Assembly: GCA_013816805.1 (NCBI GenBank)
Contig: JACDDS010000008.1
Location: forward strand, 1-64,000
Reading direction: 5' to 3'
Length of the DNA stretch: 64,000 nucleotides
Origin: Chitinophagales bacterium
Lineage (GTDB): Bacteria > Bacteroidota > Bacteroidia > Chitinophagales > UBA10324
Within the stretch, counting starts at the first letter, position 1. Each line of letters begins with the position of its first letter. Both the position numbers and the translations under genes were made by a program. The notes under the pieces were generated by a model, which saw only the letters and a program-made list of their open reading frames with translations, ran no database searches and was not told where the DNA came from. Below, piece after piece: positions 1-64,000 of the stretch.

Positions 1-275
1 GCAACCGGACTTCCTAAATAAGCATTAGGTTTTTCAGTTGAAATCCAGCTAGTGCCATTCCAAATTCCCATCATTCGAGATACCTTATCACCTGCATAGT
101 AAAAATCACCACCTACATACAACCATTTATTAACACTATCAAAAACCATGGATTTCACATCAGCACTTTGATAGGAATGTTCTGGTTGTACACCTTCACC
201 CAACGGCAGCCATGTTTGAGCATAGACGCTATTATGAAACGCTAATGCAATTAAGCAGTAAATAACATATTTCAT
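1..275 (-). CDS. Exported propeller-like protein, N-terminal part (runs off the window)
   Basis: An open minus-strand frame starts at an ATG at 275, two bases past the stop of the upstream gene, and leaves the window at base 1 without a stop. The first 20 residues are a signal peptide (MKYVIYCLIALAFHNSVYAQ). The mature part has motifs such as LYVGGDF and IWNGTSW, which recur in secreted Bacteroidota proteins built from short propeller-like repeats. About 91 residues are visible, so the full architecture and any T9SS sorting domain cannot be seen. The tight spacing suggests translation from the same mRNA as the large secreted protein upstream. Confidence 0.72.
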   Translation of the reverse strand, partial: MKYVIYCLIALAFHNSVYAQTWLPLGEGVQPEHSYQSADVKSMVFDSVNKWLYVGGDFYYAGDKVSRMMGIWNGTSWISTEKPNAYLGSPV

Positions 276-277
276 GA

Positions 278-1711
278 TTATTGAATGATAATAGGTTTTA
301 CAATAAAATCAGCATTAGCAAGACATTTTACAAAATAAATCCCCGGTTCAAGTTTTGATTTAAATTGTATATTTTCTACAACTTCTGATCCATTTAAGTA
401 GTATTCTTTTGACCACAAGATTCGCATGGAGCAATCTGACAAGGTAAATTCTACCTTTCCCTCAAACGTTTTTGTAGATTTTAGTTTTAAAGTAAAATTA
501 CCATCATTAGGATTTGGGAAAACTGAGCATATTATTCTGTTTTCCAAGCTATTATATTCAAGCGTATCGGAAGCCTCCCGGCAAATTCCCGAGTAACTTA
601 CTATATGATGGTTAGATTCAAATGAACAATCTCCAACACCGGAAAATGTTTTTTTATACCTACAAAAATATTCAGCACCAGAAAGAGGAATATCACTGTT
701 ATGATAGGTATAATTTTGATTTGTTTCTCCGCTGATTTCAACTCCATTCATAACCCATTGATAAGTATAACCACTAACAGCAGTGGCATTTAAGGTATAG
801 CTTCCAGATCCAGTACAAATTTGAAAAGCTCCGCAGTTCGTACAAAGATTAGGTTTGGATGTAACCGTAATAGTCTTTGTTGCACTTCCACAGCATCCAT
901 TTGAATTATCATGAACATTTATTGAATTCACAGTATAATTAAATGTGCCCTCAGTTTCTGGTTGTGCAATCACAGAACTACCAGTTAATGCTTGCAGCCC
1001 ACCATTCGCTGGTTCTTGCCATTGATAATATGAAGTATTCGTTCCAGAAGTAGAGGCAGTTAATTTAATACATTGACCAAGAAATATAGACCCACTTGTA
1101 GACGAAATGCTCGGAGTCGGATCGCTCCCGGTCCTATTTATTGTAATACTGGCATCATTTGTTACACCGGGACATTGTAAACTCCCGTCATCTGAAGCAA
1201 CAGTTCCATAAACTTTAAATGTACTATTACCATTTGCTAAATTACCTGTTGTAGAGTATTTAGGGTTAGTACCACTTTGTAGTAATGTTTCATTTCCTCC
1301 GTTTACTGATTTAAAGTCATAATTTCCATAATGTATAAATCCATCAGAGCCTTTTTGGTCTGCTCCTTCAGCCTGAATAGTTATTGCTTCATTACAAACG
1401 GATAATCTAGGTGGTGGAATGAAATCTATGCTTGGAATGATAGTGATATGTGCAAATGATTTAGCGGTTTTTTGGGATGACTGTTGATAAATATCTACTT
1501 CCAAAATAAATGAATCTGAAGGATAATTTGAATTTGATGGGGATAAGGTAAATGTATTCGTAGACGCACTTGAAGTTTGAGTACCTAAAGTAACAGCCGG
1601 ATATTCTGAAATATCTTTGTAAGTATATGTAATTGAACCCGGGTTTAAACCAAATGGCTCGCTAACCGACAAAACAATATCCTCGTTAGCACAAAAAGGG
1701 TGATTTACCAC
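278..1711 (-). CDS. C-terminal part of a T9SS cargo: Ig-like domains plus sorting domain, separated by a frame break
   Basis: This 477-residue frame has Ig/PKD-like cysteine-containing modules over residues 1-390 and a type A T9SS C-terminal sorting domain over about 395-477 (FPNPNDGNFTL near its start, GIYFVKC and KPIIIQ at the end). It has no signal peptide. Its only start is a GTG inside the end of the upstream 1863-residue frame, which has a signal peptide but no sorting domain. The two frames join cleanly if one base of the A5 run at 1693-1697 is removed: the protein then reads SPFCANEDIV across the joint. This is therefore most likely the tail of one protein of about 2,340 residues, split by a +1 frame break. 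A separate gene is the less likely reading. Confidence 0.8.
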   Translation of the reverse strand: MVNHPFCANEDIVLSVSEPFGLNPGSITYTYKDISEYPAVTLGTQTSSASTNTFTLSPSNSNYPSDSFILEVDIYQQSSQKTAKSFAHITIIPSIDFIPPPRLSVCNEAITIQAEGADQKGSDGFIHYGNYDFKSVNGGNETLLQSGTNPKYSTTGNLANGNSTFKVYGTVASDDGSLQCPGVTNDASITINRTGSDPTPSISSTSGSIFLGQCIKLTASTSGTNTSYYQWQEPANGGLQALTGSSVIAQPETEGTFNYTVNSINVHDNSNGCCGSATKTITVTSKPNLCTNCGAFQICTGSGSYTLNATAVSGYTYQWVMNGVEISGETNQNYTYHNSDIPLSGAEYFCRYKKTFSGVGDCSFESNHHIVSYSGICREASDTLEYNSLENRIICSVFPNPNDGNFTLKLKSTKTFEGKVEFTLSDCSMRILWSKEYYLNGSEVVENIQFKSKLEPGIYFVKCLANADFIVKPIIIQ

Positions 1712-4700
1712 TATGAGTATATTGAATGTTTACAGCTGAATTATTATCGCTTCGATCAACATACGCATCAGCTAACGTATAACAGCCGGTTGTTGAATTT
1801 ATTCCGGTTACAGTATAATTCATATAATTATAATACGAAACATCATTGTAGTTATGCTCTGATGATGAGTAGGATGTGTATTGATTAGGACGGGCATAGA
1901 CCTGTGACCCCGTAATAGTGCTGGTACCACCCGTTGATGATGTATATAAACCTAATCCAGGGCCCCACCAATAGTTAAGACCGGTCGTCTGGCTCGTTGC
2001 CTGAAGAGATACTCCAGTTCCTGCTGCAATGTCATATGTAGCTGGATCTGCAGAAACACTTGAAGTTACGTTTAAATCAGGTTTGACATTCGCAGTTACA
2101 CTACATTGCGCAGTGCTACCGTTGTCCCCCGTAACAGTTATGGTGTAAGAGCCGTTAAGAATTGGGATTAATGAAGTATTATTTCCTTCATAATTACTTA
2201 AATATATCAATGAAACGTCTCCTATAACAGGATGTGAATTAGGTATGCAATTGGGACAAGGGCTTACTAAATTCCAGGAATAGGTAGAAGCCCCTGTTGC
2301 TGAAATGTTAACTGCAGACCCAGCAAATGGGATTCCTTGTTGAAAGCCTCCTTGCATATCAATAGCCAGAGGAATCATACATCCTGGTTTTGTATCACAT
2401 TTGATGATGACGCTTGATTTTACTTGATAGATTCTAGTTATGGAATATTTGGGAATTGTAACCAAGGTTGAAAGAGAGTTGACCGTTATTGGATCAGGAT
2501 GCATTAGTGGTGGGTAATTAATGTGATCAATATCAGTACTTGTTCCTAACTTGGTTTTGCCATCTTGAGTGAAATATGCTACGTCCTTATTCCCAATAAT
2601 ATAGCAAAAAGGGTTTATATAGCTCTTTCCATTAAGCTCAGTTAAACTTATTTGTTCATAGCCATAGGCACCAGATGTCCAACCAAAATCTTTAGGAGAA
2701 ACTTCCTTAGGCTGATCACCTAAGTTTATTATAATTACTTGTTCAACATCATCTATTGAATTAGGTTTATAAAACTTCCATGAATAAAGAGCCGAATACG
2801 GAGTATTTAAAATTATATAACTATTGTCAAAATTAAGCTTTGTTGCATATGTATTTTCCCTCATAGCTTCGCCAATTAATTTTAAACAATCACCTGTGGC
2901 AGTTAACTCCCATGGTTTGGTTGTTAAGTTTGTAAAAACGTCACCAAATTTGCTAAAAGAAAACCCCTTATCATCTACGAAGAAAGCACCACTGTTTGCA
3001 TCCAAAGTACTGGTTTGTACATATACATGTTTTATAACATCAAAATCTAAATATTGAAGCGTTAATGCAGCCATGTATAGTCCATGCGCCCATGAGCCTG
3101 ATAAAGCCACCCTATCATCACTTAAATTAAATTCAGTAACCCAGGCTTCAATGCCTGCGGGAACAACTTTAAGAGATTTTGCTCTAAAATTATCGTTTAC
3201 CTGACTGAATGGCACTGAAAGAATGGTTGGTAAATTAGAAACCTGTGGGAAATATGTGTTTTGCCCACCTGGAGTAACTCCGGAAGATGGATAATTGTGA
3301 AAACTTAATGCATCCCCGGTCTGAAGATGTAAATTACTCCCCCCAGTATTTGGTAGTCCTAAAACCGCATTCCAAGTATTTTCCCTGCAAATACCTCCAT
3401 CAGTATTTATTGAAGCGCCATTGTTGTTGTCATCTTCAATACCAGGTGATGATGCCACTACGGAAACCTTCAAATTATTGAATTTAGATTCATTCGTTTT
3501 AAGAAAATGAAGATTGTCAAGATAAGTATTAGCAGTAGCTATATAACTTGTAGCATTGGGATAAGCACACCATGTTTTTTGATTACCTCCTTTGTAAAGT
3601 TCATTGCCCAATTCAACATACTTTAAATTCATATTCAGGTCACGTGCCATGTATAATTCCTTAACATCAAAATCATAGGTGGAGAATATCATGTTAAAAT
3701 GGAATAAAGCGTCGGCCTTATTAGCGTCCAGATTATATTTAATATCCGTTAATCTATCGCTAATAACTTGTGGTTTAGGTTTATATAAGTCTTCACCAAT
3801 ACAGCCAATATTTTGAGGAAGACTTACTGAAGCCTCACCTGTATTTTGATAAATGTCTGGTTCGCTATACCATCCTTTATCCCAATCCCAGTATCCGCTA
3901 CCGAAATGAAGTCGGAAAATCCGGCTGTTTAATTTAGTTATATTCGTGGCAAAGGACCAATCATTCCATCCGCCCGATCCATATCCAATTTCAGTTGAAG
4001 CATCATCCAAATGCACTGTCTTTGTATTTTCCGTATTATAACCAAGCCAGTCTTGCACTCCATCTGCATCTATGGATCTTCCTGTTCCGATAATGCTTAG
4101 AATAGATAAATAATCAGCAGGACGGATTGTAATTGCTGATATATCCAGATTTGATGCGCTTATAAGTGATGCATTTATAGAACCTTTAGATAGCAGTGAA
4201 GTGTTACCATTAAGAGTGTCACCTTTAATATTTCCTTTAACCAGATAATTTCCACCAGCATTGACAGTATGGTGAAAATTATATTTACCACTAATAATAA
4301 AAAAGACTCTTTCTGGATTATTCGTGAGGTTATTAATAAAAGCTCCCTTATTTAATACTAAAGAATCACGGATAAGAAAAATAAAATACGCATCGCTACT
4401 ACCGCTGAGGGTTAGGGTGTCATTTAAATATCCCATGCTATCTATTTTGTACACGCCGGATGAATAAAGATGCTTATTAAGATTAACATGAATAGAAGTA
4501 GCAGAGAGTTTTTTAAATCGGGAAATAACTGAATCTAAATCAGTTAATGCCGAATCAACTCCTGATGTGTTGATATAAATTCCATTTGAAGCATATACTT
4601 TGTTTGAAACAGTAGTTTTAGCCCCCACTTTCCCACTTACATTTATTGAATCAGCTAGGGTAATGCTTTGGCTCGATAAAAGTCCATAGGATGAAGTTTT

Positions 4701-7277
4701 CTTCTTAGCTGGTGGCAGTATGGTTACAACAACGTTGTCTGAAGCTGCACACCCTACGGAATCTACTACTGTAACTGAAAAATTACAGGCGGCAGAATAA
4801 GAAGTTGCGGGATTAGACACCGTTTGATTGCTTAATATATCAGAATGATTCCAATTATAGATGTAGGGTGTTTTTCCTCCCATTGCTGTAGGCAGACCAC
4901 CAATATTTAACGAACCATACCCTAAGTATAAAGTTGTATCTCTTCCTGCATTAATTGAAAGCTTTGGATAAACTTTGATAACAAGTGTGTCTTTAGAAAC
5001 ACATCCATTCGCATTTGTTACCGTAACATCGTATGAAGTAGTTATTATTGGTGAAATAACTGGATTAGCTAACCATGCAATTGTATCCATCCCTGTTTTC
5101 CAAATAGTTTTAAATCCGTTACTAACATTTTCAGCAGTTGGTCCTCCACCAATTATAATGGAGGAACCCGCACCACAAATCAATTGGTCGCTACCAGCAT
5201 GTACTACTGGAGTCTGTTTAATAGTTACTACAGAAGTATCATATGCAAGCGTATGATCAAGGTCCGTTACGGTTAAAACATACAACTGTGTAACAGAAGG
5301 TTGGGCTATGGGATTGGGAGAGGAAATAGAACTTAATGAACTATCAGGAGACCATGAATAAGTCAGTGCCCCAATCCCCCCTGTACCTGATGGATTTCCT
5401 CCTAAATATTTTGTTCCCCCTTTGCAAAAGGATGTATCTGTCCCTGCATGCGCATATAAAGAAGGAGATTTTTTACTGATTATAAAATATCCGAATATAC
5501 TTACTGGATATACATTTTGAATATTACCAGAAGAAGTTGTTCCCGACGTGGTAACCGTACCGGTATTATGCCACTTCGCTCCATCCCACCGTCCGATCTT
5601 TAAAGTAGAAAGTGTATAAATATCACAGGTGGTTGCATCCCAATAAAGAGTAAGCTTCACATTGCTACTGCCAATCATTCGCTTCGTATTCCAATACTCA
5701 CAATCACTGACATAGGTAAGTGAGTCTTTGGCACTTCCTAATGTTTGTTGTGTATTAAAGTACTCAGCTCTAAAAGCATCGGTGGTCAATGACGGTGCAG
5801 TAATGGCAATTGGTTTATACGTTGCTCCCTTCCCCACCGGAAAGGTGAAAGCACTATTCCCGATCTTTATAACTGGTCCTTTAACAAAGCTCGTGTTTGA
5901 AACACTCGTAGCCGTTGCTCCACTCCGAAGGGTTAAAACATTGGTTGTATCGGTAATAATATACCCATTGACTAAATCTAAATTATTAGAAACTGATACC
6001 GCTTTCTGCAACGTCACCTGTCCCCCACTTTTATCCACCACCATCTTATACAACTGTGGTGATGCTGCACCGTAGATATTTTGATTATTTGTACCAGTGA
6101 ATTTGAAGGTCGTATTCCCTATCGAAGTTACTGATGTATTGTTCCATTTGATATCCTTCAATATTTTCAATATGCCACCGTTAATGATACAGTCAGCACT
6201 TTGGGAAGTGACGAAGGTATCTGCCACTTGCACGGTTCCAGAAATGGTATGCACTCCTCCTAAGCCAAACATTTCAAGGTCGTAGAACTTCATGGTACCT
6301 GATGAGCTATTCTTTAAGCTGTTATTGTAGTAACACATTACCCGTGAAATTCCTTCATTCACGGTTCCTGCTATATATTCCCACATAGTGCTTCCACCCA
6401 TACCTATTCTACCCATTAAGGTTACCGTTCCGCCGGTTTTATTGAATTGTATATTGGGAAGCTTTCCGGAAATCGTGCTCCCCTGGTTGTCATTTATGGT
6501 CTGAGTACCCGTACCGTTAACGATGATGGTAACCGTTCCTCCACCTACTGAAGCTGTATTAGAACTTAAGATATTACCCGGTACTTCAATGGTTGAGCTT
6601 GTGATGGTGTTTAAAAAGAGCTGGTTGCTGCCGGATAACGTCAGCTTATGATCCACCTCAAGTGTTATATTCTTAATCGTGAACTGTGTGGTCTGGGACG
6701 GAGCAGTAAACTCAGCATCATAGAAGATATAGCGGCTGGTATTAGCTGATGAATTGACAACCGTAGTGGTATTAGATGCTTTTTTGAAAACAATTTTACC
6801 ACTGTTGTGGGTGAAGCTTCCTGTCTTTAGCGTTACATCTCCTGCTAAGGTCATGGTGCCTGAAGTACTGGTGAAAGCAGTTCCGTCAATGGTAAATGAG
6901 CTATTGCAGTTGATGGTGGCACTGCCTCCACTAAAGATCCCTCCTTTGAAGCTTCCGATATCAAAGGAGAGTGTCTTGCCGGTATTCAAAGAAACGGTGC
7001 CGGTGTACAGTGAAGTCATGGTCACCTTGGCAACGGTCATGTTTGAATCCAAGGTCGCACTGGTTACCGAACAGTTATTGAAGATGATGGTATCAATTAA
7101 GGTCGGTGGCGTAGTTGCTATTCCACCACTGCAGCTTCCAACCTGATAGTTGCCTTTAACCTTCATACTGGTCGAGGTGCCTTGTGGCTTCCAGTAGAGG
7201 TTCCGTTGTGAGTAACTATTTGATGAAATGAAAAAGAGTAGAGAAAAAAGGAGTGAGGACAGTAATAATTTTTTCAT
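1686..7277 (-). CDS. Giant secreted multidomain protein: adhesin-like repeats, PKD-like, DUF3494 ice-binding-like and GH-A-like barrel domains
   Basis: The 1863-residue protein starts with a signal peptide (1-24). Residues 25-500 are Gly/Ser/Thr-rich beta-strand repeats like those of adhesins, ending in a block around 465-600 with an FTFPVGKG motif. Residues 605-855 hold PKD/Ig-like modules. Residues 864-1045 match the DUF3494 ice-binding-like family (SGVYKIDS, YFIFLIRDSL, VFFIISG, VKGNIKGDTLNGN). Residues 1085-1500 look like a clan GH-A TIM barrel, with a strand-4 type site VELGNE (candidate acid/base E1226) and a strand-7 type site WVTEFN (candidate nucleophile E1382). Two Ig-like segments follow. 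The frame stops without a sorting domain, which lies in the next frame beyond the A5 run at 1693-1697. Domain calls are by eye; sugar specificity cannot be inferred. Confidence 0.8.
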   Translation of the reverse strand: MKKLLLSSLLFSLLFFISSNSYSQRNLYWKPQGTSTSMKVKGNYQVGSCSGGIATTPPTLIDTIIFNNCSVTSATLDSNMTVAKVTMTSLYTGTVSLNTGKTLSFDIGSFKGGIFSGGSATINCNSSFTIDGTAFTSTSGTMTLAGDVTLKTGSFTHNSGKIVFKKASNTTTVVNSSANTSRYIFYDAEFTAPSQTTQFTIKNITLEVDHKLTLSGSNQLFLNTITSSTIEVPGNILSSNTASVGGGTVTIIVNGTGTQTINDNQGSTISGKLPNIQFNKTGGTVTLMGRIGMGGSTMWEYIAGTVNEGISRVMCYYNNSLKNSSSGTMKFYDLEMFGLGGVHTISGTVQVADTFVTSQSADCIINGGILKILKDIKWNNTSVTSIGNTTFKFTGTNNQNIYGAASPQLYKMVVDKSGGQVTLQKAVSVSNNLDLVNGYIITDTTNVLTLRSGATATSVSNTSFVKGPVIKIGNSAFTFPVGKGATYKPIAITAPSLTTDAFRAEYFNTQQTLGSAKDSLTYVSDCEYWNTKRMIGSSNVKLTLYWDATTCDIYTLSTLKIGRWDGAKWHNTGTVTTSGTTSSGNIQNVYPVSIFGYFIISKKSPSLYAHAGTDTSFCKGGTKYLGGNPSGTGGIGALTYSWSPDSSLSSISSPNPIAQPSVTQLYVLTVTDLDHTLAYDTSVVTIKQTPVVHAGSDQLICGAGSSIIIGGGPTAENVSNGFKTIWKTGMDTIAWLANPVISPIITTSYDVTVTNANGCVSKDTLVIKVYPKLSINAGRDTTLYLGYGSLNIGGLPTAMGGKTPYIYNWNHSDILSNQTVSNPATSYSAACNFSVTVVDSVGCAASDNVVVTILPPAKKKTSSYGLLSSQSITLADSINVSGKVGAKTTVSNKVYASNGIYINTSGVDSALTDLDSVISRFKKLSATSIHVNLNKHLYSSGVYKIDSMGYLNDTLTLSGSSDAYFIFLIRDSLVLNKGAFINNLTNNPERVFFIISGKYNFHHTVNAGGNYLVKGNIKGDTLNGNTSLLSKGSINASLISASNLDISAITIRPADYLSILSIIGTGRSIDADGVQDWLGYNTENTKTVHLDDASTEIGYGSGGWNDWSFATNITKLNSRIFRLHFGSGYWDWDKGWYSEPDIYQNTGEASVSLPQNIGCIGEDLYKPKPQVISDRLTDIKYNLDANKADALFHFNMIFSTYDFDVKELYMARDLNMNLKYVELGNELYKGGNQKTWCAYPNATSYIATANTYLDNLHFLKTNESKFNNLKVSVVASSPGIEDDNNNGASINTDGGICRENTWNAVLGLPNTGGSNLHLQTGDALSFHNYPSSGVTPGGQNTYFPQVSNLPTILSVPFSQVNDNFRAKSLKVVPAGIEAWVTEFNLSDDRVALSGSWAHGLYMAALTLQYLDFDVIKHVYVQTSTLDANSGAFFVDDKGFSFSKFGDVFTNLTTKPWELTATGDCLKLIGEAMRENTYATKLNFDNSYIILNTPYSALYSWKFYKPNSIDDVEQVIIINLGDQPKEVSPKDFGWTSGAYGYEQISLTELNGKSYINPFCYIIGNKDVAYFTQDGKTKLGTSTDIDHINYPPLMHPDPITVNSLSTLVTIPKYSITRIYQVKSSVIIKCDTKPGCMIPLAIDMQGGFQQGIPFAGSAVNISATGASTYSWNLVSPCPNCIPNSHPVIGDVSLIYLSNYEGNNTSLIPILNGSYTITVTGDNGSTAQCSVTANVKPDLNVTSSVSADPATYDIAAGTGVSLQATSQTTGLNYWWGPGLGLYTSSTGGTSTITGSQVYARPNQYTSYSSSEHNYNDVSYYNYMNYTVTGINSTTGCYTLADAYVDRSDNNSAVNIQYTHSGKSPFLC
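1693..1697. other. Homopolymer frame break splitting the giant T9SS cargo
   Basis: A run of five A on the plus strand (T5 in the coding sense) sits where the 1863-residue frame turns into its terminal SPFLC. Taking out one base continues the reading into the downstream frame (SPFCANEDIV). The upstream part has the signal peptide and the downstream part has the sorting domain, which supports a single ancestral gene. Sequencing error, true mutation and frameshifting cannot be told apart here. Confidence 0.75.
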
Positions 7278-7333
7278 GTAAGTGAATCAGGTTGAGAATA
7301 GTGAGAATACGGAAATTGATTAGGCGCAGTGAG

Positions 7334-7356
7334 GTGTGGACGTATCTATTCCACAC
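7334..7356. other. Inverted repeat between the small exported protein and the giant cargo gene
   Basis: Perfect 7-bp arms GTGTGGA and TCCACAC enclose a 9-base loop. No T-run follows on the minus strand, so it is not a standard intrinsic terminator. It could be an mRNA hairpin in the intercistronic gap or an operator for the gene starting at 7277. Confidence 0.4.
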
Positions 7357-7386
7357 TACATTAAAAGGTAATGCGATATTGTTTCC

Positions 7387-7731
7387 TTAGAAGTACGATG
7401 CTTTGTACTCCATCTCTTCGACGGTAGTTGCTTCAGTGGTTAGAAGAAGGTCGAGGTAATAGTCACCATGAGAAAAGGTTCCAAGTGGCAGCACAAGCAT
7501 GTTATCTGCTTCACTTAGGTTGGTTCCTAAAGTGAAGGTTTGATTCGATAGGTCACTGCTGTCGGGAGCTGAGCCGATGAGTATTTGTACCGATTGTACT
7601 GGAAGGCTGTCTGAGAGAAATACAGTGAGGTTACCAGAAGTCCAGTCAATGGAACTATCTAAGATTTTTGTTTGAGCCTTTGTAACAAGCATAGAAGAGA
7701 GAAGCACACAGAGTGTGGAGAAAAATTTCAT
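7387..7731 (-). CDS. Small exported protein of unknown function
   Basis: A 114-residue protein with a clear signal peptide (residues 1-19, ending VTKAQ). The mature part of about 95 residues is rich in Ser, Thr, Leu and Asp, has no cysteine, and its alternating hydrophobic pattern suggests one beta-sandwich unit. No sorting domain or catalytic motif is visible. It lies 109 bases upstream of the giant cargo gene in the same orientation, with a hairpin between them, so it may share its transcript. Function is unknown. Confidence 0.65.
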   Translation of the reverse strand: MKFFSTLCVLLSSMLVTKAQTKILDSSIDWTSGNLTVFLSDSLPVQSVQILIGSAPDSSDLSNQTFTLGTNLSEADNMLVLPLGTFSHGDYYLDLLLTTEATTVEEMEYKASYF

Positions 7732-7902
7732 AAGTTAAATAGGGATTAAGAAAAGGTAAGAATAATAAATACAAAATTACACCTAAAACATATATGATTC
7801 TTAAAGGTTAATCAGATATTATACAAATTCATCAACTTTTCTTAATATAAAGAATAACAAGCGTCGATAATATAACTTTTAATCTTTTGATTTTATATTT
7901 AG

Positions 7903-7957
7903 AATTCCTCTCCCTTGCCGGCGTCCTCGCCGACCATATTCGAGAAAGGGAAAATTC
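7903..7957. other. Nested inverted repeats in the gap 7732-7978, possible terminator of the M28 peptidase gene
   Basis: Three nested complementary pairs can be read in order: GAATT with AATTC on the outside, CCCTT with AAGGG, and GGCG with CGCC around a TCCT loop. The element begins about 20 bases past the peptidase stop, on the side where its transcript would end. The rest of the 246-base gap is AT-rich and shows no open frame worth calling. Confidence 0.35.
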
Positions 7958-7978
7958 TTTTCGTTCAACAGATAGCTT

Positions 7979-9349
7979 TCATAACCCATATTTATCCACT
8001 AAATAAATCAGTGCGGCCATTGCAGCAGCACCTAATTCCAGCTCACGCCTGTTTACCTTATCAAAAGTATCGCTGGCAGCATGATGGTAATCAAAATATC
8101 TGTTTGGCGAAGGTGATAATCCACTGAGCACCGCTCCTGTATTTTTTAGATATCCTACATCAGCCCCATCGCCGCCGTGCTCGAAATCATAAATGCTATA
8201 GGGTGTGAAAAGAGGTTTCCATGATTGAATCTTTTCTCTAACTTCTTTTGGAGCATCAAATCCAAATCCAATAGGAGAAAAGCCGCCGGCGTCTGATTCA
8301 ATAGCGAAAAGGTGCTTCTCATTCTTAAGCTTTGCCTGTGCTGCATACTGTTTAGCTCCCCTTGTTCCATTTTCTTCATTCATAAACATTACTGCACGAA
8401 TGGTATGGGATGGATGCATGTTTAATTGCTTAAAAATCCTCAGCACTTCAATACTTTGCACAGCTCCTGCTCCATCATCATGCGCACCATTTCCGGTTTC
8501 CCATGCATCAATATGGCCACCAACTGTAATATATTCATCCCGATGATCGGCACCGCGTAATTCCGCTATTACATTATAGGAAAGCACATCCGGAAGCATC
8601 TCACAGGTTTGTCTGAAATAAAATTTTGTGCCGGGATCTTGTTTCAGTTGTGAACTGAGCTCATCAGCTGCCATAGTGCTGAGCGCACAGGCTGGAATTT
8701 TCCTGGTAGAATCACGGTAGCCCAAAGAACCGGTATGTGGAAAATCATCGTGCGCAGTAGATACAGAGCGAATCACAACTGCAACGGCTCCAAAGCTGGC
8801 TGCAGAATCAGGGCCTGAAAAGCGATATTGAACGGCATCACCGTATGCATCGAAGGTGCTGATTTTAGTTTGATCCATCGGATGGTTAAAAAAGACAATC
8901 TTCCCCTGTATATTTTTTCGCCCTAAAGAATCCAGCTCTCTCCAATTTCTTACTTCAATAAGTGAGGCTGTAATTCCCTGGACACCTGTTCCAGTTGAAT
9001 TGCCAAGAGCGCAAATGGTCAACGGCTTTTTTTCAGATTTGGAACTTATGTAATAGGCAATTTCTTTTTCACCCCTTACCCAGTGAGGAACCATGCAGGG
9101 CTGCAGCCAGACAGAGTCTACACCAAGATCGAGCATAAGCTTTTTTGTGTATTCTACAGCACCTGCAGCACCGGGTGACCCAGCCAGTCGTTTCCCATAA
9201 TCACGGCAGAGCACTTCAAGATTGCTATACGCTTCACCCTTTAGGAGTGCCTGATTAAAAATTTTACGAAGCGTAACTGAATCTGAATTCTGGGAGAATA
9301 ATGGTAAAGCAATAAATAAATAAGAAATAGAAAGAATTACTGATTTCAT
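7979..9349 (-). CDS. Exported M28-family zinc peptidase (carboxypeptidase Q-like)
   Basis: Signal peptide at residues 1-19 (ending PLFSQ), then an M28 aminopeptidase/carboxypeptidase fold with an inserted PA-like segment over about 120-250. Di-zinc ligands can be read in the family order: H279 in GGHIDAW, the bridging D291 in GAHDDGAG, the catalytic and ligand pair E325/E326 in MNEENG, D353 in ESDAGG and H422 or H423 in YHHAASDT. At 456 residues it matches plasma glutamate carboxypeptidase-like proteins of Bacteroidota. No sorting domain is present, so it probably acts in the periplasm, releasing amino acids or dipeptides from peptides. It is transcribed alone or ahead of the small exported protein; the gap contains a possible terminator. 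Confidence 0.9.
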   Translation of the reverse strand: MKSVILSISYLFIALPLFSQNSDSVTLRKIFNQALLKGEAYSNLEVLCRDYGKRLAGSPGAAGAVEYTKKLMLDLGVDSVWLQPCMVPHWVRGEKEIAYYISSKSEKKPLTICALGNSTGTGVQGITASLIEVRNWRELDSLGRKNIQGKIVFFNHPMDQTKISTFDAYGDAVQYRFSGPDSAASFGAVAVVIRSVSTAHDDFPHTGSLGYRDSTRKIPACALSTMAADELSSQLKQDPGTKFYFRQTCEMLPDVLSYNVIAELRGADHRDEYITVGGHIDAWETGNGAHDDGAGAVQSIEVLRIFKQLNMHPSHTIRAVMFMNEENGTRGAKQYAAQAKLKNEKHLFAIESDAGGFSPIGFGFDAPKEVREKIQSWKPLFTPYSIYDFEHGGDGADVGYLKNTGAVLSGLSPSPNRYFDYHHAASDTFDKVNRRELELGAAAMAALIYLVDKYGL

Positions 9350-9482
9350 GTAAAAGATTTAAGATCTGAAAAATAAATGCCAGTGAGTGGAATGAATTAT
9401 ATTATTAAATTATTCTGCAATGGGTAGATATAAATATCAGAAAGATAGTTGTATTCGCAGCACATGTCAGATAAGTGCGCTT

Positions 9483-10220
9483 CTACATAATTTTACTCCT
9501 ATCTGATTCTGAGGCAGCCGCCAGATCTAAAAACCAATGTAACTCACCTGTATCAGGCTTTATCAATTGTGCCGGATATTGGTCTGGAGTAAAAGCTCCT
9601 TCTATCACCTTTTTTACCATCGCGGCTTTATTTTCTCCGGTAACTAAAAATGCAATCTGAGAAGCTTTATTTACAATAGGTGCAGTAAGGGTAATGCGCT
9701 CCATTTGCTGTTCTTCCACATAACATCCGCTTACCCATTTTGCTTTCTCTGCAACAAGCGGTGATTCGGGGAAAATGGATAACGTATGACCGTTGTCACC
9801 CATTCCCAGCAATACCAGATCGAACGAATTTTTTTCTGTATCAAAGTAATCGTGTAGAATTTTTTTATACGCTGCTACAGAATCTTCTAACTTAATATCA
9901 GTGCGCATGTAATGAATTTGGTCTGGTGGAATTGGTACCTTAGAAAGAAGAGCATCATAAGCCATTTTTCCATTATTTCTAATGTCATCGAATGACACGT
10001 AACGTTCATCACCAAAAAAAATATGCAGTTGCTTCCATAATATCTTATCACTTGCAGGTGATTGCGCTAATAACTCATAAAGTTGTTTTGGGGAGTTTCC
10101 TCCGGAAATTGCCCAGGTGAAAATTTCCTGGTGCATTAAGACCTTTCCAATATAATTAATGATCCAGTCGGCAAAAACAGCGATAAGCTTTTTCGGAGTT
10201 TCTTCAACATGAATTCGCAT
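9483..10220 (-). CDS. pgl: 6-phosphogluconolactonase
   Basis: A 245-residue protein of the NagB/RpiA/Pgl fold. Characteristic motifs are AISGGNSPKQLY near the N-terminus, FFGDERYV at about residue 90 and the GMGDNGHTLSIFP block around 140-155, the usual Pgl (DevB type) signature. It hydrolyses 6-phosphogluconolactone to 6-phosphogluconate in the cytoplasm. It is the last gene of a minus-strand operon gnd-zwf-pgl, starting 21 bases after the zwf stop. The three products catalyse consecutive steps of the oxidative pentose phosphate branch. Confidence 0.95.
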   Translation of the reverse strand: MRIHVEETPKKLIAVFADWIINYIGKVLMHQEIFTWAISGGNSPKQLYELLAQSPASDKILWKQLHIFFGDERYVSFDDIRNNGKMAYDALLSKVPIPPDQIHYMRTDIKLEDSVAAYKKILHDYFDTEKNSFDLVLLGMGDNGHTLSIFPESPLVAEKAKWVSGCYVEEQQMERITLTAPIVNKASQIAFLVTGENKAAMVKKVIEGAFTPDQYPAQLIKPDTGELHWFLDLAAASESDRSKIM

Positions 10221-10241
10221 TGTTTTATATAAGATGCAATT

Positions 10242-11759
10242 TTATGAGCCGCCTTCATTCTGAGGCAATGAAATCCAATACCTGCCATCTCTTGAAATTA
10301 ATGCTTCGGCATCTTCAGGTCCCCAGGAACCTGGCTTATAGTTCGGGAAGTCGGACGGGATCCTCGACTCCCACGCTTCTAAAATGGGAGTGATCACAGT
10401 CCAGGCAGCCTCAACCTGATCTGCCCTCATAAACAAGGTGGCATCACCCTGCATTACATCGAGCAACAGGGTTTCATAGGCTTCCGGAGAATTGCCGTCG
10501 TAAGCGGTTTTATAATTAAAAACCATATCTACGGGATCCAGCACCATCGATTGTCCCGGGCGCTTCGCCTGAAAACGAATCCGTGTATCTTCTTCAGGCT
10601 GAATACGAATTGTAAGCCTGTTCGGCCGCCAGCTGGTTCCTGCTTCCGAAGGAAAAGCATAATGTGGCGCTGGCCGGAACTGTAAGGTGATTAAAGTAGT
10701 TTTTTCTTCCAAGTATTTACCGGTGCGCACATAAAATGGAATTCCTTCCCACCGCCAATTGTCAATAATAAATTTTACAGCCGCAAATGTTTCGGTCCCC
10801 GATTTCGGGCTTACATCTTTTTCGTTTCTATAAGCACTTACTTTTTCTCCGTTAATATTACCGCTGTTATATTGTCCACGGACGGCAAACTGATGCACTT
10901 CGTCCTTAGTAATCGGATGTATGGCGTTCAGCACATCCACTTTTTTATTACGGATTTCATTTGCTTCAAAGCTAACAGGAGCTTCCATAGCAATCATGCA
11001 GATAAGCTGAAGTATGTGGTTTTGCACCATGTCTCGCAATGCACCGGAGGTATCATAATAGCCTGCACGGTTTTCAAGACCAACCGTTTCTGCAGCTGTG
11101 ATCTGCACATGGTCGAGGAAATTGCGATTCCAGATTGGTTCAAATAAGGTATTGGCAAAGCGCAACGCAAGGATATTCTGTACCGTTTCTTTTCCTAAAT
11201 AGTGGTCGATGCGGTAGATCTGGTCTTCCGCAAAAATCCCCTGTAAAAGATTATTCAGCTCGTGCGCGCTTTGCAGGTCGTGACCAAATGGTTTTTCTAC
11301 TACAATGCGTGTACATTTTTTATCAGCACAAATTTCAAGCTTACCTAAGAGGGGAGCAATTTCAGGCACCAGCTGCGGTGCCACAGCCATGTAAAAAATA
11401 GAATTTGGATGAATGCCCCATTCCCTCTCTTTATTTTTAACGATGTCCGCTATCTGAGGATAAGCACCTGCATCGGATGCATCCATCTTCAGATAAGATA
11501 TGTGATCAGAAAAAGATTTCCATTTATCCGGGATTTCATTTTGCCTGCGTGAAAACTTTTGCAAGCCTTCCAGCAAATGATTTTTATAATCGCTATCAGA
11601 AAATTCTCCCCTGGAAATACCGATAATCTCGAATTTTTCCGGAAGAAAATCATCCAGGAAAAGATTGTAGAGCGCCGGAGTGAGCTTACGGAAGTTGAGA
11701 TCGCCGCTTCCTCCAAAAATAAACAGGAGTGAAGCTGATGGTCGTTTATCTTTTTGCAT
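10242..11759 (-). CDS. zwf: Glucose-6-phosphate 1-dehydrogenase
   Basis: A 505-residue cytoplasmic enzyme that oxidises glucose 6-phosphate to 6-phosphogluconolactone with reduction of NAD(P). The dinucleotide-binding motif is FGGSGDL at residues 15-21, where GASGDL is commoner. EKPFG lies near 155 and the active-site signature RIDHYLGKE at 183-191. Length and motif order match the family. The ATG is 8 bases after the gnd stop and pgl follows 21 bases downstream, so this is a tightly packed operon. Confidence 0.97.
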   Translation of the reverse strand: MQKDKRPSASLLFIFGGSGDLNFRKLTPALYNLFLDDFLPEKFEIIGISRGEFSDSDYKNHLLEGLQKFSRRQNEIPDKWKSFSDHISYLKMDASDAGAYPQIADIVKNKEREWGIHPNSIFYMAVAPQLVPEIAPLLGKLEICADKKCTRIVVEKPFGHDLQSAHELNNLLQGIFAEDQIYRIDHYLGKETVQNILALRFANTLFEPIWNRNFLDHVQITAAETVGLENRAGYYDTSGALRDMVQNHILQLICMIAMEAPVSFEANEIRNKKVDVLNAIHPITKDEVHQFAVRGQYNSGNINGEKVSAYRNEKDVSPKSGTETFAAVKFIIDNWRWEGIPFYVRTGKYLEEKTTLITLQFRPAPHYAFPSEAGTSWRPNRLTIRIQPEEDTRIRFQAKRPGQSMVLDPVDMVFNYKTAYDGNSPEAYETLLLDVMQGDATLFMRADQVEAAWTVITPILEAWESRIPSDFPNYKPGSWGPEDAEALISRDGRYWISLPQNEGGS

Positions 11760-11767
11760 TTAGTATA

Positions 11768-13177
11768 TTATTGATTCCATTCTGTATGAAAGGTGCCGGA
11801 CATGTCAACACGTTGGTAGGTATGTGCCCCAAATAAATCCCTTTGTGCCTGTATCAGGTTTGTAGGTAACTGAGCGCTCCGGTACGCATCGAAATAGGAA
11901 ATTGCAGCCATCATTCCCGCAACGGGAAATCCATTTTTTACAGCCTCCGTAATTACTTGCCGGATCGATTGCTCTTTAGATTTCAATAGGGAAGCCACGT
12001 TAGGATCAAGCAAAATATTAGAAAGGGAAGCAGTTTTATTGAATGCCTGAAGGAAAATTTCCAGGAGTGCTGAGCGGATAATGCATCCACCGCGCCATAT
12101 CCTTACCACCTCAGGAACTGGAATTTCCATTTTCAATTCTTCGGAAGCTTTTTGAAGCATTGCCAGTCCCTGTGCATAACAAATTATGGTAGCAAAATGC
12201 AGAGCATCCCGCAATTGATCTTGGGATATGCCTGGCTTATTATTTAAATCCTGAGATGAATATAACTGAGCTACTGCTACTCTTTCTTCTTTATATGAAG
12301 AAAGGTCGCGCATGGAAACTGCGATATCAATCACCGGGACAGGCACAGGCAAATCCATAGCATCCTGTGAAGTCCACTTACCGGTGCCCTTTGATCCGGC
12401 TTTATCGAGTATCAAATCGACGAGCCTGTTAGGAGTTTTGTCATCCTGCTGCAAAAAAATAGCTGCTGTTATTTCTAGAAGAAAAGATTTCATATCTCCT
12501 TCGTTCCAGGCAGCGTACACTCCATGAAGCTGGTCGTTGTTTAATCCTGCTCCTTTTTTCAGAAGCCAGTACGTTTCGCTGATGAGTTGCATAATGGCGT
12601 ATTCAATACCATTGTGCACCATCTTAACATAGTGGCCCGCAGCATCTTTACCCAGGTAGGCCACGCATGCGCTATCGCCAACCTTTGCTGCTACAGCTTG
12701 CAGTATTTGCTTAATTGAATTGTAGGCTTCCTGGTCTCCACCGGGCATAATGCTCGGACCGTTTCGGGCGCCTCGTTCTCCTCCCGAGATACCTATTCCC
12801 ATAAAATGGATTCCTTTTTCTTCCACGTATTTTACACGCCGGAGTGTATCGGTATAATGAGAATTTCCCCCGTCTATGATTACGTCGCCTTTTTCCAGCA
12901 GCGGCAATAAATTTTCAATTACGTCATCTACCGGCTTGCCTGCTGGTACCAGCATCATTATTTTACGCGGCCTGTTCAGTGCTTTGGTCATTTGTGCAAG
13001 AGTTGGAAAACCTTTCACCTGTGAGCCGGGTGTTGCCGCCGACTCCAGCTGAGAAATTTTCCCTGTATCCAGATCAAATCCTGCTGCGGCGAATCCATGA
13101 TCAGCCATATTAAGCAAGAGGTTGCGGCCCATGGTTCCTAAGCCGATCATTCCAAAATCAAATAGGTAAGAAGCCAC
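11768..13177 (-). CDS. gnd: 6-phosphogluconate dehydrogenase, decarboxylating
   Basis: A 469-residue enzyme that converts 6-phosphogluconate to ribulose 5-phosphate and CO2, with reduction of NADP. The Rossmann motif GLGTMGRN is at 12-19, followed by DGGNSHYTDT and the family signature GISGGERGARNGPSIMPGG. The GTG start at 13177 is chosen because the only later candidate (the Met in DFGMIGLG) would remove the first strand of the Rossmann fold, and an in-frame stop lies just upstream. First gene of gnd-zwf-pgl. A TATCTTTG promoter element lies about 30 bases upstream. Confidence 0.96.
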   Translation of the reverse strand: MASYLFDFGMIGLGTMGRNLLLNMADHGFAAAGFDLDTGKISQLESAATPGSQVKGFPTLAQMTKALNRPRKIMMLVPAGKPVDDVIENLLPLLEKGDVIIDGGNSHYTDTLRRVKYVEEKGIHFMGIGISGGERGARNGPSIMPGGDQEAYNSIKQILQAVAAKVGDSACVAYLGKDAAGHYVKMVHNGIEYAIMQLISETYWLLKKGAGLNNDQLHGVYAAWNEGDMKSFLLEITAAIFLQQDDKTPNRLVDLILDKAGSKGTGKWTSQDAMDLPVPVPVIDIAVSMRDLSSYKEERVAVAQLYSSQDLNNKPGISQDQLRDALHFATIICYAQGLAMLQKASEELKMEIPVPEVVRIWRGGCIIRSALLEIFLQAFNKTASLSNILLDPNVASLLKSKEQSIRQVITEAVKNGFPVAGMMAAISYFDAYRSAQLPTNLIQAQRDLFGAHTYQRVDMSGTFHTEWNQ

Positions 13178-13205
13178 GTGTTGTGCTTAAGTTTATTTAC
13201 ATCGC

Positions 13206-13213
13206 CAAAGATA
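13206..13213 (-). promoter_or_regulatory. Bacteroidota-type -7 element of the gnd-zwf-pgl operon
   Basis: TATCTTTG on the minus strand fits the TAnnTTTG consensus and is 29 bases upstream of the GTG start. No convincing -33 TTG at the usual distance was seen. Confidence 0.5.
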
Positions 13214-13389
13214 CTTATTTCAATAAAGGGCCTCTAAATGGCTTTATCCTGAAGAGGAAAAATTTAGTGAAATTCGAAGCTAACTTTGAATTTTTCAAGA
13301 ATTATTAGAAAAGAATTTTGCTTCAACTCCTTCTTTATTTTAAGTCGATCTCCGAGGTAATAGAGTCTTATAAATTTTACAATTTCTAT

Positions 13390-13773
13390 TTAAGTTCTGA
13401 AAATTTTCAGATAAGGGTCAAAAATAAATACGCGATCCCTGGCTGCACCTGTTATTTCTTTCACCGTCCCTGCCTCTTGAAAGGTTGAAATAAGAAGGCC
13501 CGATGTTTTTGGGGTAAGATTTAGAGATTCACTGATTTGGTTAATAGTAGTTGCCGGTTGCCTGAAAAGATAGTTCAATAATGGTATTGCATTTTTTACT
13601 TTTTTCCCCATCATCATCACCTTATCTTCAAGCAGGTGTTCTTTCAAAGAAATAATTTTTTTCAATGTATTTAAGGCATCTTCCCCCGTTTGAATTACTC
13701 CACTTAAGAAAAATATAAGGATCGGGCTTATTTTACTTTGAGGCCCTAAAGTAAAATAGTGTGTGCCGCTATT
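13390..13773 (-). pseudogene. Fic-family protein relic, C-terminal HTH part only
   Basis: The minus-strand frame from 13773 to 13390 is open but has no ATG start; the first possible start is a TTG at 13665. Its translation resembles the C-terminus of Fic-domain proteins: ILIFFLSGVIQTGEDAL (the helix after the Fic core), a coiled region, LLNYLFRQPATTINQI, a winged-helix segment and the closing block EITGAARDRVFIFDPYL. The catalytic Fic motif HPFxxGNGR is absent. An in-frame stop lies at 13774-13776 inside a three-arm inverted repeat. Beyond it the same frame gives YYNSMKAKG, which could be a weak match to the segment just before this helix in intact Fic proteins. It is most likely a decayed Fic AMPylator gene; a small HTH protein from the TTG cannot be excluded. 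Confidence 0.7.
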
Positions 13774-13780
13774 TTACTTT
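13729..13780. repeat. Three-arm inverted/direct repeat forming two mutually exclusive hairpins
   Basis: Arm A (13729-13739, TATTTTACTTT) and arm C (13769-13780, CTATTTTACTTT) are direct copies. Arm B between them (13748-13759, AAAGTAAAATAG) is their reverse complement. A-B gives a perfect 11-bp stem with an 8-base loop, and B-C a perfect 12-bp stem with a 9-base loop. It lies just downstream of the aspS stop and ends almost where Fic similarity begins. It may be a terminator, an old Fic operator or a small inserted repeat. Confidence 0.6.
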
Positions 13781-13830
13781 GTTACAAACAGAAATAAGCA
13801 ACCCTTGGCTTTCATTGAATTATAATACCG

Positions 13831-15579
13831 TTATAACCCCAACTCTTTCTTTTGCTTATCATCAATTTCCCCCGGGGCATCGAGCATCATATCCCGTCCC
13901 ATATTATTTTTAGGAAAAGCGATAAAGTCACGAATGTTTTCCTGGTTCGCAATCGTAATAGAACAAAACCGATCGAAGCCAAAAGCAATTCCTCCGTGAG
14001 GAGGCGCACCGAATTCAAAAGCATTCAGGATAAAACCAAATTTGCTTTCCGCTTCTTCCCTCGAAAGGCCGAGCATCTTAAACATCCGCATCTGGTCATT
14101 CCTGTTGTGAATACGAATAGAGCCTCCTCCAATTTCCACTCCATTAATCACCACATCATATGCATTTGCCTTTACTCTTCCGGGATTGGTATCTAAAAGC
14201 CCATCCTCTTCTTTCCTCCACGAAGTGAATGGATGATGCATTGCATTCCATCTTTTTTCATCTTCATCATATTCCAGCAAAGGAAAATCAAGGACCCACA
14301 GCGGTTTGAAATCTTCTGCCTTCCTGAGGCCCAGCATAGTTCCCATAAGTAATCTCAATTCACTAAGCGCTTTTACGGTTTTCAAAATATCTCCTGCAAG
14401 AAGCAATATCAGATCAGCTGGCTGCGCCTGAAACTCAGCAGTAACTTTTTTTAAATCTTCATAATCATAAAATTTATCTATTGAAGATTTTAAAGATCCA
14501 TCTGCATGATACCTGATGTAGATCAATCCCTGTGCACCAACCTGGGGTTGTTTTACAAATGCGGTAAGGTCATCTATTTGCTTCCGGGAATATTCAGCGC
14601 AACCTTTTGCATTGATTCCGACTACCGCTTCGGCTTCATTAAATATTTTAAAGTCTTTTTTTTCAACCCGGTTCACTATACCATCTTTTAAATAAACAAA
14701 CCTCATTTCAAAGCGCGTATCGGGCTTATCGTTCCCATACCATTTCATTGCTTCCTCATAGGTTATACGCGGAAAGGCAGGCAGCTCAATTCCTCTTACC
14801 TTTTTAAATACGTGCTTCACCATGCCCTCAAACATCTGGAGCACATCTTCACGCTCAACAAAAGCCATCTCGCAATCTATTTGTGTAAATTCAGGCTGAC
14901 GATCGGCACGCAAATCTTCATCTCTAAAACAACGAACAATCTGGTAATAGCGATCAAATCCGCTGACCATCAGCAGTTGCTTAAAGGTTTGCGGAGACTG
15001 GGGTAAAGCGTAGAAATGACCCGGGTTCAGGCGGGAGGGAACTACAAAATCCCGGGCACCTTCGGGAGTTGATTTAATTAGGTGAGGAGTTTCCACATCT
15101 GCAAATCCCTCTCCGTCTAAATATTCACGGACAGCCTTTGCCACCTGGTGGCGGTGCAATAAATTTTGTTGTACCGGTTTTCTGCGCAAGTCAAGGTAGC
15201 GGTATTTCATGCGCAACTCGTCCCCGCCATCCGTTTCATCTTCAATAGTAAAAGGAGGAGTTTTTGAAACATTCAATATTTCAAAGTTTTCTGCAAAGAT
15301 TTCAATATCACCTGTTGGCAAATTTGAATTGATATTCGACCGCTTATAAATGGTACCAGTAACAGAGATTACATATTCGCGGCCAAGCTCTTTCGCCCTC
15401 TCAGCGAGCTCAGCATTTTTTTCCGGGTTAAAAACCAGCTGTGTTATACCATAACGGTCGCGGAGATCAACAAAGATCATACTCCCAAAATTGCGGATAC
15501 GGTGCACCCATCCGCTAAGCGTAACAGTTTTTCCTGCATCCGTAAATCGAAGTTCACCGCAGGTATTGGTTCGGTACAT
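13831..15579 (-). CDS. aspS: Aspartyl-tRNA synthetase
   Basis: A 582-residue class II synthetase that charges tRNA(Asp). An N-terminal OB-fold anticodon-binding domain (about 1-105, with [11 protein letters not shown]) is followed by the catalytic domain with motif 2 [16 protein letters not shown], a bacterial GAD-type insertion (about 285-410) and motif 3 [10 protein letters not shown] near the C-terminus. Length and insertion are those of bacterial AspRS. It appears to be monocistronic: a TACTTTTG promoter element lies about 45 bases upstream, and an inverted repeat lies some 50 bases downstream of the stop. Confidence 0.97.
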
Positions 15580-15623
15580 TACAGTAGTAGATAGGAAGCT
15601 TTATTTTGTAGTATTCTGATCCG

Positions 15624-15631
15624 CAAAAGTA
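15624..15631 (-). promoter_or_regulatory. -7 promoter element of aspS
   Basis: TACTTTTG on the minus strand matches TAnnTTTG, 44 bases upstream of the ATG at 15579. No clear -33 TTG. Confidence 0.45.
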
Positions 15632-15660
15632 TTGTTTTGAAACAGAAAAAAATCATAGTA

Positions 15661-16359
15661 TTAAATAACCTTCTCTTCCATAAATGCATATTGGTCCGCT
15701 ATCCCCTTCATAATTAACACTTGCGCTAATATATAAGCGAACATAATAAGGAATGAACCAAGAATGAAAGGCTGTACGAACCTGTTGATTTCAGCCAGTG
15801 AATCAGACAGGAGAAAAAAAATAACACCTGCAAAAACTTGCTGAAAACTCTTATTACCTGAAACATTGAAACGACTAAATGCCATTAAAATCATTATAGT
15901 AACGATGCACTCATAAAGGATAACCGGAACCAACATATCATCCAGCTGCTTTCTAAACAAAAGAGGAAAACCAAAACCGTATGCAAAACCTATTACTACC
16001 AGCCAGGGTCTTTGCGCCAGCATCATTTTTCTATTCCTGATTTCAGTAAAAAAAGCAACAGCATAAATTATATAGGCTATTAAGAATAATACCGAACCAA
16101 TAAAGAAAAAAAGAGAATCCATGGCCTGCAATGCCATGCTTATATCACCGATCCATGAAAAAAATAATGCGAACAGAATAAGATACCGGACAGGGCTAAA
16201 TACATTTTTTGTTACCTGAAAAAAAGCAACCCACAAAACAGGGATCATTAAAGGCCTGGTGACCATTGCCAGCCAATCGGCAGCAAAAAAAATTGCCATC
16301 AGATTTATAAAGGCAATGATAAAATAAATACGAAGCGATGTATCAAACTTGCTTTCCAT
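15661..16359 (-). CDS. YhhN/TMEM86-family membrane protein (lysoplasmalogenase-like)
   Basis: A 232-residue integral membrane protein with about seven or eight hydrophobic segments. The family's conserved acidic motif is visible in FSWIGDISMAL near residue 70, after a segment with RPLMIPVLW that corresponds to the conserved KP...P region. YhhN-family proteins include enzymes that hydrolyse lysoplasmalogen vinyl-ether bonds, but activity in this lineage is unproven. It starts 49 bases after the end of the anchored coiled-coil gene on the same strand, so the two may be co-transcribed. Confidence 0.75.
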   Translation of the reverse strand: MESKFDTSLRIYFIIAFINLMAIFFAADWLAMVTRPLMIPVLWVAFFQVTKNVFSPVRYLILFALFFSWIGDISMALQAMDSLFFFIGSVLFLIAYIIYAVAFFTEIRNRKMMLAQRPWLVVIGFAYGFGFPLLFRKQLDDMLVPVILYECIVTIMILMAFSRFNVSGNKSFQQVFAGVIFFLLSDSLAEINRFVQPFILGSFLIMFAYILAQVLIMKGIADQYAFMEEKVI

Positions 16360-16408
16360 CCGGAATCAGATGCTTTTAAGAAAATTTATATACTATCCTA
16401 AAGGTCGA

Positions 16409-16939
16409 TTAATAAACTTTTCTCACTTCCGCCTTTAGTGTATCTAGCGCCTTCTGAGTGGGTAATGCCTGCTCATTATTAATAAAGTATTCCAATACAC
16501 CCCTTCCAAGGTCTTTTCCAGTTGCAGTTTCAGGCATATCAGCAGAAATACGGTTGACAATAGAAACAATTTCTTCCTTTACCTGAACAATCATCAACCA
16601 GGTGCCTGCCGAAACATAGATTTGTTGTGCAAGGTTATGCTCGAATTCAGCCCTGATATTTGAGATGAGTGCCAACTGCAAATCCCGCGCATTCATACCT
16701 GCCTTATTCACCCTCTGCAATAAATTATTAGGAGAAATCCGTTCTAAAAAAATAGTAAGGCGTTCGTATGCCTGTAACCGTACAGGTAATGAAGTTTTAT
16801 AATTTTCCACACGTAGCTCTAACTGCTTGAGCTCTTTTTGTGAACCTAAAAAATTGCTTAGAATCAAATATGCCGTAAGCATAACCACCAGGGAAGGAAG
16901 AATATATTTTAAAATTTCAAGCACATCAGACCAATTCAT
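16409..16939 (-). CDS. Conserved membrane-anchored coiled-coil protein, unknown function
   Basis: A 176-residue protein with one N-terminal membrane helix (about residues 10-29) followed by a soluble, mostly helical region; residues 33-70 could form a coiled coil. It resembles short conserved proteins found in many Bacteroidota without assigned function. The C-terminal part would be cytoplasmic. It precedes the YhhN gene on the same strand. No catalytic motif is visible. Confidence 0.65.
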   Translation of the reverse strand: MNWSDVLEILKYILPSLVVMLTAYLILSNFLGSQKELKQLELRVENYKTSLPVRLQAYERLTIFLERISPNNLLQRVNKAGMNARDLQLALISNIRAEFEHNLAQQIYVSAGTWLMIVQVKEEIVSIVNRISADMPETATGKDLGRGVLEYFINNEQALPTQKALDTLKAEVRKVY

Positions 16940-17047
16940 ACAAGCGAAATAATTTTAATAAGTGATAATGAAGGCAAAGATCAAAAAAACAATATTATGC
17001 TAATATTAAACGACTCAATGGAACACAATTTATACCGGCTTTGTTAC

Positions 17048-17055
17048 TATTTTTG
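17048..17055 (+). promoter_or_regulatory. -7 promoter element of the IscA-family gene
   Basis: TATTTTTG on the plus strand fits TAnnTTTG and is 20 bases upstream of the ATG at 17076. Confidence 0.45.
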
Positions 17056-17075
17056 TATTGTAAACAGCGAGCTTT

Positions 17076-17447
17076 ATGAATGATGTATTTTTTGAAGATA
17101 AAACAACGACCACTTTTGAATGTCCGGTATCCTTGACTGATAGTGCTGTAAATGAAATTAAACGGTTGTTGAGTGAGGAAAAAATACCCTCTGACAATGC
17201 ATTGCGGATCGGGGTAAAAGGAGGTGGATGCTCTGGCATGAGTTATATATTAGGCTTTGATAAAAAGGAAGAGAATGACGAAGAATATGAAATAGAGGGA
17301 ATAAAAATAATTATGAACAGATCTCATAAATTATACCTTTTTGGAATGGGCATTAATTATGAAAATGGATTAAATGCACGGGGATTTGTTTTTCAAAATC
17401 CTAATGCCACAAAAACCTGCGGTTGCGGCTCCTCTTTTTCAGCCTGA
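17076..17447 (+). CDS. Iron-sulfur cluster assembly protein, IscA/ErpA (HesB) family
   Basis: A 123-residue A-type carrier protein. The three conserved cysteines are present: C52 in GGGCSGMSY, and C115 and C117 in CGCGSSFSA at the C-terminus. The ending GLNARGFVFQNPNATKTCGC is typical of the family. Such proteins carry iron or Fe-S clusters to target apoproteins in the cytoplasm. The N-terminal extension of about 15 residues is normal for Bacteroidota members. No other isc or suf genes are in the window, so it stands apart from its assembly operon. IscA and ErpA cannot be separated by eye. Confidence 0.92.
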   Translation: MNDVFFEDKTTTTFECPVSLTDSAVNEIKRLLSEEKIPSDNALRIGVKGGGCSGMSYILGFDKKEENDEEYEIEGIKIIMNRSHKLYLFGMGINYENGLNARGFVFQNPNATKTCGCGSSFSA

Positions 17448-17496
17448 AAAAAATGAGGTTAATACCTTCTCAATGTTAATTGCTGAATTGCAAGAA

Positions 17497-17847
17497 TTAG
17501 ATCTTACCAAAAAAGTCAGATTTTATTTCTGCAAGTGCAGCTTTTATATTTTCCTGGAAACCTGTAAACAGCTTTAGAATATCGCCTGAAATTTTATCGC
17601 CCGGTTCAATTAAGTGCATAGCGTTTACAAATGCATCTGTTTCTTTGATTCCAAGCATGGCAATATTTGTTTTGATCTTATGTGTAGTGGCTTTCGCCGT
17701 TGCAATATCTTTTTGTGCCAGTGCTTTTTCAATGCTGACAATTTCCTTCGGAGTTTCCTTTAAATAAAGCTCAAGAATGGTCTTCATTGATTCTGTATCA
17801 TCATGATAATAATCTATTAAGAAATCAAGATGATATTTTTTTTTCAA
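17497..17847 (-). CDS. Orphan HPt phosphotransfer protein
   Basis: A 116-residue helical protein matching stand-alone histidine phosphotransfer domains. The candidate phosphorylated residue is H56 in ATTHKIKTN, at the position of the usual AHxLKG signature and followed by MLGIKE. Such proteins pass phosphoryl groups between response-regulator receiver domains in multi-step relays. No hybrid kinase or partner regulator lies nearby. It starts 11 bases after the stop of a T9SS cargo gene on the same strand, so it is probably co-transcribed with it, an unusual neighbour for a signalling protein. Confidence 0.75.
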   Translation of the reverse strand: MKKKYHLDFLIDYYHDDTESMKTILELYLKETPKEIVSIEKALAQKDIATAKATTHKIKTNIAMLGIKETDAFVNAMHLIEPGDKISGDILKLFTGFQENIKAALAEIKSDFFGKI

Positions 17848-17858
17848 TGATGAAGAAT

Positions 17859-19739
17859 TTATTGAATGATCAATTTCTGCCGGAAAAAATCTACCCCTGC
17901 TCCCACATTTATAAAATAAATTCCCGGGTATGGCATCAGTATCTTATCGTTTCCGGCGTCGCCGGTAATAGGAATTTCGGCTACTAATTCACCTGTTACA
18001 TTTAAGACTTGCAATTTCGAGGAACCGCTTTTAAAATTTTTCCAAAGGATATTTATTTCTCCTGCTGATGGAATAGGATATATAAAAAACTGACATTTTT
18101 CTGCCGTAAGATTATCAATTCCACTCAGCACGTCGATCTGATTTTTAAACAGGCTGTCACAGCCGTTTGAATCCACTACTGAAAGGAGCACCCAATACAT
18201 TCCGGGATAAGCATATAGGTGAGAAGGATTTAAATGGCTGGTGTCGGTAGTTCCATCACCGAAGTTCCAGTATATGCTTGCAGGAATAACTGCCGGATTT
18301 AATTTAAAAATGGTCGAATCATTAGAAACACTGTAAGAAAAACTGGTCGGTGGTTTTGGATTTACTTTAATAAATGCTGAAGAATATTGATCACAGGCTT
18401 CGAGCGTAATATTATATTCTCCCGATTCATTAAAAAAGATTGCAGCATCATCAGTACCTGAAACGTATGCGCCATCCTGAAGCCAGGTAAAATCCTGAGA
18501 GCTCACCGTAGTATTTGTAAAGAAGACGTGTTCATCTTCGCACAATTCATCTGAGCTGGTTATAAATGTGATTGAATCCGGACATGGAATGGTTACCTGT
18601 GAATCAACTCTTACCAGATAGCCATCCAAATTGTAAATTCCAAATCCTTCTGTTTCTCCTGCAATCAGGTACCCATTGTCCGAAAGAGGGATGGCGTTGA
18701 ATGCCACCTCATTCTTTATTCCTCCAAAATGGTTGTTCTGAAGAGTGTCACCATTCGAATCAATTTTTAATAAAAGCATTTCACTCCCTTTGCCCGGTAC
18801 CTGGGTATAGCCAGCAATCACAAATCCATTATCGCTGGTCTTATTTAATGAAAATCCTAAATCGCCTTCGTGGCTTCCCGGAAATTTCATGAATGGATTC
18901 AGGCCAAGTGAATCTGTTTCAATGAAAACAATATTACTGGTATCCAAACTGTTTTCCCAGTCACCCAGCAATATCAGGTTAGATTGATTATCCTCCTTAA
19001 CATCATAGCCATAGTCATTACCGTTTGCACCAAAATTTCTTGACCATTTCACATTAAGATCACTATCCGTTTCCACAAGATATATATCATAATCGGGAGT
19101 AAATGAATTGGTATAACCCGTTATTGCGTATCCGCCATCCTTCATTGGTTCCATATTTACAGCAACTTCATTCCCTGCTTCGCCAATGGAATTTTCGCGC
19201 AATATGTTTCCTGCTGAGTCAATTTCAACCAGGTAGATGTCATTTCCGCCATTACCAAAGCTTAAAGTGGAACCGCATAAAATAATTCTTCCACCGCTTA
19301 TTGCAAGTGCATCGTATAGCATTTCTGTGTATATACCTCCAAAATAACGTTCCCATATTTTAACTCCATCCGTATTCGTTTTTACTACATAAAAATCATA
19401 GCTGTTGTTTAGTAAGTTATACGAATAGCCCGACATCACGTAATTATGATCTGTTGTTTCGAGCACATTTCTTCCATAATTATCAGACGAATCTCCAAAT
19501 GTTTTTGTCCATAATGTTCCGCCATTCATATTGGTTTTTATGAGATAATAATCCGGCGAATTGATGGTAGAATTGCCAAAGCTTTGTGTAGTGCCGCCTG
19601 CAATAAATTGTCCTGAAGAAGTTACTGCGACAGATCGTAAGCTTTCTGCATTTATTCCGCCATATATCTTTTCAAAGGGAGCCTGACCCGTCATTTTAAG
19701 AAAGTTAAAAACAAATATTGCTGTAAGTAAAAATTTCAT
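17859..19739 (-). CDS. T9SS cargo: seven-bladed propeller-like repeats, PKD domain, sorting domain
   Basis: A 626-residue protein with an N-terminal signal peptide (to about residue 19). Residues 22-390 contain about seven repeats of roughly 50 residues with the pattern GG..NE....., DGGYAITGYT, YLVKTD..G, W...FGG, typical of secreted propeller-like proteins. An Ig/PKD-type segment covers about 390-540 (YWNFGDGTTDTSH). A type A sorting domain follows from about 550 (IYPIPSAGEINI, GIYFINVG). Exported by the Sec pathway and then, by inference, by T9SS to the cell surface or medium. Function is unknown; a cargo of similar repeat type lies at 34842-36446. Confidence 0.85.
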   Translation of the reverse strand: MKFLLTAIFVFNFLKMTGQAPFEKIYGGINAESLRSVAVTSSGQFIAGGTTQSFGNSTINSPDYYLIKTNMNGGTLWTKTFGDSSDNYGRNVLETTDHNYVMSGYSYNLLNNSYDFYVVKTNTDGVKIWERYFGGIYTEMLYDALAISGGRIILCGSTLSFGNGGNDIYLVEIDSAGNILRENSIGEAGNEVAVNMEPMKDGGYAITGYTNSFTPDYDIYLVETDSDLNVKWSRNFGANGNDYGYDVKEDNQSNLILLGDWENSLDTSNIVFIETDSLGLNPFMKFPGSHEGDLGFSLNKTSDNGFVIAGYTQVPGKGSEMLLLKIDSNGDTLQNNHFGGIKNEVAFNAIPLSDNGYLIAGETEGFGIYNLDGYLVRVDSQVTIPCPDSITFITSSDELCEDEHVFFTNTTVSSQDFTWLQDGAYVSGTDDAAIFFNESGEYNITLEACDQYSSAFIKVNPKPPTSFSYSVSNDSTIFKLNPAVIPASIYWNFGDGTTDTSHLNPSHLYAYPGMYWVLLSVVDSNGCDSLFKNQIDVLSGIDNLTAEKCQFFIYPIPSAGEINILWKNFKSGSSKLQVLNVTGELVAEIPITGDAGNDKILMPYPGIYFINVGAGVDFFRQKLIIQ

Positions 19740-20042
19740 ATGATTAAATGACTCTTACCATTTTCAACAGACATAGATAAGATTTTAATAAAAAAACAAC
19801 AACTGTGTGTAAAACTGCATCAATACAGCAATCGACAAATTCACATTGAATTTGGAATATTGCAGCACAAATTATTATCAGAAATACGAATAAATAAAAT
19901 TAACTAAAAGGTGAATAAAAAATATATCAGAAACTTGTGACTGAAAAACTATCTTCTTTCTGCACTAATTAATACCAAATTCAAAAAAATTATCGGCTTT
20001 ATAATTCTGCACTATTTTAGTATTTCATTTAAATAGATAACA
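19740..20042. other. Intergenic region between a T9SS cargo gene and fumC
   Basis: A 303-base AT-rich divergent gap that should hold the promoters of both genes. No clear TAnnTTTG element or RNA structure was found. A 10-base direct repeat TTCTGCACTA occurs at 19958-19967 and 20005-20014, the second copy about 30 bases upstream of fumC; in such AT-rich sequence this may be chance. Confidence 0.4.
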
Positions 20043-21431
20043 ATGGAATTCCGTACTGAGAAGGATACTATGGGAATGGTACAGGTTCCGGCTGATAAAT
20101 TCTGGGGCGCACAAACTCAGAGATCAATCCGGAATTTTAAGATTGCAGAAGACATTAACCGGATGCCGAAAGAAATTATCCGTGCATTTGCCCTTTTAAA
20201 AAAGGCTGCTGCACTTACCAACTTTGACTTAGAAATTTTATCAAATGAAAAATGCACTCTGATCTGCAGGGTATGTGATGAAATAATAGAAGGAAAACTG
20301 GATGATCAGTTTCCGCTTGTAGTTTGGCAGACGGGCAGCGGAACCCAGTCAAATATGAATATAAATGAAGTAATAGCTAACCGGGCACATGTGCTTAATG
20401 GAGGAAATCTGACCGATGAAAAAAAAGTACTTTCTGCAAATGATGATGTAAATAAATCTCAGTCTTCTAATGATACATTCCCGACCGCAATGCACATTGC
20501 AGCATATAAAATTCTGACAGAAACCACGCTACCGGGAATACAAAAGCTTCGGGATACACTTTACGTAAAATCCGTGGAATTTATGCATGTGGTAAAAATC
20601 GGAAGAACCCATTTTATGGATGCAACCCCGCTTACATTGGGGCAGGAATTATCCGGTTATGTATCTCAGCTTGATCATGGAATGCGGGCGATCAGGAATG
20701 CCCTGCCTCATCTTTCTGAGCTTGCATTAGGCGGAACTGCAGTAGGCACAGGGCTGAATGCACCTAAGGGCTATGCAGAAAAAGTAGCAAATAAAATAGC
20801 CGGCCTCACTACCCTTCCTTTTATTACTGCTGAAAATAAATTTGAATCCCTCGCTGCACACGATGCCATTGTGGAAGCGCACGGCGCCTTAAAAACGGTT
20901 GCAGTCAGCCTGATGAAGATTGCTAATGATATCCGGATGCTTTCCTCTGGTCCGCGGGCTGGAATAGGCGAAATGCGGATTCCGGATAATGAGCCCGGAT
21001 CTTCTATAATGCCGGGTAAAGTGAATCCGACTCAGTGCGAGGCCATGACTATGGTTGCGGCGCAGGTGCTCGGTAATGATGTAGCGATAAATATTGGCGG
21101 CGCAACAGGCCACTTTGAGCTGAACGTCTTCAAGCCCATGATGATCTATAACTTCCTTCATTCAGCAAGGCTCATCGGCGATGCATGCATTTCTTTTAAT
21201 GATAACTGCGCAGTTGGAATAGAACCACTGAATGAAAATATTAAAAAGCACGTCAGCAATTCACTGATGCTGGTAACTGCTTTAAACACTAAAATCGGTT
21301 ACTATAAAGCAGCTGAAATAGCACAGAAAGCACATCGTGAAAATAAAACGCTCAGGGAAACTGCAGTGGAATTGGGCTATGTAACACCGGAGCAATTTGA
21401 TGAATGGGTGAAGCCGGAAGAGATGGTGTAG
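20043..21431 (+). CDS. fumC: Fumarate hydratase, class II
   Basis: A 462-residue homotetrameric enzyme that interconverts fumarate and L-malate in the TCA cycle. The superfamily signature [11 protein letters not shown] is near residue 320, and the substrate-site motifs SGTQSNMN (near 100), SSNDTFPTA (near 140) and [10 protein letters not shown] (near 188) are all present. Length is standard and the Fe-S-free class II type is clear. It appears monocistronic, with oppositely oriented T9SS cargo genes on both sides. Confidence 0.97.
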
Positions 21432-21527
21432 AAGGTTGTTGTTCTCAATTTTAAGCTGGAATAATATCTATAAAGCCAATGTGCTATTTGAACATTACTA
21501 TTTTTTTCACTCCTAATAATTTCCCAT

Positions 21528-22463
21528 TTAGCCAAAGTTCACAGAAGAGTATATTATCAAAAAGAGTTCCGCTTCAATCTGGAGGGATGTTCCGCTTTCA
21601 ATTTTATCACTAAGCAGTGTTTGTCCTATTGTATTCATAATCTTTAATTGAGCAGAAGAAAAATCAGGTGATGAAAAGTCAATAGATAAAAAGGTTGAAG
21701 CTGGGTTGGGCGAAATCGTAAATATAAAATTGCGTGGACTTGGATATTCAACAGTAAGCAGTATAGAATCGCAGGAGGTTAAGCTAAACGGAGAAGAAGC
21801 TAATGTTTCGTAAAGCAGCTCATCGTTTTTTCTAAAACAGGTAAGCCCGGAACTGCATTCAAAATAAATTTCATACGGAGAAAGTAATCCCTCTAAAGAG
21901 CCAATTCCCTCAATCCAATTTATGAAAGTGTTAGTAAATGAAATGCGGTTACGCCATTCACCATTCAAAATCTGGACAGAATCAATATTAGTTACTACAG
22001 GTGATTCGTTTAACCACTGGAGCGTATCACCTATTTTTATATTAAAATCATATAAGAGCGTATCATGGTTTAATGGAAGGTTTATTGGACAATTATCTAA
22101 GGGATAAGTAAATAAACGCAACCAAACCTTTTTCATCGAATCTTCACGAAGTGCTCCTATAAGTACGGTGATGGGATGAGCATAATTATAACCGTAGTTC
22201 AATGGCGGGTTATCCGATGTATAGGAATAATAATAGAGATCTTGAAATTTTAATTGCTGGTAGAGTACATGTTGAATCAGGGTATCACCGTCTAAAAAGA
22301 ATTTACCACCATGGCACTCGCATGAGTAGAAACCGCCAGTATAATAACAATCTCTGACTTCTCTGTTCCATATTGCGCCACTATCTACCAGTGGATAATA
22401 TCGCTGACCTTTAGCACAAAAGGTCAACATAAGAAAAACAATAGCGCAATAAAAAGGTTTCAT
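21528..22463 (-). CDS. T9SS cargo of unknown function with frameshifted C-terminus
   Basis: A 311-residue frame with a signal peptide (1-19, ending FCAKGQ), a central domain of about 220 residues with several cysteines, and the start of a type A sorting domain (ISPNPASTFLSIDF from about 250). The frame ends abruptly at YSSVNFG, without the usual GIYF..L and basic tail. Another frame over 21484-21560 encodes ILFCELWLNGKLLGVKKIV, exactly such a tail, ending at a stop at 21484. One extra base in the A5 run at 21559-21563 would join the two. The intact protein would therefore end at about 21484. Confidence 0.75.
   Translation of the reverse strand: MKPFYCAIVFLMLTFCAKGQRYYPLVDSGAIWNREVRDCYYTGGFYSCECHGGKFFLDGDTLIQHVLYQQLKFQDLYYYSYTSDNPPLNYGYNYAHPITVLIGALREDSMKKVWLRLFTYPLDNCPINLPLNHDTLLYDFNIKIGDTLQWLNESPVVTNIDSVQILNGEWRNRISFTNTFINWIEGIGSLEGLLSPYEIYFECSSGLTCFRKNDELLYETLASSPFSLTSCDSILLTVEYPSPRNFIFTISPNPASTFLSIDFSSPDFSSAQLKIMNTIGQTLLSDKIESGTSLQIEAELFLIIYSSVNFG
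21559..21563. other. Homopolymer frame break in the sorting domain of a T9SS cargo
   Basis: A run of five A (T5 in the coding sense) marks the point where the reading leaves the sorting-domain pattern. Inserting one base restores a reading into LWLNGKLLGVKKIVMFK, a normal T9SS tail ending at 21484. Sequencing error and mutation are both possible. Confidence 0.65.
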
Positions 22464-22526
22464 AGAAGTGAAGGCTGCATAATATAAAAATATATTTTTT
22501 TAATCTCACTTTAATTTGAGTGTAAG

Positions 22527-23186
22527 TCATTTTTTTGTCATCTCTTTATTCCCAAACCGCGTTTTAAAAAAAGCATATCCCGCAGGAATAAATGATATTA
22601 GAATAATTCCAATCACTACCGTTTCAAAGTGATCTTTTACAAACGTGATGTTTCCAAAAAAATACCCCGCTGCAAGAAAACATACTACCCATAGAAATCC
22701 ACCAATAAAATTGTAGATAATAAACGTATTAATTTTCATTTGTCCTACCCCCGCTATAAACGGGGCAAAAGTTCGAAGTATGGGAGCAAACCGCGTATAG
22801 ATAATAGTCATCGATCCATATTTTGCAAAAAAGTTTTTTGTACGGTCAAGATAGCTTCTCCGGATCAGCCGTAAATCTTTTTCATACACCTTTGGACCTA
22901 TCGATTTGCCGATGAAGTAGTTCAGCATATTACCGGTAAATGCGGCTATGATGAGCAGCACAGCCAGCAGCATAATATTTAATCCGCTATTATCTAATGC
23001 AGCAATAGCTCCCGCTGCAAATAACATAGAATCACCGGGAAGAAATGGAGTTACCACGAAGCCCGTTTCGCAAAAAATAATGGCGAATAAAATGAAATAG
23101 GTGAGCGTGCCATATTGAGAAATAAGCTGGGTAAGGTGCTTATCAATATGAAGAATGAAGTCAAGTAAAGAATGAATAAGATCCAT
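22527..23186 (-). CDS. DedA-family (VTT domain) membrane protein
   Basis: A protein of about 219 residues with five or six hydrophobic segments. The DedA signatures are FCETGFVVTPFLPGDSML near the N-terminus and the re-entrant-loop motif YTRFAPILRTFAPFIAGVG near residue 145. DedA proteins are linked to lipid scrambling or flipping (including undecaprenyl phosphate) and membrane homeostasis. The ATG at 23186 is chosen over a TTG at 23204 because the TACCTTTG promoter element overlaps the TTG. It is divergent from acs. Confidence 0.88.
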   Translation of the reverse strand: MDLIHSLLDFILHIDKHLTQLISQYGTLTYFILFAIIFCETGFVVTPFLPGDSMLFAAGAIAALDNSGLNIMLLAVLLIIAAFTGNMLNYFIGKSIGPKVYEKDLRLIRRSYLDRTKNFFAKYGSMTIIYTRFAPILRTFAPFIAGVGQMKINTFIIYNFIGGFLWVVCFLAAGYFFGNITFVKDHFETVVIGIILISFIPAGYAFFKTRFGNKEMTKK

Positions 23187-23201
23187 AGTAAAAGTTGCGC
23201 G

Positions 23202-23209
23202 CAAAGGTA
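23202..23209 (-). promoter_or_regulatory. -7 promoter element of the dedA-family gene
   Basis: TACCTTTG on the minus strand fits TAnnTTTG, 15 bases upstream of the chosen ATG at 23186, implying a very short leader. Confidence 0.45.
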
Positions 23210-23336
23210 TTTAAATAATGATCGGCTGGACAGTCATGAACAACGCTAGTACTTATTGTCTATAGATGCATCCATCACACGAGGCTTCATGACTTGCATT
23301 ATTTTGGCTTACAATTCGTTCGATAAAAAATTTCTG

Positions 23337-25241
23337 ATGGTTTCCCGCATTACCTCTTATGAAGAATACAAAAAAACCTATGTGCTTAGTATTAATAACC
23401 CCGATTTGTTTTGGGCTGAAGTCGCAGAAGGATTTCATTGGAAAGAAAAATGGCAACGTGTAAAATCCGGAGACTTTGATCAGGTTAACTTTAAGTGGTT
23501 TGAAAAAGGAAAGTTAAATTTTTCAGAAAATTGTCTTGACGCACATATTAAGACATCCGGCAATAAACCGGCTATCATTTGGGAACCAAATAATCCGAAA
23601 GAAACAGATCGCATCTTAACTTACCTTGAATTGCACCGGGAAGTATGCCGGTTCGCGAATGTATTGCAGCAGCTGGGAATTCTTAAAGGTGATACGATAT
23701 GCCTTTACATGCCCATGATTCCGGAGCTTGCCATTTCAATGCTTGCCTGTACACGGATAGGAGCCATTCATTCCGTTGTTTTTGGAGGATTTTCTTCTCA
23801 ATCTTTATCCGGTAGAATCAGGGATGCAGGATGCAAATTACTGGTAACTGCTGATGGGTTTTACCGCGGCGATAAACCTGTTTATTTAAAACGAATAGCT
23901 GATGAAGCCCTGCAGGAATGTCCTTCCGTGCGGAATGTTATTATTTACAGAAGATCTCAATTTGATATAGAAGTAGTGGCAGGCCGTGATCTGTTCTGGG
24001 AACAACTTATGGCGAATGCGGAGAGCGGGCATGCAGCAGAGATTATGGACGCCGAAGACCCTTTGTTTATTCTTTATACTTCAGGATCAACCGGGCAGCC
24101 TAAAGGGCTGGTTCATACAACCGCCGGGTATATGGTATATGCTGGCTATACTTTTCTAAATGTTTTTCAATACCACGAGCACGACATATTCTGGTGTACT
24201 GCAGATATTGGCTGGATTACCGGCCACAGCTACGCAGTATATGGCCCGCTGCTCAATGGTGCCACTACCCTGATGTATGAAGGAGTTCCCTCTTATCCTG
24301 ATTGGGATCGCTGGTGGCAAATAATTGATAAATACAAGGTCAATATTTTATACACAGCGCCAACTGCAATACGCGCTTTTGAGGCGAAGGGAACAGATCA
24401 CCTGCGTGACTCCAGCTTAAAATCATTACGGGTTTTAGGCACTGTGGGTGAGCCTATTAATGAGGAAGCATGGCAATGGTATTTTACTAATGTAGGAAAA
24501 CAAAGATGCCCTGTAGTGGATACCTGGTGGCAAACGGAAACAGGAGGCATCCTCATTACATCGCTGGCAGGCATTACTCCCTCAAAGCCATCGTTTGCTA
24601 CCTTACCTTTTCCGGGAATTGAGCCTGTAGTCGTGGATGTGCATGGAAATATATTAGATGCACAGAAAGCAGAAGGAAATTTATGCATCAGGAATTCGTG
24701 GCCGGGCCAGGCACGCACGATTTATAACGACCATGATCGCTTTATGAAAACTTATTTTAAAGTTTATCCGGGATTGTACTTCACGGGAGATGGTTGCCGT
24801 AGAGACGAGGAAGGTATGTACCGGATCACAGGGCGCGTGGATGATGTAATAAAAGTTTCAGGACATCGGATCGGGACGGCGGAAATAGAAAGTGCCATCA
24901 ATCAGCATCCGGATATAGCAGAGAGTGCTGTAGTACCGGTTCCTCATGATATTAAAGGGCAGTCCATTATTGCTTTTGTGATTTGCAGGAATACGATTAA
25001 GGATGAAAAAAAAATTGAGCAGGAAGTTGTAGAACTAATTTCAGGTACCATTGGTCCTATAGCAAAACCAGATAGGGTTTTCATAGTAAGTGGGCTTCCC
25101 AAAACCCGGAGCGGAAAGATCATGCGCCGTATCTTACGCAAAATAGCCGAACACCATTATGAGCAGGTAGGTGACATTTCCACCCTGCTGAATCCGGAAA
25201 TTGTAGAAGAAATTACAGCCAAGGTAGAACGTGGAGAATAG
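23337..25241 (+). CDS. acs: Acetyl-CoA synthetase, AMP-forming
   Basis: A protein of about 634 residues that makes acetyl-CoA from acetate, ATP and CoA through acetyl-AMP. Present are the P-loop type motif YTSGSTGQPKG, the motifs GWITGHSYAVYGPLLNGAT and DTWWQTETGG typical of Acs, the hinge block GRVDDVIKVSGHRIGTAEIE and the C-terminal catalytic lysine in TRSGKIMRRILRK, which is acetylation-controlled in many bacteria. The frame is open back to a TTG at 23256, but the ATG at 23337 (MVSRITSYEEYKK) aligns with the usual Acs N-terminus. Related acyl-CoA synthetases are possible, but the motifs favour acetate. Confidence 0.93.
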   Translation: MVSRITSYEEYKKTYVLSINNPDLFWAEVAEGFHWKEKWQRVKSGDFDQVNFKWFEKGKLNFSENCLDAHIKTSGNKPAIIWEPNNPKETDRILTYLELHREVCRFANVLQQLGILKGDTICLYMPMIPELAISMLACTRIGAIHSVVFGGFSSQSLSGRIRDAGCKLLVTADGFYRGDKPVYLKRIADEALQECPSVRNVIIYRRSQFDIEVVAGRDLFWEQLMANAESGHAAEIMDAEDPLFILYTSGSTGQPKGLVHTTAGYMVYAGYTFLNVFQYHEHDIFWCTADIGWITGHSYAVYGPLLNGATTLMYEGVPSYPDWDRWWQIIDKYKVNILYTAPTAIRAFEAKGTDHLRDSSLKSLRVLGTVGEPINEEAWQWYFTNVGKQRCPVVDTWWQTETGGILITSLAGITPSKPSFATLPFPGIEPVVVDVHGNILDAQKAEGNLCIRNSWPGQARTIYNDHDRFMKTYFKVYPGLYFTGDGCRRDEEGMYRITGRVDDVIKVSGHRIGTAEIESAINQHPDIAESAVVPVPHDIKGQSIIAFVICRNTIKDEKKIEQEVVELISGTIGPIAKPDRVFIVSGLPKTRSGKIMRRILRKIAEHHYEQVGDISTLLNPEIVEEITAKVERGE

Positions 25242-25363
25242 GCTTACCTAAAATAAACATGCAGGGTCTGCAAAATAAGTGATATGCTTTACCTGATACT
25301 ATAAAGTCTTTTATCAGCATCACATAACAAATGTTCCTGATTTCATTTGTGAGCCAGTTATTC

Positions 25364-25371
25364 TATCTTTG
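25364..25371 (+). promoter_or_regulatory. -7 promoter element of the lipoprotein gene
   Basis: TATCTTTG fits TAnnTTTG, 26 bases upstream of the ATG at 25398. A TTG at 25347-25349 lies 14 bases upstream, somewhat close for a -33 element. Confidence 0.5.
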
Positions 25372-25397
25372 TCGCTCTTATTAATTCGATTTATACA

Positions 25398-25973
25398 ATG
25401 AAATTATTCAGGTCATTACCTGCCTTCTCTCTTAAAGCACTTCTTTTCTTTTCAGTGGTTTGTTTTTTTACTTTATCATTCAGTGGTTGCTTTGAATACC
25501 CGGAAGGTCCCGCCTTTACTTTAACTCCGCGTGATATGCGGCTGGAAGGAAACTGGGGTATAAAGGATGTAAAGGATGCAAACGGAAACAGTATCATTAA
25601 TACCTTTATGACGGATACCCTTTCTGTAAATGTAGACAGCCTGATCGTGACAGATACAATCAATAACCTCGACTCTACTGTTTACGATACTACAATAAAC
25701 ATTTCCAACTTTTATATTTATAAGTATCAAACAATGACTGCAAGTATTAACCGTACCGGATCAAATACGGTTTCAATTTTTACAAATGGTATCCCCTGGA
25801 CAGATGCAACCTGGACCTTAACGGTAAAAAATGATTTCTGGGCCTTGATATTTACACGCCTCGAAGGAAAAAATACCCTCACACAACGGTTCTATACTAT
25901 AAGGAAGCTTACCCAGGATGAATTTATTTACCGGGATGAAAATAGTTTCGAATTCGACTGGGAAAAATTATAA
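25398..25973 (+). CDS. Lipoprotein of unknown function
   Basis: A 191-residue protein with a type II signal peptide: a long hydrophobic stretch ending in the lipobox LSFSGC, which would place lipidated Cys30 at the mature N-terminus. The mature part has lipocalin-like features (LEGNWGIKDV near its start, then beta-strand patterns and RFYTIRKLTQDEFIY near the end), as in many Bacteroidota lipoproteins that may bind small hydrophobic ligands; this is inference. It has its own TATCTTTG promoter element and converges with the membrane protein at 25988-26587. Confidence 0.72.
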   Translation: MKLFRSLPAFSLKALLFFSVVCFFTLSFSGCFEYPEGPAFTLTPRDMRLEGNWGIKDVKDANGNSIINTFMTDTLSVNVDSLIVTDTINNLDSTVYDTTINISNFYIYKYQTMTASINRTGSNTVSIFTNGIPWTDATWTLTVKNDFWALIFTRLEGKNTLTQRFYTIRKLTQDEFIYRDENSFEFDWEKL

Positions 25974-25978
25974 ATTTA

Positions 25979-25999
25979 GTACCGTAATTATTGCGGTAC
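25979..25999. terminator. Candidate bidirectional terminator between convergent genes
   Basis: The hairpin GTACCGTAA-TTA-TTGCGGTAC has a 9-bp stem (one G.T pair) and a 3-base loop. It lies between the stop of the plus-strand lipoprotein and the stop of the minus-strand membrane protein, overlapping the latter. On the minus strand it is followed by a T-rich stretch (TTTATAATTTTT). Confidence 0.5.
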
Positions 26000-26587
26000 G
26001 TTTGTATAAGAACTGGTATTTTTTTTCCTGTCAGATAATCTCCCGTAGTACCATGCCAGCCAAATTCCTGTAAGCAGATAACCAATTACCTGGTCTATAA
26101 TTTCGCCTTTCAGATAATGCATAGGAAGGCCTACCCAGTTGTATTCGAGCATGATCTCCGAAAAAATGACAAACAGGACAAATAACATTACAAACCAAAG
26201 TCGTTGCCGGAAATTGATAAGCTTGTCACGGGCTGTGGCCAAAGCAATACAAAGAATCAGTACTGATATCAGGTTGTAAATAAAGCTCATGATATAAGTG
26301 CTGGTATTTTCTTCCATTGCCGGATAATAATTTACTAAAGCACCCGGTTTACCCATCATCTCTTTCATTCTCGTCATTTTCTCTTCATTACTTGCATCAG
26401 GGGGCATATAAGGAAGAAAATAAAGACCCTTTTTAAGGTTAGCAGACTTCAATGTTTTCAATATGCTGTCTTCAGCAGTTGTGTATTTATAATCCGAATT
26501 ATGGATGGGCAATACGGTGTGGGCCAATGCTAAATAAACATAAAGGATTACAGATCCAACAATGGAGGCAATGGCGAGTGTTTTCAT
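25988..26587 (-). CDS. Four-helix membrane protein of unknown function
   Basis: A 199-residue protein with hydrophobic segments at about residues 3-24, 95-118, 128-146 and 163-182. A polar, probably extracytoplasmic loop of about 70 residues lies between the first two and contains YFLPYMPPDA and a Met-rich stretch (EKMTRMKEMMG). No known family was recognised. A 9-bp hairpin spans its stop codon, shared with the convergent lipoprotein gene. Confidence 0.65.
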   Translation of the reverse strand: MKTLAIASIVGSVILYVYLALAHTVLPIHNSDYKYTTAEDSILKTLKSANLKKGLYFLPYMPPDASNEEKMTRMKEMMGKPGALVNYYPAMEENTSTYIMSFIYNLISVLILCIALATARDKLINFRQRLWFVMLFVLFVIFSEIMLEYNWVGLPMHYLKGEIIDQVIGYLLTGIWLAWYYGRLSDRKKNTSSYTNVPQ

Positions 26588-26769
26588 AAAAGTAATTTGT
26601 TGCGAACAAATATAACGAATGAAGGGAAGTGTTGATCTGATATTAAAAGTGGAAAAGATTAATTACTATCATGAAACCATCACCGTGTTACCGCGAAATC
26701 ACTATGATATTCTGTAATGGGAAAATTTCTGTCACAATACACTTTAATACCACAATCGGCGATATTCCT

Positions 26770-28863
26770 TCAACTGCGCAAAGATTCATGCATTTCCTGC
26801 TTCCCAAACACATTCTCCATCTTCTTTAAAACCTGCTTCAGGTTGATGCCTTTTGCAAGCACACCGCTGAAAATATCACCTTGCTCCTTTACGCGTTCTA
26901 CCGCATTAAAAATGGTGAAGTGCTTCATCTTTAACCCTTTCTTTACTTCATCCCAGTGCAATGGCATGCTCACCGTAGCGCCGGGTTTTGGACGTAAAGA
27001 ATAAGGTGCAGCCAGCGTCGCCTGCGGACGGTTCTGTAAAAAGTCAAGATACATATTGCCTTTCCTGTTCTCTATGATGCGCTCGATGGTAGTGAATTTG
27101 GGGATCTGACCGTGAACAATCTTCACCAGCACACGTCCAAACTCCTTGCTTTGCTCATAAGTATATTTGGCGCCTAACGGTATGTAAATATGGATGCCGG
27201 TAGCGCCGGATGTTTTACAATAGGCCGGAACTTCAATCGCATCAAGCACTTCCTTTGTGGTTTGCGCAGCTTTAATTACCTGTTCAAAAGTAGTGGTGTC
27301 GCTCGGATCCAGGTCGATGATGCACCAATCCGGGTTATTAGGTTTTTGAACGCGACTGCTCCAGGGATGCATTTCGAGCCCTCCAATAGATGCAATCAGC
27401 AGGAGACTGGCTTCATCGGTGCATACCAAAAAATTACGGTTGCCTCCCGCTTCGCTGCTGTAGGGAAATTGCTGAATCCATTCTGGCACTTTACCGGTTA
27501 CATCCTTCTGGTAGAAACTTTCACCTTCTATACCATTCGGGTAGCGGATAAGTGTTTGAGGCCTGTCTTTCATATACGGCAGCATATACGGTGCAACCTG
27601 GTAATAATAATTGATGACATCCCGCTTGGTAACTGCCTTGCTTCCTTTTACTTCAGGATAATAAATCTTGCTAAGGTTGTTAAACTTCAGATCGTGACCG
27701 TCAATGTTTCTTGTCTGCATCTCATCTTTTGGATTGAGAAGGGTCTTGCGCTCTTTTTTTCCTGCTGCGGTAAAGAGTTTTTTGTTAAGCGGATCCTTAT
27801 TTTGTTCTATCATATTCGAAGTATGTATTTCTTTTTCCCTCACCACTTCTAAAGCTTTTTTATCTTCCCTCAATCCCTTAAAGGATGGATGACGTATTGA
27901 ACCATCTTTAGTCAGTTCCTGGAAGGTGATCTCCGCTACCAATTCCGGGTTAACCCAGGTTACCTCTGCTTTTGGCGGATCAGGCCTGAAACGGGAAGGC
28001 TTGTTATAGTTGGGGACAACCTTAAATGGGCACTGAGAAGTTTCGAGTGGCTTTAATTTTTGAAGGATTTCCGTTTGCATTTTATTTGTGAAGCCTGTCC
28101 CGACGGGTCCTATAAATTGAAATTCACCGTTTTCGTACAAGCCCAGCAGTAAGGCACTGAATTGCCTGGATGTATTTTCATTTCTCGTATAGCCTGCAAT
28201 AACCGCTTCCTGGTGTTTTTCTGTTTTAATCTTCAGCCATTCTTTTGAACGTAAGTCAGGGGTATAAAGGCTATCTGATCTTTTTGCGATCATTCCCTCC
28301 AGCTCCATTTTTTTAGCCACTTCAAAAAATTCTTTAGCACCGGCATCAAAAGTTTCACTGATCCGGATGCCCGGCAAGTCAGGAGCAATAAATTTCAGCA
28401 TTTCACGGCGGTCCATCAGGGATAATTGCATCAGGTCCATGCCATCGAGCCATAAGACATCGAATAGATAATACACCAGCTCACCATCTGCTTCGCTTCG
28501 CCAGCCTTGCAAATCGCTGAAATCAGCTATTCCTTTTTGGTTCACTACGATTATTTCCCCATCCACCACTGCATTTATTTTCCATTGCTGTAAAGCGCTA
28601 TGAAGAGAATAGAATTTTTGGTTGAACGATTTATTATTCCTTGACCGGATCTCAACAGTTCCGTCGTTTATATAACCCAAAGCCCTGTAGCCATCCCACT
28701 TTACTTCATAAAGCCAGCCTGGTTCGTCGAAGGGCTCATCCACGAGGGTAGCAAGCATTGGTTTAATATCCGAAGGGAAAGGCGATGGCTTGCCTTTTTT
28801 AAGATAACCAGCAAGATCATCGCGGGAAGAAATAAAAGTCTCGGTTTTTTTTGGCTGGGGCAT
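26770..28863 (-). CDS. ligD: ATP-dependent DNA ligase D (ligase-polymerase form)
   Basis: A 697-residue protein with the ligase module first (about 30-330; adenylated lysine K55 in KWDGYR, DGEIIV, EGMIAKR, KSKEW-like SKEWLKIK) and the primase-polymerase module second (about 390-690; RDVINYY, RYPNGIEGESFYQK, GGLEMHPWSSR and the metal-binding DLDPSD near 517-522). The N-terminal phosphoesterase module found in many LigD proteins is missing. LigD acts with Ku in bacterial end joining, filling and sealing double-strand breaks. No ku gene is in the window. It is followed by no close partner; recJ lies upstream on the same strand, 163 bases away. Confidence 0.92.
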   Translation of the reverse strand: MPQPKKTETFISSRDDLAGYLKKGKPSPFPSDIKPMLATLVDEPFDEPGWLYEVKWDGYRALGYINDGTVEIRSRNNKSFNQKFYSLHSALQQWKINAVVDGEIIVVNQKGIADFSDLQGWRSEADGELVYYLFDVLWLDGMDLMQLSLMDRREMLKFIAPDLPGIRISETFDAGAKEFFEVAKKMELEGMIAKRSDSLYTPDLRSKEWLKIKTEKHQEAVIAGYTRNENTSRQFSALLLGLYENGEFQFIGPVGTGFTNKMQTEILQKLKPLETSQCPFKVVPNYNKPSRFRPDPPKAEVTWVNPELVAEITFQELTKDGSIRHPSFKGLREDKKALEVVREKEIHTSNMIEQNKDPLNKKLFTAAGKKERKTLLNPKDEMQTRNIDGHDLKFNNLSKIYYPEVKGSKAVTKRDVINYYYQVAPYMLPYMKDRPQTLIRYPNGIEGESFYQKDVTGKVPEWIQQFPYSSEAGGNRNFLVCTDEASLLLIASIGGLEMHPWSSRVQKPNNPDWCIIDLDPSDTTTFEQVIKAAQTTKEVLDAIEVPAYCKTSGATGIHIYIPLGAKYTYEQSKEFGRVLVKIVHGQIPKFTTIERIIENRKGNMYLDFLQNRPQATLAAPYSLRPKPGATVSMPLHWDEVKKGLKMKHFTIFNAVERVKEQGDIFSGVLAKGINLKQVLKKMENVFGKQEMHESLRS

Positions 28864-29026
28864 ATGGAAAAATTAATACTAAACCATATTCTATCCGAAA
28901 ATGCATTTTCAGAATTTCCGGAAATATAATATTACATTGATGCAACTGGAGTCATTGTTTTCGATTGCTTGAGGTTTTGCAGAAAATAAAAAAGAAAATG
29001 AATTATTTCTCTATGAATAATATACA

Positions 29027-30718
29027 TTATTGAATATCCCTTACGTTCATCTCAATCCTCTTTTGTCCGTTCCATTCACTTTCCTCAATGGTATAACAGA
29101 TATCGAATGGCTTTCCTCCTTTCACTTTTTCAATCTTTTTACCAAGGCCAAAGCCCATTCCCCCAAACGACCGGGAATTGTCTTTTTTCACAGAAAATTT
29201 TAAATGATCTCCACCAACTACTTTTGACCAGCCTGAATCGGTAACCTGGTAGGTTACAAAAACAGGCTTCATATTGTGCGGCCCAAACGGAGCGAACTGC
29301 CTGATGATGTTATACAGCTTAGGTGTGATATCGTTGATGTGAAGCTCGGCATTGATCTCTATTTCCGGAGTAAGAAACCGTTCTTCGATGGTAGCAGCTA
29401 CCACTTCTTCGAAGCGCTGAATGAAGGCATCAACATTTTCCTTTCGTAACGTTAACCCGGCTGCAAACATATGCCCGCCAAACTGCTCCAGAAGGTCACG
29501 GCAAGAATAGATTGCCTTATAGATATCATATCCCGGAACTGACCGGGCAGAGCCTGTTGCCATTCCATTTGACTCCGTTAAAATAATGGTTGGACGGTAC
29601 CAGGTTTCGATCAATCGGGAAGCCACAATTCCGATAACGCCCTTATGCCAGTGAGGCTGAAAAAGCACCGTGGTTCTTTTTTTCTGATGGACCGGATCGT
29701 CTTCTAATATATGCAATGCCTCCTGAGTAATGCTTAAATCGTGCTCGCGGCGATCGAGGTTATGCCTGTTTAATATTTGGGCATTTCCTGCTGCAAGATT
29801 GACTGTTTGAGAAAGCAGCAGCTGAACTGCATTGCGGGCATCGTCCATCCTTCCTGCGGCATTGATACGTGGCCCTATCATAAATACCAGGTCAGAGATG
29901 GTCATCTCCTTTTTTAATGCATTTAATTCCATCAGGGCACGGAGTCCGGCGCAAGGCTCCCGGTTCATTCGTTCAAGTCCATAAAAAGCAAGCACCCGAT
30001 TTTCACCCGTTATGGGAACAATATCGGATGCAATGCTCACTACTGCAAAGTCAAGATACCGTACAATACGATCAAAAGAAATATTATTTTTTTGAGCGAA
30101 AGCAGAGATAAGTTTAAAGCCGATTCCACAACCGCTTAATTCTTTAAACGGATAGCTACAATCCTCTCTTTTAGGATCAAGAACTGCCACGGCATCAGGG
30201 ATTTTTTCACCGGGCGTGTGATGATCGCAGATGATAAAATCTACATTTTTTTTATTGGCGTAATCAATTTTGTCATTTGCCTTAATGCCACAGTCGAGGG
30301 CTATTACGAGTGAAAATCCGTTTTCTTCTGCCCAGTCTATTGCTTTAAAGGAGATTCCGTATCCTTCGGTGTACCGGTTAGGAACATAATAATCTACACC
30401 GGCGCCTAATTCGCAGAAAAAAGAATAAACCAGTGCAACAGCCGTAGTGCCGTCCACATCGTAATCCCCGTATATGAGAATCTTTTCTTTGGATAAGATA
30501 GCTTTTTCTATTCTGCTGATGGCAATATCCATGTCTTTCATCAGAAAGGAATCGTGCAGATGGTTGTATTCAGGACGGAAGAAATTTTTCGCACTGTTAA
30601 AATCAACCACTCCCCGCTGTACTAGTAAATGAAGCAGTGCAGGATGGATTTTCAGCTCTGATTGAAGCCGGGTGACCATTTCAGGATCCGTTTCCTTTCT
30701 AACCCATTTTTTTTGCAT
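29027..30718 (-). CDS. recJ: Single-stranded-DNA-specific exonuclease RecJ
   Basis: A protein of about 563 residues. The DHH phosphoesterase motifs are YGDYDVDGTT near 80, ALDCGIKA, ICDHHTPGE near 160 and GPRINAAGRMDDA near 285. The C-terminal part carries the DHHA1 (FGGHMFAAGLTL) and OB-fold segments (SVKKDNSRSFGGMGFG). It degrades single-stranded DNA 5'->3' in recombination and repair. The frame is open to a GTG at 30727, but the ATG at 30718 (MQKKWVRKE) is the better start. It lies 103 bases downstream of galE on the same strand. Confidence 0.95.
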   Translation of the reverse strand: MQKKWVRKETDPEMVTRLQSELKIHPALLHLLVQRGVVDFNSAKNFFRPEYNHLHDSFLMKDMDIAISRIEKAILSKEKILIYGDYDVDGTTAVALVYSFFCELGAGVDYYVPNRYTEGYGISFKAIDWAEENGFSLVIALDCGIKANDKIDYANKKNVDFIICDHHTPGEKIPDAVAVLDPKREDCSYPFKELSGCGIGFKLISAFAQKNNISFDRIVRYLDFAVVSIASDIVPITGENRVLAFYGLERMNREPCAGLRALMELNALKKEMTISDLVFMIGPRINAAGRMDDARNAVQLLLSQTVNLAAGNAQILNRHNLDRREHDLSITQEALHILEDDPVHQKKRTTVLFQPHWHKGVIGIVASRLIETWYRPTIILTESNGMATGSARSVPGYDIYKAIYSCRDLLEQFGGHMFAAGLTLRKENVDAFIQRFEEVVAATIEERFLTPEIEINAELHINDITPKLYNIIRQFAPFGPHNMKPVFVTYQVTDSGWSKVVGGDHLKFSVKKDNSRSFGGMGFGLGKKIEKVKGGKPFDICYTIEESEWNGQKRIEMNVRDIQ

Positions 30719-30821
30719 ACTTACCACCGGGACGTTTTATGATGCTTTCCTGATCATAGAAAATAGAGGAACAGTATAACCTCCTCAAATTAGTTATTAT
30801 CGCCTTCATTTAAAAACAAAA

Positions 30822-31874
30822 TTAAGCTTGCTCCGCTGTACCCATTTCGGTCTTTGAAGATTTCAATAACTCTTTTTCCCATTCCCATGCCGATTTCATC
30901 ATCTCTTCCAGCGATCTGCGGGGTTTCCAGTGCAGCAAATTTTCCGCTTTCGTATTTTCAGAATATACGGCGATGGCATCTCCCGTTCGCCGGGGGCCAA
31001 CATGGTAATTTAACTTTTCGCCTGTTGCCTGTTCAAAAGCAGTGATCATTTCCAATACACTTACTCCATTACCTGTTCCAAGGTTAATTATCTCTGGTTC
31101 CGGCGAGATGTTTTTTTTCAACATCAAATATTGCAATGCCTGTGTGTGCGCTTCTGCCACGTCCATTACATGTATGTAATCACGGATGCAGGAGCCATCG
31201 CGCGTAGGGTAATCGATGCCATGCACTATAAATTTCTTCTGAAAACCTATGGCAGTGCGTGTGATGGCAGGCACCAGGTTCATTGGTTTTTCATCAAAGG
31301 GCTCGCCAAGCAAGGCAGATTCATGTGAGCCTGCAGGATTAAAATACCGGAGAATAAGCGCATTAAAAGGACTGGCATTAACTGCGTCTGCAATAATATG
31401 CTCACCGAAAAATTTAGTCCGGCCGTAGGGAGATTCCTGCTTTGTAACGGGTGTATCCTCCTGAACGGGGAGCTTCTCCACATTTCCGTATGCAGAGCTG
31501 GAGGAGGAAAACAGGAAGTTCGCAATTTGAAATTCCTGTACGCACTGCAGCAAGTTAATCAGCGAGACCAGGTTATTACGATAATATAAAAGGGGGTTGG
31601 CCACTGATTCCCCAACCATTTTATAGGCCGCAAAATCAATGATGCCATCTATACCAGAATGTTTGATAAAAATAGCCCTTGTGGCTGCTTCATCGCAAAG
31701 TTCCACTTCTTCATTAATGAAATCCTTACCGGTTATTTGTTTTATTCTTTCTGGTACATAACGTTTACCCCTGGAAAAGTTATCGAGGGAAACTACTTCG
31801 TATCCTTTAAGGAGCAGATCTACTATGGTGTGGCTGCCGATGTAGCCACATCCGCCGGTAACGAGTATTTTCAT
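30822..31874 (-). CDS. galE: UDP-glucose 4-epimerase
   Basis: A 350-residue extended SDR enzyme interconverting UDP-glucose and UDP-galactose (possibly also the N-acetyl forms). It has the NAD-binding motif GGCGYIGSH at residues 7-15, the serine-rich segment SSSSSAYGN, the catalytic YxxxK in SPYGRTKFFGE near 150 and the substrate-site block RYFNPAGSHESALLGE. Length and motifs are those of bacterial GalE. A TATTTTTG element lies 10 bases upstream of the ATG. It neighbours two other nucleotide-sugar genes, suggesting supply of sugars for surface glycans. Confidence 0.93.
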   Translation of the reverse strand: MKILVTGGCGYIGSHTIVDLLLKGYEVVSLDNFSRGKRYVPERIKQITGKDFINEEVELCDEAATRAIFIKHSGIDGIIDFAAYKMVGESVANPLLYYRNNLVSLINLLQCVQEFQIANFLFSSSSSAYGNVEKLPVQEDTPVTKQESPYGRTKFFGEHIIADAVNASPFNALILRYFNPAGSHESALLGEPFDEKPMNLVPAITRTAIGFQKKFIVHGIDYPTRDGSCIRDYIHVMDVAEAHTQALQYLMLKKNISPEPEIINLGTGNGVSVLEMITAFEQATGEKLNYHVGPRRTGDAIAVYSENTKAENLLHWKPRRSLEEMMKSAWEWEKELLKSSKTEMGTAEQA

Positions 31875-31884
31875 TTATAGCCTG

Positions 31885-31892
31885 CAAAAATA
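31885..31892 (-). promoter_or_regulatory. -7 promoter element of galE
   Basis: TATTTTTG on the minus strand fits TAnnTTTG, 10 bases upstream of the ATG at 31874, implying an almost leaderless mRNA. Confidence 0.35.
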
Positions 31893-31997
31893 GAGGTAAA
31901 TGGCAACTCTTTTATAAACCGGGACAGTCATTGATTTTTCACCAATACCACTTTTTTCTTTTCATCGCGATAAAGAAGTGGGTCTATGGGAACCTAT

Positions 31998-32927
31998 TTA
32001 AAATCTTCCGGATTCAATAGTCCTTCTTAAGCCTTCTTCAAGGCTGATCAAATCATGGGGTAGCAATTTTTTCATCCGACTGATGTCGGGCCGGCGGCGG
32101 TTCATATCGCCTTCTTTTAATGGTGGAAGGAATACAATTTTAGACTGCGACCCTGTAATTTTTATTATAAGGCGGGCAAGGTCAAGAACAGATATCTCAG
32201 CATCGCTGCCGATATTCACCACATTATTTTTAAACAGTGATGCCTTAAATTCATTTACCGTGGCGGTTATGTTATCTTCTATAAAGCAAAAGGTGCGTGT
32301 TTGCATGCCATCGCCAAAGATGGTGACGTCCCTATTTTGAATGGCGGCCCGAAGGAATTTAGAGATCACAAAATCCTGGGACTGGTTAGGCCCGTATGTA
32401 TTGAAAAAACGGAAGATGGTGTAGTTAAGGCCATACTCCTGGTAGTACGACTTTAAGAAAGATTCACCTACATTTTTTACTACCGCATACGGCAACCGGG
32501 AATTGAGCGGTGTGGTTTCTTCATCCTGCGGATAATGGACGGATTCACCATAAACCTCTGATGAAGAAGAATAGTACACACACTTCACACCGGTGTTTTT
32601 TGAGAGGTCCAATATATTGCGGATGCCTTTTATATCATTAAGCACCATTACAGGATTATTTAAGGTGCGTTGCACACCTACCATGGCAGCATAGTGAAAA
32701 ACGTAGTCAAACTGGTACGAAACCATTACCGAGGAGATGTCAGCAAACTTGTTTACATCACTTTTAATGAAATGCCAGTTAGCAAATTTTTGGGAAGGAA
32801 GCTTTTCTAACGATCCGGTAACCATATTATCGACTATTACCACATAGTTCCCCTGATCTTCGCTAAGCTTTGAAGCAAGGCAGCTGGCAATAAATCCGGC
32901 ACCTCCTGTAATTAAAATTTTAGGCAT
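31998..32927 (-). CDS. NAD-dependent epimerase/dehydratase (nucleotide-sugar SDR)
   Basis: A 309-residue extended SDR enzyme. The dinucleotide motif is GGAGFIASC at 7-15, the active-site pair is in SSSSEVYGE and LPYAVVKNVGE (YxxxK), and RFFNTYGPNQ marks the substrate site. The pattern is closest to UDP-glucuronate decarboxylase, dTDP-glucose dehydratase or related epimerases; the exact substrate cannot be settled by eye. GFIAS replaces the usual GFIGS. It lies between rmlA and galE on the same strand, so a surface-polysaccharide role is likely. Confidence 0.82.
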   Translation of the reverse strand: MPKILITGGAGFIASCLASKLSEDQGNYVVIVDNMVTGSLEKLPSQKFANWHFIKSDVNKFADISSVMVSYQFDYVFHYAAMVGVQRTLNNPVMVLNDIKGIRNILDLSKNTGVKCVYYSSSSEVYGESVHYPQDEETTPLNSRLPYAVVKNVGESFLKSYYQEYGLNYTIFRFFNTYGPNQSQDFVISKFLRAAIQNRDVTIFGDGMQTRTFCFIEDNITATVNEFKASLFKNNVVNIGSDAEISVLDLARLIIKITGSQSKIVFLPPLKEGDMNRRRPDISRMKKLLPHDLISLEEGLRRTIESGRF

Positions 32928-33021
32928 TAATGAAGTTGGCAGTGAAAGTTTGAAAGTTTAGATTAAAGCTTAAAGGTTGAATAAAATTGATAAGCATTGA
33001 ATATTAGCCATATCAATAATG

Positions 33022-33882
33022 CTATTTCAATAAGTCTATTAAATAATTGCCATAACCACTTTTCAGGAGTGGTTCAGCAAGTTTTTTTAATTGCTTCTCA
33101 TCGATAAACCGTTTCCTGAATGCCACCTCTTCTATGCAGCCGATCTTTAAGCCCTGCCGGTTTTCCACTACCTGAACGAATTGCGAAGCAGCCATCAGTG
33201 AGTCGAATGTGCCGGTATCCAGCCAGGCAGTTCCGCGGTCGAGAATGACTACCTTTAATTTTCCTCTTTTCAGGTATTCGCGGTTCACATCAGTGATTTC
33301 ATATTCGCCCCGTGGGCTTAGTTCCAGGTGCTGCGCTATTTCAATTACCGTGTTATCATAAAAATAAAGTCCCGGCACAGCATAATTGGATTTGGGATGT
33401 TCGGGTTTTTCTTCGATAGAAACGGCATGGTTCAATTCGTCGAACTCCACCACTCCATAGCGTTGCGGATCGCTTACATGATAGGCGAAGATGATTCCTC
33501 CGGTTGGGTCGGTATTGTTTTCCAGTAGGTTCCCTAATCCGGAGCCATAAAAGATATTGTCGCCAAGGATGAGCGCTACTTTTTCATTTTTTATAAAAGA
33601 GGCACCAATCACAAATGCCTGCGCAAGCCCATTTGGCTCGTTTTGTATGGCATACTGAAAATTGCAGCCGAACTGCTGTCCATCACCCAGCAGGCGCTGA
33701 AAGCCCGCCATATCCTGCGGAGTGGAAATAATAAGCACTTCCCTGATGCCGGCCATCATGAGCACGGAAAGCGGGTAATAGATCATGGGCTTATCGTAAA
33801 CAGGGGTAATCTGCTTACTGATTGCATAGGTAATAGGATACAATCGTGTACCCGAGCCTCCGGCAAGAATAATTCCCTTCAT
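33022..33882 (-). CDS. rmlA: Glucose-1-phosphate thymidylyltransferase
   Basis: A 286-residue nucleotidyltransferase that makes dTDP-glucose from dTTP and glucose 1-phosphate. The N-terminal signature [20 protein letters not shown] and the [12 protein letters not shown] block are those of RmlA/RfbA, as are [10 protein letters not shown] near 110 and [19 protein letters not shown] towards the C-terminus. Length is normal. The dehydratase, epimerase and reductase of the dTDP-rhamnose pathway are not adjacent. The neighbouring SDR gene could use its product. Confidence 0.95.
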
Positions 33883-34063
33883 GATTCAATTAAGCTATCG
33901 GTGTTTAATCTTAAAGGCCGAAAATAGGAAAAGTAAAACAGCTCACTCAACACGCTTTAAATCAAAATTCAAGAACTCTGACAAAGCAATGACTATGTTC
34001 TACACCTGATTAATTTAATTAGCATTCAAATGCTTTTTCTTTGCCTGGAAAATTGACTTGTTT

Positions 34064-34774
34064 ATGCAGCCCGTATACTTCCTTCCGCTTATCACCTTTA
34101 CGCTTTCCATCATTTTTTCAATCCAGCTTTATTTCCATTATCATGCAAATAAAACCAAGACCTATCTGCTGTGGTGGATGATTGGCGTACTTACCTACGG
34201 CGCCGGTACCTTCACCGAAAGCTTTAATACGCTATTCGGCTGGCATGAACTGAACTTCCGTTTCTGGTACGTAACAGGAGCGCTTTTAGGGGGTGCGCCG
34301 CTTGCCCAGGGAACTGTTTATTTATTATTAAAGAGAAGAACAGCCAATCTTCTTACTGCCCTATTCCTGGTTGTATTTATAGTTGCAGCAATCAGTGTAT
34401 TCTTATCTCCGATTTATCTGAATAAGGTAAACCCTTTAAAAATGTCAGGCGACGTTTTTGTATGGCAGTGGGTACGCGCCTTTTCTCCTTTCATAAACAT
34501 TTATGCATTGGTGTTTTTAATGGGCGGAGCTATTTATTCGGCTGCGAGTTATTTTGGAAAGAAAGGTTCACAGAAAAGGTTTTGGGGAAATGTACTGATT
34601 GCCATTGGGGCCTTGTTGCCGGGCATTGGCGGTACGAGCACGAGGTTCGGTCATGTGGAAGTACTGTACATCACTGAACTGATCGGACTCATTTTAATTT
34701 TCATCGCTTACGTGATTATGCAGAGCGACCGGACTGCTTCAGTACATGCGGCACAGCAAATGGCAGGAGCATAA
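34064..34774 (+). CDS. Seven-helix membrane protein of unknown function
   Basis: A protein of about 236 residues with roughly seven membrane segments spread over the whole length and short loops. Motifs include LWWMIGVLTYGAGTFTE and NFRFWYVTGALLGGAPLAQG. Both the many glycines and the alternation resemble small sensor-like or transport-like membrane proteins, but no family was recognised. A TTG at 34058 extends the frame by two codons; the ATG at 34064 is preferred. It lies alone on the plus strand between rmlA and a T9SS cargo. Confidence 0.65.
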   Translation: MQPVYFLPLITFTLSIIFSIQLYFHYHANKTKTYLLWWMIGVLTYGAGTFTESFNTLFGWHELNFRFWYVTGALLGGAPLAQGTVYLLLKRRTANLLTALFLVVFIVAAISVFLSPIYLNKVNPLKMSGDVFVWQWVRAFSPFINIYALVFLMGGAIYSAASYFGKKGSQKRFWGNVLIAIGALLPGIGGTSTRFGHVEVLYITELIGLILIFIAYVIMQSDRTASVHAAQQMAGA

Positions 34775-34841
34775 GCTTTAGTCAAATCTTATACAACCGA
34801 TTGCTATTGTAAATGCTACTGAATAATTGACAGGCCAAATA

Positions 34842-36446
34842 CTATAACTTCACCACTTTCATAGTTCGAACGGAACCATCTCCGAGCATTACCCTCACCA
34901 AATAAATTCCCGGTTGGTAGCTTTCTCCAAAAGAAGCATCCATTGTTATATTATTTAACAATTCTAATTGTTTTCCCGAAAGATCATAGACGATTATATT
35001 CTTTATTTCCTGAGAAGAATAAAGCCGGAAGCTTCCTGCTGATGGATTTGGTGCAATACTTATAAATCTGCTGTTGGAGATTATCTCTTTCTTTTCAACA
35101 GCACTTGTATTTTCTTTACCATTCAATTCATCCATCTGTGTACCTGTTAATTTAAAGAGCCAAACATCATCATCTCCTTTATTTGCTGTTACATCTCCGT
35201 CTGATGATTGTGACCAGGCAGCAATTACAAGACTTCCATCCGCTTTTTGCAGCGAAGCAGGTTCTCTGTCATTCGTCGAACCACCTAAGGAAAGCTGGCC
35301 TTGTAGTTTTCCGCGTTCATCGATCTTCAGCAGCCAAACATCCTGACCGCCATGGTTGCCTTGTACCTCGCCATCGTCCCCCTCATTGGTTGCACCTACG
35401 ATATACCCTCCGTCTTTGGAGAGAATGATATGTGAAGCTTGTTCGTCATTAACGCCTCCATATGTTTTTTGCCATTGCAGGTTGCCCATGCTGTCTAATT
35501 TGGTGACCCACACATCCTGGTATCCATGATTGATACGCACATCTCCTGTGCTACTGTACGTGTAGCCGGCTGCTATGCAACCGCCATCGGGTGTCAATTG
35601 TAAATCTGAAGGACTCTCATCATTATTACCGCCCAGACAATTTTGCCACAGAATGTTTCCCTGACGATCTAACTTAAACACCCAAAAATCAAATCCATCA
35701 ACATAGTGGATGTTATCATAATGGTGGCCTACTACATCCCCATCATGCGACTGAGCAGAAGCTGCAACGATGTAACTGCCTTCAGGAGTTTGCTTAATGG
35801 AATACCCTATTTCAAAATGACTTCCGCCGAAACACTTTTGCCATTCCAAGTTTCCAACACTATCTATTTTTATGATCCAGCAATCTTCCTGCCCATGATT
35901 ACCTGATACATCCCCATCGTTTGAATCCGTCTCGCCTACCATTATGTAACCACCATCTTCGGTAGATGCAATACTTAAAGCAGTTTCATCACCACTTCCA
36001 CCGTAAGTTTTTTCCCATTGTAAAATACCATTTGCATCTATTTTAATGAGCCATGCATCTGAACTTCCATGATTAACTAAGATATCTCCATCTGTGGAGG
36101 AAGTGCTTCCTGCAATAATATATCCCCCATCTTTTGTTTGGAACCCACAGTTAGCAATATCATAACCCGAGCCTCCAAATGTTTGCGACCACTGCATCAT
36201 ACCTAATGAATCTGTTTTAATTATAAAATAATCTGTTATACCCTTAAAATCAAAAATATTACCATCCGAAGATTGAGTAAAACCTGTTATGAAATATCCT
36301 TTATCGAAGGTTTTAAAAATTGAATTGGGTACATCGCCTAAGGTTCCTCCATAGTTATGCTGCCATTCTATTAAATGTGATTGAGCCAAAGATTCAGAAA
36401 GATGAAGCATAGCCATTAAAAAAAGTATAAAAAAAATGGTTTTCAT
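34842..36446 (-). CDS. T9SS cargo: propeller-like repeats and sorting domain
   Basis: A 534-residue protein with a signal peptide (1-22). Residues 25-430 hold about seven repeats of 52-60 residues, each with W..(N/T)YGG..(D/N)E, DGGYI(I/V)(A/G)G.T.S.DGD, HG..D.W..K(I/L)D..G, a pattern typical of secreted Bacteroidota propeller-like proteins. A type A sorting domain follows from about 465 (IAPNPSAGSFRLY, SFGESYQPGIYLVRV, TMKVVKL). The SFGE.YQPGIYL block is nearly identical to that of the neighbouring esterase, which ends 26 bases before this gene begins, so the tails share recent ancestry. Function is unknown. Confidence 0.85.
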   Translation of the reverse strand: MKTIFFILFLMAMLHLSESLAQSHLIEWQHNYGGTLGDVPNSIFKTFDKGYFITGFTQSSDGNIFDFKGITDYFIIKTDSLGMMQWSQTFGGSGYDIANCGFQTKDGGYIIAGSTSSTDGDILVNHGSSDAWLIKIDANGILQWEKTYGGSGDETALSIASTEDGGYIMVGETDSNDGDVSGNHGQEDCWIIKIDSVGNLEWQKCFGGSHFEIGYSIKQTPEGSYIVAASAQSHDGDVVGHHYDNIHYVDGFDFWVFKLDRQGNILWQNCLGGNNDESPSDLQLTPDGGCIAAGYTYSSTGDVRINHGYQDVWVTKLDSMGNLQWQKTYGGVNDEQASHIILSKDGGYIVGATNEGDDGEVQGNHGGQDVWLLKIDERGKLQGQLSLGGSTNDREPASLQKADGSLVIAAWSQSSDGDVTANKGDDDVWLFKLTGTQMDELNGKENTSAVEKKEIISNSRFISIAPNPSAGSFRLYSSQEIKNIIVYDLSGKQLELLNNITMDASFGESYQPGIYLVRVMLGDGSVRTMKVVKL

Positions 36447-36472
36447 TTTATCTTTTTGTTTGATTTTTGAAA

Positions 36473-38581
36473 TTATTTGCCTGTTTTAACAATCTTGTTA
36501 AACCTAATATTACCAGTAGAATCAAATAATGAGATTAAGTAAATACCAGGTTGGTATCTTTCGCCAAATGAGGTTTGATATGATGCAAGCGTAAATGACT
36601 CGATCAAATGACCTGTCAGGTCAAATACATTTATCGCATATCCCAGCGAATTAGTTTCAAGATAAAATGAATTCTGAGTTGGGTTTGGATAAATAACAAT
36701 TGATTCAGTATTCTCATTTGACAAGCGTTGGGAAGCGCAAATGGTGGGTACTGGCGAAGACTTTTGATAACTGTAGGTAGTATTAGTTGAAGGATTAGTG
36801 TAAGCAGAATAGTAAAAACCATTAGGCTTTGTTAATGTAATTGTAATCTTATGGTCCGTTGCATTATTTAAAAATGGAAATTGGGTTTTGAGGTTTACTC
36901 CAGTAATATAAAAAGTTCCTGTTTCACCGGGAAGTATATATGGTCCTGAACTATTACTACTTTTTTCAAAGTTTACAGTTTGCGCAACTGATGAAGCAAC
37001 AATATTTGAAGTACCATTCTGTTGTATTTCTACGACATAATCGAAAGTTTTTAAAACTGCAGATACATTATCGTTTTGTACATTAAAACGGAAATCGGCA
37101 ATATTTGTATTATTATTTGTGGTGCAATTATCAAATTTAATGCTACTGCTTGGCACCGAAAAATCCATAATAGTATCATAGTCTGAAACAACAGCATCTT
37201 TATCGCAAATGATATTGTGAAAAAACAACGCCGATTGCGTATAAATGAAAGGCCATTTGTTTCCATCCACCGTTTCGAAGGAATGGGTTCCGCCGGGTAC
37301 ACCGTAATATTGAACTTTAAAGTCGGTGCTGTTTTGAATATTATAGTCTATAATCTTGTCATAGATTTTTTTAGGTCCCCATAAGAAGCCATTATACAAT
37401 ACATGATGATGGCAAGTTCCGTTATTACAATTATCGCATATAGTAGAAAGGCAAAAATCATAAACCTTATTATTTTCCGTACCGCAATTAGCACCAGTCT
37501 CTATTACGTAATTGCTTTCAAAATTATCTCTTGCGGGAACAGTAGCATCACTCAACCCATCGAACTCAATTATCGGGATGTGATCACCTCCATTGAATAC
37601 ATAGAGAGGCAATACGTCAGGATCCTGTGTATCTACAGGTGGTGCATAGTTGCCACCGTACTCCGGAACGCCTCCCTTTATATTAAAAATACCCTTGATG
37701 GCATCTATTGCTGCCTTTGTATTTTGAGTAGTGCTGAAATATAAAGTTACCGCATCATCTCCATTGGTGCTTTCTGCAAGATCTATTTTGAACGGCACGT
37801 CTACACTATTGCCATTGCAGGTAATGGATTTAGTAGAGTGAAGTGATGTTGCCAGGCTTTTGTCCTCTAATTCATTATTAGAGTTCAAGGCATCATTAAT
37901 ATCGCATTCATCATAGTAAGCCGTAGTTACTGCTGTTACCGCTCCGGCGCTGCTGCCACCTATAAAAATGCGGGTCATATCCAGAAAAGGCATGTCTAAA
38001 ACATAACCCTTGCCATTAGCATTGTAATTTCCTTTTGATATGGCTTTCAAGGCGCGCAGCGCCAATCGGGCATCCTGCACAGCTCTTACAAGAAGGTAAT
38101 TGTTGTTTGCATCATCGCACTGAGGATGCGTCTTATCGGTTCTGTACTTAATAGTTGCTACAATAAAGCCGCGTGCAGCAAGTGAATCGCAGGTCTGTTC
38201 ATTCTCACCATCTTTTTTTGCTGAGTTAAAGCCGCCGCCCGGGAGAAATAAAAGCACCGGATATTTTCGCTGGCCACTTAGTAATGAATTGCTTTGTGAA
38301 TCAGAAAAGCTATCGGTATCACTTGAAGAATCGGCTTTGGTGGTATCTGCATCATACCAATCTTCATCACCCTCATCATAATCGCTGCTATCATCATAAG
38401 TATCACTCTCATCTGATGCTTGACTTTCCTCATCAGCATTTAAAGAACTGGTGCAATTTGTAGTACCGCTATAAAATTTAACAGGGAAGTAAATATCCAT
38501 CTTATAGGTGGGGCCGGCTGTATCCGTAATATTGGAGCTGTTGAAATAAGATTTGTATTTGTTAACCCCCATAGGTGACAA
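36473..38581 (-). CDS. T9SS-exported alpha/beta hydrolase (esterase-like) with acidic insert, N-terminus cut off by a frame break
   Basis: A 702-residue frame with an alpha/beta-hydrolase core: the oxyanion segment LPGGGF at 114-118, the nucleophile elbow GGSSAG (S211) and, further on, candidate acid and histidine residues in GLSDATVP and GGTHSF. The core is interrupted by a Asp/Glu/Ser-rich low-complexity stretch at about 49-97. A C-terminal type A sorting domain is present (IYPNPTQNSFYLE, SFGERYQPGIYL). It has no signal peptide; that is encoded by the 95-residue frame at 38562-38849, joined if one G is removed from the run at 38566-38570. The product would be a surface or secreted esterase; the substrate is unknown. 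Confidence 0.8.
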   Translation of the reverse strand: MSPMGVNKYKSYFNSSNITDTAGPTYKMDIYFPVKFYSGTTNCTSSLNADEESQASDESDTYDDSSDYDEGDEDWYDADTTKADSSSDTDSFSDSQSNSLLSGQRKYPVLLFLPGGGFNSAKKDGENEQTCDSLAARGFIVATIKYRTDKTHPQCDDANNNYLLVRAVQDARLALRALKAISKGNYNANGKGYVLDMPFLDMTRIFIGGSSAGAVTAVTTAYYDECDINDALNSNNELEDKSLATSLHSTKSITCNGNSVDVPFKIDLAESTNGDDAVTLYFSTTQNTKAAIDAIKGIFNIKGGVPEYGGNYAPPVDTQDPDVLPLYVFNGGDHIPIIEFDGLSDATVPARDNFESNYVIETGANCGTENNKVYDFCLSTICDNCNNGTCHHHVLYNGFLWGPKKIYDKIIDYNIQNSTDFKVQYYGVPGGTHSFETVDGNKWPFIYTQSALFFHNIICDKDAVVSDYDTIMDFSVPSSSIKFDNCTTNNNTNIADFRFNVQNDNVSAVLKTFDYVVEIQQNGTSNIVASSVAQTVNFEKSSNSSGPYILPGETGTFYITGVNLKTQFPFLNNATDHKITITLTKPNGFYYSAYTNPSTNTTYSYQKSSPVPTICASQRLSNENTESIVIYPNPTQNSFYLETNSLGYAINVFDLTGHLIESFTLASYQTSFGERYQPGIYLISLFDSTGNIRFNKIVKTGK

Positions 38582-38849
38582 AGGGGATATTTTTAATTGC
38601 CGCTACGTCATTATTATTATTTACAAAAACCTCCAAACCGGCGTTGGAACCAGACGAGGTAAGGAGCGTCCAATCAACAATACCTACGCTTGCGGATGTA
38701 TTGTACCATTTTGTACCATTAATGCAAGGATTCTCCGGGCAGCAATCACAGATATAAGTTGGAGGCGAAATTTCCTGGGCAAATAGGGATGAACTATAGA
38801 GACAAAAAATACATAAAGAAGAAATTGTAAAACGGAAATAGGCCTTCAT
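38562..38849 (-). CDS. Signal peptide and N-terminal part of the T9SS esterase, separated by a frame break
   Basis: A 95-residue frame with a signal peptide (to about residue 25, ending SLFAQ) and a cysteine-rich start of the mature protein (ICDCCPENPC). It overlaps the 702-residue hydrolase frame by 20 bases and ends in PFVTYGG. Removing one base of the C5 run at 38566-38570 (G5 in the coding sense) continues the protein as VTYGVNKYKSYF, so the two are almost certainly one gene of about 790 residues. Confidence 0.75.
   Translation of the reverse strand: MKAYFRFTISSLCIFCLYSSSLFAQEISPPTYICDCCPENPCINGTKWYNTSASVGIVDWTLLTSSGSNAGLEVFVNNNNDVAAIKNIPFVTYGG
38566..38570. other. Homopolymer frame break between signal peptide and hydrolase
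   Basis: C5 on the plus strand. Removing one base joins the signal-peptide frame to the esterase frame without losing residues. The break would prevent export of the downstream part if it is real. Confidence 0.72.
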
Positions 38850-38990
38850 AGAAAAATCATTAAAGGGTGAACAATAATGTTTAAATCAAGCTGCATAGAG
38901 TTATGAAGTTACCGCTATGGATTGTAACTCCATAATTGAATTCCGCAACTCTATTTTTTCTATTACGGATTTCCGCAACTGAGGTATGGG

Positions 38991-40043
38991 TTATTTTTCT
39001 GCCTTAGCCATTGTGAATCCAAAGGTAGATCCCACGCCTTTCTTGCTTCTTACATTAATGGTTTGCCCATGCGCTTCTATCAGGTGCTTTACAATCGCAA
39101 GACCCAGACCGGTGCCACCCTGCTCGCGTGAGCGACTTTTGTCTACGCGGTAAAAGCGCTCGAAAAGACGGGGAAGGCTTTCTTCCGTAATGCCCAGGCC
39201 ATCATCGGTAACTTCTGTAAGGATGTTGTCGCCCATCTCGTAAAAGCTGGCAACAGTGTTCCCGTTTTCCTTACCATATTTAATGGAATTATCGACAAGG
39301 TTTGTGAGCACCTGCCTGGTTCGTTCTTTATCCGCCCATACATAAAAAGGGCGCTCACAACCTTTCTTCACAGAGAAGCGTATCTTTTTCGTAGCCGCTC
39401 TAAACTCAAATTCTTCAAACACATCTTTGGTAAGTGAATGCATGTCGAAGGTTTCCTTTTCAAGCTTTACATCACCGCTTTCCAGCTTAGAAATTTCTTC
39501 AAGGTCATTTATCAGGTTTGAAAGTCGCTCGATGCTGGAGGCAGATTTCTCGAGAAAATGCTTTTCTACTTCCTTGTCATCCATGGCACCATCAAGGAGT
39601 GTGTGGATGTAACCCTGGATGCTAAAGAGGGGAGTCTTTATTTCATGCGAAAGGTTTGACAGAAATTCTTTACGGTATTGCTCCGCCTTTTTTAATGATT
39701 CTATTTCCCGGCTGCGGTTTTCTGCCCATTGAATTACTTCGGCTTCGGCTTCTGAAACGGGATCATCTTCGCGAACTGATTTTCCAAGGATATCGCTTGT
39801 AAACCGATCGAGCTTAAGCGAATGGATGGTTTTGTAAATCAGCTTAATTTTCCGGTAGATAAATCGCTCCAATGCGTAATAAAATAAATAGTTGGAGAAG
39901 ATGAAGACGCTGACAAAAATTAAAAGGTAGTGCAGCACAGGCTTTACCTGGTATTCATCAAAAGCATATGCAAGCAGTATGGTAAGAGCAGCAACAGCAA
40001 GTGAGATATAAAGAGCTACCGAGCGCGGTTTTAGATTTTTCAT
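38991..40043 (-). CDS. Sensor histidine kinase, PhoR-like
   Basis: A 350-residue kinase with two N-terminal membrane helices (about 10-27 and 36-57) and almost no periplasmic loop. It has the dimerisation and phosphoacceptor motif LSHEIKTPL (H133) and the ATPase boxes NLVDNSIKYG, DDGLGI, LFERFYR and GGTGLGLAIVK. With the response-regulator gene 146 bases upstream in the same cluster as pst, it most likely senses phosphate limitation through PhoU and the Pst transporter. PhoR identity rests on context. A PAS domain was not seen. Confidence 0.88.
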   Translation of the reverse strand: MKNLKPRSVALYISLAVAALTILLAYAFDEYQVKPVLHYLLIFVSVFIFSNYLFYYALERFIYRKIKLIYKTIHSLKLDRFTSDILGKSVREDDPVSEAEAEVIQWAENRSREIESLKKAEQYRKEFLSNLSHEIKTPLFSIQGYIHTLLDGAMDDKEVEKHFLEKSASSIERLSNLINDLEEISKLESGDVKLEKETFDMHSLTKDVFEEFEFRAATKKIRFSVKKGCERPFYVWADKERTRQVLTNLVDNSIKYGKENGNTVASFYEMGDNILTEVTDDGLGITEESLPRLFERFYRVDKSRSREQGGTGLGLAIVKHLIEAHGQTINVRSKKGVGSTFGFTMAKAEK

Positions 40044-40189
40044 TTTATTTTTCAGCTTTCAGCACCAGCTTTCAGGTATTGGTTTAGTTATCATTATGAA
40101 GGTATAGAAAGGTTAGTGTTTAAACTGAGCTCGATCATTAATCTTTTCGCAATCATATAGTAGCATTCAATAAATTTTCAATCAATGTC

Positions 40190-40912
40190 TCAGATTTCAA
40201 ATTTATATCCTACACCTTTCACCGTCTTAATTATTTCCTCACCCACCTTCATTCGAATTTTTCGAATGTGCACATCGATCGTGCGATCGCCTACAACAAT
40301 ATCATCGCCCCAAACCTTACTTAAAATTTCATTGCGGTGAAAAACCCTTCCAGGTTTCGAGGAAAGCAGCACTAAGAGATCAAATTCTTTCCTTGCCAGA
40401 AAAACTTCTTCATTACCAACTTTAACATGGTGCTGATCCTTATCAATCGTTATGTTCCCAAGTTCAATAATATCATTTTCTGAATCGGAAGACTGCCGTC
40501 GAAGCAACGCTTTTACACGGCTTACCAGCAATTTTGGTTTTATAGGTTTTGTGATGTAATCATCTGCACCAATATTAAAACCCTTAAGCTCTGATTCCTC
40601 ATCACTTTTAGCAGTAAGAAAAACGATCATCGAATGGTTAAGCTCCTTCAGTTCACGGATGTGCTCTGCAGTAGAAAACCCATCGAGGTTGGGCATCATT
40701 ATATCCAGCAAAATTAAATCAGGCTTCAAAATTTTTGCCAAACGGATGGCTTCCAGCCCATCTTTTGCTACCGTGGTTTTATAACCCTGTTTCTCGAGAT
40801 TATAACTTATGAATTCGAGGATATCAATCTCGTCATCCACTATCAGGATGCGTGGCTGCAGTTCCGTCATGCTGTTTATTTTGGGTGCCTGGAAATAATT
40901 TTCGGATACCAT
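40190..40912 (-). CDS. phoB: Response regulator, PhoB-like (OmpR family)
   Basis: A 240-residue regulator with an N-terminal receiver (acidic pocket near D27/D28, phosphoacceptor D70 in LLDIMMPNLDG, conserved threonine and lysine in FLTAKSDE and YITKPIK) and a C-terminal winged helix-turn-helix DNA-binding domain (VFHRNEILSKVWGDD, RTIDVHIRKIR). The ATG at 40912 is only 2 bases after the phoU stop; a second ATG 14 codons later (MTELQPRIL) is an equally plausible start. It is part of pstSCAB-phoU-phoB-phoR and probably acts on the pst and pit promoters. Confidence 0.9.
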   Translation of the reverse strand: MVSENYFQAPKINSMTELQPRILIVDDEIDILEFISYNLEKQGYKTTVAKDGLEAIRLAKILKPDLILLDIMMPNLDGFSTAEHIRELKELNHSMIVFLTAKSDEESELKGFNIGADDYITKPIKPKLLVSRVKALLRRQSSDSENDIIELGNITIDKDQHHVKVGNEEVFLARKEFDLLVLLSSKPGRVFHRNEILSKVWGDDIVVGDRTIDVHIRKIRMKVGEEIIKTVKGVGYKFEI

Positions 40913-40914
40913 TA

Positions 40915-41610
40915 TCAGATCTTTTCTTTTTCATGCTTTAATACATTGGCTTCCACGAAGAAGATGATTTCTTCCGCAATGTTTTTATTAAGATCGCCGA
41001 TACGCTCGAGCTTTCGTATCACGGAAATGAGATTAAGGATGGGAACGATATCATCCGTATGGTCCCGGATGTATGCTGAAATGGTATGCGTTGCATTCTT
41101 ATTGAACTCGTCAATATCCACGTCTTTGCTGAAAATATTCCGTGCTTCGGAAGTGTTCGATTGTTCAAAGGCTACCAGGTTATCGGCGATCATGGAGTCG
41201 GCCAATTCATACATTGGCACCAGGTTTAAATCATTTAATAGTTGCTGATCATAAGGATGCTCCATTTCGGTTACGTAGCGGGAAATACCTTTCGCATTAT
41301 CTCCAATCCGCTCCAGGTGTCCGTTAATTTTAAAAGAGGCAAAAACCAGCCGCAGGTCTATAGCCACCGGGTTAAACAGCGCCATAATATTTTCACAATC
41401 GCGGTCTATTTTCAATTCTTCGGCATTTACCCTCCGCTCCTGAAAAATCACTTCTCTTGCCAGGTGTTTATCCATATAAACCAGGGCGTCAATGCTTTTT
41501 TTTAATTGGTGCTGTACCAATAGACCCATTTCATTGATCTCGTTTTTTAGTCTTTGCAACTCTATATCGAGATGAATCATTTTTTTTGTTCCCAATTCTT
41601 CTGTTGCCAT
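40915..41610 (-). CDS. phoU: Phosphate signalling complex protein PhoU
   Basis: A 231-residue all-helical protein with two PhoU repeats. Each has the metal-binding-type segment ERIGDNAKGI (near 110) and RIGDLNKNIAEE (near 212). PhoU links the Pst transporter to the PhoR kinase and keeps the regulon off when phosphate is plentiful. It lies in its usual position after pstB (78 bases) and overlaps almost directly with the response regulator gene (2 bases). Confidence 0.94.
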   Translation of the reverse strand: MATEELGTKKMIHLDIELQRLKNEINEMGLLVQHQLKKSIDALVYMDKHLAREVIFQERRVNAEELKIDRDCENIMALFNPVAIDLRLVFASFKINGHLERIGDNAKGISRYVTEMEHPYDQQLLNDLNLVPMYELADSMIADNLVAFEQSNTSEARNIFSKDVDIDEFNKNATHTISAYIRDHTDDIVPILNLISVIRKLERIGDLNKNIAEEIIFFVEANVLKHEKEKI

Positions 41611-41688
41611 TTATGGATATTAAACTTTAACGATTCAAATATTTTAACATCAACCATTAAAACCGAAACTCTAAATTTTCAACCATCC

Positions 41689-42450
41689 TTATCCAAACCT
41701 TCCTGTAATATAATTTTGGGTTCTTTCTTTTTTAGGATTTGTAAACATCTCCTTCGTATCATTATACTCTATCAATTCACCCAGGTAAAAGAAAGCCGTC
41801 TTATCACTCACACGACCCGCCTGCTGCATGTTGTGCGTTACAATTACAATAGAATATTTTTTCTTCAGATCATAAATCAATTCCTCAATCTTAGCATTGC
41901 TGATCGGGTCGAGCGCGGAGCAGGGTTCGTCCATCAAAATTACAGAAGGCTCCACAGCAAGTGCGCGTGCAATGCATAATCGCTGCTGCTGCCCGCCGGA
42001 TAACTCGAGAGCCGGCTTCTTCAGGTTATCTTTCACTTCTCCCCACAATGCTGCATGCTGAAGCGAACGTTCCACCGACTCTTCAATAAATTTTTTATTG
42101 GTTACGCCATTAATCCGCAGGCCATAGGCTACATTTTCAAAGATGGATTTCGGAAAGGGATTGGGCTTTTGAAATACCATTCCTACTTTTTTACGAACCT
42201 CTTCTACCCGCATCGTGCCGTTATATATATTTTTTCCGCTCAGAAGCACTTGCCCCTCTATACGCACGCCATCGATCATGTCGTTCATGCGATTAAAAAG
42301 GCGCAGGTAGGTCGATTTGCCACATCCCGACGGACCAATAATAGCCACTACATTATTTTCCGGAATACCCATAGTCACCTCTTTAAGTGCATGAGTAGTG
42401 CCGTAATACATGTTAAGCTTTATGGTTTCCACCTTAAACATATTTCCCAA
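41689..42450 (-). CDS. pstB: Phosphate import ATP-binding protein PstB
   Basis: A 253-residue ABC ATPase of the phosphate importer. Walker [10 protein letters not shown] at about 39-47, ABC signature [17 protein letters not shown] and Walker [14 protein letters not shown] are all present, with the family-specific [11 protein letters not shown] at the Q-loop and an ending of the PstB type ([18 protein letters not shown]). It energises uptake through PstA and PstC. It begins 8 bases after pstA. Confidence 0.97.
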
Positions 42451-42458
42451 TTTCCTTT

Positions 42459-43319
42459 TTACCTGCTGAAGCGGTTTCTTAAAATAATGGCAATAGAGTT
42501 TAACAACAATGTAAAGACAAGCAGAACAATAATGCCCGCAGCAGCATCTTCATGAAAGCCAGCCTGTGGACGGGAAACCCAGTTATAAATCTGTATAGGT
42601 AAGATGGTAAAGGGTGACTTTAGGTTAGAGGGCAAAAAGGTGACATACGTTAAAGCACCGATCGTTATAAGTGGAGCTGTCTCCCCAATTGCCCTTGAGA
42701 TTGCCAGAATAATTCCTGTAAGAATAGATGGAAAAGAGATGGGTATCAGATGATGCCAGATGGTTTGCCATTTGGTAGCGCCCACTGCATAGGAGGCTTC
42801 GCGAATTCCGCCCGGCACTGCCTTTATTGCTTCCCTGGTCGCAATCACAATGGTAGGCATAATAAGCAAGCTCATAGTAAGCGCTCCGGCAATCAGGCTT
42901 CTCTCCAGTGAAAAAAAACGAACAAACAATCCCAGCCCCAATAATCCATACACGATAGATGGAACACCTGCCAGGTTGGCGATATTTATTTCAATCAGCT
43001 TGCCGATCCGGTTTTTCTTTCCATATTCTTCCAGGTAAATAGCTGCACCAATCCCGATGGGTATAGAAATGAGCGCAGTAATAATCACCATATACAAAGT
43101 GCCGGCTAACCCTGCAATAATTCCCGCATTTTTTGGATTACGCGATGGGTAGCTGGTTAAAAACTCACTGCTGATTCTCCCTGCTCCATCTTTAATTACA
43201 TTGATCAGCAATAACACTAATACAATTACCGCAAATAAAAGTCCCATAAGTGCAAAAACCTGAAATAGAACATTCTTAGTTCGCTGCTTAAATGCATGGA
43301 TTTCATAAACAGTCATCAT
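42459..43319 (-). CDS. pstA: Phosphate ABC transporter permease PstA
   Basis: A 286-residue permease with six predicted membrane helices. It contains the binding-protein-dependent transport signature ([20 protein letters not shown], where the EAA loop contacts PstB) and the PstA-type motif [16 protein letters not shown]. It pairs with PstC in the inner membrane to form the phosphate channel. The gene lies 92 bases after pstC and 8 bases before pstB. Confidence 0.95.
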
Positions 43320-43411
43320 ATCATGATTCTTTTTACCGTATTCCCATCAATCCAACGTTTTCTTAACATATAACTCATTACTGCCTTCATAGTTCGATTT
43401 CTTCACATGAC

Positions 43412-44386
43412 TCAATCACCACCAATTGCTAAAAATCTTTTTCTAATTCTGAAGCTGATAATATTTAACAGGAAAGTAAATAAAAACAAGGTGATGGCAA
43501 CGGCAAAAATGGTATTGTATGAAAGGGTGCCATAAGGGGTGTCACCCTGGCTTACTCCCACAATATATGCCGTCATGGTGGAAACGGGGTTCAGTGGATT
43601 TGCAGTAAGATTCGGTAACTGCCCGGCGGCAATTGCCACGATCATAGTTTCTCCAATAGCCCTGGAAAAAGCCAAAATAACGGAGGCTATAATCCCGGAA
43701 AAAGCAGAAGGGAAAACAATGGATAAAGAAACCTGCAGCCTCGAGGCACCTAATGCATAGCCACCTTCCCGCAAACCGTTTGGCACCACGCGAAGCGCAT
43801 CTTCACTTAGCGAAGTCACCAATGGTAAAATCATAATTCCCATTACAATACCCGGCGACAAGGCATTAAAACCTGACAGGGATGGAATTAATTTCTGCAA
43901 TAAAGGCGTTACGGTGACGAGTGCAAAATATCCATACACAATGGTAGGAATCCCGGCAAGCACTTCCAGGAAAGGCTTTACTGCTTTTCTCACAGGTTTG
44001 GCAGCGTATTCACTAAGGTAGATTGCAATCATTAATCCAAGAGGTACGCTCACAGCAAGAGCAATTGTTGATGTTAGTAATGTTCCTGATAAAAGGGGCA
44101 GGATACCGAAATGCTTATCAGCAAAAAGAGGCGTCCACTGGGTATCGGTTAAGAAATCCCACAAGGATACTTCCTTAAAAAAATCAATGGTTTGCAGTAG
44201 CAGAACAATGATGATTCCAAGGGTGGTAAATACAGAAACCAGTGCACATAATAGTAATAGAACCTGTACTACTTTTTCACGCCCATAGACGTAATATCTT
44301 CGGGTTAACCCGAAGCGGATACCGCTATCCGCATTCACATCAGGTTGATCAAGAACCGCTGTTTCCACCTGATCCACTACTTCCAA
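43412..44386 (-). CDS. pstC: Phosphate ABC transporter permease PstC
   Basis: A 324-residue permease with six helices and a longer hydrophilic N-terminus (about 45 residues) than many PstC proteins. The motifs [19 protein letters not shown] and [21 protein letters not shown] (EAA loop), and the ending FRIRKRF, are family-typical. It pairs with PstA. It begins 24 bases after the pstS stop, consistent with a single operon. Confidence 0.95.
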
Positions 44387-44410
44387 ATTTTTATGATGGT
44401 TAATCAGCTA

Positions 44411-45457
44411 TTAATGTGTTTCTGATGAGGTAGCTGCATTACCTTTCAGCAACCCTTCCAGCGTGGTACCCATTTCTTCTCCATTCGTATACAGAGAGCC
44501 TGTCACTGTATTTTGCAATCGTTGTGTTACTATTGGATACAGATCATCCTGCAGCGGGATATAACCAACTTCTTTGGAAAGCTTTGGAACGTTCTGTAAA
44601 TAATAGGATAAAAAATCTTTTACCTCCTGCCTGCTTTCGGCAGCGGTATTTGCATATAAGAAAAGTGCACGGGACAGCGGAGCGTAGGTTCCGTTCTGAA
44701 CGGTTTCGAGGGTAGGCAAAATAGCACCCTTACCATTAGCATCATTTCCATCATCTATGGGAATCAGCTTTAACTTATCGCTGTTTCCCTCGTAATAGGC
44801 CAGGCCAAAATATCCGATGGCGCCTTCATCCGAGGAAACTCCCTGAACCAGAATATTATCATCTTCGGAAGCAGTATAATCGCCGCGGTGGTCTCCTCTT
44901 TTTCCGTTAATCACTTCGCAGAAATAATCGAAGGTGCCGCTATCTGTACCCGGACCAAAAAGCTTGATGGCTTTATTTGGAAAACCAGGCCTAACCTGGT
45001 TCCAGCTTGTAATTTTCCCTTGTGCTGCTGAAGACCAAATTTTCTTTAGTTCAGCAACTGTCAGCTTATCAACCCATGTATTTTTAGGATTTACCACTAC
45101 GGATAAACCATCGTATGCGATTGGTAATTCTATGTATTTTATATTTTTTACAGCACAGGCATCCGCTTCTTCCTTTTTTATAGGCCGTGATGCATCGCAT
45201 ATATCAATTTCCCCTGCTGAAAATTTCTTCATTCCACCGCCCGTTCCCGATTCTGCGATTGTGACCTTGAGATCAGGATTTTGCTTTCCATATTCTTCGG
45301 CAACTGCTTCAGAGATTGGATATACCGTACTGGATCCGTCAATTGAAACTGTCAGATTTTTCTTTTGCTGATCCTGCTTTGCATTTGTATTGTCAGTAGA
45401 ACTATTGCAGGCATTTAATAACGTTAGTGCTGCAAATGCAACAATGATTTTGTTCAT
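44411..45457 (-). CDS. pstS: Phosphate-binding lipoprotein PstS
   Basis: A 348-residue periplasmic binding protein, anchored as a lipoprotein: the signal peptide ends in the lipobox LLNAC (Cys17). The phosphate-site motifs DGSSTVYPISEAVAEEY, ESGTGGGMKKF, DASRPIK and FGPGTDSGTFDYF are those of PstS of the SphX-like group. It binds phosphate with high affinity and delivers it to PstCA. As the first gene of the operon it would start from the promoter element at 45489-45496 and the candidate Pho boxes upstream. Confidence 0.96.
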   Translation of the reverse strand: MNKIIVAFAALTLLNACNSSTDNTNAKQDQQKKNLTVSIDGSSTVYPISEAVAEEYGKQNPDLKVTIAESGTGGGMKKFSAGEIDICDASRPIKKEEADACAVKNIKYIELPIAYDGLSVVVNPKNTWVDKLTVAELKKIWSSAAQGKITSWNQVRPGFPNKAIKLFGPGTDSGTFDYFCEVINGKRGDHRGDYTASEDDNILVQGVSSDEGAIGYFGLAYYEGNSDKLKLIPIDDGNDANGKGAILPTLETVQNGTYAPLSRALFLYANTAAESRQEVKDFLSYYLQNVPKLSKEVGYIPLQDDLYPIVTQRLQNTVTGSLYTNGEEMGTTLEGLLKGNAATSSETH

Positions 45458-45488
45458 GTTAATGTGATTTGATCAGAATTAATTTGTG

Positions 45489-45496
45489 CAAAGCTA
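45489..45496 (-). promoter_or_regulatory. -7 promoter element of the pst operon
   Basis: TAGCTTTG on the minus strand fits TAnnTTTG, 31 bases upstream of the pstS ATG. No -33 TTG at the usual spacing, as expected for an activator-dependent promoter. Confidence 0.45.
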
Positions 45497-45544
45497 CCTT
45501 CAAGGTGAGCGCTGATCTTAATTTCCCGCTTTATGAAATAGTTA

Positions 45545-45566
45545 TTTCGTTAATAATTTGATAACA
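45545..45566 (-). promoter_or_regulatory. Candidate Pho box upstream of pstS
   Basis: On the minus strand, TGTTATCAAAT is followed directly by TATTAACGAAA; the two 11-base units agree at 7 positions (T.TTA.C.AA). An 11-bp period and TGTTA core resemble PhoB/PhoP-family sites, and similar units lie on the pit side. The site is about 48 bases from the -7 element, farther than ideal. Confidence 0.4.
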
Positions 45567-45658
45567 ATTAATTAATATTGGGTAAGTTGTAAAAAATCAG
45601 CGGCCCTTTTTTTACTCTGATAATTGTTCCGAAGTAGCATTATGCAGAAAAGGCTTCA

Positions 45659-45680
45659 TGTTAAGCTATTGTTAACCCGT
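45659..45680 (+). promoter_or_regulatory. Candidate Pho box upstream of DUF47-pit
   Basis: TGTTAAGCTAT is followed directly by TGTTAACCCGT: two direct units of 11 bp sharing the TGTTAA core, which begin at 45659 and 45670. They lie 5 bases upstream of the TATCTTTA element, where the -33 box would be, as in PhoB-activated promoters. Confidence 0.45.
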
Positions 45681-45685
45681 TATTT

Positions 45686-45693
45686 TATCTTTA
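45686..45693 (+). promoter_or_regulatory. -7 promoter element of DUF47-pit
   Basis: TATCTTTA differs from TAnnTTTG at the last base. It lies 73 bases upstream of the ATG at 45767 and just downstream of the candidate Pho box. Confidence 0.4.
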
Positions 45694-45766
45694 CCCCGAA
45701 CCATTGCTTTTATCCCGGAAATTGTAAAGATCTGCCTCTATAATTTTTACAAATACTCATTGATTT

Positions 45767-46414
45767 ATGAACGTCAATAACTTTATTAGTTTTTTAGTCC
45801 CGAAGGATAAAAAATTTTATCCGTTGTTTGAACGGGCTGCGGCCAACCTAAAAGAATGTGCGAATAACCTGTACCTCGCCGTTACTGCATCATCTCCTGA
45901 CCGGCGGATTGAATATATGCGCAAGGTGGCTCAGCTTGAGCATACGGGAGACGAGATAGCTCATGAGGTTTTTAGTGAGCTGGGGAAGAACTTTATTACC
46001 CCTTTCGACCGGGAAGACATACACCGGCTTACTTCTCATATGGACGATGTGCTGGATTATATTCATGGCGCTTCCAAGCGGATGGAGCTATACAGGATTA
46101 CTAATTTTTCACCCGACATTGTCAAGCTCGCTGAGCTGATACAAACAGGCAGCAATGAGCTTTATATAGCCGTGATGGAATTGCGAAACCTTAAAAACCT
46201 GAGAAGGATCACGGATGCTTGCGTAAGGATCAATAGTATTGAGAACCATGCGGACGATATCTTTGACAAAGCCGTTGCTAATCTCTTTGAAACGGAAAAA
46301 AATGCAATAGAATTAATAAAAATGAAAGAGATATTACAGGCGCTTGAAACGGCTACCGATAAATGTGAGGATTGCGCAAATGTGCTCGAATCGATCATTA
46401 TTAAATCGGCGTAA
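45767..46414 (+). CDS. DUF47/PhoU-like accessory protein of Pit
   Basis: A 215-residue all-helical protein of the TIGR00153 family, distantly related to PhoU. Recognisable parts are LEHTGDEIAHEVF near 60, TPFDREDIHRL near 83, RMELY and a C-terminal CEDCANVLESIIIKSA. Members are usually encoded next to a Pit phosphate transporter and are thought to regulate it. The pit gene begins 18 bases downstream on the same strand, so the two form an operon divergent from pst. Confidence 0.9.
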   Translation: MNVNNFISFLVPKDKKFYPLFERAAANLKECANNLYLAVTASSPDRRIEYMRKVAQLEHTGDEIAHEVFSELGKNFITPFDREDIHRLTSHMDDVLDYIHGASKRMELYRITNFSPDIVKLAELIQTGSNELYIAVMELRNLKNLRRITDACVRINSIENHADDIFDKAVANLFETEKNAIELIKMKEILQALETATDKCEDCANVLESIIIKSA

Positions 46415-46432
46415 GACAACCATCTATTTATT

Positions 46433-47416
46433 ATGATCCTTCTTATAATAGTAATTGGCCTTGCCTTAGCCTTTGATGTAATTAATGGTTTCCACGATGC
46501 CGCTAATTCTATTGCTACTATAGTTTCTACAAAAGTATTGTCACCTGGGGCAGCGGTGATCTGGGCAGCATTTTTCAACTTCATTGCTTTTCTTGTTTTC
46601 GGATTGCATGTTGCTTCTACTGTTGGGAAAGGGATTGTTCACCCAGAGATAGTTACGCTGCAGGTGGTCCTGAGTGGCTTAATAGCAGCCATTATCTGGA
46701 ACTTATTTACATGGTACTACGGTGTTCCATCAAGCTCTTCACACACTCTTGTAGGTGGCTTCGCCGGGGCTGCCATAGCTAAAGCAGGCGTAGGGGCCGT
46801 ATTCAGCAATGAACTATTCCGCATCATCAGCTTTATTTTCCTTGCCCCCGTAATCGGGATGGTCGTTGCATTCTTTCTTGCTGTATTGCTCATGTATATT
46901 TTCAGGCGGTCGATACCGCATAAAGTTGATAATCTATTCAGGCGGCTGCAATTAGTTTCAGCGGCAGCATACAGTCTTGGACATGGCGCAAACGATGCAC
47001 AAAAAGTGATGGGAATTATTTTTGCCGCTCTCATTGCTACCAATAATATCAGCAAAGATGCGCCTATTCCGTTTTGGGTAATTATCTCCTGCCAGAGTGC
47101 TATGGCTCTAGGTACGGCCATGGGCGGCTGGCGCATTGTTAAAACCATGGGAACCAGGATCACTCATTTAAATCCTTTCGAAGGATTTGCTGCTGAAACA
47201 GCCGGAGCTATTACGCTTTTTTCGACGGCACAATTGGGAATTCCTGTAAGCACTACTCACACCATAACAGGCTCTATCATTGGAGTAGGTTTAAAGAGAA
47301 GAGTCTCTGCTGTAGAGTGGGGCATTACCAGGAAGCTTCTTATTGCCTGGGTCATCACAATTCCTATCTCCATGCTAATGGCTGCTGGAATCTACTATAT
47401 TACCACCTTATTTTAA
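46433..47416 (+). CDS. pit: Low-affinity inorganic phosphate transporter Pit
   Basis: A 327-residue PiT-family (PHO4) transporter with about ten membrane helices. The two inverted half-signatures are present: NGFHDAANSIATIVSTKVL near 18-37 and LGHGANDAQKVMGI near 183. The tail ends in a helix. Such carriers import phosphate, often as metal-phosphate complexes, with protons or sodium. It is co-transcribed with the DUF47 protein, and its promoter region carries Pho-like repeats, suggesting that this copy may respond to phosphate through PhoB. Confidence 0.95.
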   Translation: MILLIIVIGLALAFDVINGFHDAANSIATIVSTKVLSPGAAVIWAAFFNFIAFLVFGLHVASTVGKGIVHPEIVTLQVVLSGLIAAIIWNLFTWYYGVPSSSSHTLVGGFAGAAIAKAGVGAVFSNELFRIISFIFLAPVIGMVVAFFLAVLLMYIFRRSIPHKVDNLFRRLQLVSAAAYSLGHGANDAQKVMGIIFAALIATNNISKDAPIPFWVIISCQSAMALGTAMGGWRIVKTMGTRITHLNPFEGFAAETAGAITLFSTAQLGIPVSTTHTITGSIIGVGLKRRVSAVEWGITRKLLIAWVITIPISMLMAAGIYYITTLF

Positions 47417-47427
47417 AGGATAGCGGG

Positions 47428-47688
47428 CTATTCGGCCAGATACCGCGCTATATACTGCTCAATAGTTTTGCACGGGATGAATACCGGCTTGTGACTGATA
47501 TTGATCTTCATCAGTGATGCTTCAATCGCGAATTCTCCGGATATTTTACCTATCGGCGGGGAAATATGAAAACTACCCGTATTTCCTGCAGTAGTAAAGC
47601 TGCCGCCGGCCTTGGTAATAGCCTCGTTAACCCTGGAGATAATTGTTGATGCATTTCCCTTGAATGGTATTGAAAATTGACAAGCCAT
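47428..47688 (-). CDS. Small conserved protein of unknown function
   Basis: An 86-residue protein starting MACQFSIPFKGNAS and containing GSFHISPPIGKISGEFAIE in the middle and an amphipathic C-terminal helix (TIEQYIARYLAE). The alternating strand pattern and closing helix faintly recall small polyhydroxyalkanoate-system regulators of the PHA_gran_rgn type, but the match is too weak to name it. It has no signal peptide. It ends 11 bases from the convergent pit gene, and ettA lies downstream of nothing else on this strand. Confidence 0.6.
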   Translation of the reverse strand: MACQFSIPFKGNASTIISRVNEAITKAGGSFTTAGNTGSFHISPPIGKISGEFAIEASLMKINISHKPVFIPCKTIEQYIARYLAE

Positions 47689-47750
47689 TGATAGTCGTAT
47701 TTACTCAATTAAAATATAAAAACCTGGCAATACATGAAGCAACAGTATAT

Positions 47751-49430
47751 TTATCCGGCTACCAGTTTCTTATATTTAAAACGATGAGGTGTGGTTTCGC
47801 CGAGGCGTTTCTTTTTATTTTCCTCATAATCTGAGAATCCGCCTTCAAACCAATATTCTACTCCATCTCCCTCAAAAGCCAGAATGTGAGTCGCCACCCG
47901 ATCTAAAAACCAACGGTCATGCGAGATCACCACGGCGCACCCTGCAAAATTTTCCAGGGCTTCTTCTAAAGCGCGAAGTGTATTTACATCAAGGTCGTTG
48001 GTCGGCTCATCGAGCAGCAATACGTTTGCTTCCTCACGAAGGGTAAGTGCCAGGTGCAGGCGATTGCGTTCACCACCGCTAAGCACACCTATTTTTTTCT
48101 GCTGATCGTTTCCTGTGAAATTGAATTTCCCAACATAGGCCCGTGAGCTGATCTTATATTTTCCTACTTCCACAAAATCAAGACCGTTCGATATCACTTC
48201 AAAAACTGTTTTGTTCGGGTCGAAAGAAGTATGCATTTGATCTACGTAAGAAATCTTTACGGTTTCACCGATATTGAATACTCCGCTATCAGGCTTTTCT
48301 GTTCCAAGGATCATCCTGAACAGGGTCGTTTTTCCCGCTCCGTTAGGACCAATAATTCCAACAATACCGCCCTGCGGCAAATTGAAATTGAGGTCCTCGA
48401 ACAGCACTTTGTCCCCGAAAGATTTGGTTACATTTATAGATTCAATTACGTTAGCTCCCAGGCGTGGTCCGGGCGGAATAAATATTTCGAGCTTGTCTTC
48501 TTTTTGTTTCGTTTCCTCGCTCGCCATTCGCTCATAGTTCTGGATACGGGCCTTGGATTTGGCCTGTCTTGCTTTTTGACCCATCCGCACCCACTCCAGC
48601 TCTCGCTGCAAGGTTTTCTGCCTCTTAGATTCCTGCTTTTCTTCCAGTATCAAACGCTGTGATTTTTGCTCCAGCCATGAGGAATAATTTCCCTTCCAGG
48701 GAATGCCTTCCCCCCGATCAAGCTCCAGAATCCAGCCCGCTACATTATCTAAGAAATAGCGATCGTGCGTAACCGCTATCACAGTTCCTTTGTATTGCTT
48801 TAAATGCTGTTCGAGCCACATTACGCTTTCGGCATCGAGGTGGTTGGTGGGCTCATCAAGCAGTAAAATATCCGGTTCCTGAAGTAAAAGCCGGCATAAT
48901 GCAACCCTTCTTAGCTCACCACCCGATAAATTTTTTATTACAGAATCTCCATCCGATGTGTTCAGCGCATCCATGGCTCGCTCCAGCTTTGAATCAATTT
49001 CCCACCCATCAGCGGCCTCAATTTTTTCCTGCAAATCACCCTGCTTGGTCAGCAATCTGTCCATCTCATCAGCACTCATCGGGTCCGAAAATTTATTGCT
49101 GATATCCTCAAATTCTTTAAGCATATCCATAACTTCCTGTACCCCTTCGCTCACTATTTCCCTTACGGTTTTAGTACTGTCGAGGTGCGGTTCCTGCTCA
49201 AGCAAGCCTATGCTGTACTCTTTCTCAAATTGAATCTTTCCCTGATATTGCTGATCTTTTCCCGCAATAATATTTAGAAGCGTTGATTTTCCGCTTCCAT
49301 TTGTACCAATGATGCCGATCTTGGCACCATAGTAAAATGAGAGATAAATATCTTTAAGGATTTGCTTGTTGTTGGGAGGAATCATTTTGCCAACACCCTG
49401 CATAGAAAAAATAATCTTATTGTCAGCCAT
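47751..49430 (-). CDS. ettA: Energy-dependent translational throttle protein EttA (ABC-F)
   Basis: A 559-residue cytoplasmic protein with two ABC ATPase domains and no membrane part. Walker A GTNGSGKST (about 43) and GPNGAGKTT (about 360), the signatures NLSGGELRRVALC and VLSGGERNRLHLA, and two DEPTN Walker B motifs are all visible. The N-terminal IIFSMQGVGKMIPPNNKQIL and the ARM-like and PtIM linker regions fit EttA. EttA binds the ribosomal E site and gates entry into elongation according to ADP/ATP ratio. It has its own TATCTTTG promoter element. Confidence 0.95.
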   Translation of the reverse strand: MADNKIIFSMQGVGKMIPPNNKQILKDIYLSFYYGAKIGIIGTNGSGKSTLLNIIAGKDQQYQGKIQFEKEYSIGLLEQEPHLDSTKTVREIVSEGVQEVMDMLKEFEDISNKFSDPMSADEMDRLLTKQGDLQEKIEAADGWEIDSKLERAMDALNTSDGDSVIKNLSGGELRRVALCRLLLQEPDILLLDEPTNHLDAESVMWLEQHLKQYKGTVIAVTHDRYFLDNVAGWILELDRGEGIPWKGNYSSWLEQKSQRLILEEKQESKRQKTLQRELEWVRMGQKARQAKSKARIQNYERMASEETKQKEDKLEIFIPPGPRLGANVIESINVTKSFGDKVLFEDLNFNLPQGGIVGIIGPNGAGKTTLFRMILGTEKPDSGVFNIGETVKISYVDQMHTSFDPNKTVFEVISNGLDFVEVGKYKISSRAYVGKFNFTGNDQQKKIGVLSGGERNRLHLALTLREEANVLLLDEPTNDLDVNTLRALEEALENFAGCAVVISHDRWFLDRVATHILAFEGDGVEYWFEGGFSDYEENKKKRLGETTPHRFKYKKLVAG

Positions 49431-49491
49431 ACAGTATCAAAAAGGTTTGGGGTTTATATTGTTTAGTGTTCCGGATATTAAAAAAGGAGGG

Positions 49492-49499
49492 CAAAGATA
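49492..49499 (-). promoter_or_regulatory. -7 promoter element of ettA
   Basis: TATCTTTG on the minus strand, 61 bases upstream of the ATG. A TTG (plus-strand CAA at 49522-49524) lies 22 bases further upstream, a fair -33 position. Confidence 0.5.
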
Positions 49500-49639
49500 G
49501 CAGATAAGAGTTTATACATTTCAACGGAAATTATTTAGTGGAGGATAAATATAATGCCTTAAATAAACAAGTGTTTATACCAAAACATTATCGAATGAAG
49601 GGTTGGTATAGTCGCTAAAGGTGAAAGACATTTACACTT

Positions 49640-50302
49640 CTATAGCTCTATTCTGCCGTCGAGCAAACGAATAATCCGGGAACCGTAAGAAGCATTTTTT
49701 TCTGAATGCGTTACCTGAATGATCGTTACGCCGTCCTGATTAAGCTCTTTAAAGAGGGCCATTATTTCTTCACCCTGCTTGGAATTGAGGTTGCCGGTTG
49801 GTTCATCCGCAAGAAGTAGTTTTGGATTAGCAATAAGAGCACGCGCAATACCCACTAATTGCTGCTGACCACCTGATAGTTGGGCCGGAAAAAGGTCCTT
49901 CTTACCCACAATCTGAAAACGGTCGAGCATATCTGCAACCATAGCTCTTCGCTCCGATCCCTTTATATTCTGATAAATCAATGGTGTTTCTATATTTTCA
50001 TATACTGTGAGCTCATCTATAAGATGGTAAGCCTGAAACACAAAACCTATGTATTCTTTATACAGCTTAGACCTTTGTTTTTCTTTCAGATCAAATACAT
50101 TATTTCCAAGGAAGAAATAATCTCCTTCAGAAGGCTCATCGAGCATGCCGATAATATTCAGAAGCGTTGATTTACCGGATCCGGAAGGTCCCATAATGGA
50201 AATGAATTCACCTTCCTTAACATCAAGATCCACATTATTAATAATATAAGTTTTACCGGGCCCTACGGAATACCATTTAGTAATGCCTTGCAGGTGGATC
50301 AT
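49640..50302 (-). CDS. ABC transporter ATP-binding protein (LolD/MacB type)
   Basis: A 220-residue ATPase. Walker A is GPSGSGKSTLL at residues 38-48, Walker B LLLADEPTGNLNS. The signature reads LSGGQQQLVGIARAL, where leucine replaces the arginine that usually follows QQQ. The family partners FtsX-like permeases in exporting lipoproteins, peptides or drugs, or in signalling across the membrane. The permease is encoded 57 bases upstream on the same strand, so the pair forms an operon; the substrate is unknown. Confidence 0.9.
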   Translation of the reverse strand: MIHLQGITKWYSVGPGKTYIINNVDLDVKEGEFISIMGPSGSGKSTLLNIIGMLDEPSEGDYFFLGNNVFDLKEKQRSKLYKEYIGFVFQAYHLIDELTVYENIETPLIYQNIKGSERRAMVADMLDRFQIVGKKDLFPAQLSGGQQQLVGIARALIANPKLLLADEPTGNLNSKQGEEIMALFKELNQDGVTIIQVTHSEKNASYGSRIIRLLDGRIEL

Positions 50303-50359
50303 GAATTTTTAGGGATTAAAAGGATTTAGGTTAAAAAGTGTAAGGTTGAAGGTAAAAGG

Positions 50360-52783
50360 CTATTCCGTCCTTAACGACTTTACGGGATTGGCAATAGCAG
50401 CTTTAATTGCATGAAAGCTTACGGTGATCATAGATATGGTTATAATAATTATAGCAGCTACCGCGAATGTCCACCAATCGATGCTGACCCGATAGGAATA
50501 ATCCTGCAGCCACTTATTCATACCAAACCATGCTATTGGAAAAGCAATAATTGCTGCAACTATCACCAGCCTGATAAAGTACTTGGAAAGCAGAGCAACA
50601 ATATTGCTGACGGTGGCACCCAAAACCTTACGAATGCCGATCTCTTTTGTTCGCTGTTCGGCTGCATAGGTTACCAATCCGAATAAGCCAAGGCAACCAA
50701 TTAAAATAGCCAGAATAGCAAAAGAGACGAAAATTTTACCTATTCGCTGCTCAGAAAGATAGGTGTTATTGAAATCATCATTCATAAAAGAATATGCAAA
50801 GGGTTGACCCGGGGCCATCGTTTTCCACTTATCCTGAACCTGCCTGATAAGGCCAGGAATGTTGCTGGTATTGATCCGTAACGCTATGCTTCCATGCTCC
50901 TCGCGGTCAAAGAGCACCATTGGCGTTACCTGCTCACGAAGCGAATTAAAGTTAAAGTCCTTTACAACGCCGATAATGTTATAAGCAGAAACTGCTTTGG
51001 TTTGAAGATTCTTAAGAAGGTAGAGTTTTTGATTAATGGGATCTTTAAAGCTCAAAAGCTTTGCCGCAGATTCATTAATGATTATTGCATCTGAATCGGT
51101 TGCAAATTGTGAAGAGAAGTTTCTTCCCTTTACCATCTGCATGCCAAGCGTGGGAATATAATTTTCATCCACTAGCCAATTTTGCATGGATACCGATTTG
51201 TGCTGGTCAAGCGTAGGGTCTTCAAATAAAGGGCTGTCACTTCTATACGATCCTGTAGGCAAATATCCTGTGAGCGTAGCGCGTTGTACGCCGGCTAGCT
51301 TTAATAATTCAGCTTCGAATGTCTTTGCCTGTTTACCAAGCGGGTAACAATTTTGAATTACAAGTACCTGCTCACGATTATAGCCCAGATTTTTATTGCG
51401 GATATAATTAAGCTGATTATAGATTACAATGGTTCCAACAATAAGAATGATAGAAGTAGCAAATTGAAAAACCACCAGGCTGCTGCGGAGCCAGCTTCCT
51501 TTAAAGCCTGAGGAAAATTTTCCTTTCAATACTTCAATTGGTTTGAAGCGTGAAAGAAAAAATGCAGGATAGCTTCCTGCCAGCAATCCCACAATCAGCA
51601 CCAGCGCAAGCAGCAATGGAACTACCCGGGAAATAGACACCGACCCTATACTGATTTCTTTGCCGGATAGCTGATTGAAATAAGGTAATAAGAGAAGCAC
51701 TATAACTAGCGCAAGCAGTAAAGAAAAAAAACTAATTAGGGTGGATTCTGTGAGAAATTGAAAAATAAGGTTTGATCTTAATGATCCTGCAACCTTACGA
51801 ATTCCCACTTCTTTTGCACGGTTTACAGAACGTGCTGTAGATAGGTTCATAAAGTTGACACAGGCAATGATGAGGATTAAAACCGCGATAATGGAAAAAA
51901 TATAAACGTAGCGTATATCACTGTTTGCACTTAACTCTGCCACTTTGTTTGAGTGCAAATGAATTTGTGTAAGTGGCGTGAGTGAATAGTAAACGTGAGT
52001 TCCGCTCTTCAGCATATTTTCCTTTGATACATTCAGCATCTGCTGCGCTTGCGGAAAAACATACTTATTTACAATTTCATCGAGATGCGATTCAAATTTT
52101 TTACCATCCACCCCGGGCTTTAAAAGCACATATGTATTGAAATTATTACTGAGCCAGTTATCCTGTTTTGCTTCCGGTGATTGGCTCAGTGAGACAAAAA
52201 AATCATAATTGAAGTGCGACTGACGGGGTACGTTTTCAATCACACCGGTAATTTTATAATTGCCTGTATCATTGATTGTGAAATTTTGTCCTACAACATC
52301 GGTTCGGTTGAAGTATTTCATTGCAATATCTCTGGTGACCACGATTGACTTCGGATCTGATAAAGCATTGTTTGCATTGCCTGCTATCATGGGAAGTGTA
52401 AAAACAGAGAACAACGAAGAGTCAGCATAGATGACCCTGTTTTCCTGGATGTTTTCATTTCCTTTTCTTACCAAAAATCCACCATAGTCCCGGAAGCGGA
52501 CTGCAGCTTCTACCTGAGGGTATTCCTTTAACATAACAGAGCTCAATTGCGGTGGTGAGACAGCAAGGATGAAGTGAGCGCCGCCGAACTGAATATCTGC
52601 ATCCGTGCGGTAAACGCGACCCGCATTTTTATTATACCGGTCGTAGTTCAATTCATCCTGAACGAAAAGCAATATCAATATGCAGGTGGCCAAGCCTACC
52701 GACAAACCTATAATGTTGATCAGTGAGAATCCTTTATTTTTCCTGAGATTGCGTAAAGCGACTTTAAGGTAATTTCTAATCAT
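50360..52783 (-). CDS. FtsX-like ABC permease (MacB-type, duplicated core)
   Basis: An 807-residue membrane protein with the topology of long Bacteroidota FtsX-like permeases: an N-terminal helix (about 20-42), a periplasmic MacB_PCD-like domain (about 65-285), three helices (about 290-410), then a helix near 430, a second periplasmic domain (about 455-670) and three C-terminal helices. The cytoplasmic-face motif RAKEVGIRKVAGS near 330 is repeated as RTKEIGIRKVLGATV near 705, as expected for an internal duplication. It functions with the ATPase at 49640-50302. A pair of dyad-like direct repeats lies upstream. Confidence 0.92.
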   Translation of the reverse strand: MIRNYLKVALRNLRKNKGFSLINIIGLSVGLATCILILLFVQDELNYDRYNKNAGRVYRTDADIQFGGAHFILAVSPPQLSSVMLKEYPQVEAAVRFRDYGGFLVRKGNENIQENRVIYADSSLFSVFTLPMIAGNANNALSDPKSIVVTRDIAMKYFNRTDVVGQNFTINDTGNYKITGVIENVPRQSHFNYDFFVSLSQSPEAKQDNWLSNNFNTYVLLKPGVDGKKFESHLDEIVNKYVFPQAQQMLNVSKENMLKSGTHVYYSLTPLTQIHLHSNKVAELSANSDIRYVYIFSIIAVLILIIACVNFMNLSTARSVNRAKEVGIRKVAGSLRSNLIFQFLTESTLISFFSLLLALVIVLLLLPYFNQLSGKEISIGSVSISRVVPLLLALVLIVGLLAGSYPAFFLSRFKPIEVLKGKFSSGFKGSWLRSSLVVFQFATSIILIVGTIVIYNQLNYIRNKNLGYNREQVLVIQNCYPLGKQAKTFEAELLKLAGVQRATLTGYLPTGSYRSDSPLFEDPTLDQHKSVSMQNWLVDENYIPTLGMQMVKGRNFSSQFATDSDAIIINESAAKLLSFKDPINQKLYLLKNLQTKAVSAYNIIGVVKDFNFNSLREQVTPMVLFDREEHGSIALRINTSNIPGLIRQVQDKWKTMAPGQPFAYSFMNDDFNNTYLSEQRIGKIFVSFAILAILIGCLGLFGLVTYAAEQRTKEIGIRKVLGATVSNIVALLSKYFIRLVIVAAIIAFPIAWFGMNKWLQDYSYRVSIDWWTFAVAAIIIITISMITVSFHAIKAAIANPVKSLRTE

Positions 52784-53099
52784 GTCAATTGGTTGTCACT
52801 ATAATTATAAAGCGATGCATTCCAGGTAATTGTTACAGAAGAAGTAAAAGGAGATAAAAACTATTCGTCCTGACAGGAATATGCCAGAAAAAAGAGTTTA
52901 TGATTTACAGCGACTTAATTATGAAGAGCATGAAAACTTGTTCGCATTTGATACAAGGCCTGTCCGCATTCGATACGGATAAAGCTGTCTTTCTTAAACT
53001 AAAATAATCAACAGTAAATTTAAGTGAAGTAATTAATGCATTCTTAGATTACATATAAGTCAATATTTAATCATAAATTTCGCTTTCAAAAAAATCGCT
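52784..53099. other. Intergenic region between the permease gene and the YtxH-like gene
   Basis: A 316-base divergent gap with a pair of 16-base direct repeats at 52939-52954 and 52961-52976. No TAnnTTTG element was convincing on either side; the region near 53070 is AT-rich. No open frame worth calling. Confidence 0.45.
52939..52976. repeat. Two 16-bp repeats with a 22-bp period, each with dyad symmetry
   Basis: TGTTCGCATTTGATAC (52939-52954) and TGTCCGCATTCGATAC (52961-52976) agree at 14 of 16 bases and start 22 bp apart, two turns of the helix. The first is flanked by CTTGT/ACAAG arms and the second contains TCCG/CGGA arms. The arrangement suggests two bound dimers of a regulator on one DNA face, 155-195 bases upstream of the permease ATG. 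Confidence 0.5.
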
Positions 53100-53417
53100 A
53101 TGAGTGTAGATTCAAAACACATTGCCACATTTTTATTAGGTGCCGCCGCCGCTTTCGCTGCCCATAAATACATGAACATGACTCCCGAAGAAAAGGAGAA
53201 GCTCTCCAGTACATTAAAGGATAAGGCACATAAATATAAGAGCGATGCCGAAGGATTATCAGATAAGGCACAGGAGTATTTTAGTGAGCTGAAAACTAAA
53301 GGTGGATCAGCGCTGAAAGATCACTTTCCTGACATAGAAAATTGGCTGCATTCTTTGTTCGGTGATAAAGGTGAAGCGCCAAATTCAGGCGGATCTAAAG
53401 AAGGCCCGGCTTTATAA
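53100..53417 (+). CDS. YtxH-like small anchored protein
   Basis: A 105-residue protein. A short hydrophobic N-terminal segment (about 7-24, FLLGAAAAFAAHKYM) is followed by a long Lys/Glu/Ser-rich helical region (SSTLKDKAHKYKSDAEGLSDKA) and a tail rich in Gly and Ser. This is the layout of YtxH-type stress-associated proteins. It is predicted to be anchored in the membrane with its soluble part in the cytoplasm. Function is unknown. Confidence 0.65.
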   Translation: MSVDSKHIATFLLGAAAAFAAHKYMNMTPEEKEKLSSTLKDKAHKYKSDAEGLSDKAQEYFSELKTKGGSALKDHFPDIENWLHSLFGDKGEAPNSGGSKEGPAL

Positions 53418-53503
53418 TCCTCTGTTAATTATTTTTTGGATTGAATATGTAACAGCATGCCTCTGCGTATTTGTATTCCAGCAGATAATAAATAACCTGA
53501 ACC

Positions 53504-53866
53504 ATGAAAAGACCAGGTAGTAAAATAAAAGTTTTAAAAGAATTCCCGCTCAGGCAAATTGTGCTTGTGGTAGTAATGGTGATTGCTAACTTCCTATTTT
53601 CAGAAGCCCAGACCACAACGCCCACGACCCCTAATTTAAATACAAGTCCTGGTAAAATTTCTAAGGATACTTCTTCAAATAAGGCTTCGCCTGCTGCACC
53701 TTCTAACTCCAATACGATCCAGATAAATGTCACACCTTTACCTCCGAACGCCACAAATCCAAATCAGACAAGCCCTGCGATTCCTAATCCTAACATTAAT
53801 GAATCCCAGCCCCCTGATAAGGATTCCCTGTTAAAGGTGATAAGCCCGAATCCAAAAAATTACTGA
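53504..53866 (+). CDS. Small exported Pro/Thr/Asn-rich protein
   Basis: A 120-residue protein with a signal-like N-terminus: a basic stretch (MKRPGSKIKVLK), a hydrophobic core (about 19-32) and a likely cleavage site near EAQ at 34-36. The mature part of about 84 residues is low complexity, dominated by P, T, N and S (TTTPTTPN, NATNPNQTSPAIPNPN), without a fold-like pattern. It could be an unstructured linker-like secreted peptide. The composition is unlike any neighbour. Confidence 0.55.
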   Translation: MKRPGSKIKVLKEFPLRQIVLVVVMVIANFLFSEAQTTTPTTPNLNTSPGKISKDTSSNKASPAAPSNSNTIQINVTPLPPNATNPNQTSPAIPNPNINESQPPDKDSLLKVISPNPKNY

Positions 53867-53996
53867 ATTCAGGAAAAGATATTCTTAATTGATTTTAGAA
53901 GTCTGAAAGTGAGTCTCCATTGCTTTTACAAAAAAAAATCAATCAACAAAAAATTACCCAGTTGCTGCACTGATAGGTTTTATAACACGAATAAAA

Positions 53997-55487
53997 TTAT
54001 TCCCTGAGAAACTTAGTTATTCGTTTTTCATCAGCATTAAATATCTCCAGAATATAACAGCCCTTTTGCAGATTAGTTATATCGAGAGAATAATCCTTAA
54101 TGTAGTGGTCGATAGATTTACTAATAATTATTTTTCCTTTTAGGTCCAAAACCACTAATGAAATCTTATCCGCTACATTTTGATTAAAACACAATGAATT
54201 TATTTCAAGAGTAGCATTCCTAATTGGATTAGGAAGTATATTGATCTGTGCTCCTTCGGATTGTAAAGCACCCTTTTCCACAGTATTTGCTAATGCATCA
54301 GAAATTTGAATAGGTTTATAAGCGTAGCTTGGAATAGTTGGCAAACCTAGTCTGCAAAATGTTCCTGGCTGTAAATCCAACCCATGCGCTTGGTAAATAC
54401 AATCTGTACCTGAAGCGTTTGGATTATTTATTACTCCCACATATGATTCATTATTTCTTGAGAGATATATTTTTCCATTACTGGCAAGTTGCAACGCATC
54501 CCATATATATTCTCCTTCAGCATGATCAAGTACAGTCAGAGCATTATTTATAAGATCTAACTGATAGAGGTACGCTGCATTCCACATTACGGAAATATAA
54601 AGAAAGTGATTATCAGGAGAAAATTCGGCACCATATGCTCCCTCCACTGCTGGAAAATAAGCTGTGATATTTCTGGTTGAATTTAATATCCCGTTTTTTT
54701 GATTAAAGGTAAAAAGCTCTATCTGTGACGAACCGAAAGTAGTTTCATAAACAATGAAATTACCATTAGGGGATATTTTCATTGGCCCTATTATATGAGC
54801 CCAGTCCCTGAGATTTCCCATTGAGGATACTATAGGATCAGAAACCCCTCCTGAATTAACCAGGTAACTATCAAAATTGTTATTGTTCAGCTCATGAACT
54901 ATTACCCAAACACCCGACCGATCGTATTTTAAAACTCCTGCGATCGCTTCCGTGCTTTGGAATAGCAACATAATATTTTTTTTTCCTGCTACTATATCAC
55001 CGAGACCTCCATTGAGGCTCATGTCCACTAATGAATAGTAAATTCCCCCATTACTGTATTGGTCACCAACGGTAAATACATAATAGATACCCGGTTGAGA
55101 AGGAATGTTTACAATTAATGCTGCCTGTGTTGAGGAGCTTCCTCCTTTTAATCCGCTCCCATTAGGCATAATATGATCATTTTTGTCCCAGATTGTAACC
55201 CCATCCGTATAGAAAATAAGGTTACCATTGTTATCACATTCACTTGCTGAACCTTCGTAGGCATTCATTGCAGCATTTGAAATAGCAACCGGTAAAGCCC
55301 CACTGAAATCTATTCCACTATGGTTTCCAAAGTACCAGACATCATTTTGATTTTGTGCCGAAGAAAATTTACTTATGGTATTTATAACCAATAGCACCAT
55401 AAATAGTCGTTGCAAACAGGAAATTATATTTTGAGAAGTAGTGGTTGTTTCCATAATCAAAATCTTAATTAATTTAAAAATAATCAT
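53997..55487 (-). CDS. T9SS cargo: YncE-like propeller and sorting domain
   Basis: A 496-residue protein with an N-terminal signal peptide-like segment (to about residue 45, ending KFSSAQ) and a region of propeller-type strands typical of secreted Bacteroidota proteins (NDVWYFGNHSGIDFSG, DNNGNLIFYTDGVTIWDKN, FSPDNHFLYIS). A type A sorting domain is at the end (LPNPIRNATLEI, KGCYILEIF). The frame starts at an ATG at 55487; a second Met at residue 12 (55454) may be the true start because it leaves a more normal signal peptide. Exported to the surface or medium, function unknown. Confidence 0.8.
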   Translation of the reverse strand: MIIFKLIKILIMETTTTSQNIISCLQRLFMVLLVINTISKFSSAQNQNDVWYFGNHSGIDFSGALPVAISNAAMNAYEGSASECDNNGNLIFYTDGVTIWDKNDHIMPNGSGLKGGSSSTQAALIVNIPSQPGIYYVFTVGDQYSNGGIYYSLVDMSLNGGLGDIVAGKKNIMLLFQSTEAIAGVLKYDRSGVWVIVHELNNNNFDSYLVNSGGVSDPIVSSMGNLRDWAHIIGPMKISPNGNFIVYETTFGSSQIELFTFNQKNGILNSTRNITAYFPAVEGAYGAEFSPDNHFLYISVMWNAAYLYQLDLINNALTVLDHAEGEYIWDALQLASNGKIYLSRNNESYVGVINNPNASGTDCIYQAHGLDLQPGTFCRLGLPTIPSYAYKPIQISDALANTVEKGALQSEGAQINILPNPIRNATLEINSLCFNQNVADKISLVVLDLKGKIIISKSIDHYIKDYSLDITNLQKGCYILEIFNADEKRITKFLRE

Positions 55488-55587
55488 TTAAGAATGAAGT
55501 AATGCCATAATAAAATACTTAACTATTAATAGGTAAAATATTATAACATTTTGATTTTAAGCAGATTACTGATAAGATATAGTTTCT

Positions 55588-55929
55588 CTATATTTTCAAT
55601 TTATCGTTTTGCTGGTGGCGTTCCGCATCACGAAGGGTCTTCTTTTCTATATTCCGGGAAAGTGCATCCGTAAGATCGATGCCTGTTTGGTTTGCAATGC
55701 AGATTATTACAAACAGAACATCAGCTAACTCATCTTCCAGGTTATTTTCTTTATCGGATTCTTTAAAGGATTGTTCCCCGAATTTGCGGGCAATGATACG
55801 TGCTACTTCTCCTACTTCCTCCGTTAAAATGGCGAGATTTGTCAATTCATTAAAATATCGCACGCCTGTAGTTTTAATCCAGTCGTCTACTTTTTTCTGG
55901 GCTTTGGAAATTGTCATACGAACAGACAT
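55588..55929 (-). CDS. MazG-like nucleotide pyrophosphohydrolase
   Basis: A 113-residue all-helical protein with the MazG/dUTPase-like metal-binding pattern: EEVGE (E38..E41) and EDELADVL (E67..D70). Such enzymes hydrolyse nucleoside triphosphates to monophosphate and pyrophosphate, removing modified or excess dNTPs. At this length it resembles single-domain MazG-like house-cleaning proteins. An alternative start at residue 5 (MTISK) is possible. It begins 25 bases after the stop of the haem-site lipoprotein gene on the same strand. Confidence 0.82.
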   Translation of the reverse strand: MSVRMTISKAQKKVDDWIKTTGVRYFNELTNLAILTEEVGEVARIIARKFGEQSFKESDKENNLEDELADVLFVIICIANQTGIDLTDALSRNIEKKTLRDAERHQQNDKLKI

Positions 55930-55954
55930 TTAAAGTGATTGAAATAACAACCCG

Positions 55955-56449
55955 TTATTTTTTATTTGATGAGAAATCCTGCCCGTTATACTCCTCATGT
56001 GGCGCCTGGACCACGATAAAAGGACGACCGGTTTCTTTATGGCAGCTGTTGCAGGTCTCAATCAATGCCTGGTATTGCGATAAAAATTGTGCAGTGTCGT
56101 TTTGTGAAATTACCGACGTTACATTTTGAAGCACAGGTGAAAGCAATTGATTTAATAACCTGCTGATTGGGATGCTGTCGTCCACAATGTTTAAAGAACG
56201 CATTTCCTCATAGGTTTCATTTACTTCTCCGGCATAAAAATTTGCGAGAGGTTGGTTTTTATGCTGTAGGGCCAATCCGAGCTTAACCACATAATATTGC
56301 ATTTGCCCCATGTGCTCGCCAAGATGAGCCTCCGAAGCAGAAAGTGATTTAGCAACTTTTTTTTCGGGAGCATTTGTGCACGAAATTCCAATATTCAAAA
56401 CAGAGATTGCAACTGCCAGAGTTATAATGGTATAAAGCCATTTCATCAT
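55955..56449 (-). CDS. Lipoprotein with one CxxCH haem-binding motif
   Basis: A 164-residue protein with a lipoprotein signal (hydrophobic stretch ending GISC, Cys24) and a helical mature part. One haem c attachment motif, CNSCH (C133, C136, H137), lies in a region typical of small class II (c'-like) cytochromes, where the haem site is near the C-terminus. It would be periplasmic and membrane-anchored. It is divergent from the msrB gene; an electron-transfer role close to the msrB-flavoprotein-polyferredoxin genes is possible but inferred. Confidence 0.75.
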   Translation of the reverse strand: MMKWLYTIITLAVAISVLNIGISCTNAPEKKVAKSLSASEAHLGEHMGQMQYYVVKLGLALQHKNQPLANFYAGEVNETYEEMRSLNIVDDSIPISRLLNQLLSPVLQNVTSVISQNDTAQFLSQYQALIETCNSCHKETGRPFIVVQAPHEEYNGQDFSSNKK

Positions 56450-56566
56450 TATTTAATTTTTATCGAAGATGTAATTTGGGTACACTTAAAAAATATTTCT
56501 TTCAGAGAACCAAACTGTTCACTTATAGCGTTACGTATATTCATTAAATTTCTAAAAATTTCAATA

Positions 56567-57061
56567 ATGAAGCAATATCTCATTTTTATCCTGGCATTAA
56601 TGGCGTTGGGGTTGAGCGCCTGTGCACAAATGGAAAACAAAAGTTATGTTTTTCCATCTTCCAAAGCTACTTATCCCATCACGAAAACAGACGCTGAATG
56701 GAAAAAGCTTTTAACACCACAGCAATATTATATTACCCGTGAAAAAGGTACCGATCCGGGTTTCAGCGGCCCTTACTGGAATAACCATGAGAAAGGAATT
56801 TACAATTGCATAGCATGCGGTGAACCCCTGTTCAGCTCTGAAACCAAGTTTGAATCGGGAACTGGATGGCCCAGCTTTTTCAAACCCATTAATGACAAGG
56901 CAGTAAAAACCTTTACAGATGCCAGTACGGGCTCAACCCGAACTGAGGTGGTTTGCAGTCGTTGCGGTGCTCATTTAGGACATATCTTTAATGATGGACC
57001 TCAGCCGACCGGCCTGCGCTATTGTCTGGATGGCTCTGCATTGAATTTTGTGAAGAAATAG
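56567..57061 (+). CDS. msrB: Peptide-methionine (R)-S-oxide reductase, exported lipoprotein
   Basis: A 164-residue MsrB protein that reduces methionine-R-sulfoxide in proteins. The structural zinc cysteines are in CIACGEP (C81, C84) and CSRCGAHLGHIF (C130, C133), and the catalytic cysteine is C153 in GLRYCLDG. A type II signal peptide with lipobox GLSAC (Cys19) indicates a periplasmic, membrane-anchored form, so it would repair oxidised envelope proteins and need a periplasmic electron donor. The neighbouring flavoprotein and membrane polyferredoxin are candidates. Confidence 0.93.
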   Translation: MKQYLIFILALMALGLSACAQMENKSYVFPSSKATYPITKTDAEWKKLLTPQQYYITREKGTDPGFSGPYWNNHEKGIYNCIACGEPLFSSETKFESGTGWPSFFKPINDKAVKTFTDASTGSTRTEVVCSRCGAHLGHIFNDGPQPTGLRYCLDGSALNFVKK

Positions 57062-57123
57062 AAGAAGAACTCAAGGTCTGCGAACATTCTTTGCTATTTG
57101 TTAACTTGTGAAGATTACTATTC

Positions 57124-58398
57124 ATGCACATAGTTATAATTGGTAACGGTATTACAGGCACAACTGCTGCGCGTACCGTTCGACAGTTATCCGGCCATGA
57201 AATAACAGTGATCTCTTCTGAGAGTAATTTTTTTTTCTCCCGAACGGCACTCATGTATGTGTATATGGGACATATGAAATTCGAACACATTAAGCCGTAT
57301 GAAGATTGGTTTTGGGAAAAGAACAGCATTAACCTGGTGCACAACAGAGTAGATCAAATTGACAGCGAAAGGAAACAATGTATTTTGAGTAATGGTGAAA
57401 AAATCAGTTACGATAAACTGATTATTGCCTGTGGCAGTAAACCCAATAAATTCGGGTGGCCTGGTGAGAATCTAAATGGTGTACAGGGTTTATACAGTCT
57501 GCAGGACCTGGAAAGCATGGAAAAAAACACGAGTGGTATTTCAAATGCGGTGATTGTTGGCGGCGGATTGATCGGTATAGAAATGGCTGAAATGCTGCAC
57601 ACGCGCGGCATTCCGGTTACTATGCTGGTGCGTGAAAAAAACTACTGGGGTAGTATTTTACCTGCTGAAGAGGCCCAACTGGTTAACCGTGAAATATCAT
57701 TACATGGCATCGAACTTCATCTTCAAACCCAGCTCAAAGAAATTTTAGCAGAAAATAACGGTAAGGTTTCCGCAGTAATAACGGATAAGGGAGAAAGAAT
57801 TCCATGTGATTTTGTTGGACTTACTGCGGGTGTTTCCCCGGCAATTGATTGGCTTAAAGATTCCTCTATCGAATTAAACCGGGGGATTCTGGTGAATGAA
57901 TATTTTGAAACCAATATTACCGATGTGTATGCAGCAGGAGATTGTGCAGAATTCAGAACTCCAAAACCGGGCCAGTTGAATGTCGAGCAACTATGGTACA
58001 CTGGAAGAAAACATGGAGAAATATTAGGCCAAATTCTTTGCGGGAAACGGACCGCTTATGATCGTGGCATCTGGTTTAATTCAGCAAAATTTTTTAACAT
58101 CGAATACCAAACCTACGGTACTGTTCCTGCTAAAATACCTGAAGATCTTGATTCACTTTATTGGGAACATGCAAATGGGAAAAAGAGTATTCGGATTGTA
58201 TATCAAAAAGACGGGAATATCGTAAAGGGATTTAATTTATTTGGCATCCGCTATCGTCAAAATATTTGTGAATCATGGATTGCAGAAGGCAAAACTCTCG
58301 ATTACGTGCTGAAACATCTTCAGGAAGCTAATTTTGATCCGGAGTTTTTCAGACGTTATGAACGTGAGGTAAGAAATCAATTTGCACATTATTTATAG
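57124..58398 (+). CDS. FAD-dependent NAD(P)H oxidoreductase (nitrite/rubredoxin reductase-like)
   Basis: A 424-residue two-dinucleotide-binding flavoprotein of the pyridine nucleotide-disulfide oxidoreductase family. The FAD motif GNGITGTTAA is at 7-16, the NAD(P) motif VGGGLIGIE at 145-153 and the FAD-binding TDVYAAGDC at 266-274. No redox-active CxxC lies near the first motif, so it is of the NirB/rubredoxin-reductase type and passes electrons to a protein partner. It starts 62 bases after msrB, and the polyferredoxin gene follows 94 bases later, all on the plus strand. Confidence 0.88.
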   Translation: MHIVIIGNGITGTTAARTVRQLSGHEITVISSESNFFFSRTALMYVYMGHMKFEHIKPYEDWFWEKNSINLVHNRVDQIDSERKQCILSNGEKISYDKLIIACGSKPNKFGWPGENLNGVQGLYSLQDLESMEKNTSGISNAVIVGGGLIGIEMAEMLHTRGIPVTMLVREKNYWGSILPAEEAQLVNREISLHGIELHLQTQLKEILAENNGKVSAVITDKGERIPCDFVGLTAGVSPAIDWLKDSSIELNRGILVNEYFETNITDVYAAGDCAEFRTPKPGQLNVEQLWYTGRKHGEILGQILCGKRTAYDRGIWFNSAKFFNIEYQTYGTVPAKIPEDLDSLYWEHANGKKSIRIVYQKDGNIVKGFNLFGIRYRQNICESWIAEGKTLDYVLKHLQEANFDPEFFRRYEREVRNQFAHYL

Positions 58399-58492
58399 AT
58401 CAGTATTCAAACCTTATTGTTATAGGGTTTACGAAACACCATTAATAAGACAACCGATTAGTTATAGTTAAATTCCTTTTTCAGCCAAAACC

Positions 58493-59851
58493 ATGAGACC
58501 CACAGATCAAACCATTGCACTTTCCAATCCTGATGGAGCACAACTCGGCACCATTCAAAAAGCAGGATTAGCCATTCTTGCTGCAGGATTGTTTGCTGCT
58601 CTTATTGCTTTAGGTGTTAGAGAAAATTCGCAGCCGTGGTTATTTTTCATCGTCTCCTTTGGATTGGTAACAGTGGGTACTCTCATTTTTATCATTAACA
58701 CTTTCTTGTCTCAGCCACCGGGAGTAAAAAATAACGGTATCTGGTTTAAGCCCATCAGCAGCCGGAAAAATGCAGCGTATTTATTAGGCATCATAATCAC
58801 GGTATTTTATATTGTCCTGTATTGGTTTCCTGGTTATCTTGAAAACTGGATCCGTATGTGCGATCCGCTCAGCCAGCTTCTGCGTTCTAAACCAGCCGAT
58901 CAGTGGTTTTTATATGGAACTTTCTATACTATCTCCATTGTGATTATGGGATTGCGGGCGATTTTAAAATACCGCCACTCTCCATATCAAATTATTCGTA
59001 CCTCATCAATCATATTTTTCCAGTTGGGATTTGCTTACCTAATCCCGGCATTACTTCAGTTTCTTAATCAGCCGGAGTTTTATTTTAGCTATTTCTGGCC
59101 GTTGAAATACAATTACCTTTTTCCAAATGATATTCATAGCCTTCTTTCACAGCCGGGAGGCCTGGGCGTATTTATGGTTTTCTGGACCGCTGTAATGTCC
59201 CTTATTGCAACTCCCATTCTTACCTATTTTTTTGGGAAGCGCTGGTATTGCTCGTGGGTTTGCGGTTGTGGCGGGCTGGCCAATACCGCCGGTGATTCTT
59301 TTAGGCAGCTCTCTGATAAATCACTACGCGCCTGGAAGATTGAACGGCGGACCGTTTACTCAGTTTTAGTTCTTATTGTATTGATTACAGCGTTACTTTG
59401 GATTAATTCATTTTCCGGCGGAACTGTTTTTGGATCGCTTTCAACGGGTCTTGCCAAGTCTTATGGATTTTTCATAGGTGCCATTTTTTCGGGGGTTATA
59501 GGTGTTGGTTTTTATCCAATTATGGGAACCCGCGTCTGGTGCAGGTTCGGCTGCCCGATGGCAGCATACCTTGGCATTTTGCAAAAATATTTTTCACGCT
59601 TCAGAATTACTACCAATGGCGGTCAATGCATCTCCTGCGGAAACTGCTCCACCTATTGCGAAATGGGTATCGATGTGAGATGGTATGCCCAAAGGGGTCA
59701 GAATATTGTTCGCGCATCCTGTGTCGGTTGCGGTATGTGCTCTACAGTTTGCCCCCGTGGTGTATTAAACCTTGAGAATGGTCCGATGCATGGCCGAATG
59801 GAAAATGGTCCGATCCAGCTCTCCGAAAAAGGGCCCTATATCCCTTCATGA
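58493..59851 (+). CDS. Membrane polyferredoxin, NapH/NosR-like 4Fe-4S protein
   Basis: A 452-residue membrane protein with about six helices and two membrane-proximal cysteine sites: WYCSWVCGC (C253, C257, C259) and WCRFGCP (C350, C354). A ferredoxin-like domain with two [4Fe-4S] motifs follows: C379, C382, C385, C389 and C410, C413, C416, C420. NapH, NosR and CcoG relatives carry electrons across or along the membrane. The first site differs from the usual CxxxCP. It follows the flavoprotein gene, so a chain NAD(P)H to FAD to Fe-S is likely. The final acceptor is unknown. Confidence 0.88.
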   Translation: MRPTDQTIALSNPDGAQLGTIQKAGLAILAAGLFAALIALGVRENSQPWLFFIVSFGLVTVGTLIFIINTFLSQPPGVKNNGIWFKPISSRKNAAYLLGIIITVFYIVLYWFPGYLENWIRMCDPLSQLLRSKPADQWFLYGTFYTISIVIMGLRAILKYRHSPYQIIRTSSIIFFQLGFAYLIPALLQFLNQPEFYFSYFWPLKYNYLFPNDIHSLLSQPGGLGVFMVFWTAVMSLIATPILTYFFGKRWYCSWVCGCGGLANTAGDSFRQLSDKSLRAWKIERRTVYSVLVLIVLITALLWINSFSGGTVFGSLSTGLAKSYGFFIGAIFSGVIGVGFYPIMGTRVWCRFGCPMAAYLGILQKYFSRFRITTNGGQCISCGNCSTYCEMGIDVRWYAQRGQNIVRASCVGCGMCSTVCPRGVLNLENGPMHGRMENGPIQLSEKGPYIPS

Positions 59852-60019
59852 ATATTCTTTTGCCGGTGTGTAAGAAATTGTTCTGATCTCTCAGCACTCA
59901 AAGACTTCCTATTCAACTTTGTTTGATATTCACAATAGAGATTAAAACATCTTAGTCTTTCTGAAGTGAGGATAGTTGCACTGTGTACTTATTTACATCT
60001 GTAATACTTTCAGCTAACT

Positions 60020-60027
60020 TATCTTTG
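60020..60027 (+). promoter_or_regulatory. -7 promoter element of the glycosyltransferase operon
   Basis: TATCTTTG on the plus strand, 11 bases upstream of the chosen ATG at 60039, giving an almost leaderless mRNA. Confidence 0.45.
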
Positions 60028-60038
60028 CCCATCTCTTG

Positions 60039-60731
60039 ATGCACAAATTTTTAATTGATGTACTTATACCTGCTTATAATGAAGAGTTGTCGATAGCTAA
60101 AGTAATTGGTGACATTAATAAGCAGCTTGTGAGAGAAATTGTTGTGATTGATAACAATTCCAGAGACCTGACAAGTATAAATGCAACAAATGCAGGTGCT
60201 ACTGTTATACAGGAAAAACGACAAGGTTATGGAGCCGCTTGTTTAAAGGGTATAACCTTTCTTCAGGGAAAAAAATTACCACCTGATATTGTTGTCTTTA
60301 TGGATGCAGATTACTCCGATCGTGCAGATGAAATGGAGCAATTAATCAGCCCTATTATAAATGGCGATGCGCAATTAGTGATTGGCTCACGGGCATTGGG
60401 AATTGTAGAAAATAAAGCGATGACTATACCTCAGATTTTTGGCAACTGGCTGGCGACCCGAATGCTACAGCTGTTTTATGGTGTCAGATTTACAGATTTG
60501 GGACCCTTTCGCGCTATACGCTGGGAATCGCTGCTTTCATTAAAGATGGAAGACACCAATTATGGCTGGACCGTCGAAATGCAGCTAAAGGCGGCAAAGC
60601 AAAAGTTGAATTGCGTGGAAGTTCCGGTAAGTTACCGGCGGAGAATCGGCAAATCGAAAATATCAGGTACTGTGAAAGGTACTTTGCTTGCAGGCTATAA
60701 AATCATTCTTACGATCTTTAAATACCTTTAA
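60039..60731 (+). CDS. Family 2 glycosyltransferase, dolichol-phosphate mannose synthase-like
   Basis: A protein of about 230 residues with a GT-A fold. It begins IPAYNEELSIAKVI, has IVVIDNNSRD and the metal-binding VVFMDADYSDRAD, and ends with a short basic segment and hydrophobic stretch but no full membrane domain. The DPM1-like motif SRALGIVE (near 120) and DLGPFRAIRW suggest transfer of a sugar from NDP-sugar to a polyprenyl phosphate at the cytoplasmic membrane. The ATG at 60039 is preferred to a TTG at 60036. It is first of three genes, 2 bases before the next. Confidence 0.88.
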   Translation: MHKFLIDVLIPAYNEELSIAKVIGDINKQLVREIVVIDNNSRDLTSINATNAGATVIQEKRQGYGAACLKGITFLQGKKLPPDIVVFMDADYSDRADEMEQLISPIINGDAQLVIGSRALGIVENKAMTIPQIFGNWLATRMLQLFYGVRFTDLGPFRAIRWESLLSLKMEDTNYGWTVEMQLKAAKQKLNCVEVPVSYRRRIGKSKISGTVKGTLLAGYKIILTIFKYL

Positions 60732-60733
60732 CG

Positions 60734-62242
60734 ATGCTTATAAATAGTTTAGTTGCAATCGTTATTATTATTTACATTTTCTCATTGCTCTTCATATTTT
60801 GCTACAGCCTCGTTCAGCTTAATCTTGCCATTACCTACTTAAGAAATAAGCGTTCACTCCGAAAAAAAAATATTGCTCCTCCTAATTCAATAACTGATTT
60901 TCCATTAGTCACCATTCAGCTTCCCATATATAATGAACGGTATGTGGTAGAGCGGTTACTGGATGCCGTTTCACTGATTGAATATCCAAAAGACAGGCTG
61001 GAAATCCAGGTGCTTGACGACAGTACGGATGACACGGTTCAGATCATCGAAAAAAAAATGGAGCAATTAAAAGATCGTGGCTTTAATATAATGCAGGTGC
61101 GGCGTATGAACCGGAATGGATATAAAGCCGGTGCTTTATCTAATGGACTTAAGTTAACTAAAGGTGAATTTATAGCTGTCTTTGATTCTGATTTTTTACC
61201 AAAGCCAGATTTCCTTTTGCAAACAGTACCTCATTTTAAAGATCCTCAGATTGGTGCTATACAAACGCGCTGGGAACATCTTAATAAAAATTATTCACTG
61301 CTTACGAAGCTCCAGGCATTTGGCCTCGATGCTCATTTTACGGTAGAGCAAAATGGAAGAAATATTGGCGGGCATTTTATAAATTTTAATGGTACTGCCG
61401 GCATCTGGAGAAAGGAATGTATAACAAACAGCGGAGGATGGAAGTCAGACACGCTTACAGAAGATCTCGATCTTAGTTACCGGGCTCAATTAGCCGGTTG
61501 GAAATTTATGTACATCGAGAAAATCGGTACACCTGCCGAACTACCGCTTGCTATGAATGCACTTAAAATTCAGCAATTCCGGTGGAATAAAGGAGGTGCT
61601 GAATGCGCTAAAAAATATTTGCCTTCTGTACTAAAGCGGCACGACCTGAAACTTTCAACCAAGGTTCACGCTGTTTTCCATTTATTGAATTCCACTGTAT
61701 TTATTTTCATTCTCTCTACTGCATTGCTAAGCATTCCAATGCTATTCATTAAAAAATATTTCCTCAATCTTTCAGGCACCTTTTATTATGCATCCTTTTT
61801 CCTGATCAGTGTTGTAATTCTATCTTTATATTATTTCACTTCGTTAGCGCAGCAGGAAAAAAGGTTTCCACGCAACCTTTTTCAGTTTTTGGCAATATTT
61901 CCTCTATTCCTGTCCATCTCCATGGGATTGGCACTCCATAACGCAATTGCGGTGATAGAAGGATTCATGGGAAAGAAAACGGCTTTCAACCGAACCCCTA
62001 AATTTAATACGCTGGCGTCTAAAGATTCCTGGAAATCGAATCAATACTTAGAGAATTCCATAACGTGGATGACCATATTAGAAGGGTTGCTTGCACTTTA
62101 TTTTACAGCTGGAATTGCAATCGGAGTATATCTTAAAGATTATGGATTGCTGCCTTTTCATATTCTACTCACTTTTGGTTTTGGCATCGTATTTTATTAT
62201 TCGCTCGCTCATTCACGGTCCATATCAGTAGCTGCAAAATGA
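60734..62242 (+). CDS. Membrane family 2 glycosyltransferase, cellulose synthase-like
   Basis: A 502-residue protein with an N-terminal helix (about 5-25), a GT2 catalytic domain (DDSTDD near 100, FDSDFLPK near 150, ETLTEDLDLSYR-type block as SDTLTEDLDLSY near 235, and the processive-type QQFRWNKG near 275) and four or five C-terminal helices. The QxxRW motif is typical of processive beta-glycosyltransferases such as cellulose, hyaluronan and glucomannan synthases. It probably extends or exports a polysaccharide; the product is unknown. Its stop overlaps the next start by 4 bases. Confidence 0.88.
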   Translation: MLINSLVAIVIIIYIFSLLFIFCYSLVQLNLAITYLRNKRSLRKKNIAPPNSITDFPLVTIQLPIYNERYVVERLLDAVSLIEYPKDRLEIQVLDDSTDDTVQIIEKKMEQLKDRGFNIMQVRRMNRNGYKAGALSNGLKLTKGEFIAVFDSDFLPKPDFLLQTVPHFKDPQIGAIQTRWEHLNKNYSLLTKLQAFGLDAHFTVEQNGRNIGGHFINFNGTAGIWRKECITNSGGWKSDTLTEDLDLSYRAQLAGWKFMYIEKIGTPAELPLAMNALKIQQFRWNKGGAECAKKYLPSVLKRHDLKLSTKVHAVFHLLNSTVFIFILSTALLSIPMLFIKKYFLNLSGTFYYASFFLISVVILSLYYFTSLAQQEKRFPRNLFQFLAIFPLFLSISMGLALHNAIAVIEGFMGKKTAFNRTPKFNTLASKDSWKSNQYLENSITWMTILEGLLALYFTAGIAIGVYLKDYGLLPFHILLTFGFGIVFYYSLAHSRSISVAAK

Positions 62243-63606
62243 AGCGGCGTGCAACTATTACAGCAATACTTATTTTAACGGTTGCTGGTTATGTATATAC
62301 AGGATACTTCCTGTTGAGACAGAATTTTATTCAATATCTCAGCGTGTATTTATTTCTTTTTACCGGATATATCTTTTTATGCAAACAGTACACCTCTTTA
62401 CAATTAAAGTCATCATCGGAAAAATGGTTTCCTTCTCTTTCAATTGTTATGGGTGCGGGTATTTTGTTCCGTTTGCTTTTTCTCTTTTCAGTGCCTGTGC
62501 TTTCCGATGATTTTTATCGTTTTATCTGGGATGGATCAATGCTGGCAAATGGAAGAAATCCATTTACCATTATCCCTTCTTCAGCCATGCTCAATGCAGA
62601 GTTTCAAAATGCTTATCTATGGAACATCTATGCTAAAATGAATTCTCAGCCTTATTACACGGTGTATCCGCCCGTTTGCCAGTTTGTCTTTGGAACAGCA
62701 GTAAGACTGTTTTCAAATAATATGATTGAGTCGCTTTTTCTCATGCATGCGGCCTGCATTGCATCGGATATAGGATCTATTTTCCTTATCAGGAAGTTAT
62801 TAAAATATTTTAACCTTCCTGAAGGTAACGTAATACTGTATGCTTTAAATCCACTTGTAATTATAGAGCTAAGCGGGAATTTGCATTTCGAAGCCATCAT
62901 GATTTTTTTCCTGCTGCTTTCCATCTGGCTTTTAATAAGGTCAGCTATGGATTTGTCGGCATTAGCTATGGGATGTGCCATCTCTGTTAAGCTGATCCCG
63001 CTGATGTTTCTTCCCTTTTTTATACGGCGGCTGAATAGGAAGCAAAGCATTATTTATTTTTTAATCACAGGCTTTACTGTGCTGATACTTTTCCTTCCCT
63101 TTATTAATCAGAATTTGATTGATCAATTCGGCAGCAGCCTTTCTCTTTATTTCAAAAAGTTTGAATTTAACGCAAGCTTGTACTATGTTATAAGAGGGCT
63201 TGGCTTGAAATTTAAAGGCTACGATATCATTAAAAATGCTGGTCCTTTATTGGGATTGATAACCTTTGTTTTAATCATAGCAATTGCTGCATTAGAAAAA
63301 AAGTTAACCACAAAAAATCATATCCTGAGCATGCAGTGGGCTTTGACAATTTATTTATTTATGGCAACTATAGTTCACCCCTGGTACGTTACCACCCTGA
63401 TAGCATTTTCGGTTTTTACAGAATATCGTTATATAATGTTTTGGTCGCTGCTCATCGCATTTTCTTATAATGCTTACCAATCACAGCCCTACCATGAAAA
63501 CCTATGGTTTACAGCTACAGAATACGTTTTGGTTTTCAGTGTCCTGATTTATGAACTGCTTGGAAAAAGAATTCAATCTTCAGTTCAAAAATTAATAATG
63601 TCTTAA
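62239..63606 (+). CDS. GT-C-type membrane glycosyltransferase (mannosyltransferase-like)
   Basis: A 455-residue protein with about ten to twelve membrane segments. The first extracytoplasmic loop holds VPVLSDDFYRFIWDG near 90, which corresponds to the catalytic acidic pair of GT-C transferases that use polyprenyl-phosphate sugars, followed by NPFTIIPSSA. This resembles GT87-like (DUF2029) mannosyltransferases of Bacteroidota. It probably uses the product of the DPM-like gene. It overlaps the preceding gene by ATGA. Confidence 0.78.
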   Translation: MKRRATITAILILTVAGYVYTGYFLLRQNFIQYLSVYLFLFTGYIFLCKQYTSLQLKSSSEKWFPSLSIVMGAGILFRLLFLFSVPVLSDDFYRFIWDGSMLANGRNPFTIIPSSAMLNAEFQNAYLWNIYAKMNSQPYYTVYPPVCQFVFGTAVRLFSNNMIESLFLMHAACIASDIGSIFLIRKLLKYFNLPEGNVILYALNPLVIIELSGNLHFEAIMIFFLLLSIWLLIRSAMDLSALAMGCAISVKLIPLMFLPFFIRRLNRKQSIIYFLITGFTVLILFLPFINQNLIDQFGSSLSLYFKKFEFNASLYYVIRGLGLKFKGYDIIKNAGPLLGLITFVLIIAIAALEKKLTTKNHILSMQWALTIYLFMATIVHPWYVTTLIAFSVFTEYRYIMFWSLLIAFSYNAYQSQPYHENLWFTATEYVLVFSVLIYELLGKRIQSSVQKLIMS

Positions 63607-63643
63607 TCGAATCTACCTGAAATAAATGGTATATATAAGTGGA

Positions 63644-64000
63644 TCAGGTATGCACAGAAGTTTTATCAGCGTATAGTGCTAAGAGCTTTTCATATTTCAT
63701 TCGGGTATATTCACCCGATAACTGAGAAATTTTATATCCATAATAACCGTCTAAAAAACCAAGCTTTAAAATATAAGACCGGATGAAGGTAAACCACTGA
63801 CGAAGTTTAATGGAGAAAGAAGAAATTTTTTTTCCCTGATTAAACAATTCAATAGCCATTAGAGCTGAATATCTTTCATTCTTTTTTTTATGTTCTTCAA
63901 TGGATGAATATGCATAATGAAGTACATTTCCATAAAGCAATTCTATTCTTGCATTTTCATCATTGATTTCTATTTTTTCATGAACATTCCCTTTCCACCG
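63644..64000 (-). CDS. Family 2 glycosyltransferase, C-terminal part (WaaE-like, runs off the window)
   Basis: The minus-strand frame is open from its stop at 63644 to the end of the window (64000), with no start inside. The visible 118 residues begin RWKGNVHEKIEI, followed by LLYGNVLHYAYSSIEEH and GFLDGYYGYKIS, the C-terminal pattern of WaaE/LgtF-type GT2 transferases (W.G.VHE, then a helical tail). It converges on the three glycosyltransferase genes, and 38 bases separate the stops. The acceptor sugar is unknown. Confidence 0.75.
   Translation of the reverse strand, partial: RWKGNVHEKIEINDENARIELLYGNVLHYAYSSIEEHKKKNERYSALMAIELFNQGKKISSFSIKLRQWFTFIRSYILKLGFLDGYYGYKISQLSGEYTRMKYEKLLALYADKTSVHT

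What the first reader, a model, noticed from the sequence alone, without database searches (positions are those of the whole stretch)
1686..1711. Giant secreted protein is split from its T9SS sorting domain by one base
The 1863-residue frame has a signal peptide but no sorting domain. The following 477-residue frame has a sorting domain but no signal peptide and starts with a GTG inside the first. Removing one base of the A5 run at 1693-1697 merges them (SPFCANEDIV). Translation gives the frames directly; T9SS cargos normally carry both ends, which is established knowledge. If real, the protein is not secreted in this strain.
Basis: partly seen in the sequence, partly recalled or inferred. Interest (0 to 1): 0.6.

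Follow-up and report, generated by a model that had tools for sequence, protein, structure and literature searches.

The report
Frameshifted giant secreted hydrolase-like gene
A very long gene for a secreted, probably sugar-cutting protein of a soil- or water-type bacterium is split from its export tag by a one-base frame slip; it belongs to a multi-copy gene family with several damaged copies, so it is most likely an ordinary recent pseudogene, or else a sequencing slip.

Summary
On the minus strand a 1863-codon frame with a signal peptide ends at 1686; a 477-codon frame with the T9SS sorting domain overlaps it by 26 nt at a T5 run. Eight of eight homologues examined at this place read through it in one frame, so this is one gene with a frame break, not two genes.

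The interpretation needs two additions. First, it is not a lone case. The genome holds six copies of the family: three of the five long ones carry one frame break each, at three unrelated sites; a sixth is a 3' remnant beside an IS200-like transposase; two are intact. A relative's copies carry in-frame stops. About 510 N-terminal residues are homogenised between copies, the rest is old, so copies recombine and are redundant. Second, sequencing error stays open: a frame scan of 1.11 Mb of this genome gave 11 other probable breaks, one in its only malic-enzyme gene.

The domain before the break is predicted to be a glycoside-hydrolase-like TIM barrel (nearest folds GH79, GH51, GH30) with both presumed catalytic glutamates kept. 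Most likely: a recently frameshifted, redundant T9SS cargo. I found no sign of programmed frameshifting or phase switching.

The parts
1686..7277 (-). Frame 1 of the giant gene (1863 codons): signal peptide, shared N-terminal half, glycoside-hydrolase-like domain; ends TAA at 1686-1688
7206..7277 (-). Presumed signal peptide (first 24 residues)
   Evidence: read by eye; no predictor run
5748..7277 (-). N-terminal ~510 residues homogenised between paralogues
2178..4049 (-). Glycoside-hydrolase-like TIM-barrel region plus following beta region, residues 1077-1700; invariant NE at residues 1225-1226 and E at 1382
   Evidence: alignment; weak AlphaFold2 model; fold matches
1693..1697 (-). T5 run (A5 on the + strand) at which the reading frame changes
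278..1711 (-). Frame 2 (477 codons from a GTG; frame open from 1729): C-terminal beta-type region and T9SS tail
284..523 (-). T9SS type A sorting domain (Por_Secre_tail)
7387..7731 (-). Small upstream gene (114 aa) of the repeated cassette
   Evidence: similar genes before the giant gene in the four other long copies
3..275 (-). Start of the downstream gene of the cassette, cut by the contig end (window base 1 is contig C8 base 1)
   Evidence: similar downstream gene after three other copies by eye

Best explanation
A single giant T9SS cargo gene (signal peptide, repeated beta domains, glycoside-hydrolase-like domain, T9SS tail) has suffered a recent one-base frameshift at or beside a T5 run. 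Translation stops two codons later. The first 1863 residues, catalytic domain included, should still be exported to the periplasm by Sec but lack the tail that the T9SS translocon recognises; the tail fragment has no signal peptide and no convincing start. The copy is therefore probably a pseudogene as far as the cell surface is concerned. It persists because the genome carries several recombining paralogues, two of them intact. Shown: the frame break, the homology across it, the other damaged copies, the homogenised N-terminal half. Inferred: that the change is biological, recent, and that the product stays inside.
For: Homologues: C1a, C1b and the C3 remnant in this genome, G008 (1 copy), G001 (2 copies) and G004 (2 copies) are each open in one frame over this place, 8 of 8; the cysteine right after the break is kept in seven of them, the C3 remnant lacks it. 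Family decay: 3 of 5 long copies in this genome carry one frame break (C8 here; C1b near residue 1093; C21 near residue 293), sites and base runs all different; the sixth copy (C3) is a 3' remnant next to a multi-copy IS200-like transposase, and no match to its residues 1-590 besides the five long copies appears; G004 copies carry in-frame TGA or TAA codons. Enrichment: by one frame scan, 3 breaks in 34 kb of family coding sequence against 11 in 927 kb elsewhere; expected 0.40, Poisson P(3 or more) 0.008; leaving out the gene I was handed, 2 against 0.32 expected, P 0.04. Recent: both frames keep coding-type composition up to the joint and neither has a further stop. Redundancy: N-terminal dS 0.58-1.07 between copies, synonymous sites near or past saturation downstream. 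Established knowledge: T9SS cargos need a Sec signal peptide and a C-terminal domain (passages of PMC10202324).
Against: No reads. The genome is a 31-contig draft with 11 other probable frame breaks in 1.11 Mb scanned, including its only malic-enzyme gene, split inside the PTA domain; that many could mean residual errors. The break lies 1.7 kb from a contig end. The enrichment is modest (binomial 2 of 13 without the handed gene: 0.051) and two of the contigs scanned were chosen because they hold family members.
Confidence: 0.57

Rival explanations
1. The extra base is a sequencing or assembly error; the cell has one intact 2340-residue cargo.
For: Draft assembly; 11 other probable breaks in 1.11 Mb (scan sensitivity 52 of 80 simulated single-base indels, so the true number may be higher); the only malic-enzyme gene is among them; contig end 1.7 kb away; the gene is otherwise in good order.
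Against: Breaks cluster in this family; breaks are not enriched in runs of five or more, 4 of 13 break regions against 5.5 expected, so no homopolymer-error signature; damage of other kinds (truncation at a transposase; in-frame stops in a relative) also hits the family.
Confidence: 0.33
2. Expression is recoded: programmed frameshifting, transcript slippage, or reversible phase variation at the T5 run joins or switches the two frames.
For: Both frames stay open and in good coding shape; three copies are split in ways that could in principle be reversible; copies recombine.
Against: The run is short and common: 27% of random 44-nt coding windows here hold a run of five or more. The site is not conserved in the paralogues, and the three breaks sit in different domains and different base contexts. 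No test of expression was possible.
Confidence: 0.06
3. Two separate genes that happen to overlap.
For: A GTG in frame 2 lies 26 nt before the end of frame 1.
Against: 8 of 8 homologues are continuous here; the first ATG in frame 2 is 934 nt beyond the stop; a T9SS tail without a signal peptide has no known route.
Confidence: 0.03

Closest known systems
T9SS type A cargo proteins (TIGR04183 / PF18962 Por_Secre_tail)
   Same: Signal peptide at one end and type A sorting domain at the other, counted over both frames; paralogue C1a has both on one frame.
   Different: Here the two ends lie in different frames, so no single product carries both.
Glycoside hydrolases of clan A type (GH79 beta-glucuronidase/heparanase, GH51, GH30)
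   Same: Predicted TIM barrel; VIA-align Z 20.5 to 5bwi and 19.9 to 8b0d (GH79 enzymes), 19.4 to 6d25 (GH51); invariant NE and E at barrel positions in 7 of 7 sequences.
   Different: No Pfam or NCBIfam glycoside-hydrolase model and no PDB sequence match; 11-14% identity; the model is weak (mean pLDDT 52.5); no activity known.
Ordinary frameshifted pseudogenes in redundant paralogous families
   Same: Single-base break, otherwise good frames, intact paralogues in the same genome.
   Different: Nothing found that sets it apart, except the number of damaged copies.

Membership tests
T9SS type A cargo (as one protein) | C-terminal type A sorting domain | tested here: met
   In frame 2 only, at the cut-off
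T9SS type A cargo (as one protein) | Sec signal peptide on the same polypeptide | tested here: not met
   Signal-like N-terminus is in frame 1 only (by eye); frame 2 has none
Glycoside hydrolase family GH79, GH51 or GH30 | Sequence match to the family | tested here: not met
   No Pfam, NCBIfam or PDB sequence match
Glycoside hydrolase family GH79, GH51 or GH30 | TIM-barrel fold | tested here: inconclusive
   Strong fold matches (Foldseek E 8.6e-12, VIA Z up to 20.5) but to a low-confidence model
Glycoside hydrolase family GH79, GH51 or GH30 | Two catalytic glutamates, the first after an asparagine | tested here: inconclusive
   N149, E150 and E306 of the segment invariant in 7 rows; assignment as catalytic is recalled, not superposed
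Homopolymer phase-variable gene | Long repeat tract with length variation between cells | tested here: not met
   Only five bases; variation between cells not testable here
Programmed frameshift gene | Slippery site conserved in homologues that also have two frames | tested here: not met
   Homologues have one frame here and other sequence

The most novel reading that the evidence does not exclude
The family is a recombining reservoir: six giant surface hydrolase copies share an N-terminal half that is exchanged between copies, and frame-broken copies act as silent donors from which intact surface variants are rebuilt. The C21 break (nt 878 of its gene) lies about 80 nt before a sharp recombination border (nt 957, interval 949-974 against C8), which fits exchange through broken copies.
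Probability: 0.07. Interest if true: 0.6.

Novelty: new member of a known kind. Interest (0 to 1): 0.22.

Why it matters
If the break is real, this strain has lost surface display of one giant hydrolase-like protein while keeping two intact relatives, a small example of decay in a multi-copy secreted family. If it is an error, the annotation should be one gene. Either way a user of this genome should not treat 278-1711 and 1686-7277 as two genes. The mosaic between paralogues is the part worth a specialist's look.

Tried and rejected
Two-gene reading: rejected by the homologues. Programmed frameshift and phase variation: not supported (site not conserved, short run). Homopolymer-error signature as an explanation of all breaks: not seen, 4 of 13 regions with a run of five or more against 5.5 expected (the later-found C4:112945 is not in that count). 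Recombination border as the cause of the C8 break: not testable, because synonymous sites are near or past saturation there; the C21 break is close to a border but not on it. Selection tests on the tail were useless for the same reason.

Led nowhere: genome-contig scan with the N-terminal alignment gave 49 pattern matches and no relative; PDB sequence search gave none; family search with a mistyped accession (repeated rightly). Paper searches: 'type IX secretion' + 'frameshift' + 'pseudogene' gave 2 papers, listing only; 'type IX secretion'/'phase variation'/'homopolymer' gave 383 with two of the terms, 10 listed; T9SS tail terms gave 9, listing only; passages were read in PMC10202324 and PMC2831843. 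None of these listings showed a report of this family; that is no proof of absence.

Dropped before counts: in the frame scan I dropped by eye the calls that looked like ordinary neighbouring or overlapping genes (5 of 11 events; most of 27 rows; C4:127020). Of the 11 kept background breaks, 7 were looked at with Pfam: in 2 a single domain is split across the break (integrase, malic enzyme), in 2 the same repeat family lies on both sides (a sensor kinase and a TPR kinase), 3 were not decided by Pfam.

Full report
What is there. The minus strand of the window's first 7.7 kb carries a cassette of three genes: a small gene (7387-7731), the giant gene, and a third gene cut off by the contig end (3-275; window base 1 is contig base 1). 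The giant gene is split: 1863 codons (1686-7277) and 477 codons (278-1711), in two frames that overlap by 26 nt from the GTG, or 44 nt counted stop to stop. Pfam and NCBIfam find the T9SS sorting domain in the second frame only.

One gene, not two. Searching the window's own genome (G000, 3.57 Mb, 31 contigs, 100% complete by the tool's figure) shows an intact paralogue with a 2341-codon open frame at C1:392407-399342 (65% identity to frame 1, 35% to frame 2). At the joint the paralogues and relatives run straight through: C1a, C1b and the C3 remnant in this genome, two copies each in G001 and G004, one in G008, 8 of 8 examined. Frame 1 aligns up to SPF and frame 2 takes over at the following conserved cysteine (the C3 remnant lacks that cysteine). 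By equal contig lengths G008, G001 and G004 are the MAGs Chitinophagales SKYG18, SKYG5 and CAN_BIN04. In the order, 7 of 396 genomes held the hydrolase-like domain at E 1e-30, so the family is rare.

A damaged family. Five long copies (C8, C1a, C1b, C7, C21) and one 3' remnant (C3) are present. C1a and C7 are intact. C1b is broken near residue 1093 at AAAACCCC, C21 near residue 293 where it has one G fewer than C8, and a gap of one base against all four other copies. The C3 remnant begins about residue 1745 beside sequence that has seven matches in the genome, many at contig ends, and in its C19 copy codes for an IS200-like transposase (PF01797, E 3.3e-6). C7 and C21 share the N-terminal half with the others but have a more distant C-terminal half (33% over residues 863-1565 or 863-1684). 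In G004, copies carry TGA or TAA codons in frame.

Homogenised halves. Over residues 1-600 the copies differ by dS 0.64-1.07 in six pairs (0.58 for C8 and C21 over residues 1-293), whereas synonymous sites in the hydrolase-like domain and tails are near or past saturation (profiles). C7 changes from close to distant against C8, C1a and C1b at nt 1525-1526 in all three pairs. C21 changes at about nt 957 against C8 (2dLL 83.5; interval 949-974) and at nt 901-1009 against the other three when the first 180 nt are left out; the shuffle control for C21 against C7 reached 17.8 at most in 200 runs against 32.9 observed. So the copies exchange or convert their N-terminal halves.

Error or mutation? 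I built a coding-frame model of this genome and scanned C1, C8, C21, C7:1-60000, C2:1-200000 and C4:1-200000 (1.11 Mb, 961 kb coding). Judged by eye, 11 breaks lie outside the family: C1:175143 (S9 peptidase, at an A9 run), C1:240570, C1:327920 (sensor kinase), C1:374786 (integrase), C8:74254, C2:39722 (malic enzyme), C2:81864, C4:70635 (TPR kinase), C4:110285, C4:112945, C4:134274. Four of the 11 lie in genes whose second frame has a sorting domain. The scan found 52 of 80 simulated single-base indels and all three family breaks (the C8 one only by the second criterion). Three breaks in 34 kb of family sequence against 11 in 927 kb gives Poisson P 0.008; without the gene I was handed 0.04, or 0.051 by the binomial. 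Break regions are not rich in runs of five or more (4 of 13 against 5.5 expected). The malic-enzyme gene is the only one in the genome and is split inside its PTA domain, which is hard to reconcile with strong selection and keeps error in play. I weigh real mutation about 57%, error about 33%.

What the protein would do. Residues 1077-1700 fold, in a weak model (mean pLDDT 52.5, pTM 0.63), as a TIM barrel whose nearest solved structures are GH79 glucuronidase and heparanase, GH51 and GH30 enzymes (Foldseek E from 8.6e-12; VIA-align Z 18-20.5, rmsd 3.5-4.6 over 328-399 residues). Asparagine-glutamate at 1225-1226 and glutamate 1382 are invariant in seven sequences, as expected for acid/base and nucleophile in such enzymes (recalled). 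Sequence libraries give no name. T9SS cargos pass Sec by a signal peptide and are recognised by the C-terminal domain (passages of PMC10202324). The split product should therefore reach the periplasm and stop there. That step is inference.

Verdict. A confirmed frame break in a redundant, recombining, partly decayed family of giant T9SS cargos: ordinary in kind.

Noticed in passing
G000: C8 (window 1-7731), C1:392407-399342, C1:404491-411431, C7:1753-8361, C21:2007-8527, C3 end: Paralogous giant genes share a homogenised N-terminal ~510 residues over old, divergent C-terminal halves; sharp borders at nt ~957 (C21) and ~1525 (C7 against the others).
   Followed up: partly
L058 (G000:C1:175143): An S9 peptidase gene is split at an A9 run, the only long homopolymer among the breaks seen; the best candidate for slippage or error.
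   Followed up: partly
L110 (G000:C2:39722): The genome's only malic-enzyme gene is split inside its PTA domain.
   Followed up: partly
L042, C3 contig end; also ends of C23, C19, C5, C27: Multi-copy IS200-like (Y1_Tnp) element at contig ends; one copy truncates the sixth family member.
   Followed up: partly
window 1689-7277, residues about 863-1070: A region that by eye resembles an ice-binding-type (DUF3494) domain; Pfam gave only a weak PapG_N hit below cut-off.
   Followed up: no
G000 whole genome: 150 matches to Por_Secre_tail were scored of 311 candidates, a large T9SS cargo set for a 3.57 Mb genome.
   Followed up: no
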